DNA of 64,000 nt from Odiellus spinosus (lineage: Eukaryota > Arthropoda > Arachnida > Opiliones > Phalangiidae): the NCBI GenBank assembly GCA_963920705.1, contig OY987227.1, positions 23,523,434-23,587,433 on the forward strand. Reading direction: 5' to 3'. Below, piece after piece: positions 1 through 64,000 of the stretch (positions within the stretch are counted from its first letter, which is position 1; each line of letters begins with the position of its first letter). A program made the translations under genes and the position numbers. The notes beneath the pieces were generated by a model. It was not told the DNA's origin, did no database searches, and saw only the letters and a program-made list of their open reading frames with translations.

Positions 1-117
1 TTTTTTTTAGCTTAGCAGACGACGTTGACCATAACAAATTGTACAGTCAAACCCATGCTGTGTGCATAAGGGAAGAGGATTTTAAAGGGGCAAATTTCAG
101 ATCAGATAGGACCTTAA
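1..117 (+). mobile_element. TTAA-type MITE, partial copy cut by window edge
   Basis: This is the right-hand part of a short element whose complete copies (for example 2163-2325) are about 163 bp. It carries the family's internal AGCAGACGACGTTG block and ends in CAGATAGGACCTTAA, the degenerate terminal repeat with a TTAA end. The left end lies before the window. Other copies are at 2163, 5695, 27690, 27824, 35999 and 58659. TTAA target duplications are known from piggyBac- and Kolobok-type transposons; nothing here decides between them. Confidence 0.75.
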
Positions 118-905
118 GTTAAAATGTAGACTGTTAAATTAAAATATAGACGATTAAGTATAATTTGGCGGCCAATTATCAAATTCCGGGATCTCAATTA
201 CTTATCCGTGTGTGTGACCTCAAATTCTTGAACGATTAGCCAAGAAGGGAACCTCAAATATTTGTCTGATTATAAAAGTAGGAAGCCTCAAAATAAATAT
301 CCAAGTACTTGAAGATTATCCAATTCAAGTACTTGTTTGACTGGTTATCCTGGGACATATCTTAACGTTAAACACGGAAGTTTTAGAGTATCCCATTTAT
401 CAACGTGTTTACTATATCTTTTGCGCGTTTGTAACTGAAACTTGTTGAAGAAGATTAAACTAAAATCTTTCCTTTAAGTTTAAAAATAACGTAATTTCGT
501 TTCATTCTTCTCCTCTCGGTTTCATTAACTATTCTCAAAAGGAGGATCAAGTCAACAGATGAGAATTCAGTGTCTGGCTGTAAAGTACAGCATTGCCTAG
601 ACTCTCCTAGTGAACTATAAGTACTTTTAGGCCAAATACCTTACCCCAACGCAACGAAGCGCCAATTAGATGGCAGCAGAATTTAGAACGACACGCGGGT
701 GATCGTCATGTAGCTCTGTTGTTAACTTGTTGACGAGTAGCGTATTGTTCGTTGAAAGTATCTTTCCAGGAATATTTAATTAGTTAATACCCGTACTGTT
801 TTGAGATAAATGCCATATTGATAAAAATATGAATCGAAATTAAGCGAAACTACGTGTTGTTACAAAAAATAGGTCGCTAACTCTTCTCCTTTCATCTCTA
901 GCGCG
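118..905. other. Intergenic, upstream of SLC35G-like gene
   Basis: I see no coding region. The stretch is AT-rich with several copies of words such as CTCAAAT and CAAGTACTTG between about 190 and 335. The promoter of the gene starting at 906 should lie here, but no unambiguous TATA box or initiator is visible. A pyrimidine tract ending in TAG sits just before the start codon (about 885-902), so a 5' UTR intron ending there is possible. Confidence 0.4.
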
Positions 906-2027
906 ATGTGGCCACACAGCGGACAATACTACGTCGAAAATCAAGAACCCTTGTCCAAGCGAAGTATCAATCTTTCTCAATATTCTACATTTCGGCTAAA
1001 AGAAGCACCGAATGACGGATCCCTTGGAAACGAACCCAAAACAGTTATTTGTAAAGATGAGGACTCCGACGGTAAAAAAGATCTTTCCCGTTATTCGACG
1101 CTACTGGCCATGTTTACATCGCTCATTTCGGGATTCCTTTTCGCGGCCAGCTCCTATTTGGCTAAAAAACTTTACTACTTTCCGTCCGGAACTTTGACGT
1201 CGTTCTTACTACTTTTCTTCGTATCGGGTGGACTTCCAATATCAGTCTTCAACTGGGAACGAGTCATCAAGGGCCCCAAAGTTTTATTCGCGCATTACAT
1301 GCCAGTTTGTATCACCGTTCACGTCAGCACTTTTTTGTGGCTAATGTCGATGCGTCGTTTGAGTCTTTTCGATGCCAACGTCATAATCGTCAGCTACCCG
1401 ATCTTCGCCACCATAGTATCGAGGATCTTCTTGAAGGAAGCCTGTTCCGTTCTCCAAGTGGCGGCCATATTTATGACGTGTTTAGGTTTGTGTCTCTTGA
1501 CAAAAATCCCCTGGATGATGTCTGAAGGGCCGTCCGTAAGCCTCGATAGCGGAGGACTGGCCATAGCCTTTTCATGCACTGCCGCTTACGTGTTGCTCGT
1601 CGTACTGACCCGTCGCGAACTTCGAGATATTCATTACGGAGCCAATCAAATCTACGTGGCCCTACTCGGATCTCCTTTCATCCTTCTGATGATCTTCTTG
1701 GTAGACGAAGAACCCAGAATGCCCGAGTGTGGTGAAGAATCGGCGGCAGTTATCGTTCTCGTGATATTATATTTCATGGGTACATACTTGCTAAGTATCT
1801 CGCTGCAACTGGGAGAAGTGGGTTTGGTGTCGGTTGTGCGTAGCGCTGCCGATGTCATATTCACCTTCTTTTTTCAAGCGGTCATTATTGGTGACCCTCC
1901 GGACGTTCTTAGTGTCGTCGGAGGAGTTTTCATTGTGTCTAGTGTGGTTCTTTATGGTATAAAATCTTCTCTATACAGGATCGTTCAAACATCCGAAAGA
2001 ATGAAAAAATTCGCGTTTCTCTTTTAA
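906..2027 (+). CDS. SLC35G-like / EamA-domain multi-spanning transporter
   Basis: A single-exon reading frame of 373 residues. The first 60 residues are hydrophilic and probably cytosolic. Then come about ten hydrophobic segments in two tandem blocks of five (roughly 65-200 and 210-360), the layout of the drug/metabolite transporter superfamily with two EamA repeats. The first block holds SYLAKKLYYFPSG and the motif LFDANVIIVSYPIFATIVSRI, similar in position to the conserved helices of SLC35G (TMEM20-like) proteins. Members are proposed nucleotide-sugar or metabolite carriers of secretory or plasma membranes; the substrate of this one cannot be read from sequence. The ATG at 906 is the first in frame. 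A polyadenylation signal AATAAA lies at about 2091. Intronless structure is common in this family. The two-EamA call is fairly sure; the G-subfamily assignment is an inference. Confidence 0.8.
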   Translation: MWPHSGQYYVENQEPLSKRSINLSQYSTFRLKEAPNDGSLGNEPKTVICKDEDSDGKKDLSRYSTLLAMFTSLISGFLFAASSYLAKKLYYFPSGTLTSFLLLFFVSGGLPISVFNWERVIKGPKVLFAHYMPVCITVHVSTFLWLMSMRRLSLFDANVIIVSYPIFATIVSRIFLKEACSVLQVAAIFMTCLGLCLLTKIPWMMSEGPSVSLDSGGLAIAFSCTAAYVLLVVLTRRELRDIHYGANQIYVALLGSPFILLMIFLVDEEPRMPECGEESAAVIVLVILYFMGTYLLSISLQLGEVGLVSVVRSAADVIFTFFFQAVIIGDPPDVLSVVGGVFIVSSVVLYGIKSSLYRIVQTSERMKKFAFLF

Positions 2028-2162
2028 AAATGACTTTAATCTAATAGTATCTGGAATTAATTTATCCAGAGTTTTGTTTCACTTAATTATAATAAAAAAT
2101 GAACAACGTTTTGAAGCACGCGTCTTCTCATTTATGGTTACCTATCGCGAAAGATATATTCC

Positions 2163-2325
2163 TTAAAGGGACTATCTGCAATTTTTAAATCCCCTTTAAA
2201 GTCGCCTTCTTTTTTAGCTTAGCAGACGACGTTGACCATAACAAATTGTACAATCAAAGCTAGGCTGTGTGCATAAGGGAAGATAATTTTGAATGGGCAA
2301 ATTTCAGAGCAGATAGAGCCTTTAA
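2163..2325 (+). mobile_element. TTAA-type MITE, complete reference copy
   Basis: A complete 163-bp element with TTAA at both ends and matching terminal repeats: left TTAAAGGGACTATCTGC, right GCAGATAGAGCCTTTAA. The interior contains CCCCTTTAAAGTCGCC, the AGCAGACGACGTTG block and a CTGTGTGCATAAGGGAAGA block that are shared with the other copies in this window. It has no coding capacity. It sits 135 bp after the SLC35G-like stop codon, past the poly(A) signal. Confidence 0.85.
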
Positions 2326-2559
2326 ATGATGAAACGCATCAAAATAAATTTCGTCCAAACCTACGTCGTACCAAGCACATAAGAAAAGCTACCACTAAAA
2401 TGGGGGTCTCTTAAAAATAACAACTACGAGCATGTGAAAAAAATCATGGGTTCAATTCGCCAAAAGTCTCTTGGTAATATTCGTGGTTAAATATCGCAAT
2501 TGGAAATTCTCCTAAAAATGTTAGATTCAAATAAAAGTTGTCTCACTTTCTTTGTAATA

Positions 2560-3640
2560 TTATGACTTACGATTAATTATAAATTAGACAAATTTACGCG
2601 AAGGAAGTATATAGAATCCCACAAATCACTTCATAATCTCAACCGTGAGTATTAAATTATTCAATCTCAAACTAATATCATCACAAAAAACAAAAAACAT
2701 TGAATTTAAATAAAACTTACCAGTTTGAAGGTCTAAGATGAATGCAGGTTGGGTATAAAATATCCAAAATAAAGCGTACACGTCAGAAATGTTCACACTT
2801 TACGGGATTCGGAAAACAATACACGCACACAACGCGAAATTTCACAAACGCGAAATTAATACAATAACTATGCCTAAAGCTCGTTGGTAACCTTTCAGAG
2901 GTTGAATATTTGTACACGTTTGAGTTTATTCCATCGGCGTCGGCCACTCGCGAGCTCTTTCACCCACGATTCTGGATAACCAAAGAAATAATTAAATTAA
3001 TATTTGCCTTTTTAATTTTGTTTTTAACGTGGTTGTGCCAAATCCAATTTTATACATTGTAAAACATAAATAGCTTTTAGAAAGTGAAATTCGTTACAGT
3101 ATAAATACGAATATAAACAATTACTTTTTCTCAAATAATTAATTTTGGTTGTGCCCAACCTTTTGAGATTAATGTTCATGTGATAATCATAGAGTAAAGT
3201 GATAGATAGACTTTTGAATTTTTGATATTAAATATAACTGGCTAGATACATTTCCCTGGATTAGGCCCGTTGAATAAAAAGGTCAATTTCCCACACCAAA
3301 TTCTCCAGGGTGTGGGAAATCTATATGGTCAACTCACGGTATATAGTCAGCATAAAGGAGGTTTAAGCCTTGTCCGACTCCAATAAGCTAATATACATTA
3401 AAAATAGAGCTCTATACCAATAATATGGTTCGTTACGACCGCGGACAAATTGACTTATTAACCTTGATTAAATTTCTAAGTTTAGTATTAGACCTTGGGA
3501 ATGCCTTTCTCACACAGCACACTCAGAAAATGATTTTGAGTTTATTTATAAGGATTAGAGTTAACAAATACCCAAATTTACCTTTTAGACTTGAAGAATG
3601 AATCATTGTCACTGCTGAAAACGCGATCCTTGGAATAAAT
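2560..3640 (-). repeat. Dispersed ~1-kb repeat, copy A (inverted relative to copy B)
   Basis: Read on the minus strand this region matches 14440-15480 over several ordered blocks: the TTGTTAA..CTAATCCTTATAAATAA block (about 3540-3570), the AAAATTGGATTTGG block (about 3035-3055), the CGCGTTTGTGAAATTTCG block (about 2840-2860) and the TAGACCTTCAAACTGGTAAG block (about 2715-2740). The last block looks like a conserved exon end and splice donor (CTG|GTAAGTTTT). No open reading frame is shared by the two copies. It may be a non-autonomous transposon, an LTR-type sequence or a duplicated 5' gene end. Confidence 0.6.
3287..3319. repeat. Short hairpin
   Basis: TTTCCCACACC is followed after an 11-nt loop by its exact reverse complement GGTGTGGGAAA. 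It lies inside dispersed-repeat copy A. Whether it is an element end or chance is not clear. Confidence 0.4.
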
Positions 3641-4114
3641 CATTCCGTTACGGAGACTTCATAACCATAAAAATGGATTGTTACAAAGGACAAATTATAG
3701 TTTTATATACATTTCATTATCCTAGGCCTACCAATTACTTTAATTTACCTTCGCAATTAAGTTTATGAAAGTTAAAACTAAAATACGACGCGAATGGAGG
3801 CTGTAACAGTACTTGACCTGCCATAAACGAGCGGCAACCCATTTCTGAAATTTCCGCTGGACTCGCGACGTCACTTATGTCTATAACTGGTTTCGGTCTC
3901 TCTTGAAATTATATTTACAATTCAGAGCCGTGTACCGGAAATACCACTCCCGTATGTAATAAATCCTCTTGTTCATTTTGATTGTAATAAGCTAACCGGA
4001 AACTGGCTTGCCAATTTTTGGGAGCAACATCTTTTTTAAGCTTGTGGAAAGGGAAGTTTCTACTCCTCTATCTTTATCTTCTTTGGTGCCTATTAATTAA
4101 TCCATGCAGGCTGA

Positions 4115-4348
4115 TTGGCTGAAAGCTTTTTAAAAAAGGCGTCTGCTTTGTTGTTAGGAGAGTATGATAGTAAAAAAGGAAACTTGTTTTTACTACTTAA
4201 TGAAATTTCTAGCGATGATGAGATCCAGCTGACTTTATTACGAACGAATGAAAATAGATCCATGCACAACTTTAATAAAACCAAAAAGGTTGTATTGGGG
4301 TTTTTAGTTGATAATCAATTTGAAGGTTATGAAAACTCTGAGGATTGA
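4115..4348 (+). other. Small open frame of doubtful status upstream of TFB1M
   Basis: About 77 codons are open from a TTG after an in-frame TGA, with no ATG before codon 50. The translation is rich in Leu, Glu and Asp (for example the stretch ISSDDEIQLTLLRTNENR). Acidic-plus-leucine stretches like this occur in the N-terminal parts of PIF/Harbinger nuclease-like proteins, but that resemblance is weak. It could be a decayed transposon fragment or chance. It ends 141 bp before the TFB1M start codon. Confidence 0.2.
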
Positions 4349-4480
4349 TCATACCTTGATCAAAAATAATCGTCTGCAAAACCTTTGGCATTGAGGAAGA
4401 TTTAAAATTGGCCTATAAATTTAAATTACTAATATTTGATTTAAATCCCTGAACTCTCTTCGTCTAAAGAACGAAGTTAG

Positions 4481-5573
<1,093 letters not shown>

Positions 5574-5694
5574 GCCTGAAATTCAACTGTATAGTTGCTA
5601 ATAAATTATAGCTTTTAACTCTTCTAGAAATTAATAACATTATTTAAATCCAAGTCTCGATTATTTCTAAAATAAGCGTCTGCATGAATGGTTC

Positions 5695-5832
5695 TTAAAG
5701 GCCCTATCTGCTCAGAAATTTGCCCATTTAAATGCTCTTCCCTTATGTACAGAGCCTAGCTTTGATTGTACTGTTAGGTAGAAAAGAAGTCGACTTTAAA
5801 GGGCATTTAAAAATCTCAGATAGTTCCTTTAA
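5695..5832 (-). mobile_element. TTAA-type MITE, internally deleted copy
   Basis: Inverted relative to the copy at 2163. TTAAAGGCCCTATCTGCTC on the left and CAGATAGTTCCTTTAA on the right frame a 138-bp element with TTAA at both ends. The internal AGCAGACGACGTTG block is missing, so this copy carries a deletion of about 20-25 bp. It lies between TFB1M and the thioesterase gene. Confidence 0.8.
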
Positions 5833-5860
5833 AGGGTCCTTCTGTTCAAAAATTAGCCTT

Positions 5861-6070
5861 TTTTTTTTTTTTTTTTTTTTTTTTTGGGTTAGAAAAGCTA
5901 GGACATATAGCCCCATGATTCAAATCCAATTTGGAACCAATTAGTGTATCACCAAAAGTATATAAGTACTAGTATCACCAGGAGTTTATAAGAATCTCCC
6001 TTTATAGAGTCTGTGCCCTCGCGATTGAGCCACCTTGCTTCTGGAACTGAACTGGGGTAAACAATGTTAC
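5861..6070 (-). repeat. Possible tRNA-derived SINE with poly(A) tail
   Basis: On the minus strand a unit of about 185 nt ends in a run of some 24 A (the T run at 5861-5885). Near its 5' end TGGCTCAATCG (about 6026-6036) fits the RNA polymerase III A-box pattern TRGYNNANNNG. A B-box-like stretch (GGTTCCAAAT) is imperfect and rather far away. No second copy is seen in the window, so this is only a candidate. Confidence 0.3.
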
Positions 6071-6118
6071 AATGTACCCTGTGGTGTTGAGTTTTAAATG
6101 CATGGCACATGGCTTCAT

Positions 6119-6170
6119 CATGGATTAATTATACGTGCCTAGGCTGCTAGGCACGTATAATTAATCCATG
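6119..6170. repeat. Perfect 23-bp hairpin
   Basis: The left arm at 6119-6141 and right arm at 6148-6170 are exact reverse complements with a 6-nt loop. The arm begins CATGGATTAATTATACGTGC. A shortened relative is at 29552-29587. Such perfect arms suggest a recent small foldback insertion. Confidence 0.75.
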
Positions 6171-6224
6171 GCTACATGTAGGGAAAGGACTGGGATTCAA
6201 CGGGTGACACGGATCAGCACCTTT

Positions 6225-6232
6225 AGCAGACG
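6225..6232 (+). promoter_or_regulatory. AGCAGACG motif upstream of the thioesterase gene
   Basis: AGCAGACG lies about 160 bp upstream of the start codon at 6389. The same motif on either strand lies upstream of TFB1M (4369), POP1 (14338) and DDX1 (41116), with one-mismatch forms upstream of GRHPR (45252) and SPSB3 (about 55086). A regulatory role is inferred from position only. Confidence 0.3.
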
Positions 6233-6388
6233 ACAAAAGTATCAGCGCCACCTAGACTTGTTTCGGTCCTTGGCGAATTAACAAGCCAAAATATCGATTT
6301 TTGGTGGGAAAGCAAGTGGTAGGCGCAGCTTTTATCTTGTAATATACACTGTAATACATGGCTAAAGGCGGCTATTGATTCGGCGTGT

Positions 6389-7987
6389 ATGGGAGGAAAC
6401 TCGGCCTCAAGTATGTCCGCGTCACCCGTTATTGTCGCCGCTACAGCTAAACAAACCGCTACAGTAAGTCTCTTTATCATTTAAAAACACCGCCAACTCA
6501 CTCTTAAAATATTTTCAAATTAATTAAAATAATTACAACCCTCGTTTCAATGTTAATTAAAGCGAAATCGTTAAGCCTTGTCTTACCCCCTATTTTTATA
6601 GGTTATTTTTCTTCATGGACTTGGAGACACTGGGTGAGTTTTCAATTTCAAAGACTTAAATCTTATTATTAATATATTCAATTTGTATAAATGTTCAGGC
6701 ATGGATGGGCTGCGGCGATTAATTCTATTAAATCACCTCATATTAAATATATTTGCCCAACTGCGTAAGTTTGTAAAATAAATTAGATAAAAATTAATAA
6801 ACTCTGATCATTTTCCCGCACTTTGTTCAAAATCCAGGCCAGTAATTCCAGTTACGCTAAATGCGGGTTTTAAAATGCCTTCATGGTTTGATTTAATGAC
6901 CTTAGACGCCAGTGGACCTGAAGATGAGGATGGAATTAAAAGGGCCACCGAATCCAGTAATTAGTAGTTAATAGAAAACAAATGAATTTTAATGATATTA
7001 AATAATTATACATTCTTGAACAGTACATCAATTGATATTGGAAGAAGAGAAAGCTGGCATTCCTACAAGTCGGATATTGTTAGGGGGTTTTTCCCAAGGA
7101 GGCGCTTTGGCCCTATACTCCGCACTGAGGTTAAGCAAACCATTGGCCGGCGTAGTGGGATTCAGCTGTTGGCTACCTCTCTTCAAAACGTTTCCTGAAG
7201 TAAGTGGTCAGTTTTTCCAGTTCATATTATTGTTAGTGAAGGTGTGGAAAGACTTAAAATGGGTGAAATAATCTAACATAAATTATACCTTTCAACAGAA
7301 TATTATTATCTCTCTTTTGGCAAAATTTAAATCTAAGCCATATATCACAAATCTCATCTAAAATTATTTAAAATATTATCAAAAATCTTAAAAATCACCT
7401 AAAACTGACCCAAATATAACAAATCTCATCTAAAATAAGCCTAAATATAAATTTTTGCCAAATCTCTTCTCTAAAATTATGTAAAAATTTCCTTACATCA
7501 TATCTTCAGTGAAATTGGAATAAATAATCTAATCTTATTTTCAGGCTCTGGCATGTAGTAAAGATTTACCAATATTGCAATGCCACGGTGACCTTGATCC
7601 TGTTGTACCTTACAAATGGGGTTTTATGACATCAGAGCTTCTTAAGAAATTTATGACGACTATTGAGTTTAAAACCTACAAGGGAATGATGCATAGCTCC
7701 TGCGACGAGGTAAGCTACAATCATTTTTAAAGGAAGAATGAACTGTCTCGTAACTTAAATTGCCATCCTACCTTTACTCAAAATATTTAAAAGACTAGTA
7801 CTTCAAAATTAGATCAAATAGTCCAAATTGGGTATATTTCCTGGAAGTTTCCTTATCCGTTTCGAAGTTCTGTTTGATCTTTAAATTGTTTAAACGAGAC
7901 TAACTAACGAGGGTAATAATTTCTCATTCACAACAGGAGATGCGAGATACGAAAGAATTCATGGATAAACATCTACCACCGATATAA
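6389..7987 (+). CDS. Acyl-protein thioesterase (LYPLA1/2-type, APT)
   Basis: Seven exons: 6389-6463, 6602-6633, 6699-6764, 6838-6956, 7024-7199, 7545-7709 and 7937-7987, joining in frame to 227 residues (family usually about 230). It is a cytosolic serine hydrolase that removes palmitate from S-acylated proteins and can hydrolyse lysophospholipids. The alpha/beta-hydrolase features are complete: [12 protein letters not shown] at the oxyanion region, the nucleophile elbow GFSQGGA in exon 5, the Asp in [11 protein letters not shown] in exon 6, and the His in [10 protein letters not shown] at the exon 6 end. The N-terminus [19 protein letters not shown] is typical. Two start codons are possible: 6389 (MGGNSASS) or 6413 (MSASPVIV); the second agrees better with the usual invertebrate N-terminus. 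Neither gives the Cys at position 2-3 used for palmitoylation in vertebrate forms. Vertebrate LYPLA1 and LYPLA2 both descend from such a gene, so no symbol is given. Confidence 0.93.
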
Positions 7988-8577
7988 ATAGGGTTTAAAG
8001 TTCAAACCAAACTAATATTTTCTAAAAAGAAATAATGACGCGAAATGATAGTTCAAATCTAGCGGATTTATTAAATTAAAATTCTTTTCCTCGTTAAAGA
8101 GATTAAAAATATACAAATGGCCACTTATTTTAGCCTTTATATTAAAACTATTACTAATTAAAAATACGAAAAGGGTTAAAATACTGACTTAGAGTTGACT
8201 ATCTTAGAAATGGGTGTTTCTTCGTCACGCGATCTCGTTCCAAAAAAATATATTTTGAAGCAATGGTAAATTTCTGCCCCTCTATAGTTAAACATTCTAA
8301 AATTTTATATTCGCAATTGGCTAGTCATTAACTAATAAAGGGATCGTATATTTTCAAAATAAAATGGGATAATAAATAGTATTGGATAATATCGTAGTTT
8401 AAACTAGGCATATTAACAATGTACTCCTATCTTAATACAATTAATCTTGTTATTTTATCGGAGTTCCCTGCAGTATAGTCTGCAAAGCCAAGGCTTAACA
8501 GCTATAGAGAAATTGTGGATGAAATGATTTTTTTGTCCAACAGAATTTAGTTATAACGAGGTTCTATTGTAGATAAA

Positions 8578-8731
8578 GATGAATAATAAAATGTAGCGTA
8601 CTCTAACGGCAAACAGTGGCAAAATTAGAAACAAACAAAGCCACTTGCGTCTCTGCCTAATTTCTAGTTCCTCCTTTCGCCACTATTTGCCATAAGAGGA
8701 CTCTTATGAATGCCAAATTTTGTTATTCATC
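8578..8731. mobile_element. Foldback element, ~154 bp, ~45-bp imperfect TIRs
   Basis: The left end GATGAATAATAAAATG is mirrored by CATTTTGTTATTCATC-like sequence on the right (AAATTTTGTTATTCATC). Further inside, CGGCAAACAGTGGC is mirrored by GCCACTATTTGCC. The arms are imperfect, so the element is old. It has no coding capacity and the target duplication is unclear. Confidence 0.6.
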
Positions 8732-10370
8732 TTTTTTAATATAGGTGTACATTATTAATAGTCTTGGATTTAACCGATATCAAGGTTTAACCAATAAAGA
8801 AACAAAGGCTGATATTTTTAGCTGGAAAATTTGACGTTCCAAGCGTCATCCATTGCCTCTCAGAATATTACTAACAAGAAATATCAAATTTAGACATAAA
8901 ATCTAAACATCAGTAACTGATACTGATATCATATCAGTTCAGGCCCATTACTAGTTATAAATAATAATATAACTTGGTTTAGAAGAAAATAAAGGAATTA
9001 TTGAACGAGAAATTAAATTTTTACCCCTCACTCTTTAACAATCATTCCATCTCTGGTTTATGAGCTTGTTTTTAACTTTTGTCAGATAAAATCAAACACC
9101 CATAAGCGTGAATAAAAAAAAATTACCTTCCTATCTTACGCGAAATTCTGGCAAATGGGGCTGCGTTATATTTTAGACAAGGTCACAAGTTAAGGGAATA
9201 ATGAAGCGAACATGTGATCATTTAGGTGTTGTAAAAAATAATAGACTTCAGTACTGACCATTTAGTTCAAATCAAATTTTTTTGTCAAAGGATATGAATT
9301 ATAAAAACTACGGATTTCTCTCACCAGTTTATGAAACGCGTCCTTCATTAAATTTTACTTCTGGCTCATATCGTAGTTAATAATTGGATTGTTTTAATGG
9401 CTGTTGTATATCTGGCGTTGGTGCGGTTTAGCTAGATCTCGGTTACGGGAGCGGTTTTCCCCAGATAATATAGAAAACTCAAAATTTACTTTGAAAGAAT
9501 TTCACTTAACACCAATTAGAGTTATATATTTTACTTGAATGGTATAAGAACGCCCACATTGTGAAGGAACCAACAGTAATATTTTCATATAGTTTGAGTG
9601 CAGCATTTATTGATCATGAAATTGAATAATAAATGGTTTTCTGAAAGCTTCATTATCTCTTGAGGGAAAATATCCATTCAGGGACAATCGTCACACAATC
9701 TATTGATTTTCTTTAATTTGTGACATTTAATTTTTGAATAACTCTCCTCATTTGCCAGATATCGCGACAATCTTCTACTAATGGGTAGATTTATATAAAA
9801 CATTGCGACTATAATCATCTCTTTGAACCAATTTTTGCGTTATACTGGGTAGCGAACAATTATTAAAACTTCTGTTTATATTGTAAAAAAATCATTTTAA
9901 ATATGGGTGTGGTGTTTAAAAAAGTGGGCAGGCCAAATTTATAATGATAGTATTTTGTCACGCCCAATAAAGTGCCCGGTTTGGCCCACCAAATACTAAA
10001 TATTAGGATCTCCGCTTAAAAAAGGTTTAACTAAATAAAAATAAACTCGTTATTTATCTCGCATTAAGTTACTTTAACCATTAACTAAATCATATACGCT
10101 TTTGTTATAGTTAAAAATCTCTAATATTTGAAAGTTTAACAAATATTTACTAGTTTTCTCGCATTTGTGATAAATTTTTCAATTCCAAATTATGTTAACG
10201 AAAGAAGCAATTTTTTATCCGACCCCTTTGACAAAAAATTGAGCTTACACGTTACGTTTTTTAGCTAATGTTCGTCTAGCGTCAGCACTAAATGACTAAA
10301 TTTTTTAAGTTTATTCGTTAATTCGTTTAATTCAAGCTTGGAAATCAAATCTCAGGTGGCAGTCTTATGA

Positions 10371-10599
10371 CTACATGTAGCTGGGAGGATGGTTTGTGAA
10401 GGAGAGGAAAAGTATCCAAGGGTGTTTCCACCTAGCTGTAGGAAGAAGCAATTTCAGAGTGATTTTGCAAGTGTCTGACCTAACAGAGAGATCACTCTCT
10501 AGTTTTGCAGCGAGTACAATCCCCTTCACAAATACCTCTTACCAGCTTCATAGCTTGGGACTGAAACAAAGAGTGGCGTCTGCTACCATCTACATGTAG
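10371..10599. mobile_element. Inverted-repeat element bounded by CTACATGTAG
   Basis: Both ends are the self-complementary decamer CTACATGTAG. Inside, GGTTTGTGAAGGAGAG on the left is mirrored by CCCCTTCACAAATACC on the right, giving imperfect arms of about 45 bp. The centre has GAGAGATCACTCTC, a short hairpin. It lies about 270 bp past the POP1 3' end. Confidence 0.5.
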
Positions 10600-10866
10600 C
10601 TTAAAATTCTTCAAAGGGGTCAAAAATAAGTTAAAATGTGTAATTTCTATCGCAACTAAGATTTTAATATTTATCTTATTAATCGCTGAGAAAAAGCTCA
10701 AATGTGAAATTTAGGTAAAAAATGAAACAGCGTGTATCCGTAATATCCCACCTATTTAGTGAATTGTAAAACGCTCTTATTCTTTTATCAAAATAAAAAG
10801 GCATCGCGACTCTAATTATTTGGTATTTAATTTTTTTTTTTTTTTTTTTTCAAAAAACAAAATATT

Positions 10867-13800
10867 TCATAAACAAATTGGCACTTTGACGGTAGCGAAG
10901 TGATAGTTAACCGAATGTTGTTCCCGTAGCAATACGATTGCTTTCAGTCTGTGTTTGGCTAAACTTTTTGCGTGATTTAACAGGCCGAGATAAGAACAAA
11001 ATCCATTTCCAGTATTAACAGCGTTGGTAAATGAGAAACTTCCGGCTAAGCTGTAACCGATAATTTTACGACTGCTCGAGTCAACAAGACCATCTCCATT
11101 TGGAATATTTTCGACGTAATTTTTGGCATTTTTTGTTTTACTTTTTTCTTTCACCGCTGTTTTGCGAGAAGGTTCGATGGGTCCTTTCATATTACAAGTC
11201 ATTTTGAAACGCGTCATTTCTTGATCATTTGGCAAACATACGCATGAGAATTGCGAAGCACTCGCTCCTTTTTCACATTTTATATTGACGTAAACAATGG
11301 CTTCTTTTAAGGTACTTTCTAAGCAAGTTTTAATTAGATTATCTACAGTCTCTTCCATAGGCTTCTCTAACAGTTCACTCAACAGTTTCAACTGACTTCG
11401 CTCGCGCAAGACGTAAAAATTATTAACTTTCGCATTAACATCATATTTTAGGGCCCATTGCGCTTCTAGATCAGTCCATAGAGGGTAGAATGGCGATACT
11501 ACACCCAAAACATCAAAATTTGGCCGCTTATTGGGAGGGTATTTGAAATGTTGCGTCCATAGTTCAGTACGTTTTTCCAGGGCAACTCTCCTTCCTTGAG
11601 TCGAGTCAGGATAACCACCAGGAAAAACGGGAACACCTTCTTCAATTCCGATACTCTCATCCTCTCTTAATCCTCCCACTCTAGCTTCTCGGTAAATAAA
11701 AGAGATCCAAAATGGCATAGCCCACCCAGAGGGTAAAATCACGTCACATCCGCCTTTGCCATCTAAAACCAAACCAAAGATATATTCCTGTTCCGTGGGT
11801 ATCGAGAGGGACTAGGTTTTTGTAAAAAATATGACCCTTTTTTCTGTAGATACAAAATGAAACCCCCAAGGTTGAGAGAGTACTTGTTTTTTCTTTAATG
11901 ATTACCCATTAGAATACTCGTAATTGATTGAAACAAGTACTAGCTCAAGCTGAGGACTAAGTAATATCTAATTGCGTTAACTAATCAAAATTAGAAGCTA
12001 TGAGACCAGTATCCTGTGTAGAGTAAAAGAAAAGATTTTACTGTAGCTGTAATTAGCAACTCCTGAATTTTGAATGACGATTAAAGGTATCCTGGATTCG
12101 GTTTGACCCAAACCATCAAGTTTTTCGCCTAATTATAATTAAATTAAAAATGTATTCTTGATTAAATCAGGTATTATCAATCTCAGTTCAAAGATTACAC
12201 TCTCACCATATTTTTGAAAAAATTCATTTCTCATTTGATTGATTTTGCTTGACGGCAACATTGTCCTTTTTACATTATCCCTTATTTCTTCATCCCAAAG
12301 AGGGGAACAGCAAGCTTCATGCGGAAATTCGACTATATTGGGAGCTTCTTCATTCGCATCAGGTATTGCCTTGGTTTTCTTAATAGGCAAACTAAACCTA
12401 GGATCTCGTACTGTTAGTCCCAAGACTACACCAATGGGTAACTCGGCTGAGGAACCCAAAATTGAGTGTTGTTTCCAAACCAAATTCTGACTCTCCAATA
12501 TTTTCATATTTTCTTTATCTTGGTAATAACGATGAAACCAAGAATCTGATTGAATGACTGTACCAACTTTGGAAAGATCAGAGCTTGGTAATCGCAACGA
12601 ATTATTTAAAACCGCTTGAGAAAGAGGTCCTCTTAGTCGAAACCGAATTAAGCGGTCTTTAAGGAGTATCATATTAACATTTTCATCGCCGACGAATTTA
12701 GGCAGTCTTTGAATCTGTGTTAAATCGCTTTCTCGAACCTCACTGACTTTGGCTTCATTTTTATCGCACTCCATTTGCTCTTCATTGTCGATTTTAATCT
12801 TCTTCGAAGTTGGTTCGTTATTGGGTAAATCAGCGGTACGTTTTGACAGTAGTTTTAAATTAAACAACAATATTAGAACCTCCTTTATTTCGTCATATAT
12901 GGTCGGATGACACCAAATCCAAAGTTGACGAATGGACTGGGCATCCTTCAAAATGTGTTTCGGGTTCCAAATAAAGGAAACGGGCCCGATGGCTTTGTAG
13001 GGAAATGTATTCGGATGGTATACTACGCAGTACCCTTCCCTGGTACCACACAAAAACATTTTTGCAGCAAAAGTCAACCCTGAAATAACATTTTTTTTTT
13101 TCCTAAATAGTTAACCGCATCTAATTCCACAACATTTCAAACCATTTACCTAATTTTGATGATGTTAACTGGTTTAGACCAGTTAATAAGACTGTTTCAG
13201 GGCCAAACAATTCAATACAACCATAATACGAAGTATCCTTGATAAATAATATCAACGATTTCAATTTTGATTTGTTGCCAAGTTTAAATTTGGTAAACTC
13301 GAGTTACCTGAATGAGGCAATGTTTGGCAGTGGCTCGATAGCTCGATCTGAAACTCTTATCATTGGAATGTAAGGGAAGCTTATATCCCCATTTCTCTAT
13401 CATCTTAAACCTTTTTGCGAACCAAATATGAGTTTCGAGCCAAATATTATTCCTAGCCCGACGTTCGTACTCTGATAAAAGATTGCTTGGTCGTCGTCGA
13501 TACTTTCTACTTGGACGCTTAGTCTTTTTCGCTTGGACTTTCTCAGCCTAGTCAAAAGTCTTACCATATTAAAAACTAAAAGGGACCTCAGCAAATTATT
13601 TTAAATATTATCCCCCATTGTTCTACAAATTTAAATCCAACAATTGGTTATTGGCCTAGCGCCCCATAAGGCCTCATTCCTCCCCTCTTCTTAAATAAGT
13701 TCTTGATTAAAAATGTTATAACCCTTAAAAACCTCTAATCAACACACATAATTTTAAAGTACCTCAGATGTTAATTTGTCCCTAATGCGTCTTGGTAGCC

Positions 13801-14107
13801 TTTTGATGTTGTGACTGACACTTCGGCGCCTCATGTGGAATGGTAATTGTTGACTCATTAACTTAGGATGCTTTTTCTTGGCATCAGCCATGGTCATCGC
13901 TATCTCTTGCGCCCGAGCATTGATAAACTTCATTACATTGATATCTGAAATTTATTACAATGTAGTTTTAATTACATATAACCATTTGGCATAAAATAAG
14001 CCTAGCAATATCTTGTCATGTACCATAGATAAATTCTTTCTTTGCATGTACTAACCTGTAGGAACCTCCGTACCATTGGATTCTATTTTAATCTTTTCAG
14101 ATGCCAT
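10867..14107 (-). CDS. POP1: Ribonuclease P/MRP protein subunit POP1
   Basis: Seven exons on the minus strand, in transcript order: 14107-14056, 13944-13763, 13547-13308, 13237-13150, 13079-12207, 12128-12042 and 11762-10867, joining in frame to about 805 residues. POP1 is the large protein subunit shared by nuclear RNase P (tRNA 5' processing) and RNase MRP (pre-rRNA processing). The N-terminal POP1 domain is in exons 2-3 (LPFHMRRRSVSHNIKRLPRR; THIWFAKRFKMIEKWGYKLP). Exon 5 begins GLTFAAKMFLCGTREGYCVVY and covers REGYC..GPVSFIWNP. Exon 6 gives EKLDGLGQTESRIPLIVIQN. Exon 7 has the POPLD signature CDVILPSGWAMPFWISFIYR. Reading past the exon 5 donor (GTGAGA) gives a false C-terminus ending at 12139. 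The exon 7 acceptor at TTTTAG|AT was chosen because only it keeps phase. The exon 4 acceptor is AAG, less usual. Confidence 0.92.
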
Positions 14108-14336
14108 TTCAAGATAAAACTTTTGAAATGGATGCTTATTAATATAACTTCAGTTGTCTGAAGTTAAACAATAACACAAAAACTTTATTCAACAAAAACC
14201 GAAAATGCCGTTAATGAACCGACGCACGTTGGAAGATAAAGACAAAAAAATGTCAAGAAACTAATGCAGACATCAAAAGTTGCAATGTTGCATATTGTAT
14301 TTCGAGGACGGAAATAAGCCCTAGTTGCTAAGAGTA

Positions 14337-14346
14337 TTAGCAGACG
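14337..14346 (-). promoter_or_regulatory. CGTCTGCT motif upstream of POP1
   Basis: Read in the direction of POP1 the site is CGTCTGCTAATA, about 230 bp upstream of the start codon at 14107. It is one of several gene-proximal copies of the same 8-mer (see 6225). Regulatory meaning is inferred. Confidence 0.3.
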
Positions 14347-14439
14347 CATAGGAACGATTGAGTTTTTCAGGGGTGGGCATTATGGCTCTACTGTAAGCAA
14401 ATAATTCTGCATCTGTAATGCCGCGGTAATCCATGTAAA

Positions 14440-15480
14440 CGGATTATCTTTTTTTTTGAGGAATACTTTTCAATGGTGATAATGATTTATTCATCAAGTC
14501 CTAAAGGTAATTTTGAGTATTTGTTAATCTAATCCTTATAAATAATTCCAAAAACAATTTCCGAGAGTGCTTTATTGGTATGATATACATTGTTTTTATA
14601 TTAGCCAAAAATAGGCCAAGGCTAAAAGCTTCCCGCCTTCCCTAATGTCGGTTAATAGATCTCTAATTAAATTATTTGGGACAATAATATCAACAAGGAG
14701 GGAGAAACAAACAATATTAAAATACTTTAATTATATATTACCAAAAACATATGTTTTACATAATGTAAAATTGGATTTGGTACTGTTCTGTTTGTTAAAA
14801 TGATACTTCTTATTATATAATTGATAACTCATTAAGTTTATTATTTGTACAAAATCATTACCATAAGGTCATTGCTCTCAACTTGACATTTCAGCGTGTT
14901 ACCAAATGTCTCGTTTAAGTGTATTCACAACAGGCACAACATGTTTTCCAATAGTTTAAAAAGACATTAATTATTTTAAATATTTTGTAGGTAAACGAAC
15001 GTTGAAATAATACCAAGTCATCCAGCATAGAAGCCATGGAGAAAGCTAAAATGCCGTTTTGAAAGACCACTCACCTTAAAATATTGAACCCTCCACTGAT
15101 CTGTAAGTAGACCAAAGGTTCTACCAACAACCTCTAGTACTTTCCAAGGCTTGGCGAGTGTGTTGATTCGCGTTTGTGAAATTTTCGTGTTATATTAAGT
15201 GTGAACATTTCTGGCCTAAGCTACGCATTATTTTGGATATTATGAACTCAAACAGCATTCATCATAGACCTTCAAACTGGTAAGTTTTTAATAAATTACA
15301 TGTTTGTGTTCTTTTTTTGTGAGTATATTAGCTTTATCGTGGTTATTTACGATATTGAAATCAAATAATTTAATACCAACAGTTGAGAATTGAGCGTAAT
15401 ATGATGTAATTATGAGACTTTTGGTGAGTTGGACCCAGGTTTTTTCACAAGTAGAATGATAACTTTTGGAGGTCTCCATT
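14440..15480 (+). repeat. Dispersed ~1-kb repeat, copy B
   Basis: Plus-strand partner of the inverted copy at 2560-3640. Shared blocks appear in the same order: TCAAGTCCTAAAGGTAATTT with TTGTTAATCTAATCC (about 14490-14540), GTAAAATTGGATTTGG (about 14765), CGCGTTTGTGAAATTTTCG (about 15170), GTGAACATTTCTG, and TAGACCTTCAAACTGGTAAG (about 15268) followed by TTTTTTTGTGAGTATATTAG. The CTG|GTAAGTTTT junction resembles a splice donor in both copies. No conserved protein frame is seen. The copy begins about 330 bp upstream of POP1's start codon, in opposite orientation. Confidence 0.6.
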
Positions 15481-15629
15481 TTCGTCTTAGCTACCTTTTT
15501 TTTGCTTTAATTTTGAGGCCCCTTTTAAGAGGATTTTGAAACCCCTTTCGTTTGTTTTCTAAGTCCTTTTATGTGGATTTGGGGTCCATTTGAAATTTTT
15601 ACGTAGGCTATAGCAGCCACTGCCAAATA

Positions 15630-18600
15630 CTACAAATAATAGCGACCTGGTTTTTTCCTCGTAATCTTAATTACTTACGAAAATTATAATTATATCGTTC
15701 AAATGCCTTTTAACGAGATAAAACCCGGTTAAAATCAACCAAATTCTCCTGATAATATATTTTGGGCGCCCTATGGAGATTAAGCATGGCGAAATCAGAT
15801 TTTAAATATTTTATTTAGACAAAACTAATTAGCTGATTGGTCTCAACTCGCTTTAATGGAAATAGGACCCCGAAATGAACCAGAATCCATCAAAAAAAGT
15901 TCCAGATTCGAAACTTTATTTTTGCTCATTTTCCAAAAACCGAAAAAAGGGAAAATGAAAATTTAAAATTTGGCCGAGTTCGAAAATGTCAAAAATAAAG
16001 TGTCGAATCTGGAACTTTTTTTGGTGGATTTCGGTCGCTTTTGGGGTCCTATTTCCATTAAAGCGAGTTGAGACCGATCCGTTAATCAGTTTTGTCAAAA
16101 TAAAATATTTAAAATCCAAATTCGCCATGTAAATTCTCATAGGGCGGAGATAATTTATTATTTGGAGTATTTGGTTCATTCTGACCGGGTTTTTTTCATC
16201 GTAATTAGTTACGAAAATTATAATTATATGGTTTAAATGCCTTTTAACGAGAAAAAACCCGCTTAAAATCAACCAAATAATTAAAATAAAATATTATTGG
16301 CGCCCTATGGAGATTAAGCATGGCGAAATCAGATTTTAAATATTTTATTTAGACAAAACTAATTAGCTGATTGGTCTCAACTCGCTTTAATGGAAATAGG
16401 ACCCCGAAATGAACCAGAATCCATCAAAAAAAGTTCCAGATTCGAAACTTTATTTTTGCTCATTTTCCAAAAACCGAAAAAAGGGAAAATGAAAATTTAA
16501 AATTTGGCCGAGTTCGAAAATGTCAAAAATAAAGTGTCGAATCTGGAACTTTTTTTGGTGGATTTCGGTCGCTTTTGGGGTCCTATTTCCATTAAAGCGA
16601 GTTGAGACCGATCCGTTAATCAGTTTTGTCAAAATAAAATATTTAAAATCCAAATTCGCCATGTAAATTCCCATAGGGCGGAGATAATTTATTATTTGGA
16701 GTATTTGGTTCATTCTGACCGGGTTTTTTTCATCGTAATTAGTTACGAAAATTATAATTATATGGTTTAAATGCCTTTTAACGAGAAAAAACCCGCTTAA
16801 AATCAACCAAATAATTAAAATAAAATATTATTGGCGCCCTATGGAGATTAAGCATGGCGAAATCAGATTTTAAATATTTTATTTAGACAAAACTAATTAG
16901 CTGATTGGTCTCAACTCGCTTTAATGGAAATAGGACCCCGAAATGAACCAGAATCCATCAAAAAAAGTTCCAGATTCGAAACTTTATTTTTGCTCATTTT
17001 CCAAAAACCGAAAAAAGGGAAAATGAAAATTTAAAATTTGGCCGAGTTCGAAAATGTCAAAAATAAAGTGTCGAATCTGGAACTTTTTTTGGTGGATTTC
17101 GGTCGCTTTTGGGGTCCTATTTCCATTAAAGCGAGTTGAGACCGATCCGTTAATCAGTTTTGTCAAAATAAAATATTTAAAATCCAAATTCGCCATGTAA
17201 ATTCCCATAGGGCGGAGATAATTTATTATTTGGAGTATTTGGTTCATTCTGACCGGGTTTTTTTCATCGTAATTAGTTACGAAAATTATAATTATATGGT
17301 TTAAATGCCTTTTAACGAGAAAAAACCCGCTTAAAATCAACCAAATAATTAAAATAAAATATTATTGGCGCCCTATGGAGATTAAGCATGGCGAAATCAG
17401 ATTTTAAATATTTTATTTAGACAAAACTAATTAGCTGATTGGTCTCAACTCGCTTTAATGGAAATAGGACCCCGAAATGAACCAGAATCCATCAAAAAAA
17501 GTTCCAGATTCGAAACTTTATTTTTGCTCATTTTCCAAAAACCGAAAAAAGGGAAAATGAAAATTTAAAATTTGGCCGAGTTCGAAAATGTCAAAAATAA
17601 AGTGTCGAATCTGGAACTTTTTTTGGTGGATTTTGGTCGCTTTTGGGGTCCTATTTCCATTAAAGCGAGTTGAGACCGATCCGTTAATCAGTTTTGTCAA
17701 AATAAAATATTTAAAATCCAAATTCGCCATGTAAATTCCCATATAGGGCGGATATAATTTATTATTTGGAGTATTTGGTTCATTCTGACCGGGGTTTTTC
17801 CTCGTAATTAGTTACGAAAATTATAATTATATGGTTTAAATGCCTTTTAACGAGAAAAAAACCCGCTTAAAATCAACCAAATAATTAAAATAAAATATTA
17901 TTGGCGCCCTATGGAGATTAAGCATGACGAAATCTGATTTTAAATATTTTATTTAGACAAAACTAATTAGCTGATTGGTCTCAACTCGCTTTAATGGAAA
18001 TAGGACCCCGAAATGAACCAGAATCCATCAAAAAAAGTTCCAGATTCGAAACTTTATTTTTGCTCATTTTCCAAAAACCGAAAAAAGGGAAAATGAAAAT
18101 TTAAAATTTGGCCGAGTTCGAAAATGTCAAAAATAAAGTGTCGAATCTGGAACTTTTTTTGGTGGATTTCGGTCGCTTTTGGGGTCCTATTTCCATTAAA
18201 GCGAGTTGAGACCGATCCGTTAATCAGTTTTGTCAAAATAAAATATTTAAAATCCAAATTTGCCATGTAAATTCCCATAGGGCGGAGATAATTTATTATT
18301 TGGAGTATTTGGTTCATTCTGACCGGGTTTTTTTCCTCGTAATTAGTTACGAAAATTATAATTATATGGTTTAAATGCCTTTTAACGAGAAAAAACCCGC
18401 TTAAAATCAACCAAATAATTAAAATAAAATATTATTGGCGCCCTATGGAGATTAAGCATGGCGAAATCAGATTTTAAATATTTTATTTAGACAAAACTAA
18501 TTAGCTGATTGGTCTCAACTCGCTTTAATGGAAATATGACCCCGAAATGAACCAGAATCCATCAAAAAAAGTTCCAGATTCGAAACTTTATTTTTGCTCA

Positions 18601-20240
18601 TTTTCCAAAAACCGAAAAAAGGGAAAATGAAAATTTAAAATTTGGCCGAGTTCGAAAATGTCAAAAATAAAGTGTCGAATCTGGAACTTTTTTTGGTGGA
18701 TTTTGGTCGCTTTTGGGGTCCTATTTCCATTAAAGCGAGTTGAGACCGATCCGTTAATCAGTTTTGTCAAAATAAAATATTTAAAATCCAAATTCGCCAT
18801 GTAAATTCCCATATAGGGCGGATATAATTTATTATTTGGAGTATTTGGTTCATTCTGACCGGGGTTTTTCCTCGTAATTAGTTACGAAAATTATAATTAT
18901 ATGGTTTAAATGCCTTTTAACGAGAAAAAACCCGCTTAAAATCAACCAAATAATTAAAATAAAATATTATTGGCGCCCTATGGAGATTAAGCATGGCGAA
19001 ATCAGATTTTAAATATTTTATTTAGACAAAACTAATTAGCTGATTGGTCTCAACTCGCTTTAATGGAAATATGACCCCGAAATGAACCAGAATCCATCAA
19101 AAAAAGTTCCAGATTCGAAACTTTATTTTTGCTCATTTTCCAAAAACCGAAAAAAGGGAAAATGAAAATTTAAAATTTGGCCGAGTTCGAAAATGTCAAA
19201 AATAAAGTGTCGAATCTGGAACTTTTTTTGGTGGATTTCGGTCGCTTTTGGGGTCCTATTTCCATTAAAGCGAGTTGAGACCGATCCGTTAATCAGTTTT
19301 GTCAAAATAAAATATTTAAAATCCAAATTCGCCATGTAAATTCCCATAGGGCGGATATAATTTATTATTTGGAGTATTTGGTTCATTCTGACCGGGTTTT
19401 TTCCTCGTAATTAGTTACGAAAATTATAATTATATGGTTTAAATGCCTTTTAACGAGAAAAAAACCCGCTTAAAATCAACCAAATAATTAAAATAAAATA
19501 TTATTGGCGCCCTATGGAGATTAAGCATGACGAAATCTGATTTTAAATATTTTATTTAGACAAAACTAATTAGCTGATTGGTCTCAACTCGCTTTAATGG
19601 AAATAGGACCCCGAAATGAACCAGAATCCATCAAAAAAAGTTCCAGATTCGAAACTTTATTTTTGCTCATTTTCCAAAAACCGAAAAAAGGGAAAATGAA
19701 AATTTAAAATTTGGCCGAGTTCGAAAATGTCAAAAATAAAGTGTCGAATCTGGAACTTTTTTTGGTGGATTTCGGTCGCTTTTGGGGTCCTATTTCCATT
19801 AAAGCGAGTTGAGACCGATCCGTTAATCAGTTTTGTCAAAATAAAATATTTAAAATCCAAATTCGCCATGTAAATTCCCATAGGGCGGAGATAATTTATT
19901 ATTTGGAGTATTTGGTTCATTCTGACCGGGTTTTTTTCCTCGTAATTAGTTACGAAAATTATAATTATATGGTTTAAATGCCTTTTAACGAGAAAAAACC
20001 CGCTTAAAATCAACCAAATAATTAAAATAAAATATTATTGGCGCCCTATGGAGATTAAGCATGGCGAAATCAGATTTTAAATATTTTATTTAGACAAAAC
20101 TAATTAGCTGATTGGTTTCAACTCGCTTTAATGGAAATAGGACCCCGAAATGAACCGAAATTTTTGGACATTTTCCAAAAAACGAAAAAAGGGAAAATGA
20201 AACTTTACGATTTTAGCCGAGGTCCAAAAATTATAAACGC
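15630..20240. repeat. Satellite array, 534-536-bp units made of inverted ~267-bp halves
   Basis: Eight near-identical units (reference points at 15916, 16450, 16984, 17518, 18054, 18588, 19123 and 19657) plus diverged edges. Each unit contains two palindrome centres about 267 bp apart. Around the first, the arm with CAACTCGCTTTAATGG and GTTCCAGATTCG is mirrored by CGAATCTGGAAC and CCATTAAAGCGAGTTG. Around the second, CGAGAAAAAACCCG is mirrored by CCGGGTTTTTTTC. Units 4 and 6 share marker variants (GGATTTTGGTCGC, CATATAGGGCGG), showing multi-unit duplication. The left edge (15630-15760) is diverged and the right edge breaks near 20154 into a shortened variant. The array holds repeated minus-strand open frames of up to 118 codons, which are by-products of the repeat. 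Confidence 0.93.
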
Positions 20241-20435
20241 CGTTGGGTTTTACCAGCAAATTAAAACCACTTAAAAACTTTTATCCACGACCCAAACATC
20301 GTCTTCTAAGGACTCGTGGGTTCATACAAATCTGGAATGCCTGGAAGTATCAGGGAATTTGTATCTTAACAAAAAATCAGGAAAATTCGAAAAATCTGTC
20401 ACAAATCAGGAAATTCATTGAAACTTTTAAAGTTA

Positions 20436-20581
20436 AGAGTCGGGGTCTGGGCAAGATATCTCTGATTATTTTATCTTTATTCCCTTATAAATCCAATGTA
20501 ATCAAAATATTTAACTGATTATTATTAATAATTAACTGATTATCCAAATATTTGTGGATTATCTTGTCCAAAACCCGACCT
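20436..20581. mobile_element. MITE with AGAGTCGGGG / CCCCGACCTCT-type ends, copy 1
   Basis: About 146 bp. The left end AGAGTCGGGGTCTGGGCAAG is mirrored by CTTGTCCAAAACCCGACCTT on the right; the interior has TAACTGATTATTATTAATAA. A better preserved copy is at 23225-23381. It lies about 200 bp after the end of the satellite array. Confidence 0.65.
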
Positions 20582-20766
20582 TTATTAGAGAACTTGGGCT
20601 GGAACGTCAAATAAGATCAGTGTTTGTAGAGTACTAAATAAACGCCCGATAAGCCATTTGAACGCGATAAGTAATAAAGGGACCATGAAATCCGGGAATT
20701 TCGAGTTAAACTGTTTTTAAGTGTAGCCAATTTAGGGAATTTTGATAGTTAGGGACCTCCTTCCAT

Positions 20767-21058
20767 CAAGAAGGATCAGATAAGGAGAGGAAAAGTGGGA
20801 ACGGCGCGGCTCCTACTGCGTCGGCCTAAACTCCCACTTTGGGAGAACGGGGGACAGACGGGGGTAGAGATGCTTCGTGGTAAATTGTTGTCACGTGGGT
20901 AAAACGAATCCTTTATGAGACGCGCTAGCTAGCGACCACGTGACAACAGTTTACCTCGAGAATTTCCTATCCCCCCTTTCCACCCGAGTGGGAGGTTGGC
21001 TCTTCTCTCTCTAACTCAACGCAGCCCCACTTTTCCTCTCCTTATCTGATCCTTCTTG
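20767..21058 (+). mobile_element. Foldback MITE with 7-bp target duplication, copy 1
   Basis: 292 bp, with near-perfect terminal repeats of about 34 bp: CAAGAAGGATCAGATAAGG on the left, mirrored on the right. It is flanked by the direct repeat CTTCCAT (20760-20766 and 21059-21065). A second, internal inverted repeat (TGTTGTCACGTGG / CCACGTGACAACA) surrounds GCTAGCTAGC, so most of the element can fold on itself. A second copy in the opposite orientation is at 30786-31066. There is no coding capacity. The 7-bp duplication does not fit the usual 8 bp of hAT; P- or Dada-type transposons are possible parents. Confidence 0.85.
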
Positions 21059-21065
21059 CTTCCAT

Positions 21066-22165
21066 TTTAGATTCAAAATTGCGTGGCACGAGCTCGTTTT
21101 TTACTAGGTTCAAGGGGCGTCTCCCACTAGTTAAAAGGGAGCTTACCTACTTCCCTTCTTTTTAGTTCTGCTCTAGACTAACCTTACGTATTAAAATTTA
21201 CGAGAAGTGTACCTGTTCATAACTAACTATACCGGAAATAGTATGGAAACCAAAAACTAGTCTTCTATCAAAGAATGTAGAGCATAAGGAATGGAAACTC
21301 TCTCGGCTCCCTTCGACCATAGTCCCCCTAAAGCCTCAACAATAAATACTTCCATCCATCCATCCTTGATTGTGGACATTTTCCTATGAATCATATATAT
21401 TAAAGGATAAGTCTCTCATTCCAATTCAAGATTATTGTATCAAAATATCTTATTTGTTGGCCGATTTTTGATGTTGTTGGTCTCATTTTGAAGCTCTCGT
21501 AGAGTATCATTATGATATAATTTTCTCCATGGGATAACACCTAAGCAGACGACGTTTCAGTCACGAATAATCTCTTGTTAATCAAAACTTATAATTAAAC
21601 GAGGTATTTACGTACGAAACACCAAAAAATAAATATTTTTGTTGAATATTAAATATATATTTTCATTAAGGATTACCAAAATAAATACGCGAAATTTTTT
21701 TTTTTTTCATCTTTCAAATCACTCTTAAGAGGACGGGTGTTCCTAAATTTTCCAGCTGGATGCAGCCTTCGCGTCCTTCGTTTTTCCAAAAAGATGCTGA
21801 AAATCTTTACTACACCCGTCTAAAAGGATCATCAGAGGCAGCCACCGGCAGCTGGACCATTTCTCCATCTTCTTCGATAGGAAAAAAAACCCGCTCTTTA
21901 AGATCTAAATAGGCCAGTAAACGAGTACGATTATACTTTGCCAAGCCGTAAACTAAGATTTCCGTGATAAAAGCTCGCAAAAATGGGGGAAAAAGACAAC
22001 ATTACGGACTGAAAAACTAGATCCAGAGGACGGTAACCAACTGGCGTCAAAAAGCAAAGAAAGAGAGACGCCAAATAAATAAAAACACAAATTATTGCAC
22101 TTTAATTATTAATATCTCGAGTATTTTTGCGTAACGGTAAAAAGGCGTAATAATTTAAATCAATT
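21066..22165. other. Spacer and probable 3' UTR of bHLH gene
   Basis: No supported gene. An isolated AAGCAGACGACGTTTCAG (about 21543) recalls the internal block of the TTAA MITE but lacks its ends. The right part, next to the bHLH stop codon at 22166, probably holds its 3' UTR on the minus strand. Confidence 0.4.
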
Positions 22166-24116
22166 TTAATAAGTTTCCGTCGTATTTCGATGATGAGGGT
22201 TGTTGTTGTAAGCGTTCATTCTAGCGTAATCGTCGTAGGAGTTTTGCGCCGCTAAATCATAGTGATTATTCGGGTCGGGATCGAATGAGGAGGCTTCGTT
22301 TGATCCCGTTTCATCCCCATCTTCTTCACCATCTTCCGCTGGACTTGAGGCATCTACGGAACGGGAAGACGCCGAACCGAAAGTAAAAGGCCACGTCTGA
22401 AACAAATTACACGTAGAATCAAGAACTTTGAACTCATTCAAGTACATAAATGGGTTCTTGATATAATGATATATATGCGGGACAGATTAATCACCAAATT
22501 ACTATATTCGTGATAAGCTTTTCAATTAGAAAGGCGCCCTTATTTTTTTTCTCGACATTCTAATTCCGTGATATTTCCCTGGTAATTCGTGGATTTTTTT
22601 CAATTGATATTTCCAGGTGCACCTAAATTAACCTGTCCGTCTTCAAAAAGTGAAAGGCGCAAGGCGCGATATTATGATTACGCTATCTCATTAGCGCAAA
22701 CGTACCCGTACCTCAAATTTCGGGCGTGCTAGTCCCTTTTAAATCCATTTAATGGATACTTATTTTCAACTTATTTTAGAATATTTTAGTAACGGCCCGT
22801 AATTAGAATATTTATGATAGGAAAAAATAATAATAATTAACGGAACCGGGTATAGATTTTTAACGGCAACGCTCGCGTTTGAGTTTCCAAATAATAAGGT
22901 TTTTTGGTTCATTTACGATTGGAAGGTAATTTGTGAATAACCATAGTATAAAGTTTAAACTCTTCGACGAACTGTGTTTTCGATATTAATCGCTCTTCAA
23001 ATTTACGTAATCGAATCGAAACTCGATAATTATCGAGGTAATCGAAATTGGCAATTTAAATTATATCAAAAGGAAATATCGGAATAATTTCAAATATGGT
23101 AATTTTTTAGTCACCAACCTTTGACGTAAATCAGTTGGCTGATTAAACGTTTAAAGTTTAATAATTTGGTGATAAAATATAATATTTTACGTGGGAAAAT
23201 CATGATTTTAAATCATTTATTTTTAGAGGTCGGGGTTTGGATAAGATAATTTCTGTTTGTTTTATCGTTATTCATATTTTGAAATTATCCACGGGAAGTC
23301 TATGATAAATGCAATGTAATCGCGAATAATTAACTGATTAACTTATTATTTGTGGATAATCTTGTTCAAACCCCGACCTCTACTTACTTTAAAAGAAAAC
23401 TAATTATAGGATGAGTTTCAACTCGATTAAATGTAAATAGAACTCCGATTAGAATCGAAACACATTCACAAAAACAATTTCCCAGTTACGAAAGTTTATT
23501 TATGAACATTTTGTAATAAACGTGAAAATCGGAATATGATTTCAAATCATAATTAAATTAATAAAATATTTCTCCTACCTGACTAAATGCCCTGATTTTA
23601 AACACTTTTAAAAATAATGTTTTAGAAAACCTTTTGAGTTTTTAATTTCAATTATTAAAAATATGGAGGACAAATTTATTTTCGTTTTAATCGATAGAGA
23701 GATTGAGATATGGTACATTGAACGGAAACGTGTACGTGAAGCTTTTCTTTTTTACGATACATTGATCAGGTGAGATTGACGAACCAGTCCCCGTTCATTC
23801 ATAGAATTACTTGGAAATTAAAACTTACGAAGTTAATGGGATGAAAGGAGCCCTGCTGCGAATCGTCTTCGGCCAAAACTTTCCTGAGATGCGAAATATA
23901 ACTGGAAGCCAGTCTAAGAGTGTCCAGTTTTGATAACTTGGTATCCGCAGGCACCCACGGAAGGGACGTTTTCAAACGCGAGAAAGCTTTGCTTAGAACC
24001 CTCATTCTGGCCCTTTCCCGGGCGTTGGCCGCGTTCCTTTGAACTGGACGCTCCTTACGAGTAGTTCTACGAATCGAAGAATTTTCATGACCCTGATTTC
24101 GACGACGTCGTGCCAT
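22166..24116 (-). CDS. bHLH transcription factor, MSC/TCF21 (Pod-1/musculin) family
   Basis: Two exons: 24116-23829 and 22396-22166, separated by a 1.43-kb intron (GTAAGT donor, TTTCAG acceptor), giving 172 residues (TCF21 is 179). Exon 1 encodes the whole bHLH: basic region [19 protein letters not shown] (about residues 27-45), helix 1, loop [12 protein letters not shown], helix 2 [18 protein letters not shown]. The sequence after the domain, HPINFTWPFTFG, spans the splice junction and matches the conserved HPVNLTWPF of TCF21. The C-terminus is acidic then Asn/Tyr-rich and not conserved. In insects the single member of this family (HLH54F) directs caudal visceral mesoderm; vertebrate members act in facial muscle and epicardium. 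It binds E-boxes as a dimer with E proteins in the nucleus. The intron contains a MITE and a satellite relic. Confidence 0.92.
23225..23381. mobile_element. MITE with AGAGGTCGGGG ends, copy 2, in bHLH intron
   Basis: 157 bp with clear terminal inverted repeats: AGAGGTCGGGGTTTGGATAA on the left, mirrored by ...CAAACCCCGACCTCT on the right. The interior TAACTGATTAACTTATTATT matches the copy at 20436. It abuts a diverged satellite half-unit at 23383. Confidence 0.75.
23383..23540 (+). repeat. Solo relic of the satellite half-unit
   Basis: The sequence runs AAACTAATTATAGGATGAGTTTC..AACTCGATTAAATG..AAATAGAACTCCG and then CGAAAGTTTATTTATGAACATTTT, in the same order as the satellite's left arm (AAAACTAATTAGCTGATTGG..AACTCGCTTTAATGG..ATAGGACCCCG..CGAAACTTTATTTTTGCTCATTTT). 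It is a strongly diverged single copy outside the array. Confidence 0.6.
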
Positions 24117-24790
24117 CGGTCAAACTACGGAAGCAAACCGAGCGAAAGATTAACAAAACGAAATTTCTCTACCAAAAATAATGGAGATAATTCCCATTTC
24201 AATCCGAATCTTTGAAAAAAAAAATTATGTTTCTTCGCCAACACGGCTATACGACGTTGACGTAACTTGGGAGTCTCGAATTTCAAACATAACAATTTTT
24301 AAAAGGCGTTTTGTTTTTACGAAAAAGATGGGGATTTTTAAGGGACCCACCAAGAGGATTTTACGGGTTTGTTGTTTTCTCTTAAACATCGTGCACATTT
24401 GACCTTTTCTTAGATAGATAAACTGACAAATCAAACGGGATTAGGCACAACGATGACATAACGCGCTTATATTTTTGATTTGACGCTTTAGAACCCACCA
24501 TTAGTCGGTAAAAGACACAATTTCAATGGGAAACTAGGTGCCAATAAGATTGCGACTAAACTCTTAGCAAACAGATTAGTTTAGGACACTCATAGCTCTT
24601 TTATACTATACTGACTTAACTCGTACATTTACAAGAACGGGAAAATATCATATATACAAATTTGTCACCGGACTAAAAATATCCTAAACAAACGAAATTT
24701 AAATTAAATCATCCCTATCTACTTTTCTACCAATAGTTCTTATCATTGAAATCAATCCGCTTCAGGTCTGACCATTGAGACAACTACTAA
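24117..24790. other. Upstream region of bHLH gene
   Basis: No supported gene. Overlapping open frames of about 70 codons on both strands (24181-24434) have no recognisable features. The bHLH promoter is expected here. Confidence 0.35.
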
Positions 24791-25108
24791 AGTAATATCG
24801 CGTCGATAAAAGTAATATCGCGTCGATAAAAGTAATATCGCGTCGATAAAATAAATATCGCGTCGATAAAAGTAATATCGCGTCGATAAAAGTAATATCG
24901 CGTCGATAAAAGTAATATCGCGTCGATAAAAGTGATATCGCGTCGATAAAAGTGATATCGCGTCGATAAAAGTGATATCGCGTCGATAAAAGTAATATCG
25001 CGTCGATAAAAGTAATATCGCGTCGATAAAAGTAATATCGCGTCGATAAAAGTAATATCGCGTCGATAAAAGTAATATCGCGTCGATAAAAGTGATATCG
25101 CGTCATTG
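24791..25108. repeat. 20-bp minisatellite, about 16 copies
   Basis: The unit AGTAATATCGCGTCGATAAA repeats with almost no change; variants are AGTGATATCG (grouped copies) and one ATAAATATCG. Each unit contains TATCGCGTCGATA, nearly self-complementary. The reverse strand stays open across the array only because no stop codon occurs in the unit. Confidence 0.95.
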
Positions 25109-25544
25109 AAAGATGACCCCTACCTCTGAAATTATTTAACCTCGATAAAAACAATGCGAATTTCCAGCACGTCGTTCGACTGTCGAGAAGACTAACATAA
25201 TATTTCTCCAGAAGATGCGAACGAGAGAATCCCAATCAAAGCTCTGATACGGATGCTCTTTTCGGAACACTGAGATTTTTTACTGGAGCGAGGGTGCCGA
25301 GGAGAGAAAGAGAGAGAGAACTGGGAGCTCCTATCCCATAATAGGGATTGACTGCCGGGAAGAGCGACGAGAAAGCCCCTCAATTGTCAATGGAGCCCGA
25401 GGACAGAGAAGCACTGAGCTCTGATGGGTGAACTCTAAACGATATTTAAAATCTATAATAGCGTATGTGATCGTGACATGAAATCTTTAATGACATATGT
25501 GATTCGAATGCACATTTTATGAGGTCACGGTGATTTGAAGGAAT

Positions 25545-25655
25545 TTGAAATGATTTTAAAAATTTAATGGATTTGAGATTATTTAAAAAATCTAATGGAT
25601 TTGAGATTATTTAAAAACATTAATAGATTTGAGATTATTTAAAAAAATTAAGGGA
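25545..25655. repeat. ~30-bp degenerate tandem repeat
   Basis: Three to four copies of AATGGATTTGAGATTATTTAAAAA-type units with small indels, followed by further GATTTGAA words. Simple AT-rich tandem repeat. Confidence 0.7.
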
Positions 25656-27689
25656 TTTGAAGGATTTGAAAAGTTTTGAGACAATTTGAAGGATTTTAAA
25701 GGACCTGAACAATTTTGAGAATTGAAATAATTTGAAAGATTTTATTTATCTTTAATGTACGAGATTTACGTTAATATCGTGAGTTTTCATTTTCAAGGTT
25801 GCTAGAAATTTTTAATTTTAAAAACCACTGACCATTTCTTGATCTTTTGCCCAATTTTCAAATTACTCTCAGACTTTACGCGGTTAAAACTTACCACATG
25901 GTTTTGATCAAGTTTATTTATTTATTTATTTTAAAGTGTATAAAAGGGTTAATATTTGATTATCCAACAAAATTCCCCGTTTTTTTTTCTAGAAATCAAC
26001 TTTAGATAATCATTTGTTAGCCCCATTTACAATAATAAGAGGATAGCTCTTCTGACTATAAGAGTATATAGGGTAAAGGAGTCGGGCCGATATATATATA
26101 TAAAAATTGGAATTGTTCGGGTCCCTGCTCGGAGACTGGAAGTCTTGCGGGGGTGCGTGTAAAGAAATTAGTCACCTTCTCTGCGGGGCATCTTTTTACA
26201 CCCGGTGCCAAAATTAGGATGCCATCACAAGACAAACACCATTAATACTAAAAAGTTTAGATTACGTCCTAAAGCTCTCCTATAACTATCTTTCACTTTT
26301 TCTTAACCATGAAGTAGCATTCTCGTCCGACTTTACAAAATATTTTCTATTTGACCAATGATTGCAGTTTATAAATTGGATTTGATTTGATTGAACCGAA
26401 TTATTTTAAATGGATTAAACAACCTGCCAGATTCTTTGCATGACGTCATAACCAGCGCTATAAATTTGCAGAGGCGAAGGCGGGGGTGGGAAAAATTCTG
26501 CGCATTACCTTATTTATTTTGTTGCCTTTCTTTAGGCAAGATTTTCTCAACTTTTAAAAATATAGGGGAGAATGAAACTCGTGAAAAATCCGTGGCTTTA
26601 TATTTAAACAGGAAATAAGGACTTATTTTGTGTACAAATCCTTTAATTTAGATACTAGAAGAGCAGAGATATTAAGAAAAGGTACCCTCTCTCCCGCTCG
26701 CTACCTAAAGCCAAAACGAGGATTCACTGTACACCGATTACAGATTTCGCGTAATCATTTTAGCACTGCCAAAGGCAGGGATTTGAAAGATTGCTCGTAA
26801 TCGCTTTAGTACAGCCTAAGGTACAGCTTATACACCGATTTCGCTGAGTAAAATATGCGGGACAGCTAGTGGAGGCTCCTTTACATAACTATAAGAGAAG
26901 GAGAGAGTGGAAATGAGGCGGGATGGAGTAGGAAATTTAAAGCCTTTTAAAAAACTGTTGAAACAACAGAAAGCCCAATTTTGGTGGTGGTGGTGGTGGT
27001 GGACAGAGCCCGGGCGAGGGTCATTGGAGAGGTTGCCTTCTTGGGAGGCGCTCGAGAAACTCACTCTTAGAGCATCGGATTACGTCAACGCGACCAGAAC
27101 TCTCGCTCTGCTGTTGTTATGTCATATGACCCCTGGCAAAACAGTCAACTATAAAAAATGGCCAGTTAGGAGGGCCTCGTGGTCCAGAAACCAGACTCTA
27201 GTGGCTATGGTGTTTTTTACTTCACAATAAAAATTGCTTGCCAAATACCGCCTAAACAACAAGACTATAGCGTTCATTTACTGATGGTTATCAAAGTTTT
27301 ATGATCGAAATTTAGCAAAGCTAACATTAATGTTCGCGGTTGTTACTATGTTTGGTGAGCTGTTGGTCACTACTTAGATATCAGAAGGCTATGGTTCCAA
27401 GGCTGATGACCACAACTATGTGATTGAAATTGAGTAACATCAATAATATATTTATAAGTCCATAAATATATATATATCTCTGAGCAAATATCTAAAGGGG
27501 CCCAATGCTTTGAAAGTTTCATCGACATTCCATCTCTATGTCAAGACATCGCGGGCAACCAAAGGTCTATTGATGCTCACAATTCTCAGATAGCACATTT
27601 GACAGTCTTCTTTCTGATCTTTGGGACATCGATTGACATCACTTAAGTGGACGACGTTAACCAACCAACGAGGAAGAAACCCCCAACTA
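25656..27689. other. Gene-poor spacer with simple repeats
   Basis: No supported gene. It has a TGG run at 26982-27003 (reads as polyTrp or polyHis in open frames), ATATATAT tracts near 26090 and 27470, and a GC-richer segment at about 26900-27200 open on the plus strand but without recognisable protein features. Confidence 0.4.
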
Positions 27690-27827
27690 TAAATATACTG
27701 CTCTATTATTTGCCCCTTGAAAATCTTCTTCCCTTATGCACACAGCCTAGCTTTGATAGTACAATTGACCAACGTCGTCTGCTAAACAAGAAACAACGGT
27801 GACTTTAAAGGTAGATAGTCCCTTTAA
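27690..27827 (-). mobile_element. TTAA-type MITE, left member of a head-to-head pair
   Basis: Minus-orientation copy with the CCCTTATGCACACAGCCTAG and CAACGTCGTCTGCTAA blocks. Its left end is worn and hard to place. It shares the central TTTAAAGG with the next copy, starting at 27824. Confidence 0.65.
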
Positions 27828-27985
27828 AGGGACTATCTGCGATTTACAAATCCCCTTTAAAGTCGCCTTCTTTTCTAACTTAGCAGACGACGTTGTACAA
27901 ATAAACTGTACAGTCAAAGCTAGACAGCGTGCGTAAGGGAAGAGCATTTTAAAGGGGCAAGTTTCAGAGCAGATAGGGCCTTTAA
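27824..27985 (+). mobile_element. TTAA-type MITE, right member of a head-to-head pair
   Basis: 162 bp, TTAAAGGGACTATCTGCG on the left and GCAGATAGGGCCTTTAA on the right. It contains AGCAGACGACGTTG. The shared TTAA with the preceding copy suggests insertion of one element into the TTAA end of the other. Confidence 0.85.
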
Positions 27986-30261
27986 CGAGATCTAAAGCTT
28001 CCAAAAAATCGAACCAGAGTTAAAAGAATGTGGAATAACAGTGTGTTTCGTTTCGAGAATAATTTCATGTATGTTTTCAAGTATTACTCTCATTGCTGTA
28101 TCGTCGTGGACACGTAGCAGCTAGAAATGCAAATTAATGACGAGTCTATTTTTCATAGACGAAAAAAATGTTGTTTGTATGGAAACCGATGATGTTGTGT
28201 TTATCCGTTTCGAATGAAAAATCGAAAAGAGATAAATTTTCCGATTCTCCCTTTGAACACCGTTCTTCTTTCTGTCACCACGATCGTAAAAATTCCCCAA
28301 GTTGAACTCTCCCCTATCGCTCGCGGACGTATAGGCTACTACCAATAAATTACGTGTATAGTTTTAGGGCGTTTGAAGCGCGAGATATAGAACTCGAGTC
28401 GAGATTGTTCGGCCACAAACTTTCTTGGCGATAATCCGTTAAACGGGCGTTTTTCTCGGGATTTTCCGAGGCTCGTGAGTGGCGGTTTCGTTTGAAAGGG
28501 ACCTCCCATTACGAAAGAAATCGTGGCCAACGCGTGCCGGAGCTCGGCGTTACGCAAACAAGGGCGCGTGCGCCAACATCCCCTTATTTATTGCTTGGCA
28601 AGTTGGTCTCCATCCTCCCATCTTCAACCCCAGCATCCCTCTTTATGTATAGACATAAAAATTTTAGGTCAGCCTCGTTTCTAGTCATATTTAATATATC
28701 TCGAGAAATCTCTCGTGAACTTATTTTGATCACGTGACGGTATTATAGTTCTGTTAAAGATAGCTTCGAGTACCCGATTTAATCTTGTTCCGAAATCTTT
28801 GTATTATAACAACCAATTTAAATTATTCAATAACACCTTTGTATTTTCAACTTAAAAAGCCCTTATAAGTCCAATTTCCGTCATCGGTTGACGATACTAA
28901 AGCTACGTTCACACTATTAATTTTGAAACCATTTTGTATGATCAAATCAAAAAATCTTAATTCATATTAGCAAATATGGATGACATTTGATATTAGTATT
29001 TATTGTTAAAATATTTATATACTTCACCACAAAATTAACAATTAGATCATTCCAAAACGTTTAAAATTTTACTCTAATAAGCAATTTTGATTTTACCAAG
29101 AAAGGATAGAAGCTGCACTGGAAATTATTATGTACCTATAAACTCTATTGGGTGATGATTTTATAACTATGGGCTGATACTTTTTTATTACTAGCTATCA
29201 TGGTTAGCCGTCTCACCGTTCGCTCATTGGTTGTTGGCATCCAAGACGATCGAGATATTTGCCAAAAGCCTATGCGGCGTTAATTTCTTTGGTTTTTCGA
29301 TCGCGAGGGAAAATGAAGGCTTTATCGCGCAAGAAACTATTTATTATTATACAGATTAAATAATTATATTTCTAAAAACCTAAGTAGCGAACAAATAAAC
29401 GCATTATTAGTCTTTATCTAGGCGGCGGCTAATCTAGCTATATTTCGTTAAGCCTTGACCACTGCTATTATTTGAAATAAGACGTTATAATCGTTATTGT
29501 TGATGACGTTTCAAATTGTGGACAAGAAACTCCCAAACTAAAAAGTTGTAGCATGGATTAATTATAAGTGCCTATAATTAATTCATGGTTGTAGTCGGTC
29601 CAATCGGGTCCCTTATAAACTCCTAGAGTAATTTCTATTCTTTCTTGCATTACACATATCGATTTTGAGCAGATTTATCGTAAAATCATAACATATCTTC
29701 TAGAAGATAAGTTAAAAACTTACAATAAAATTTAACATAAAAAAACATGTTCTCCATAGAAAATTTTTAATTTTGACACGAATCTGTTTGAATTGCTAGT
29801 GAAGTGCGATTGCGTGGAAACAGCCGACAAAACCGGGCTGTACAAAAACCGAGTGTAAAAAACCTAACAGGATCTCCAGTTGTTATTGCTCCATGTAATT
29901 TAGCTTTGTTGTCTGCTCCATCGGAGTTTAAGAAGAGTGGAAGTGTGTACGGCCTTTTTCTAGGCCTAAATATATTATATTTTTATTTAAGAATGTTTTT
30001 AATTTAATTTATAAAACTATTCAATTTCCGACTAATCATCAAACTAGACCTAAATATTACCAAAATACACGGTATTATTATTTATAATCTAAAGAAATAC
30101 CTTGAAATTTTCACACATCACCACTTTGGACTTGATGTTATGATGAACTGGTGATGTAACAGGATGAAATCTAGGGCCTTTCTGAGGTGGGAGGGAGGGG
30201 TTTGATTAGTTATTGTTAAGTCAGTAATTAACTAACTTCTAAATTTATCTTTTATAGAATC
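27986..30261. other. Spacer and presumed 5' region of TM9SF4
   Basis: No protein gene supported. A GC-richer stretch at about 28390-28600 may be regulatory. A TTTATAG acceptor just before the TM9SF4 start codon implies a non-coding first exon somewhere here. TGTCTGCT (about 29906) differs by one base from the gene-proximal motif CGTCTGCT. A TACGTTCACACTATT sequence (about 28913) recalls the GTTCACACT elements at 56.7-57.2 kb. Confidence 0.35.
29552..29587. repeat. 15-bp hairpin related to the one at 6119
   Basis: CATGGATTAATTATA and TATAATTAATTCATG flank AGTGCC. The arms equal the outer 15 bp of the hairpin at 6119-6170 with one mismatch; the inner eight base pairs are missing. Confidence 0.65.
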
Positions 30262-33200
30262 ATGGCAGTAACTATTTTACGTTTCATTATTGGTTGTTAC
30301 ATTGCGGCCACAGTTACCAATGCTTTCTACGTCCCGGGAGTGGCTCCCAAAGAGTTTGATAAGGGAAGTATAATAGAAGTAAAAGCTGTGAAAATGACAA
30401 GCACTCAAACACAACTACCCTACGACTATTACTCTCTCAAATTCTGCTCTCCGAGAAAAGGTCTAATATACAAGTCCGAAAATTTAGGTATGATATATTT
30501 TCATTTTAATTAATATTGTGTGGACCAGGGAAAGAAGACCTTTAATAGAATAGTATTGTTTAGTGGGAAATGTCACAGGTGTACTAGATAATGAACAATG
30601 CTCATATCATCTCCACCCACCAGCTGGGCCAAGAATCAAGCTTTTACATCAAAAGCTTAAAACAAATTTGAAACTAAAATCAAGCTTTTCATTGAATCCA
30701 AATTAACAGGCTTCAAGTGATAGAATCTAAATGAATTTGATATAAGTTTTTCTTGGTTTGAAACAGGGCTTAATGGAAGCATAGTCAAGGAGGATCTGAG
30801 AAGGAGAGGAAATGTGGGGCTGCGTTGAGTTAGAGAGAGAAGAGCCAACCTCCCACTCGGGTGGAAAGGGGGGATAGGAAATTCTCGAGGTAAACTGTTG
30901 TCACGTGGTCGCTAGCTAGCGCGTCTCATAAAGGATTCGTTTTAACCACGCGACAACATTTTACCACGAAACATCTCTACCCCCGTTCTCCCAGAGTGGG
31001 AGTTTAGGCCGACGCAGTAGGAACCGCGCCGTCCCCACATTTCCTCTCCTTCACTGATCCTCCTTGGCATAGTGAAACCTCCCCTTCTATTATGAGAATA
31101 TTTGCCAATATTACTATTTTCTTGCCTTCCATTAATTGTCATCTTACCTTAAAATGAGAAAATTTCCTCAGGCGAAGTACTAAGAGGCGATAGGATTGTT
31201 AATACACCGTACGAAGTACTTATGGCAACTGGTCACGGATGCAAATTTGTTTGCAATGATTCAAATACACCTTTGCTCTGGAATAGTGATGAATCAGCCG
31301 TTGCAGCTCACAGAATACAACATCAATACTCTGTACATTTGTCAGTAGCCGTTATAAGTTTAAATCTTAAAACTTTGATTTTAGAGTGATAAACTTAATC
31401 TTTACTTTCATTCCGCAGATTGATAGATAATTTGCCATGTGCGACTAGATTTCGATCCTTAGGGGAAGCTGGGCAATCTGAATACGAACACGGCTATAAA
31501 CTAGGTTTCGTCGAAGATGGGAAGGTATGAACTTTTAACAATCTTTGTTGAATATTCCTAATATCTAAATCTAACTGAATCTGCTTCTTGTTCCAGGCTT
31601 ATATCAATAACCATTTAAAATTCATCTTAAAATACCATTCGGAAGACGAGTGCGTGAAACATTTGCTTAATTGTAATTTTGTTCCAAAATTTATTGTATA
31701 TTTTAAAATTTTTAGCAAAAAATTTCGAGTAGTTGGATTTGAGGTTGAAACGTCCAGTATTGATGTATCGGAGTATAAAACCAAAAAGGACGCTTGCGAA
31801 ATTCCGGGGAATCATAAGAAACAGATTGTTAATACAAAAGGTGCGTCTTGGGGATTGAACTCTATCGAAATTGGGTCTAAAGCTTAATCTTTTAGAAGGA
31901 ACTCGTCTGGTGTTTTCGTACGAAGTTCAATGGGAGAAAAGCGAAATTCGATGGGCTTCCAGATGGGACACATACTTGTCAATGAGTGACGTGCAAATTC
32001 ACTGGTTTTCTATAATTAACTCCCTAGTTGTAGTATTTTTCCTCTCAGGTTAGTTTCTCTTCCAGTCAATCTCGCTAAGCAATATCTTGATCAATCTTCT
32101 TCAATTCAGGAATCATGACTATGATCATTATTCGTACACTCCGTCGCGATATTGCTAGATACAACAAAGATGACGACTTGGTAAGAATAATTTTCTCCTT
32201 TTATAAAGACGCACACTGTTTCGTAATAATTATCAGTTTTGTTTTGAGCTTTTCATGTAAAATGAAGGATGGTTTAGAATGAGACGCTCGTGAGGTTTTA
32301 AATTGTGTTTTTGTCACTTTTTGAAAAAGGAGGACACGATCGAAGAAACTGGTTGGAAACTTGTTCACGGAGATGTCTTTCGACCTCCCAAACATCCAAA
32401 ACTCTTCGCCGCTGTCATTGGGAGCGGAATTCAAATTTTCTTTATGACTTTTATCACCATTTGTGAGACTTTAGATTGAATTGCGTTTACAAAATTCTTT
32501 CGAGTCCTAACCATATTTTTTTTTTTTAATTAATGGCTCCTTTCAGTCTTCGCCATGCTCGGTATGTTGTCTCCGGCATCAAGAGGAGCTCTGATGACAA
32601 CTGTCATATTTCTTTACGTTTTCATGGGGTAATGGTCACACTAAAGTCCAAAAGCTCTCTAGACTCTAAATATTTACCATTTCAGCTTATTTGCTGGATA
32701 TTTCTCAGCTAGGCTTTATAAAACTCTGAGAGGACAACAATGGCGTAAAGCCGCATTCTGGGTATGTTCAACCCGGAGAAAACCAGTTTTACATCACCAT
32801 CATGCTTGTATTTTTTATTTCACGTAGACGGCCACTTTATACCCTGGAATTACGTTTGGAGTAGGATTTTTCATGAATTTCTTCATTTGGGGAAAACATT
32901 CATCAGGAGCGGTAACGGATGCCCTTAGAATTTTTGGGGGTTGATCAGATTAATTTTAATCTCCCTTTTCAGGTTCCATTCGCTACGATGATGGCTTTGC
33001 TTTGTTTGTGGTTTGGAATCTCAGTTCCGTTAGTGTTCTTTGGCTACTATTTTGGTTATAGAAAACAACCTTACGAACATCCGGTCCGAACCAATCAGGT
33101 AAATAAGTCCTGTCTTTGTCTGACAGAATGTTTTTAATGCGAGGAATTTGGTATTCCAGATTCCTAGACAAGTCCCGGAACAAGTTTGGTACATGAATCC

Positions 33201-34469
33201 TATTTTGTGGTAAGATTGCTGTCCTTGTTAATTAACATTCCATTACAACCTTGGAAGGGACCATAATTCTCATTTAAAACTGGGTTTTCTATTTTAATTT
33301 AGATACCTTCCAAGCTTGTAACTAGTTTTAGATATCCGAATTTAACTGAAACCAATATTTTAACTGCAAATTTGAAGAAACAAAACTGATAGTGATATTT
33401 AGTAACTGATTAAAATGTTTATTAAACCTTTCCAGCACTCTCATGTCCGGAATTCTTCCATTCGGTGCCATGTTTATCGAGTTGTTTTTTATATTTACCG
33501 TGAGTCCAGCCTCTCTTATATCATACCAATACTTTATACAAACTATTTAACGCAAGTTCTTTTTTGTAGGCAATCTGGGAAAACCAATTTTATTATATGT
33601 TTGGTTTCCTCTTCCTGGTCTTCATAATCCTGATTGTTTCGTGTTCGCAAATATCCATCGTTATGGTGTACTTTCAATTATGCGGAGAGGTGAAGTTTTT
33701 CGTCTATATTTACGTAAAGTGATCATTGTTAAAATAAATGTTTCTTATTGAATCATGATAGGACTATCATTGGTGGTGGAGATCGTTCATCGTATCGGGA
33801 GGTTGCGCCGTTTACGTCTTCGCGTACGCAGTCTTTTATTTCATAACCAAAGTAAGTACATTAAGGATGTAATCTGTTACATTCTTGGAAGGGTCTTAAA
33901 TTCCCATAGAAAAACCAGTTTGCCTTGTTGTTACTGTGTACTGAATGCTTTGAAATCAAAGTAGTGCAGTGCGAGTACTCAGCTCTTAATTAATCAAGGG
34001 AAAATAGTACTTTTAGGGTACCAAGTTGAGTATCTCGTGTACAGTATTGAGAAGTTGGGAAATGCGTCGCTAGGATGTTTAAATTGCGGGGGTTAGGTGA
34101 CTGATCAGGTTGATTGGGGGCTAATTGGGAATGGGGTGGAGGAATCCCATGTATTTGTAAATTTTTGGGAGATTAGTTTTTGATTTTGGGGGTGACTAAC
34201 CTCTACTACTCGCGAGTATAATAGCCTACTACTCGCGAGTATCCTAGCCTACTACTCGCGAGTATCTAATCCCTTTACTCACGCCTTAAATTGTTACTAA
34301 TTGTCACGTATTGTTTCAGTTACAAATAACGGAATTTATCCCCACTCTCCTCTACTTCAGCTACACGAGTTTGATGGCTCTGACTTTCTGGTTGTTAACT
34401 GGCACAATTGGTTTTTACGCGGCTTATTTCTTCGTTCGAATGATATACGGAGCGGTTAAAATAGATTAG
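30262..34469 (+). CDS. TM9SF4: Transmembrane 9 superfamily member 4 (nonaspanin TM9SF4)
   Basis: Seventeen coding exons: 30262-30487, 31172-31340, 31419-31524, 31597-31649, 31716-31840, 31896-32048, 32110-32180, 32330-32462, 32547-32628, 32686-32761, 32828-32911, 32973-33098, 33160-33209, 33436-33499, 33570-33689, 33762-33851 and 34320-34469; 625 residues (human 642). A signal peptide ends near TNA-FYVPG; the lumenal domain has [19 protein letters not shown]; nine hydrophobic spans follow from [20 protein letters not shown]. Family landmarks are [55 protein letters not shown] and the C-terminal VKID, the Golgi/COPI retrieval-type ending typical of TM9SF4. The protein sorts glycine-rich transmembrane domains and affects cell adhesion and phagocytosis. 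The 66-nt intron 31650-31715 is a multiple of three without stops. Intron 1 holds a foldback MITE. Confidence 0.95.
30786..31066 (-). mobile_element. Foldback MITE with 7-bp target duplication, copy 2, in TM9SF4 intron 1
   Basis: 281 bp, inverted relative to 20767-21058 and highly similar along its length. Ends CAAGGAGGATC / GATCCTCCTTG, flanked by the direct repeat GCATAGT (30779-30785 and 31067-31073). It shares the internal TGTTGTCACGTGG and GCTAGCTAGC core. The intron's splice sites lie well outside the element. Confidence 0.88.
34203..34266. repeat. Three copies of a 12-bp palindrome in TM9SF4 intron 16
   Basis: TACTCGCGAGTA, a perfect palindrome, occurs three times about 24 bp apart in units of the type AGCCTACTACTCGCGAGTAT. 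It lies in the last intron (33852-34319), about 50 bp before the final exon. Confidence 0.85.
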
Positions 34470-35069
34470 GCCTACTTTTTAAATTATTAAAACAATTGTA
34501 ATGGAGATCGCGTGCGCGATTTAAGGCGGGACCTTAAATATTAAAATTTGAAACTAGCGTGTTTTAAGAACGTTTGCTTTAAAGAACACGGAAGGTTCTT
34601 AAAATTCTAAACGCTTCTGATTATAATATTTCTTAGTTCGCGTTGAATTCTTTCACTAATGACTATTATAAAGAAAAAAAAAAAAAAAAACAGAACTTTC
34701 ATAATATTTTTTCGTATAAATCGCACTCATTTTTTTGGGAGTTAAAAAGATGCTAATTTTTTCTTCACAATATCTAAAACTATTGAATCGATAGTCTATC
34801 TTTATTTTCACGTTATTTTTAATTCTATCGCTGTCTAAACAATGTAAGAAAAAAAAAAAAAAAACACTTATCCTGGAAATAAACTCGTGACTAGTAAAGG
34901 AAGTTTAGAATACTAGGTTTTCTTATATAATAAGTTATGTAACTTCCCCTGCCACCTCCTCTCGGTCTCAGATGTTGGAGGGTTCGCGTATTAAAACATT
35001 CGTGATGGGTCTCTGAATTTTGGCCTGAATTCAAAGCCTCTTTTTGACTTTGAAGTTGAACTAAAAGGG

Positions 35070-35212
35070 GAACATCTGACTAATCAAATGAAGGCCCTAC
35101 CTTTGACATCATAAAAATCCTCTCCACACGTGCTACAGCACAATCAATTTTTATGCATGGTTAGCGTAAAAATAATCCAAAGGTGAGGCGTCTGTTGATT
35201 AGTCAGAGGTTC
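35070..35212. mobile_element. Inverted-repeat element, ~143 bp
   Basis: The left end GAACATCTGACTAATCAA is mirrored by TTGATTAGTCAGAGGTTC on the right (one mismatch). The interior has no coding capacity. It sits about 600 bp downstream of TM9SF4. Confidence 0.6.
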
Positions 35213-35998
35213 TTTAATTCAAAGCCAAATTCTAAATATTTCCGGTTACATTTCCCGACACTCAAACAAGTCCTCTTCGTCTTACCTTTAAATGGTTAAT
35301 GATCAACGTTGCGAAATTAGCATTGATTAAATTTCCTATTTCCAGCAAGGAATAGTATTACAATCTGGTTAAAATTTTAATTTGGAAAAAAACCACTGTC
35401 ATTGTGAATGAGATTGTGAATGAGACGCTTACAGGAAAATTTTTGGATTCTCAGTTCACTTGATTAGATGTAGAAGTTTAATTGGTAGATTTAACGAGAA
35501 ATGAGATTTTGTACATAAATTATTACTAATTTATTGACAAAATCTTCTCATTACTTAATTTTAGTCCTAAAATAAGAATGTCCCATGTCAGGGTTTCCTA
35601 TTCTAGTGAATATAGGTCTCACATTTACTGAGTAAGCAAGCTCCTTCTCACTCTTACCATCGTGCTTAGACTGAAATTGCTGCCTCCCCCAATCTCAGTA
35701 CCAGTGGCAAAAAGCCCCATTCCCGTTGTATAGGTGATATGCTTCAATCTTTTTGAACATGAATGTGTTAAAAATTCTAGTAACAAGTACTAATACCTGT
35801 GGAGGCTTATATGGGAAAATTCCAATCTTATTAACGTTAAATTTTCATTCAAGAATTAGACTATAGATTAGATATATTTTGATAATTTTATTAAAGTAAG
35901 AAATATAGATTTCTTCCTTTAATAAAAATTTCAATTGAGGTGCACACATTTATGATACTGTACTTTTTGGAAACCTAAAATCATATTGTATTATTCCT

Positions 35999-36137
35999 TT
36001 AAAGACCCTATCTGCTCCAGAATTTGCCCCTTTAAAATCATCTTCCTTTAAGCACACAGCCTAGGTTTGACTGTACAATATCTTAGGGTCAACGGCGACT
36101 TTAAAGGGGATGTATAAAGCGCAGATAGTGCCTTTAA
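35999..36137 (-). mobile_element. TTAA-type MITE
   Basis: TTAAAGACCCTATCTGC on the left and GCAGATAGTGCCTTTAA on the right, 139 bp. The AGCAGACGACGTTG block is reduced to AGGGTCAACGGCG. It lies in the intergenic region past the 3' end of the zinc-finger gene. Confidence 0.8.
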
Positions 36138-36651
36138 AGGGAGGGTGTAGTGTTATTAGAAGTTAAGGCTTGCACGTTTTTTTTTATAGAAAACTAATTT
36201 TATTTATGGCAGTTTACAGTTGGTAAAAAGTTTAATAATTGTTAAAAACCCAATAACCTTTTTAAAATTTATAAATATTAAATACCTAATTAGATAAAAA
36301 TACAGTTCCGAGATATAATTTTAATTTTCCTTACACCAGATGTAGATAAAAGCAAAGAGTGTGTTTATCTATGTCCTTTAACTACAATAGTTTAAAGTTG
36401 ATATAACGCAACTTTCATTCAAGCTCATTACAGTTAAACCAACACTCTTCGTATAAACTTCTTGATCTTGTAATAATTTTGATCAAGAACTCAGAATAAA
36501 ATTAAACTAAAAGAAAACCAACAATTTGTCATTTTGAATGACAGTTTAAGAACTATTTACAGAAGACAGATTTTTTATACTCGAACTGAGTATCGAGTAA
36601 TACAGAACTTTGATAGATTACTGACAATTAACCAGATCTTAAGCCAAACAA

Positions 36652-39034
36652 TTATTTTGACAAAGAAATTTGCCCAACAATAGGAAGATTCAAAGAGTCT
36701 TTCATTGAGGATGAAAACGATAAAACTGGAATCGCGTATCTCGGTTTATTTGAACAATTTGGATCATTTGAATCTTTTAAGGGTATAATACCCAAGATAC
36801 GCTTCTCGTTCTCAGAACTGACCCGGCTTAAATCAATAACAGGGGCAAACGCGGGAAACAAAACGTGGCTAAAATCAAAATTTCCTCGTCCCTTGCAAGT
36901 TTTTTTGTGTAATTTCATTAAACTCTGATAGCTAAAGCTCTTTCGACAAGAGATATTCGCGCAAGAGTACTTAACAGAATGTTTATGTCGAAGATGTTGT
37001 CTTAGTTGGAACTTTCCCGTGAAAGGCAAATTGCACAAAGAACACTTGAAGTTTAGAAATTCAATGTGCTTAAGTTGGTGAGATTCTCGCTTGTACATAG
37101 TTCTGAAGTTGGTCTTGCATACTTTGCACTTGAAACAATTCTTTCTGCTTAACTTTGTATCCTTAATAAGGGGTTTGACCTTTACAATGTTTAATATGCG
37201 GTTGGATTTTGTTGGTTTTTCTTTCTGCCCTGTATTAGAAAAGAGTGCCTCAGGTTTTTTACTTCTTAAATTATGCTGAAATTCATTTTTGACGTTTCTA
37301 GGCCTCGTAACTTCTTCCTGTTTTGTTGAATTGGAAAATCTTCCAGTTATTCTCGAACTCATTGAAGCGATACGGGAACTATCTTTGATTTTGGGAGGTA
37401 AAGATCTGGACGGTTGAGTCACGCACACGCTTGATTTGTCCCCTTTAATGTTGGACATGAAATTGAGAACTGAATTGGCCCCCGCCACAACAGTGTTTAT
37501 CAGTTCGTAGGGGTTTCCGCAATCATAAGGATCTGTTAATTTCTCACTACTTTCTATAGTCGAAGAGGACGGATAATCCAAATGGGTGTTTGATCGTTCG
37601 AATGGGGTGAATTTCGTTTCAATTAAATTAGGTGGGCTTTCAGGGTTGGAGCAATCTCCTAATACGCTCTGTACGTGGGTTTTCACATGGCATTCGAAGT
37701 CTTCTTCCGTTTGAAAGTCTTGCTGGCAAGGAATGCAAGTAAAAGTTACGTCCGTTGAGTCTTTATTGATGGTAGAGATTTCGCCATACATACTAACATT
37801 ACGAGACAGTTCCTCCAAAGTTTGATTACACGGTAGTCTAGTTTGTAGATAGCCTTGGTATGCTGGGCATTGAGAATGATGACAAATGAGCTCGGACTTT
37901 TGAAAAAATACGTTTGAACAACCGAAGCACTGATAAGGGTACTCTTTATCATGCGTCGCAGCGTGTCTCGTGCAGTTTTCAAAGTTGTATTTCATTATAA
38001 TACCGCAAAAATCGCATCTCCAATAAGAATCTGTCTGTGACATCAATTTCTCGTATCTATTTTTTTCTGCAGGGTTTTTACGATAACTTGGTTGAAAATC
38101 TTCATCCCTGGTTGATGATAATGACAGTTCGACACTATCACTAAAGGCAACATCTTGTAAAGACCTGTTTGAGGCGTTAATGGGCGTAAAATTTGATGTA
38201 GAATAAACGGGGATAGGGTGAGGTTCATTTCGCATACTCCCCTGTTGCCCACTACTCTTCCTTCGATCCAAACTATTGGTGGAAACTTTGTGAGTGTACT
38301 TTAAATGATGCGAGTAAACATTTTTTTGTCGATAGGCTTTATTGCATAGGTGACACTGGTATAATGCGGTGGTGCTGTGCAAGGCCTATTGTATCAAAGT
38401 TGAAAAATTAACTACAAATTGTCACAATTGAGTCACAACCAGGGAAACGAGCGAGGGTATAAGGTCAAGGAGTTGAAGGGACACCACAGAACCAGAAAGC
38501 AAAGTTAATTTCACTAGTTCCAAGAAGGAATATTCGTGAGCAAGCAGTAAGGACCAGAAAGATTTAAGAGTGAAGTTAGTGAACTAAAGCAAATTGCAAC
38601 TTTACGCAACCCCTTACCCAGCAGGCCAGCAGCACCATTTGATTTTATCATAATGAAATTTGTCATGCAAAGTCTTCTATTTACCTTGTGTCTCATTAAA
38701 GTACCCTTCTGTCTGAAGCACCGACCGCACTGATTACAGGAATGAGGCTTAAATAAAAACAATAAATTAAAAAAACATTATATTTTTAATTAAAGTACAA
38801 AATCTTAATCATTTCCACCTTTAGGCCTTTGTGGATTAAGAGATGCATATCCAATGTGAATTTACGACTAAACTCTTTCTTACAAACAGAACATTGGAAA
38901 CTCTTTTGTGAATTCATCATTGAATCTCTTACTTCAAAATTATCCATATAACCTCTTGATACAACTGAAATTAAACTAGCCCTAACTGAAACCCCAAATG
39001 GTACACACCGAACACGCAAGGTTTCGGATGACAC
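36652..39034 (-). CDS. C2H2 zinc-finger protein with nine fingers
   Basis: Three exons on the minus strand: 39034-38819, 38747-38685 and 38385-36652, all joined in phase 0, giving about 670 residues. Fingers in order: FQCSVCKKEFSRKFTLDMHLLIH; HSCNQCGRCFRQ (completed across exons 2-3); YQCHLCNKAYRQ; WRCDFCGIIMKYN; YQCFGCSNVFFQ (last ligand Cys, C2HC-like); FTCIPCQQDFQT; then after about 200 low-complexity Ser/Lys-rich residues FKCKVCKTNF, FKCSLCNLPF and YSCANISCRKSF (ending in Cys). The linker HKGLKPHSC across the first junction supports the splice, though its donor GTGGAA is weak. It is probably a nuclear DNA-binding protein; no orthologue is recognised. The start is uncertain: 39034, or Met-30 of this model, or an upstream exon, since acceptor-like TTTCAG sites precede the fingers. 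Confidence 0.8.
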
Positions 39035-39266
39035 TCATGACAATAATAAAATAAACATTTTGCTTGGTATATGACTGATACAGCCTCAAAAGAGCCCGAC
39101 CTCAAAGATAAGTTCGCCATAAATTTATAGTAAAAAACTGGTTTTCTAGGTTACCTTTCCTAGCCTGCAATAAGATTATAGTCACCAGCGACGGAAATAA
39201 TCACAAGACATGGAAGTAAGGGCTGTACAATGGTCAAAACATCATTATAGCTTTCATAAGGAGTAA

Positions 39267-39384
39267 TAAACAAACTAAACCTTTTTTTTTCGTAAATTAC
39301 GAAGCCCAAGCTTGTTTTTAATAAGTAGTTTCTAGGCTTTAAAAGCTTTTTGTTTTGCTTTTTAAGGTACGTTTAGTTTGTTTA
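39267..39384. mobile_element. Short inverted-repeat element, 118 bp
   Basis: TAAACAAACTAAAC at 39267-39280 is exactly mirrored by GTTTAGTTTGTTTA at 39371-39384. Interior AAGCTTGTTTTTAATAAG and AAAGCTTTTTGTTTTGC are also partly complementary. It has no coding capacity. Confidence 0.65.
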
Positions 39385-40558
39385 TTTAGTCGTTCGATAC
39401 ACCATAATAAACAAATTACTACTCCCTTCCCATGTAGGAAAACAGTGACAGAGAACGCTAAGCCTTCAGTGATCCCATTGTCCAGAGATGGAATGTAATT
39501 ATTATTTCCAGCCCTGGTTAAAACGCGTTCATTCCAAACTTTTCCTCTACATTACTCCCGGATGCCGCGTATCTCTATAGCCAAGCCATGCATTTTAAAA
39601 CGGCGGCTTATTATAGTATTTTAATCGCGATTTTGATTTTAAGCTTTTTTTTTTTTTTTTTTTTTTTCTCCATTTTATTGACGAGCTAGGGCTAGTATAG
39701 CCTTACAGCTCCAGAAGGACCAACAATCACGCGCGAAATATAACTTTATAACATTACGGTTTCGAGTTGAGTTTAGCGGAATCGGGTTTAGGTTTTTTTA
39801 ACCTATAGACAGAATGTTCGAATCGCCATTGTCACAACCAAGAAGGTGGGAACTTACTAGCTTGAAAAAAACATGACTGTTGTGGATAATACGAATTTGG
39901 TGAGGAACCTTGGCAGTGGATTATTCATTACTTTGTGATTAAAAACCGTGAAAGTGCTAAGATTAAAGACCTTAAATACAACAGTCAAAAGGATTTCTAC
40001 CCTAGGCTCGGAACTCCCGCTGAATTCTTCTAATGTCTAATCGTAAGTTAATTGTTACTTTTTACTTAATTTTGGTCTCGGGTAATTTTTCCTTTTTTTT
40101 ATGGCTGTGAAATAGGGTAATTCATATTACAATAATTATAAAAATAGCTCAAAAATTGCTGGAGGTGTTTAAAAAGTAAAATGGGTATGAAAAGCTTGGA
40201 ACAGGGAAAATAGGCCTCAGTAGGCCAAACACCAAACGCACCGGCGTTTTTGCTTTAAAATTTCGGTGTAGAAAAAGAAAATTCCCTAGCCTAGCTCCAT
40301 CTAGATCTTATACATATAATAATATAAATTGTACAAAATTTGTTGACAGTACATGGGATAAATACACTAATAGTCAACTTGTTGGTTGTTCTTAAAATTT
40401 TAGAGACAAAGAGTTGAAGAAAAACCAATGTCTATTTTTATTCATATAGGCGTTTTTAACCCAAAATCTATATTTAAATGACAATTTGCGGATCATTAGA
40501 TGTTTCGGAGCGCCAGATCCGCTACGAAATACATAAATTTTTCCCTCCGACATTTTGT

Positions 40559-40587
<29 letters not shown>

Positions 40588-40589
<2 letters not shown>

Positions 40590-40715
40590 TCAATTTTAAC
40601 CCGCGGGAAAGGCCTGACAGGTTTTCTCGAAGGCGCAAGACAAATTCTTTTAGTCGCGCTAAAGGCTTAGCGTTTTCAAATAGCACAATATCATCCGCAT
40701 AGTTGATAAAGGATG
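40588..40715 (-). pseudogene. LINE reverse-transcriptase fragment with A-tract
   Basis: On the minus strand about 42 codons are open and read FINYADDIVLFENAKPL then ARLKEFVLRLRENLSG. F-x-x-YADDI is the catalytic box of non-LTR reverse transcriptases, with the two Asp that hold metal ions. Immediately after, the minus strand has about 29 A (T run at 40561-40589). It is a short truncated piece; no endonuclease domain or remaining reverse transcriptase is visible. The A-tract following a mid-domain stretch is odd, as a LINE tail should follow the full frame. Confidence 0.7.
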
Positions 40716-40859
40716 TTGTTAATTTAACGATTTAGGTAATAGGTCCCCCAAGACAGCTCTGACTCTTAATTTTTTTGTCGGGGATTGAGCTAGAACCCTG
40801 TAAGCCGGCATAACAGATAATAAACTTTGAATAGGGGATCACAAGAATTAGTAGGCCTA

Positions 40860-40985
40860 CTGTAGGTCTGTAAAATCCACAGTAGGTCTGTAAAATCCAC
40901 AGTAGGTCTGTAAAATCCACAGTAGGTCTGTAAAATCCACAGTAGATATGTAAAAATCCACAATAGGTCTGTAAAAATCCAGTAA
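40860..40985. repeat. 20-bp minisatellite upstream of DDX1
   Basis: The unit AGGTCTGTAAAATCCACAGT repeats about five to six times; the last copies are degenerate (AGATATGTAAAAATCCACAA). It ends about 310 bp before the DDX1 start codon. Confidence 0.9.
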
Positions 40986-41115
40986 GGTATTTCAGAATTC
41001 TCAATCTTCCACTCTAACTTCGCTGAGTCTTCAATAAAAGTCACAAAGAGCATTGGCAAGCACCCAGAACAAAAAAAAATGTTTATTTCCGTTCCTAGAG
41101 TTTTCTTACTAATAT

Positions 41116-41123
41116 CGTCTGCT
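41116..41123 (-). promoter_or_regulatory. CGTCTGCT motif upstream of DDX1
   Basis: CGTCTGCT lies about 175 bp upstream of the DDX1 start codon, in the sequence TAATATCGTCTGCTTGAAC. It is the same motif as at 6225 and 14337 (reverse complement). Regulatory meaning is inferred. Confidence 0.3.
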
Positions 41124-41292
41124 TGAACAAGAGTGACTATATATTGTACTTTTGTGAAAAGGCTTACAGCCTACTCCAATGGTAGTCGGTGACGAGGTTT
41201 AAAACAAAATTGTTCATAAATTGAGCTGATTATTACAAAGTGAGTGTTGCATTTCTTTTTTCGTAAATTATTGAGGGTTTGCTGGCGTAAAA

Positions 41293-43497
41293 ATGGCCGC
41301 GTTCGAAGAAATGGGGGTATTACCCGAAATAGCAAAGGCAGTTGATGAAATGGAATGGACGCTTCCCACTGATGTACAATCCGAAGCCGTGCCATTGATT
41401 TTGGGTGGTGGTGACGTTCTTATGGCCGCGGAAACTGGTAGCGGCAAAACTGGCGCGTTTTGTCTTCCGGTTTTGCAAATCGTGTGGGAATCTTTAAAAG
41501 ACGAAGAATCTGGTAAAAGTAAAAAGGGGATTTCAAAAGGAGTTGGATTATCGAAAGCATCCAAGTGGATGTTGAATGTATTCGACAGAGGGGAGCAATT
41601 GGCCATTAGCCCTGACGGATGTACTTGCCAAAGTCGAGACCACAAAGCTTGGAGTGGCTGTAGATCAAACAAAGCGGTTCGAAATAAAGGAAAATTTTAT
41701 TACGAAGCCAAAGTAACGGACGAAGGACTATGCCGGGTTGGATGGGCTACTTCTTTAGCTTCTTTGGATCTAGGAACTGACCGAAATGGTTTTGGCTTCG
41801 GAGGTACTGGAAAAAAATCATTTGGGAAACAGTTTGACACATATGGGAAACCTTATGGAAAAAATGATGTGGTAGGATGTTTCTTGAACCTTGATGATTG
41901 GAAGATAAAGTTTTCGTTGAATGGAATTGATTTGGGAGAAGCCTTCGATATTCCACAAAATCTAAGAAAAACTGGTTTCTTCACGGCCGTTTGTTTGAAG
42001 AATGCTGAGCTAGAAATCAATTTCGGTAGCTCCGCTTTCAAATACCCTCCCGAGAAAGACTATATAGGATTAGCTTCAGCTACCGACGTAATTCTCTCCG
42101 ATGTAAATCCTGATCTCGACTCTTCGAGCTCCAAGAACAAAGTAAAAGCCCCTATGGCCATCATTATCGAACCATCCAGAGAACTGGCGGAACAGACCTT
42201 AAAATGTATCCAAAACTTCAAGCGCTATTTAGCCGATCCAAAAGTCTACGAGTTACTTGTAGTTGGGGGTATAGCGGCAAAAGAACAAATTCAGGCATTG
42301 CGAGATGGTACTGACATTGTTGTAGGAACCCCTGGCAGATTGGAAGATTTAATCAGTAGCGGGGAACTTAACCTGTCCCAAGTACGCTTCTTTATTCTCG
42401 ATGAGGCTGATGGTCTCCTAAGTCAAGGCCACAATGATCTAATCAATCGAATCTATACTAAAATACCTAAAGTTTCCCACGATGGCAAGAGGCTTCAGAT
42501 GATAGTATGCTCAGCCACTCTACATTCTTTTGAAGTTAAAAAGTTGGCCGAAAAGATAATGCATTTTCCTACATGGGTTGATTTAAAAGGAGAAGATAGT
42601 GTTCCTGAAACTGTGCATCACGTCGTGTGCAGGGTAGACCCCAGAAAGGATACCAGCTGGAAGAATATGAAGAGGCATATTGCAACTGATGCAGTTCACG
42701 CCAAAGATAGAGTTGGCCCCAACAACAACACCGCCGAAAATTTGTCCGAATCAGTTAAAATGCTAAAGGGAGAATACGTCGTCAGAGCCATTGATGAGCA
42801 AAAAATGGATCAAGGCATTATCTTTTGTCGTACCAAGATAGACTGCGATAATCTGGAAAAGTACCTCCTTCAACTCGGTGGCGGCCCAAAGAATAGAAAT
42901 AATCCATACTCTTGCGTTTGCTTGCATGGAGACCGAAAACCCAACGAAAGAAAGGCCAATTTGGAAATGTTTAAAAAAAAGGAAGTGAAATTCCTCATCT
43001 GCACGGATGTAGCAGCTAGAGGAATCGATATAACTGGGGTCCCTTTCGTCATCAACGTCACCCTACCGGACGAAAAAGCCAACTACGTTCACAGAATCGG
43101 GCGAGTTGGAAGGGCCGAAAGAATGGGATTGGCTATTTCTCTTGTCTCCAACGTTCCCGAGAAAGTTTGGTACCACAGCAACTGCGCCAACAGGGGCCGA
43201 AATTGCTGGAACACAAATCTAACCGACGAAGGAGGGTGTTGCATTTGGTACAATGAGCCCCAATACTTGGCTGATATCGAGGAACACTTGATTTGTACCA
43301 TTCAGGAAGTGGATACCTCTTTGAAAGTTCCCGTTAATGATTTTGATGGCAAAGTCTCCTATGGTCAAAAGAAAAGTAACTTGGGAAGCAATTATCAAAC
43401 GCATACGGCGCAAATGGCTTCAGCTGTCAAAGAATTGTCTGACCTGGAATTTATGGCGCAAAGCATTTACATTAAACAATATTTCTGTAAAGCTTAA
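41293..43497 (+). CDS. DDX1: ATP-dependent RNA helicase DDX1
   Basis: A single uninterrupted frame of 734 residues (human DDX1 740). DDX1 is the only DEAD-box helicase with a SPRY domain inserted between motifs I and Ia; it works in RNA metabolism including the tRNA ligase complex and RNA clearance at double-strand breaks. Landmarks: [20 protein letters not shown], Walker [13 protein letters not shown] (about 45-56), the SPRY insert about 85-260 ([35 protein letters not shown]), motif Ia [17 protein letters not shown], motif II DEAD at 370-373, SAT in CSATLHS, motif [12 protein letters not shown] and motif [13 protein letters not shown] near residue 600. No intron is present although neighbouring genes have 3-17 exons. 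A poly(A) signal AATAAA is at about 43580. The ATG at 41293 matches the family N-terminus. Confidence 0.97.
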
Positions 43498-45407
43498 ATC
43501 ATCTATAGAGTTTGATTCTTTTCCTCAGAATACCGGTTTAACACTTGTATCCATTATAAATGTTTGTTAACTAGAAACGAAATAAACTATAAAAGCATAC
43601 CCAGTAAATCAGTGTGACATTTTTTGTATCCTAATTTAAAACACTTCTAAACCATTTTTTTTTTTAAATCTGCCCATTCTTTTCTTTATCAATAGATTGC
43701 ATTAGAACCAAATCAGAATTTTTTAATTTATCTTTAAGTCTCATTGAAATGTTTTTTCTTGCTAAGATATTAAAATAGAAATCACTTAGAGCAACCAAAT
43801 GAGATAGTGATTTCAAAAATCAGCTCAGATTATTAAAGTTGGCCTCGTCTGAAAAATCTTTGACTCTCCCGTAAACCTAAAATAGTTATAATATATGCCT
43901 AAATATTTCATTGTGACGTCAAACCTACGTGAGGCGAGCTCATTAAGTTCAATTATAATTTGATGTTAACAAAAGCTTCAAATTTCTTGAGACTTGTACT
44001 TGAAAGGGAATATAAATCAATTAAAAAAAAAGAAATGCTAACGCGTGCGACTTTTGTATCTTAAAGTAATTTATGCCGATTGTTGAGAATATTAGACAGA
44101 AAGTGACATTATGTCCAACTATATTTCCACCTTGGACCTGAAATTTCAGGAAAGTAGAATATTGTAAAAACTTTAAAAATTTGTCATAAATCAGGGAAAG
44201 GTTTGATATAGGAGCAGGTCCGCCCCTACATTTTTTAAACCTGGTTTTACAAAAAGATATTCTGGTAGCGAAAAATTATAGTTTATATATGGGTTTTTCT
44301 AAATATTTGGCAATTGAAAAACATAGACCAATCAGTGAAAAGTCATTTAAAAAACATAAACCGATCAGTGAAAAGTCATTTAAAAAACATAGACCAATCA
44401 GTGAAAAGTCATTGAAAAACATAGACCAGTGAAAATTCATTGAAAAACACCTAGACATATCAATGGAAATTCATTGAAATATACCTAGACATATCAATGA
44501 AAATTCATTGAAAAATACATAGACATATCAATGAAAATTCATTGAAAAATACATAGACATATCAATGAAAATTCATTGAAAAATACATAGACATATCAAT
44601 GAAAATTCATTGAAAAATACATAGACATATCAATGAAAATTCATTGAAAATACCCTAGATATTATCAGTGAAAATTCATTGAAAAAAACCTAGATATTAT
44701 CAGTGAAAATTTATTGGAAAAAAAACCTAGATATTATCAATGAAAATTCATTGAAAAAAACCTATATATTATCAGTGAAAATTCATTAAAAAAACTATAT
44801 ATTGTCAGTGAAACTTTATTGATAAAAACCTAGATATTATCACTGAAAATTCATTGAAAAAAACCTAGATATCAGTAAAAATTCATTGGAAAAACCGGGA
44901 AATATCCTAAGCCTATTTAAGCCCTGGAAGCTTTATAGCTAGCTACCCCTTTGAAGGACAAAGTAGTGTCACTGCCCACCCCAGAATGTCCACGATCCAT
45001 ACTCCTTCTTAATTGATTATCTCTTGATATTAACCGTTATTACGTTTTCCGATTAAATTTTGCCTTGAAGGGAATTAAAAGATTGCCTTATCTTTCCCTA
45101 TAGATAAATGAACACGCGTTTCTTCTCGAAAAGGATAGTTTTCCCACTAGTTACGAGACAAATTAAATCGCAAGCGTTTTTCATTTCGTGCAAAAGGTTA
45201 GAAGCTCGATTATTGACCATAATCCATAAATAAGGGACGCGGCAGTAATATTAGCAGACTTTAAATACGCAGTTGTCCAGTCTGTTGTGTCCTCCCCTAA
45301 TTCCCGGTTTCTACTCTACGAATTACTCGATTAAAAGAGCGTCTTATTGCCGGGTCCCTTTATAAGCCTTAAAAATGATAACTCTAAAACCACATCGTTA
45401 ATCTAGA
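43498..45407. other. Spacer between DDX1 and GRHPR
   Basis: No supported gene. It holds the degenerate minisatellite at 44315-44895 and the GRHPR upstream region, with TAGCAGACT (45252-45260), a one-mismatch form of the gene-proximal motif, about 150 bp before the GRHPR start. Confidence 0.45.
44315..44895. repeat. ~31-33-bp degenerate minisatellite, about 17 copies
   Basis: Units of the type AAAACATAGACCAATCAGTG + AAAAGTCATT at the left change gradually to ATACATAGACATATCAATG and then to AACCTAGATATTATCAGTG + AAAATTCATTG at the right. The gradient of variants shows local duplication of neighbouring units. Confidence 0.9.
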
Positions 45408-48400
45408 ATGTCTTCGACTGATACTAAAGTTTACGTAGCTACGACTTTGGTACCCGAAGCTTCTTTAGATATTCTCAGAAAAAGGTACTCTTTCGTGATT
45501 AGTTTTTTAAAGGGCAAGTCTCGTTTAATATTTTTTAGTGTGGGACGATTTGGATATAGTTGGTGTTATTTAAACGAAACTTATCCTTTAACTATATTTA
45601 AACGAAAGTTAATTTGAAATTATTTAATGAATATTAAAATTAAATTAAGATATGCGACTTCTGTGTGGTCGGAGGATCGGCCTATTCCCCGATCCGAACT
45701 TCTAAAGGCTGTCAGGGGTATTGACGGCCTCTTTTGTAGCGGATTAAACAAAATTGATAACGAACTTCTAGACGCGGCAGGTAAAATAAAAAATTTCAAT
45801 TATTTAAAGCGAATCCTTGTTAGAATAATCCATTCCAAGTATCCATGTCCAAAATGAAAACGCAAATTTAAATTAGGCCGAAATTTTCAAAATGTGTAAT
45901 TTAGGCCCACTTAGATTCTAAATTAACAAAAATGAACCGATTTTGACATGTCGTGGGAATCTATTAAGTAAATAATGTCCGCTCGGCAGGTCCTCAACTA
46001 AAAGTTATTGGAACGGTCTCAGTGGGATACGATCACATTGACCTGCCAGAATGCAAAAGAAGGTAAAGTTTAAGTCTATCCAATTTGGCATTCATTTAAT
46101 CATCATTACGTGTCGTAAATTATAGAAATATATTAGTTGGAAATACTCCGGACGTTTTGACGGACGCGGTGGCAGAATTAGCAGTTGGTCTTCTTCTGGC
46201 CACCAGCCGTTCTTTTTTCCGCGCTCATAACGAGTTGACCAGGTGATTTTTATTTAAAAGTAGAAAAACACTTGTTCAAGGGTTAGTTGGCGTAATCTTG
46301 GAGAAATATATAGGAGGGATTAGCGAACTGTCAATTTTCATGAAGAGACACCTTTCGAGGTTGTCATTTCAGATTCTCAAACATCCAGGGTGGCCAATTG
46401 AACAGTTTCTTTCGAATTTGGGCGGTTTTCAATGGTCCAATGTCCTCGAAAAATGTAATACCAAAATTTTAACCATCTCATTTCCCCCGAGCTGACTTAT
46501 ATTTGTCGAATCTTAGTTTTTAGGCTCTAATTTAAAGTATTTATAATACAAACTTGTTTTTGTCATTAACCGCTTTGGGAATGGTTAAACGAAATATCCA
46601 AATGAATCTGACTAATTTTTCTAGCGATACTAAAGAAGATTTACGTTAAACACGCGGAATTAGTCACTCTCCCATCTCCACCAATTTTTGTGGTTTTTAA
46701 AAAGTTGGAAAAGGAGATCGGAACACGGACATAGATGCTCTCAGTAGTACGAATTTAGTACCGCCAACTTATCCAAACATTGAATCATTCTACTTCATCA
46801 TAATATAAAGACAACAGTTGATTTTGCGCGCATTCTGACACACGTGAATTAATATTTATATTAATATTAATTAATTTTTTAATAGTATATAAAAAAATAA
46901 TAAAAATATTACCAGAGGTATATAATAACCCCCTTCGGGGGGAAGTATGAAAGGTAGGCAAAATCGACGAACAACAAGTGCCCGGCGTAAATCGCGGCGG
47001 ATCGACCCATTACACCATTTTGAAACTCACTAAATTTTCCCTACGCACACTTCCGGAACTCGCGAGCTGAAGTCAACCTTCGACTCCATTTTAACAGACA
47101 GCCTGACTTCTGAGACAGGAAGTTCTAAACACAAATCGAGCCGTCTTGTTTATACAAAGACCATTTACTAGAGTAGCGACATTGAGAAGTCCAGCGCGAG
47201 CTAGTGGCCTAGATAGTCAGCAGCGGGCTCTTGTTGTTCGTGATTTTTAGCATTGGTAGTATAGGGGCTTTAATACTTCCCCCCCGAGGGGGGTTATTAT
47301 ATACCTCTGATATTACCCATAATCCTCCAAAACAATTGTGACAACTTCACTTTAAACATAATATAATTTATTTTATTACGATTTTTATGTTGACTGTTTA
47401 AAAATTATTCAAAATAATCGATTTTAGCTCCATAATAATTTATTAAAAATATATATTTCAGCTTCAAAGTTGAATTAAAATTATATCTCTTCCTCAATCA
47501 GATGTAACGATCTATTTACTACTCTAATAGATCAACATTACGCCAGTTATCCTTGAACAAGAGTGTAGTCTCTTGATCTTAGTTATTTATCAGTTTATTA
47601 ATGACAATCGCGATTAGCGGACACTGGGAAAAGGTAATCTGGGCACCCATGTACCTGACCGGTACGTCTGTCCAAGGATCAACTGTGGGAATTGTTGGTT
47701 TTGGAAGAATAGGTTCGATAACATTGGAGCTAATTTAATTACTCTTCTACCTATATTTATATTAAGATTCAATTTCCAGGCCAAGCGATTGGTCAAAGGC
47801 TTAACGCTTTCAATATTAAAAAATTGTTGTACAGTGGAAATACCGAGAAACCAGAGGGCGAGTTATTATTACTATCAGAAGTAAATGAATTGAAGTTAAG
47901 GCCTATTTTTATAACGTAAGACTTGAGTACCTTGTTCAACATTCTGAAAATCCCACGCACAGGATCCTGGGACAAGCCCATTTTTATTTGTTTATTCGCC
48001 TAAATTTTTCTAATTAGAGTCTGAATAATATTAGGCTTTTTAGGCGTTAGTTCCTCAAATGCCCGGATGCAGAAATAGAGGCCGATTGGTGGCATTTTAG
48101 AATTAATTCGTTTTACAGGGTTCGTACACGACCTGGAAAACCTGGAAAAGTCAGGGAATTTGGAAATTGGCCCAAAAGTCAGGGAAAAGTCAGGGAATTT
48201 GGAAATTGGCCCAAAAGTCAGGGAATTTGGAAATTGGCCCAAAAGTCAGGGAATTTGGAAAGTGGCCCCAACGGTCAGGGAAAAGTCAGGGAATTTGAAA
48301 ATAGGACAAATGGTCAGAGAAAATAAATATTTTGGTATGTGTCAAGGAACTGTTTATGATTGGTTTACCAATCAGTTGTAACGTAATTATTATAAACTGA

Positions 48401-51016
48401 AAATATTTGCCTAAAGATTCAAATTGCTTCTCATATTCTCAGTAAACTATCCTGACCCCGATGTCAAATAAAATATGGGAATTGCCAGCAGCTCGCTCGT
48501 AAGAATATATTCATGAAAAAAGTATTAAAATTGGTTAGGGAAATTATTTAGAAATGGTCAGGGAAAACCTGGAAAAGTCAGGGAAATTAACTTCCAAAAT
48601 TTTGTACGAACCCTGTTTTAGAATCGGGTATCAAGACGAAGACGCTGTAATAGAGTTTTAATTTAGAGGCTCAATGAGTAACTTGAGTTTAATGAAAGAA
48701 GAATATGATTTTATTTACTTCGGTTCATTTACTTCTGTTAGTATTTATGTTTCTATCTTTAAAGGTTGTTAAATAGGTATTGAAAAATAAGTTTTTCGTG
48801 AAAATCTAAATACCTTTGAAGGTTGGAACTGAGCTAGTATATATAATATTAAAATTCAATCTAAATTCACCGTAAAGGGAGAGACTTGAAAGCGGAATTT
48901 GTACCCTTCAATACTTTATTGGAGGAGTCTGATTTTGTGATAGTTTCTTGCTCATTGAATCAACACACTGCCAAAATGTTTGACAAAGACGCTTTTCGTC
49001 GAATGAAAAAATCCGCTATTTTTATTAACGTCAGCCGGTAATGTTTCTTATATTGTCAGAAATTTTATTAAAGGGAGAATGCAGCCCACATTTTTTCATC
49101 GCTTCCTTATCGTTTAAACAGGCCTCCTTCGCTAGTAAAACCAGAAGCCGATGAAACCCTCCTTTGAAGTCTACTACTCCAATGTTCCATATAGCGCTCC
49201 TCTCTGTATGGGTAAAATTCCCAATTTTACGAGTTAGAAGGGGTTCTACTTCATCCCCCTTGTCTACGGAAAATTGGAAATTCTCTCTCTCCACAAACGA
49301 CGACGTTTTTTTGGACGAACTCCAAGGCTGCTAGAGATATTCGTTCGACGAGCTCCCACTCCGAAAACATCTACCGTTAGGAGGCGTACGAATCGCGCCT
49401 TTTGAAACTAACCCATACAGAGAGGGGTAGACAAGACCCGGGAGTAGACTTCAAAGGAGGGTTTCATCGGCTTCTGGTAAAACTAAAATTTAAACCAAAT
49501 TTTAAGATAAATAATCATTTTTAAACTTCCCTGGAAAGTAGGCTTAACAGTCATTTATCCAGAGTTTGATATCTCGTAATTAACGAGTCTCTGACGAACG
49601 AGCGAAAGCTTACCCCTATTAAGCCTTATTTGGAACGTTTTACTGTCATGTTATTCGCCGGAGACTCGTTAACTACGAGATATCAAACTTTGCATGAATA
49701 ATTGTTAAGCCTACTTTCTAGATAAGTTAAAAAATTTAAAAATTGATTTCTAGCTTAAAATTGGTTTGCAATTTTTTTACTCTTGGGTTAGGTCTACTTA
49801 AACGATAAGGAATCGGTAGAAAATCACGTGTGGGTTGCATTCTCCCTTTAAAGAGATAGTATCACATAATTTTGAACTTTTTTTTTTACATTCGTTAGAA
49901 AGTAGCGAATATTTTTGGCTACTATAATTTTTTCTTGCACGACGGGTCGGATATTTATCAAAAAATGGTAGCTTCCAAAATCACTTCACAAATTTCGTTG
50001 AATTTTAAAATACTATTCAATTTGGTTAAATTTTGAAATCAAGTGTTTTATTTCGTCTTGTTTCATCGTGTTTCGTGATTTTTAAATTGGATTTTGTTAT
50101 TTTTTTCTTTTCAATTTGGAAATCCACAATTAAGTGACATTATATTTTCGGTTTTCGAAAGTTGATTTTGCTGAGTGTCCGATCCTTCTCCTCTGCACGA
50201 TAAAAATATTTTCGTTAAAATTAAAAGTTTTTTACAAAATCGTGGTACTCTCCCTTTAATTAATTTGAAATTAATTATATGCGCACGAAAAAACGCCAAA
50301 TTAAAAATGGGAATCTTTCTCAGGGGAGGAGTAGTAGATCAAGATGCCTTGATCGAAGCATTACAATCTGGTGAAATCAAAGCGGCTGGTTTAGACGTTA
50401 TGACCCCTGAACCTTTACCCCCAAATCATCCCCTGACTAAAATTCCAAACTGCAGTAAGAGCGATATTTTTATATTTACTTTTAATAGAGAGCTGTACGT
50501 CAAGACATTTGTTCTTTTGGTCACGTACTGGCATTAGTGTACTGTTATGTAATAGCGAATTCCACTGGACCCACTCTCAGAGTGCTCTGAATCTCGCTGA
50601 AAACCGAATTTCTCTTGTGGAACGTAAAATTTTAAAAGATTGGATCCCCCAATCAAATCAGTGGAAAAGTGCTATTTTTGGTTTCTGCCTTGCTCAACAA
50701 TAATCTGATTCGCCAAATTGAGTATACAACTTACTCCCAGAGTGATTTCTATTGCTCTTGAGCAACCAATGGAATGTAAAAATTGCTCTAGAGCTCCCAG
50801 TGGAATTCGCTGTTAAGGATAGCTTACAAGTCTGCGTTTTTTCTCTAATATTTTATCAGTTTTTTTATTTAATTTTGATGTGGTTTTGTTTAAACATCAG
50901 CATTGTTGCCCCATATTGGAAGCGCGTGTCTCGAGACCAGGATCGCCATGTGTAATTTGACAGCTCAAAATATTGTGGCTGGGCTCGAAGGCAAACCCTT
51001 ACCAGCGCCTCTTTAA
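45408..51016 (+). CDS. GRHPR: Glyoxylate reductase/hydroxypyruvate reductase (GRHPR)
   Basis: Nine exons: 45408-45484, 45650-45780, 45990-46062, 46126-46242, 47618-47712, 47780-47861 (or 47857), 48882 (or 48878)-49037, 50324-50454 and 50901-51016; 325 residues (human 328). It reduces glyoxylate to glycolate and hydroxypyruvate to D-glycerate with NAD(P)H, removing glyoxylate. It is a D-isomer-specific 2-hydroxyacid dehydrogenase: [20 protein letters not shown], Rossmann motif [14 protein letters not shown] (exons 5-6), substrate Arg in FINVSRGG, Glu in [10 protein letters not shown] and the catalytic His in TLLPHIGSA. The last exon must be read in the frame ending EGKPLPAPL at 51016. The exon 6/7 junction has no strong GT-AG pair: GA|GTTATT with GGGAG|A, or a GC-AG pair, fit equally and give the same length. 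Introns 4, 6 and 7 contain inserted inverted-repeat elements. Confidence 0.93.
46913..47309. mobile_element. 397-bp DNA transposon derivative with perfect 21-bp TIRs, in GRHPR intron 4
   Basis: The left end CAGAGGTATATAATAACCCC and its exact mirror at the right frame the element; it is flanked by the direct repeat ATATTAC (46906-46912 and 47310-47316). Immediately inside are GC-rich runs CCCCCTTCGGGGGG and CCCCCCCGAGGGGGG that form hairpins. The interior is GC-rich compared with the intron and not coding. CAG-starting TIRs recall hAT elements, but the duplication is 7 bp, not 8. Confidence 0.9.
48116..48615. mobile_element. 500-bp element with CAGGGTTCGTAC ends, in GRHPR intron 6
   Basis: Ends CAGGGTTCGTAC / GTACGAACCCTG, flanked by TTTTA on both sides (48111-48115 and 48616-48620). 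Subterminal ACCTGGAAAAGTCAGGGAA occurs in direct orientation near both ends. Positions about 48150-48320 form an internal minisatellite with unit TCAGGGAATTTGGAAATTGG + CCCAAAAG in about five copies. From general knowledge, elements with this end and the CCTGGAAAAGTCAGGG block are widespread in invertebrate genomes. Confidence 0.85.
49068..49851. mobile_element. 784-bp TTAA-ended element with nested palindromes, in GRHPR intron 7
   Basis: Outer ends TTAAAGGGAGAATGC and GCATTCTCCCTTTAA mirror each other, with TTAA on both sides. Inside lie two further inverted repeats: a perfect 36-bp pair at 49140-49175 and 49444-49479 (starting ACCAGAAGCCGATGAAACCC), and a pair at 49533-49718 (GAAAGTAGGCTTAACA / TGTTAAGCCTACTTTC, with GATATCTCGTA and TACGAGATATC arms). 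These look like foldback elements inserted side by side within a first element. The 5' edge is only 31 bp after exon 7. Confidence 0.85.
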
Positions 51017-52622
51017 AATCAGAATTAATTTTCATTGTAAAATCAAGTATAATTAAAATATAGATGCCTAATAACGCTCATTTTGAGTGAGCAAACTAGT
51101 GGATGCTATAGGTCCATGCTTAGTCGAGAGACGCGTTATTAGGCATCCATTTTTTTTGAAGAAGGAGAAAATACAATTTAATTAAACAGAAATTGTTTCC
51201 AAATTTATTTATACACAATCAAAATAACTTCTACCACACTACATTTCACGCAAAACTGTTTTTTTAAGGGGGGGGGGAGTTTAATTTATTTCGAACGTTG
51301 GCTTCTTCATTTTATTTTAATAAATTAAGATTAATAATATATTAATATGATATTATTTGAACGTACAAAAGTAGCTTAATACAAAAATTTAATTCCTAAA
51401 AATCTACATTCATTTGTTCGCGCGATAAACGTCGTTCATTTTTTTTTTCGATCCGCAAAAAAATTATAAATTATTAAAAAAATAAATTAATTATATTATA
51501 TTTGTTGCTTTATATGAAAAATACGAAACATAATTTAAGATTTATAAAAATTTAAAATCTTTAAATTAACCTCTCGAGTGTTTAAACAAAATTAAAAATG
51601 ACTAGATAGATAAATAAAAATAAATCAACAAAAAATAAATAAATTTCGACTAGAAAATTGCGAAAGGTATGACTTGATAGTGACGTAAAAATGGGGGGGC
51701 TGGAAATATTAGCAAGAAATAGAACACCAAATAAACATTTGGCACTGTTTCGTTTTTCAAATCGTGAAAAATTTGACTACACGTATAATTTATCTTTTTT
51801 AATTTAAGAGTTCATGTCAATTTTTTTAAACCGGAAAGAGAACTTTCGGATCGACAGAGGAAGCCACTAATTTTTTAAACTGAACATTCCAGTTTATTGT
51901 CAGCTGCGATAGTTTCCCGCGCAAATCTTCCGCTGCGTGTAGTTTTGGAGATTTCGATATAATACGTAGAATTTATCACGTCTTCAGACTCGTGCTTTGA
52001 TTGGAGGAAAAATACATATCCACTGGAGTTTCAGTAAAGCTTATTCGCTCAAAAATAAGTACTTTGTTTATTTTATTTTATTTTTTTTGCCAAATTCGAT
52101 GTTGCATTTCGAAGAAATAGGCTCGTTTGCCAGGCTATTAAATAAAATTAACCGAGCGTTTTTTAAGGCCTCTGTTAGAATGGGAAATGATCTTGGATAG
52201 TTTATCTGTATGAAAATGTTGACAGAGAGGCGTTGCTTTTAGTTTCCAATATGATTTCTATTAAAGTTGGACCATTTTCTTGTTAGTTACTGTCCGAGAC
52301 GCTATTGTTTCTTATAATAATTCGAGAATAAGACCGGTACTGTCAATGATTGATTGAGGGAATATTTCGGTGTAATTGCATCATTATTTTCACAATGCGA
52401 GAGAAATTCAATAATATAGAGGAAAAAAAATGGAGTACGATGAAGGATAGTGTAATTCTGGGGGCAAAGTCTTGCTAAAGAGAGCTGTCTTTGAGGTTTA
52501 TTCAAAAATATATTTTCTAGCGACAATTTTTTCGACCACTTGTTTTTTCTTTATCCTAGTATAGTCCCATTTTTTTTTCGTTAGTGTTTCAAAAGCAAAT
52601 TGTTTTGGGCGCTTTTTAAATT
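51017..52622. other. Spacer, convergent 3' regions of GRHPR and SPSB3-like gene
   Basis: AT-rich without a supported gene. It contains a 51063-51147 hairpin element, a G run at about 51270-51280, and, on the right, the presumed minus-strand 3' UTR of the SPSB3-like gene. Confidence 0.4.
51063..51147. mobile_element. Tiny foldback element, 85 bp
   Basis: GATGCCTAATAACGC at the left is exactly mirrored by GCGTTATTAGGCATC at the right, with a 55-bp interior. It lies just past the GRHPR stop codon, probably within its 3' UTR. Confidence 0.65.
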
Positions 52623-54934
52623 TTAGACAAAAAGACACGAGTTTTTGACATTAGAGCGCGTATGAGGAACACGAGAACCGGAAGCTTCGTCGCGGAAGTT
52701 AAAAGCGGCGCTAGAATCGTGGTTAGTCGTTGCTAGAATGGCCGAATTCCCATTGTCCCTATCAGTCGAACCTCGATTATTGCTACTCCATTCGGATCGT
52801 TGATCGCCGAGGTACGCTTTCAAACGATTTGGTAGTCGTAGCCTTTGAACCCCGTTATCGTCCCTGACCGAGGCCAGAATGGCTGAACGACATCGGTCCT
52901 GAAGGCTATAGAATTCTCGTCTCGTTACGGCTAGCGACATCTCCGTTTTGGCCGCGGTTGAACACACAACGGGGTACAAGTCTTCTTGGACCAAATTGAG
53001 ACCAGTGAATGCTACGCCCAGACACACTCCGTCCTAAAAATAATTTTAAACGAATTTTAGAACCCAAAACAATTAGTATCAATAATTATTATTGGCTTAA
53101 AATTATCCAAAGCATTTTATGGCTAAATCCGTGATATTATTATTACCATTAACATTATTATAAACTATAAGTGCTTTATAATATCAAAATTTCGCGTTAA
53201 AACAATTAATCTCCTTGAACTGGAGTTGACACTGGAGGTGCGCTTTGCCATGAACTCCAAAGCGCGGCAGTGGGGAGACTTTTACAGGCGTCCCCTTAAA
53301 AATACATCTGTCTAGCTCATCCTGATGGGAGGCTTTGCCCTAAACTTTGAAACACTGCATGTAGAACATTTCTACAAGCTTCAACATGAATCAAGGCCGA
53401 TATTAATATTGTTTATAATTTTAGTTTATTCTTATAAATTAAGATTAAAAAGTTGGGGTAGGCAATACGGAAATTATTTTCTTTTGAAGCCATAAATATA
53501 ACATATTTTGTTTAAACTATTTCATTTCAGATTACTGTTTTAGTTTATTTTCTCTCCCCATATTTATTCTTTTACAAACTAAGCTAACCTTGACGTATAA
53601 ATAATCCTAAATAAAGTGGAAAATTAATTTCTAGTTTTATATGGGTTGTAAAATGTGTTCCTGGTGAATTAGGGTATAGTTATCGATAAACTTTATCTTT
53701 CATATAAACTACTTGACATTTTGGAACCGTTTTCAAACCGTTTCGAATGTTCAAATCTAATTTTTAAAATATTAATTTTGTTTCTTGATCAAAGATCCAA
53801 AAAAATTATAGTTTGACCTTTCCAAAACGTTTTCAATGTCTATATATTACCTTATAATACACTAGCGTTCCCCGATGTCCGTCGAAGAGAATTCCAACGG
53901 TAGCGGCTTCGTTTTCGCGAAAAGGCTTCGTATAGTGTCTCCATTGTCCGTTGTGCCACAAGAGACCCTTATGGGAAAGTCCCCAGCTGTGTTGATCTTC
54001 GCCCAACATATTGACGAAGGCGTCAACGTGTAATCGAGCCGATTTCGTGCATATTCCGAACATCATACTCGTTCCAAAGATACGCCTCGACACTTTAATT
54101 TCCCAGAAATAACAACCGCGGTTTAGGATACGATTTCCTCGAACTCCCGCCGTTCCATTAGACCTAAGTAAAATCAATAATAAATAAGCTCTTAAGTTTG
54201 GCGTAAACTTATTTATGTACACGTAAATACATTGGATCATTAGCCTTTTCTATCGAGTGGTTCTGGGGTGGGCGGTCCCTTTCTATTGAATAGAGCCAAT
54301 CAGAAAAGGAGATGACAAGTTTATTGCCAGTACCTAATTTGCGAAATTGTTAGGCTGCTTAGAACTAACATTTCCATTCAATTGATAAAATTGCTTCCAG
54401 ATAAACGTTTTAGAAGCTAATCTCGACTTTTTAAGGGTAAATCTAGTTAGTGAGTCCAACGTTCCTATTTAAACTATAAACATCGTAAACTTTGGCTTGG
54501 TAGAAAGAGAAATAAATAAAACAAACTTCACCAAGAGAAGTCACTCCCATATTTAGGTGTATATAAATAATTCAAGCTTTAGGGCTTTATGCAAAAATTA
54601 TTTAAAATATCCTAAAGGGAGATTTATGGTATTTGAAGCTAACTTTAAAGCAGAACTTCTGCCATCGGGTGAAGGTAAAAGTACGCGTGTAGTACGATTT
54701 TTCATTGTCTATCGTGGCCCCCCCTATTGGTCTAAAACTAATTGTCAACTCAAAAAGATGAGATTAGTTAAAAATTTACCAATTTGGATGAAAGTGGCAA
54801 GTTTGACATTTAGGTCCATAGATTCGAACTTCGTGTGATTTGTCTTTTCGGTTCCAAGACCAATTGTCCGCGCATCCCCATTTTGTCGAAAGCACTTGAG
54901 AAGGAATCAAAACTTCGTTCTCGTTAACTGTCAT
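52623..54934 (-). CDS. SPRY domain and SOCS-box protein, SPSB3-like
   Basis: Three exons on the minus strand: 54934 (exon from 54943)-54780, 54163-53851 and 53033-52623; 292 residues from the first Met. The B30.2/SPRY domain covers exons 1-3: WGCADNWSWNRKDKSHEVRI, FHPNWSNGTAGVRG across the first junction, CYFWEIKVSRRIFGTSMMFG, DQHSWGLSHKGLLWHNG, GTLVYYKDGVCLGVAFTG, and YPVVCSTAAKTEM. The SOCS-box region follows (SLQDRCRSAILASV, LRLPNRLKAYLGD). SPSB3 proteins are substrate receptors of cullin-RING E3 ligases with elongin B/C. A CCCGTTCAG acceptor-like site precedes the start exon, so a further 5' exon may exist. The last 40 residues (SSNNRGSTDRDNGNS onward) are low-complexity. Intron 2 carries a GTTCACACT-type repeat fragment. 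Confidence 0.88.
53700..53842. repeat. Dispersed repeat fragment (CCGTTTTCAAACCGTTTCGAA family)
   Basis: GAACCGTTTTCAAACCGTTT, TTTCTTGATCAAAGATC and TTTGACCTTTCC also occur, in inverted orientation, in the element at 57062-57246. The outer ends are missing here. It lies in intron 2 of the SPSB3-like gene. Confidence 0.6.
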
Positions 54935-54943
54935 GTCTCTCTT

Positions 54944-56734
54944 CTGAACGGGAAAGAAAATAAATCAGAAAATTTTAAAATACAGAAAAATGTTAGTTTA
55001 TTAATTAATTTAGATCTTGTAGAAAGCTACTCGCTAGCAAATATAACATCATTAAATCATAATATATAATTATATATGTAAAAATGTCTGCTTGTCGGCC
55101 CGACGTTAGCAAAGAGAAAAGCTGAAGCGAGTTGATACACAATGTTAAATTTCATTCGGGAAAAAATAGTTCATGCAAACTCCCCTTGAAGTTTTTTATT
55201 TCAAACGCGCAGCATGAAATTAAACTCAAAGCTAGCAAGTTTGAATTTCATTTAGGACAAATTATTTAGAGGTTATAACGTGTTTTTTGCGATGTTTAAC
55301 AGTTGTTTTAAGTTAAATAAGTTAAGTTTCGTGAATTGAGTTATCTTTAAGTGAAGGAAAACAGCTGTGATCGCGATAAAAGGTAGTTTTGTAAAGAACT
55401 CAAACAAAGTAAGAGGAATTTCGGTAATTTTAATATATTACGTATATAATTATACCACATAACAAATTTTTATAAGAAAGTACGCCATTTGATTTAATTT
55501 TTAGATGCAGTCATTTTTGAAGGCTATTGGCTAGTATTTGTATAAATAGGATCAAGTGCGAAAAAATATCTATCCGTTAATTTTCGAAAAAACAATTAAA
55601 ACTGGAACAATAATCTAATTAGACAGCTGTTTGCTGTGGCCGCTTTTTATCTCGCTTACACCTTAAAGAGGAGATAGAAAAATAGGAATCATTAATTGAG
55701 GCATATTGATACGCAATGTTAATAGCATAACGAATGAAAGTAGTCTTTGCCATTTCTCTTTGAACACGAATTTAACCTGGAGTTGGCAGAACGTAAACAA
55801 AGCTGTAGGCTCAAGAAATCCTAGAGATAACGGAGTCTACGTTTATTGGCATTGCCTAGTCGGAGTGGAATAAACTATATTAACAGTGGTTCCCAGTGAT
55901 AATTTCGTTGCACCCACTCTGATTATAGTAAAAATGTTCCCTCATTTCGAAGCCAATGGGGAGAGGAGAGCACGTGTTCATTTTCAAAACCATAAACTGC
56001 GTTGCTTTCAGCTGCTAGCTGATGGCTACACGGATCGTGTACCAGAGATCGCGGCCTCTCGTTCCAAATCGACAGACATTCAGAGGGGAGAAGGCGAGGG
56101 GACAAAATAATAATAAAAAAAAATGAAATGCAACCCTCCTCGTCGATGGAGTTGCGTCTGAACCGCGAGGAAGGGGGAGGAAATCAATGAGTACGAATAT
56201 ATTTCTATAAAAAGTTCCCCCCTCGAACTATGACAGCCGGCTCTCCCATATGTTCTCTATGACAAAGGCCCTTTGTGTCTGTGGATGGAAATTGTAACCG
56301 ACATTCGAGCAAGCTCGCGTGTTGATTAATTTTGAGCCGAAACAAATAAACGCACCTTAGAAATTGTCATTTAATTTAAATTATCAGGGCTGCTTAACAT
56401 TAAATAGATTCGTATGGATTTTGTAGCAAAAACTAATTATTTTTTTAATATTTAAAATCTCAGAATCTTATATATTCTCTGTTGATACCGTAATGAATTA
56501 ACTTCTAAATCTTGAAATTTCGTAACATGTTTAAATCGCGGCCAAGTATTCGACCGTAGTTACCTTTAAACAGTTCTGATAATATAACAATAGATATAAT
56601 TCAAAGGTCTTAAATGTTTTTCAGTGTAACGTCTTCAGATTCTTTTAATAATCGTAATTTTATTAATTTTACGCCTTTTTTGGCATTCATACTACATAAT
56701 CTATCTTTAAGTTGATAAAAGTGGCTTTCATTCT
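54944..56734. other. Upstream region of SPSB3-like gene
   Basis: No supported gene. TGTCTGCTTGTCGG at about 55086 differs by one base from the gene-proximal CGTCTGCT motif. A GC-richer segment at about 55900-56340 has short open frames on both strands and could be an untranslated exon or promoter; nothing recognisable is encoded. Confidence 0.35.
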
Positions 56735-56905
56735 AAGGTAAGTTCACACTAGAAACTCTGAAACTGTTTTCATTGTTTAAATGAACAGTTTAGGCTAATT
56801 ATTCATTTTTTGACAATGATGTTTACAGCTGACCTCGATATTTTACAAATTGACCTTTTCAAAACGGTTAAAAACTGTTTCAAAATCTTTAGTATGAACG
56901 CGGGT
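56735..56905. mobile_element. GTTCACACT-type MITE, copy 1
   Basis: About 170 bp with AGTTCACACTAGAAACTCTG at the left and a mirrored ...TTTCAAAATCTTTAGTATGAACG at the right, imperfect. An A-tract array at 56950-57025 separates it from the related copy at 57062. Confidence 0.55.
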
Positions 56906-56989
56906 ATGGTCTTTAAAACAGTTTTGGAATTTGGAAAGCTAAAATATTAAAAAAAAAAAAAAATGGTCAGTTATGTTGAGATCCTTTGT

Positions 56990-57029
<40 letters not shown>

Positions 57030-57061
57030 ATATTCCCAACGGTTTGAAAACGTCGTTTCTA

Positions 57062-57246
57062 GAACTTCGTTCACACTAGAGACTTTGAAATGATTTATAA
57101 CCGTTTAGGAAAGGTCAACTAATAAAATTTTGAGGTCAAACATATAGATCTTTGATCAAGAAACTAAGTTAACATCTTGGAAAGTCGATTTGAACATTCG
57201 AATCTGTTTGAAAACGGTTTCAAAGCGGCAAGTGTGAACGTAGCTT
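57062..57246. mobile_element. GTTCACACT-type MITE, copy 2
   Basis: About 185 bp: TTCGTTCACACTAGAGACTTTG at the left (first 20 bases TTCGTTCACACTAGAGACTT), mirrored by CAAAGCGGCAAGTGTGAACG at the right. The interior has TTGATCAAGAAAC. Related pieces are at 53700 and 56735. Confidence 0.65.
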
Positions 57247-57479
57247 AGTGGTCAGTGTGAACGTAACTTATGTAGATCGATTCAAACGTTTGAGTCGACA
57301 GTGATTTTGCATGGTTATAAAACTGTCTTTAAAGTTTATCGTGAAAACCATTTATAACTGTCACTATACTATAGTAAAAAAAATTGACAATTATTTTCTC
57401 ACCTTTCAATTGAAGACTTTTTTATTTGAAGGTGCACCAATGCTTGTTAAGTATTAACTCCCGTTTAATTTTAATTACA

Positions 57480-58010
57480 AATTGCGACCGCCGAACTGGA
57501 TTTGTTCATACGGATAAAAACGACATTCGTGCGTGGAAAGGGCGAGGATCATTAATTTCACTTTCGTTTCGAGATCGGCGAAGATTTCGTCCAAGCTAAT
57601 GAACAAATGGCGACCAGAGTATTTGGCTTTAAATTGGAATAGGGAGAAGCCGTGTCCGTGTTTTTCATTTCGCCAACTCGAACCGAAAGTGGCGTCCGCC
57701 CTGGTCGAACGCCCGAATATATTGAATCACTAAATGATCGCGTCGTTGGAACAGACTGTCAAACCTTATCTGAGCTTCAAAGGCGAAAGTCCGCTCTCTC
57801 TCGCTCCGGATTTGATCCCAGAATTCGTAACGATTCTTTCCCCAACGTCGGGTTCGGCACGCGTCAGCCGGGATATTTCGTCCCCCAAATAGGGACCCAC
57901 CCTTCGCTACGGGCAAGGATCGATACTGGGGCAGGGACTTGTCTACAGGGGTCGTCAGCCCGATGCTGCGCGTTTGCCAGTCTCCCTTCGCTTTTATTTT
58001 CCGGTTTTTC
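57480..58010 (-). other. Coding-like segment, two overlapping minus frames, unidentified
   Basis: On the minus strand a frame of about 120 codons ends at 57665 (ending DQGGRHFRFELAK, preceded by RYEFWDQIRSERERTFAFEA). A second frame, offset by one, continues to a stop at about 57484 (LFISLDEIFADLETKVKLM; ALSTHECRFYPYEQIQFGGR). Both have C-rich third positions, unlike the AT-rich surroundings, and together look like one protein of about 190 residues broken by a single-base shift near 57665. The plus strand is also open over 57652-58089. I recognise no family. It may be a frameshifted pseudogene, an exon pair with a tiny intron, or a 5' exon of a gene on either strand. Confidence 0.35.
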
Positions 58011-58413
58011 CCATTATTGTTTCGGTTGTAAGCAGCTGATAAACCTGGTGGGATTGCTTGACCCCCTCTTGTACCATTGTTTTACCTAGATGAATTAGCA
58101 CCAGTGACTTACGGAAATGTAAAATCAACTTTAGCAGAACTATTGTCATCACGTGACCAAATAAAATCATTATAAAAGGTATATTCACGTACGCGACCCA
58201 AGGATTGATGAAAGCAAACGAACAACTAGGATTAAATTCAAATAATTCAAGGTCATGACCCCAATAAATATTCTGACTATTGAATCAAATTTTCATAGTA
58301 AATGATTGTATTCCGCGACACTTCAGTTAATCAGAAAAATTAAGTAGAAAACCAAAAGCTGTAAATCTATTGTTTTATCTAAGTTTTTAACGTTTAGAAA
58401 CACCCGAAAATAT

Positions 58414-58446
<33 letters not shown>

Positions 58447-58658
58447 GGAGAAACAAGATGGATAAGCCTAGCCTATGATAGCCACACCTCATGGTGGTAT
58501 TTTTGTTTCAAGTTTTTCATTTTCCAGAAATCACAAAGCTTTAAAGCCCCGTTTTCAATCACGTTTTTCAAGCTTCTGCTTTCGCTTTCCCAAGAGAAGC
58601 GTTTATCAAATTCATTTAGAAATCCGCTTTTCTGTCACTTGAAGCCTGATAACGTGAG

Positions 58659-58821
58659 TTAAAGGCCTTATCTGCTCTGAAAATTGACCCTTTAAAATAC
58701 TCTTCCCTTATACACACAGCCTATCATTGGCTGTACAATTTTCTATGGTCAACATCGTCTGCTAAGCTAGAAAAGAAGGCGACTTTAAAGGGGATTTAAA
58801 AATCGCAGATAGTCCCTTTAA
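58659..58821 (-). mobile_element. TTAA-type MITE, complete copy
   Basis: 163 bp with TTAAAGGCCTTATCTGC at the left and GCAGATAGTCCCTTTAA at the right. It contains the CATCGTCTGCTAAGCTAG block. Inverted relative to the copy at 2163 and of the same length. Confidence 0.85.
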
Positions 58822-59424
58822 AAGAAAAGCTGTTACATTTTAAGCTCCAGGTTTCCCTTTGAAGCTTCAACTTTGATTTGATTTGACTCAAAAACTCGAT
58901 TCTTGGCCCAAAAATTCTTTATGGAAACGCGGCTTAACTGATTATGCTTAAATTGGAAAATCTTTTAGAATGGAGTAATCACTATTAGCATTTCTCTTCG
59001 ATAATAACATAATAAACTCGGGGAACGAAGCAACTGGTCAAGCCTCAAGGGTGGAGCCGAAAGAATTTTGGCGCGCTGGCTTCAAACACCTTCGAATCGT
59101 CGTCAATTTGGCAGAATCGGTCGTTCATTCGGCCAGAACAATCGGCCCAAAACATTTCCCTGATTCTGCTAGACTCGCGACTCGAGATATGGCCTAAAAC
59201 CATTTTAAGACCTACCTATCAAGGTTTAGTTTTCGACGAATTTTACGGTAAAAACGTTAAAATTAGGGGTAACTGAAATCATTTATCATAATATTCATTA
59301 TTTTTAATATTTTAACTATAAATGCTTTGTAAAAAAAAAAGCATTTAAACTAAAATTAACAAAATTTTACGTAATCACTTCACAATAGATGGCGCATTGA
59401 TGACGCAAATAAAGCTTCAAAATT
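58822..59424. other. Spacer before the terminal repeat complex
   Basis: No supported gene. A GC-richer part around 59030-59170 (CGAAAGAATTTTGGCGCGCTGG region) is not coding in any frame I can interpret. Confidence 0.35.
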
Positions 59425-60290
59425 CAAACTAGCTTTTTCACATATACTGTATATTTATCAAGGGGGTGGATAAAAACCCGATATCTCAAAAACGGTCAAA
59501 GTTTTTTTAAATAATTCTCAATTATTCTAATTAAACTCCTCTTTCGAATGAGATAGGTCTAAACGAATTCAACTCATTCCTTCATTAGGAAATAAAATGA
59601 TCAAACTTAGGAAAAAACTAGTTTTTTCACAAATTTTATACTATATAAATATCAGGGGGGGAACATAAAAAGCCATATATCTCGGCTCAAAAACGGTCAA
59701 AGTTTTTTAAATAATTCTCAATTATTCTAATTAAACTCCTCTTTCGAATGAGATAGGTCTAAACGAATTCAACTCATTCCTTCATTAGGAAATAAAATGA
59801 TCAAACTTAGGAAAAAACTAGTTTTTTCACAAATTTTATACTATATAAATATCAGGGGGGGAACATAAAAAGCCATATATCTCGGCTCAAAAACGGTCAA
59901 AGTTTTTTAAATAATTCTCAATTATTCTAATTAAACTCCTCTTTCGAATGAGATAGGTCTAAACGAATTCAACTCATTCCTTCATTAGGAAATAAAATGA
60001 TCAAACTTAGGAAAAAACTAGTTTTTTCACAAATTTTATACTATATAAATATCAGGGGGGGAACATAAAAAGCCATATATCTCGGCTCAAAAACGGTCAA
60101 AGTTTTTTAAATAACTCTCAATTATTCTAATTAAACTCCTCTTTCGAATGAGATAGGTCTAAACGAATTCAACTCATTCCTTCATTAGGAAATAAAATTA
60201 TCAAACTTAGGAAAAAACTAGTTTTTTCACAAATTTTATACTATATAAATATCAGGGGGGGGGGGCATAAAAAGCCATATATCTCGGCGG
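59425..60290. repeat. 200-bp tandem repeat, four copies
   Basis: The landmark CTATATAAATATCAGGGGGG recurs at 59641, 59841, 60041 and 60241, an exact 200-bp period; a diverged form is at about 59450. Copies are nearly identical. Diverged relatives (ACTCCTCTTTCAAATGAGAT, TTCAACTCAT words) continue in the loop at 60680-61030, so the array was once longer and was interrupted by the inverted repeat. Confidence 0.92.
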
Positions 60291-61270
60291 GTTGAGACGG
60301 GCTGAGAAAGAGTTGAGACGGGTTGAGAAAGAGTTGAGACGGGTTGAGAAAGAGTTGAGACGGGTTGAGAAAGAGTTGAGACGGGTTGAGAAAGAGTTGA
60401 GACGGGTTGAGAAAGAGTTGAGACGGGTTGAGAAAGACCGGTCCAAGATTGGAGATTGGATGTGAATCCGCTGACAATGAGGTACGATTCGACCCGTTTC
60501 CGTCACCTTGGCCTTTCCTCTGGAACAAAGCTGAATGCCCTACATTTAACTACTCCACTCAGATACACTAATCCCATTGAACGCATTTCGTAAACGATGC
60601 TTCATCAAAAGTTCGCTTTTCAAAAAAAGAGCGCTAATATAACAAAAAAATCTAAAACTTTTTTGGAGAAAAAATCCCTTATTTCTCAGCTGAAAACGGT
60701 AAATTTTTTGGAAATAATAATTACTTATAGTATTTAAACTAATCTTTCCGATGAGATAAGTCTAGTTAAATTCAACTCATTGCTTCAAAATCAAATATAA
60801 TTATGAAAATAAATCAATACCACTTATTTCACATAATGTGGGAGTAATTTTTGAAATAATTATCACTTGTAGTAACTAAACTCCTCTTTCAAATGAGATA
60901 AGTGTAGTTAAATTCAACTCATACCTTCATAATCAAATATAATTTTGAAAAAAAAAAAAAAAAAACGGTTTTATATTAATCTTGGAGGAATTCAATTTAC
61001 GCTTATATCTCTGCTCAAAAACAGACGAAGTCCTTAAAATAATTATTACTTTATATATATATAAATATATATATTTTTTTGAAAAGCGAACTTTTGATGA
61101 AGCATCGTTTACGAAATGCGTTCAATGGGTTTAGTGTATCAGAGTGGAGTAGTTAAATGTAGGGCATTCAGCTTTGTTCCAGAGGAAAGGCCAAGGTGAC
61201 GGAAACGGGTCGAATCGTACCTCATTGTCAGCGGATTCGCATCCAATCTCCAATCTTGGACCGGTCTTTC
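60287..61270. repeat. Large inverted repeat with ~190-bp unique arms and 21-bp repeats at both ends
   Basis: Left arm about 60436-60626 and right arm about 61071-61263 mirror each other with only a few mismatches (for example TGTGAATCC versus TGCGAATCC in mirrored sense). The spacer is about 445 bp and consists of decayed 200-bp repeat units. Outside each arm lies the same 21-bp minisatellite, inverted: about seven copies on the left (60287-60440) and about 130 on the right. It looks like a composite terminal-inverted-repeat element with minisatellite termini. Confidence 0.85.
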
Positions 61271-64000
61271 TCAACCCGTCTCAACTCTTTCTCAACCCGT
61301 CTCAACTCTTTCTCAACCCGTCTCAACTCTTTCTCAACCCGTCTCAACTCTTTCTCAACCCGTCTCAACTCTTTCTCAACCCGTCTCAACTCTTTCTCAA
61401 CCCGTCTCAACTCTTTCTCAACCCGTCTCAACTCTTTCTCAACCCGTCTCAACTCTTTCTCAACCCGTCTCAACTCTTTCTCAACCCGTCTCATCTCTTT
61501 CTCAACCCGTTTCAACTCTTTCTCAACCCGTCTCAACTCTTTCTCAACCCGTCTCAACTCTTTCTCAACCCGTCTCAACTCTTTCTCAACCCGTCTCAAC
61601 TCTTTCTCAACCCGTCTCAACTCTTTCTCAACCCGTCTCAACTCTTTCTCAACCCGTCTCAACACTTTCTCAACCCGTCTCAACTCTTTCTCAACCCGTC
61701 TCAACTCTTTCTCAACCCGTCTCAACTCTTTCTCAACCCGTCTCAACTCTTTCTCAACCCGTCTCAACTCTTTCTCAACCCGTCTCAACTCTTTCTCAAC
61801 CCGTCTCAACTCTTTCTCAACCCGTCTCAACTCTTTCTCAACCCGTCTCAACTCTTTCTCAACCCGTCTCAACTCTTTCTCAACCCGTCTCAACTCTTTC
61901 TCAACCCGTCTCAACTCTTTCTCAACCCGTCTCAACTCTTTCTCAACCCGTCTCAACCCGTCTCAACTCTTTCTCAACCCGTCTCAACTCTTTCTCAACC
62001 CGTCTCAACTCTTTCTCAACCCGTCTCAACTCTTTCTCAACCCGTCTCAACTCTTTCTCAACCCGTCTCAACTCTTTCTCAACCCGTCTCAACTCTTTCT
62101 CAACCCGTCTCAACTCTTTCTCAACCCGTCTCAACTCTTTCTCAACCCGTCTCAACTCTTTCTCAACCCGTCTCAACTCTTTCTCAACCCGTTTCAACTC
62201 TTTCTCAACCCGTTTCAACTCTTTCTCAACCCGTTTCAACTCTTTCTCAACCCGTCTCAACTCTTTCTCAACCCGTCTCAACTCTTTCTCAACCCGTCTC
62301 AACTCTTTCTCAACCCGTCTCAACTCTTTCTCAACCCGTCTCAACTCTTTCTCAACCCGTCTCAACTCTTTCTCAACCCGTCTCAACTCTTTCTCAACCC
62401 GTCTCAACTCTTTCTCAACCCGTCTCAACTCTTTCTCAACCCGTCTCAACTCTTTCTCAACCCGTTTCAACTCTTTCTCAACCCGTCTCAACTCTTTCTC
62501 AACCCGTCTCAACTCTTTCTCAACCCGTCTCAACTCTTTCTCAACCCGTCTCAACTCTTTCTCAACCCGTCTCAACTCTTTCTCAACCCGTCTCAACTCT
62601 TTCTCAACCCGTCTCAACTCTTTCTCAACCCGTCTCAACTCTTTCTCAACCCGTCTCAACTCTTTCTCAACCCGTCTCAACTCTTTCTCAACCCGTCTCA
62701 ACTCTTTCTCAACCCGTCTCAACTCTTTCTCAACCCGTCTCAACTCTTTCTCAACCCGTCTCAACTCTTTCTCAACCCGTCTCAACCCGTCTCAACTCTT
62801 TCTCAACCCGTCTCAACTCTTTCTCAACCCGTCTCAACTCTTTCTCAACTCTTTCTCAACTCTTTCTCAACTCTTTCTCAACTCTTTCTCAACTCTTTCT
62901 CAACTCTTTCTCAACTCTTTCTCAACCCGTCTCAACCCGTCTCAACCCGTCTCAACTCTTTCTCAACCCGTCTCAACTCTTTCTCAACCCGTCTCAACTC
63001 TTTCTCAACCCGTCTCAACTCTTTCTCAACCCGTCTCAACTCTTTCTCAACCCGTCTCATCTCTTTCTCAACCCGTTTCAACTCTTTCTCAACCCGTCTC
63101 AACTCTTTCTCAACCCGTCTCAACTCTTTCTCAACCCGTCTCAACTCTTTCTCAACCCGTCTCAACTCTTTCTCAACCCGTCTCAACTCTTTCTCAACCC
63201 GTCTCAACTCTTTCTCAACCCGTCTCAACTCTTTCTCAACCCGTCTCAACTCTTTCTCAACCCGTCTCAACTCTTTCTCAACCCGTCTCAACACTTTCTC
63301 AACCCGTCTCAACTCTTTCTCAACCCGTCTCAACTCTTTCTCAACCCGTCTCAACTCTTTCTCAACCCGTCTCAACTCTTTCTCAACCCGTCTCAACTCT
63401 TTCTCAACCCGTCTCAACACTTTCTCAACCCGTCTCAACTCTTTCTCAACCCGTCTCAACTCTTTCTCAACCCGTCTCAACTCTTTCTCAACCCGTCTCA
63501 ACTCTTTCTCAACCCGTCTCAACTCTTTCTCAACCCGTCTCAACTCTTTCTCAACCCGTCTCAACTCTTTCTCAACCCGTCTCAACTCTTTCTCAACCCG
63601 TCTCAACTCTTTCTCAACCCGTCTCAACTCTTTCTCAACTCTTTCTCAACTCTTTCTCAACTCTTTCTCAACTCTTTCTCAACCCGTCTCAACTCTTTCT
63701 CAACCCGTCTCAACTCTTTCTCAACCCGTCTCAACTCTTTCTCAACCCGTCTCAACTCTTTCTCAACCCGTCTCAACTCTTTCTCAACCCGTCTCAACTC
63801 TTTCTCAACCCGTCTCAACTCTTTCTCAACCCGTCTCAACTCTTTCTCAACCCGTCTCAACTCTTTCTCAACCCGTCTCAACTCTTTCTCAACCCGTCTC
63901 AACTCTTTCTCAACCCGTCTCAACTCTTTCTCAACCCGTCTCAACTCTTTCTCAACCCGTCTCAACTCTTTCTCAACCCGTCTCAACTCTTTCTCAACCC
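61261..64000. repeat. 21-bp minisatellite, about 130 copies, runs off the window
   Basis: The unit TCTTTCTCAACCCGTCTCAA + C fills the last 2.7 kb. Shorter 12-bp (TCTCAACTCTTT) and 9-bp (ACCCGTCTC) subunits occur in clusters near 61950, 62775, 62840-62945 and 63635-63680, which shift the phase. Point variants (TCTCATCTC, CGTTTCAAC, CAACACTTT) recur as sets, so blocks of many units were duplicated. On the minus strand the unit reads as the heptad LRRVEKE, open for up to 280 codons; I regard this as a by-product, since 21 is a multiple of three and no codon of the unit is a stop. Confidence 0.95.

Follow-up and report, generated by a model that had tools for sequence, protein, structure and literature searches.

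Satellites whose repeat unit is itself a long inverted repeat raise the question of how such symmetry originates, and one of them lies within a 64,000-nucleotide stretch of the Odiellus spinosus genome (assembly GCA_963920705.1, contig OY987227.1, positions 23,523,434 to 23,587,433; hereafter, the window). The array occupies positions 15644–20229 on the plus strand and comprises ~8.6 units of 534 bp, each consisting of half-unit A in forward orientation (266 bp consensus) and half-unit B in reverse orientation (268 bp). The computed order of arms is B−(1–42), then A+ B− 8 times, then a partial A+ in 2 pieces ending at 20199, with the mapping of whole units extending to 20229. The first full A half-unit (A+, arm positions 1–266) lies at 15692–15957 on the plus strand and the first B half-unit (B−, arm positions 1–256 aligned, inverted relative to A) at 15969–16225 on the minus strand. 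The head-to-head inversion centre of unit 1 falls at 15957–15958 (15957.5) and the tail-to-tail centre between B− and the next A+ at 16224–16225 (16224.5); both recur every ~534 bp, the inversion centres of the array being spaced by ~267 bp. The ~22 bp immediately to the left (15622–15643, plus strand) appear satellite-like by eye and probably represent a truncated A-arm fragment, CCAAATACTACAAATAATA, joined to the array out of phase.

A preliminary description of the locus had proposed this inverted-dimer organization, which a self-comparison yielding parallel diagonals alone would have contradicted. Both kinds of matches were found, confirming the proposal. Direct copies recur with a period of 534–536 bp, and in the best 300-bp register 8 of the 9 are 96%–100% alike, the last, partial copy reaching 67%. 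The 30 strongest antiparallel matches, which include half-base variants of one centre, fall on centres every ~267 bp and share 6–184 12-mers each (at least 26 in 29 of the 30), compared to at most 3 in 20 mononucleotide shuffles. Consistently, tandem copies of the unit aligned with gaps to their own reverse complement are 76%–79% identical. The further proposal that the array grew by copying blocks of units is borne out by near-identical pairs, with 2 alignment columns distinguishing units 4 and 6 and a single column distinguishing units 5 and 8; no column separates units 2 and 3, and all remaining pairs among units 2–8 differ at 3–11 columns. Tandem Repeats Finder, with 500 as the longest period in its output, gave no entry for the 534-bp array, and Rfam produced no match at gathering score within 15000–21000.

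The array starts ~1.7 kb upstream of the most N-terminal detected exon of a POP1 gene on the minus strand (10870–13927), recognized by matches to the POPLD, POP1_C and POP1_N domains, with coordinates converted from C3:23536744–23536971 and C3:23537190–23537360 to window numbering. At 23396–23539 on the plus strand, 3.2 kb downstream of the array, part of the unit recurs as a diverged solo fragment with 72% identity. The array itself shows no sign of coding capacity: the longest stop-to-stop frame, of 125 aa, occurs 5 times, recurring with the unit (one copy is at 16450–16827, minus strand).

A genome-wide search with the unit revealed that the array has numerous relatives, other arrays being among the things that the preliminary description had suggested looking for. 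Across the 443 Mb and 286 contigs of the assembly, the unit yielded 288 first-look candidates, of which 31 were scored, resulting in 509 matches; by hand count, at least 31 arrays on 12 contigs are present among the matches listed. A 25-base core motif common to both arms occurs 922 times in forward and 921 times in reverse orientation, and given that 22 loci contain 248 exact motif copies for 315 half-units, the genome can be estimated to harbor ~2,300 half-units, or ~0.6 Mb of the satellite. In all 21 arrays analyzed with their flanks (the window array and L009 to L028), the interior order is A+ B−, apart from fragments at array edges, a B+ on the left margin of L018 and the truncations that affect L027 and L028. 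The 21 arrays with both ends read span ~1.3–9.3 kb, including the one beside POP1 in the window, a size range drawn from the 31 scored of 288 candidates and from an assembly in which long blocks may be absent. Units are homogenized within arrays, as typical of satellites, with a mean distance of 0.037 (21 arrays with more than 1 full unit), compared to 0.105 when the consensuses of 24 arrays are set against one another (140 full units in all). The nearest relative of an array resides on the same chromosome for 9 of the 24 arrays, against a permuted mean of 1.6, with 1 of 5,000 permutations as high, and the window and L009 arrays, 1 Mb apart, are mutual nearest relatives. Both observations fit local spread.

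Comparison of the flanks of the 21 arrays provided insights into the origin of the satellite. Mirror-image flanks were found at L018, L021 and L026, with outer ends all close to GGGGAGATTTCCGTTAACCGACCCCC. Several arrays are part of elements with a common order, starting with GGGGAGATTTCC, in which a terminal block is followed by a linker, the array, the inverted linker and the inverted terminal block, the outer parts forming terminal inverted repeats (TIRs). A search with the terminal sequence returned 687 first-look candidates, and 94 exact 26-base matches are present in the genome (46 and 48 on the 2 strands), the reversed control giving 0. The terminal block is separated from arm A by a linker of ~107 bp, which meets the arm near position 70. 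In total, 7 linker pairs occur in inverted orientation, with satellite between them in C11 and C1:28.3; in C12, both linker matches run ~50 bp into array sequence. The fullest element read, C11:7480954–7483097 (2.1 kb), aligns with its own reverse complement at 89% identity along almost the entire length. It consists of a ~380-bp terminal block starting with GGGGAGATTTCCG, the ~107-bp linker, the arms A−(70–1), B+, a B-like inverted arm, A+, B− and A+(1–70), the inverted linker and the inverted terminal block. Arrays end at arm A positions 66–71 in 9 of the 25 annotated loci (L010, L014, L016, L021, L026, L028, C11, L049 and L050), of which C11, L049 and L050 had been chosen because a TIR lay there. 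As in foldback transposons, long TIRs are present at both ends of L018, L021, L026 and C11, but not of the window copy, and enclose internal tandem repeats, the number of full half-units being variable (4 in C11 and ~19 in L026). No transposase frame is present in the 2 elements scanned, where the longest stop-to-stop frames are 100 aa (L018) and 98 aa (L048, part of C11).

Several features of the terminal block were observed in passing. The block (L048:1501–1880) is itself an imperfect palindrome with a TTAGG/TTGGG-like core recognizable by eye. In L039, L043, L045 and L047 it is followed by another tandem repeat, which is CAATTTGTGTGTCAATAGGGACCCATAATTC-like, and the upstream flank is nearly identical in L039, L041, L043, L045 and L047, suggesting that the terminal block is also embedded in a second family of repeats. 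The possibility that a single TIR block constitutes a complete element was discarded, visual inspection of L041 and L042 having shown no matching duplications.

Exact 8-bp target-site duplications, identified by eye and then checked by script, flank 5 of the 9 TIR pairs tested, namely, L018 (GACTGTAG), L021 (TTACCGAA), C11 (GGGTCAGC), C12 (GTTACAAA) and C16 (ATTTAAAG), the chance expectation being ~2.8e-5 per pair. The 9 include a new test, for which 5 further TIR pairs were picked from coordinates alone and only their ends were fetched; 2 of these (C12 and C16) have exact duplications. The 701 bases of the C16 interior, fetched blind, proved to be satellite, 85% identical to the window unit over 702 alignment columns. 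Among the 4 pairs lacking an exact duplication, L026 and C5:14.45 show none, C3:11.87 matches at 7 of 8 positions in a shifted register only, and C5:23.2 (G000:C5:23226919–23230840) has inverted flanks in place of a duplication. The latter flanks are themselves inverted repeats, GTTAGTCAGCCGGGATTCC, with the palindrome extending beyond the element. The preliminary description had envisaged solo half-unit copies with duplicated targets; the duplications exist, but flank the larger TIR element rather than a solo half-unit.

These duplications enclose TIRs and array as a single unit in L018, L021 and C11, which, together with the mirror-image flanks of L018, L021 and L026, argues against an ordinary satellite dispersed through extrachromosomal circles or unequal exchange, with the nearby TIRs reflecting nothing but insertion preference. 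We consider that scenario improbable, even if it would accommodate array ends at many phases and the close relationship of the window and L009 arrays 1 Mb apart, for which the flank comparison showed no match adjoining both array ends. The duplications oppose it as the sole route; some of the TIR-less arrays could possibly have followed it.

Instead, the window array probably derives from a family of non-autonomous foldback-type DNA transposons with long TIRs, representing their core in detached and locally amplified form. Searches of the window for remnants of the terminal block or linker returned nothing but poly-A-like, within-array and other short chance-level matches, and this copy has no TIRs and hence no target-site duplication abutting them; lacking both TIR and linker, it is best read as a core that became detached and expanded locally. 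Considering the inverted-dimer unit, the TIR- and linker-bounded arrays, their 8-bp duplications and the homogenization within arrays, the following route appears most likely. A transposase acting in trans would have mobilized non-autonomous foldback elements, the palindromic core of which could have gained A+ B− units by unequal exchange or replication slippage, and long arrays may then have lost or outgrown their TIR ends, as in the window. An inverted-dimer unit would arise naturally from amplification of a segment of a mirror-symmetric element, and a transposon core would explain both the mirrored shape of the unit and its spread over many chromosomes. The preliminary description did not include this reading because the rest of the genome was needed to recognize it.

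The association between TIRs and arrays is partial. A clear terminal block facing the array, or a linker, was found at 5 of the 21 arrays with flanks (L014, L018, L021, L025 and L026), and weaker pieces of the terminal block lie near 4 others, with 2 pieces 77%–82% identical at L016 and one 42–47 bp piece each at L012, L015 and L017. The remaining 12, including the window array, have no piece of either. At 1.1 kb from L016 there is, in addition, a full TIR end, which faces the wrong way, as does the exact TIR at C1:26074881. Terminal block and linker are both present at L049 and L050, edges chosen because a TIR lay there. On C1, for which the exact sites of both are complete, satellite is found no more than 2 kb from 3 of the 10 exact TIRs (binomial P 5e-7), 1 of these 3 facing the wrong way. 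Conversely, among the 12 loci recovered in the TIR search, satellite is found at 4 (L018 twice, L026 and C11).

The partial association bears on the order of events. An older inverted-dimer satellite might have existed first, a piece of it being picked up by a TIR transposon and spread later, as reported for miDNA4 in Xenopus in the available portions of 2 reviews (PMC9659126, PMC12628747). The 12 arrays free of terminal block and linker would be expected under this order, as would the 8 TIR-search loci without satellite within 1.5 kb on each side (3.1 kb in all) and the fact that the arms resemble the terminal block and linker at chance level only. Weighing against it, the junction between arm A ~70 and the linker recurs, mirrored at both ends of C11 and L021 (left linker shortened), and the whole C11 element is one palindrome, although a single capture event would agree with the recurrent junction and the palindrome too. 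We regard capture of a pre-existing satellite as possible but rather unlikely, and favor a foldback transposon core as the source.

The 2 arms have diverged from each other to a greater extent than the arrays have. When the half-unit consensuses of 24 arrays are compared, A and B separate into 2 groups, the exception being the A arm of C11, which groups with B. The mean distance between A and B of one unit is 0.207, whereas A–A and B–B distances between arrays are 0.103 and 0.108, respectively. With the A/B split deeper than the divergence between arrays, the inverted dimer appears older than its dispersal, and, judging from these consensus distances, the A and B arms no longer seem to be homogenized with each other. 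Divergence is uneven along the arm: 3 bins of 25 columns each (126–150, 151–175 and 201–225) contain no consensus differences between A and B, and the longest identical run, of 74 columns, exceeds the longest in all 5,000 permutations (58). Diversity between arrays is also low at 151–175 and 201–225, but ordinary at 126–150. Such near-invariant stretches may represent binding sites or products of conversion.

The preliminary description had suggested that the array could form cruciforms or double-stranded transcripts and siRNAs. One unit is indeed predicted to fold with −260 kcal/mol (z −22.8 relative to 100 shuffles), so that these structures are chemically possible. This very stable predicted hairpin, together with the stretches that hardly vary between arms or arrays, is what one would expect if selection for cruciforms or double-stranded RNA maintained the palindromes. 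However, the arms are ~20% apart and belong to separate groups, and compensatory change is absent from 23 array consensuses (C11 left out), where 78.93% of the positions are matched, equal to the permuted mean of 78.97%, and double changes number 13 against 12.9 expected from permuting arms. Pairing is thus not maintained, selection on it finds no support, and we judge maintenance through such selection to be very improbable. We found no evidence of a host function for the window array, which most likely has none.

Searches for the enzyme that might mobilize the elements did not tie any transposase to the TIRs. A P-type search gave 386 first-look candidates, of which 150 were scored; for the 112 that share a contig with an exact TIR, the smallest distance is 1.2 kb. 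The domain at this distance, on the inner side of a TIR on C3, was considered as an autonomous partner but not borne out, with equal-scoring copies on C2 and C17 having no TIR at that offset. In a hAT search (220 first-look candidates, 150 scored), the smallest distance is 44 kb for the 94 that share a contig with an exact TIR. On C1, all 55 exact core-motif sites fall within 24.9–34.9 Mb and all listed P-type matches below 15.8 Mb, suggesting that arrays and transposase-rich regions differ in location.

By analogy, the elements are of a known kind, that of Tetris of Drosophila virilis, the new aspect being the amplification of a unit with inverted-dimer structure. As described in the accessible text (PMC4079207), Tetris is a foldback-type element without a known transposase. 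Its 3 complete copies have 8–9 bp target duplications, and its long TIRs contain internal tandem repeats, of which longer arrays exist outside the element; DAIBAM is a shorter relative with ends common to Tetris. The elements described here share the foldback type, the 8-bp duplications, the tandem repeats inside a TIR element and the longer arrays outside. In Tetris, the repeats, TIR-220, are ~220 bp long and arranged in tandem within the outer domain of both TIRs, with amplification favored in beta-heterochromatin (PMC4079207), whereas the unit in O. spinosus is an inverted dimer with a centre every half-unit, a distinction drawn from description rather than sequence, and the arrays are dispersed, the window one lying beside genes. 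Galileo, assigned to the P superfamily by its transposase, likewise has long TIRs and 7- or 8-bp target duplications, with internal tandem repeats, described as direct, in the TIRs of one copy (PMC4168063, as far as its available text goes); it differs in that no transposase is tied to the elements studied here and in that their repeats are inverted dimers. The Xenopus MITE-borne satellites miDNA4 and Xstir consist of tandem repeats inside a non-autonomous TIR element, and growth to arrays and loss of ends have been proposed for miDNA4 (PMC9659126, PMC12628747); these are different elements, and the available portions of the reviews do not describe an inverted-dimer unit for Xenopus satellites.

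Among satellites with internal inversions, Tribolium madens TmSat2 and the 1061-bp satellite of T. brevicornis contain inverted segments of ~300 and 470 bp inside the monomer; TmSat2 occupies multi-megabase, probably (peri)centromeric regions, with no TIR element mentioned in the available text (PMC13081366). By contrast, the arrays read here are a few kb long and some are inside TIR elements. The same text calls a long inversion inside a satellite unit uncommon, in line with the rarity claimed in the preliminary description, and leaves its origin unexplained. In the available passages of the open-licence literature on inverted-dimer, palindromic-monomer and tandem-MITE satellites and on foldback elements with satellites, neither this family nor the combination of a foldback element with an inverted-dimer satellite was recognized. 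The co-occurrence, in one genome, of array-bearing TIR elements, a small 4-arm element and long TIR-less arrays outlines a stepwise route from foldback transposon to satellite, and suggests a simple test for other inverted-dimer satellites, in which their short, dispersed copies would be examined for flanking TIRs and target duplications. On a more speculative note, and with considerable doubt, inverted-dimer satellites in general might be fossils of foldback transposons, with symmetry imposed by core amplification, arrays still mobile as TIR cargo, and arm positions ~151–175 and ~201–225 bound by a transposase or host protein.

Other repeats are present in the window. A 20-bp tandem repeat with 15.8 copies and 97% matches occupies 24789–25104. 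A 34-bp array at 44317–44894 and a 28/39-bp array with AAAAGTCAGGGAATTT at 48144–48282 resemble, by eye, sequence beside the satellite arrays L017 (right) and L024 (left). Toward the end of the window, a four-copy array of a 200-bp repeat (59485–60288) is followed by a 7-copy array (60291–60437) with a sense opposite to that of a long 21-bp minisatellite, TCTTTCTCAACCCGTCTCAAC, which extends from 61265 to the window end at 64000. Elsewhere in the assembly, contig C286 can be read as COX1 using the invertebrate mitochondrial code, as expected of an invertebrate, and 9 of the 13 COX1-like matches are located on a single contig (G000:C17), suggesting that nuclear mitochondrial insertions are concentrated there.
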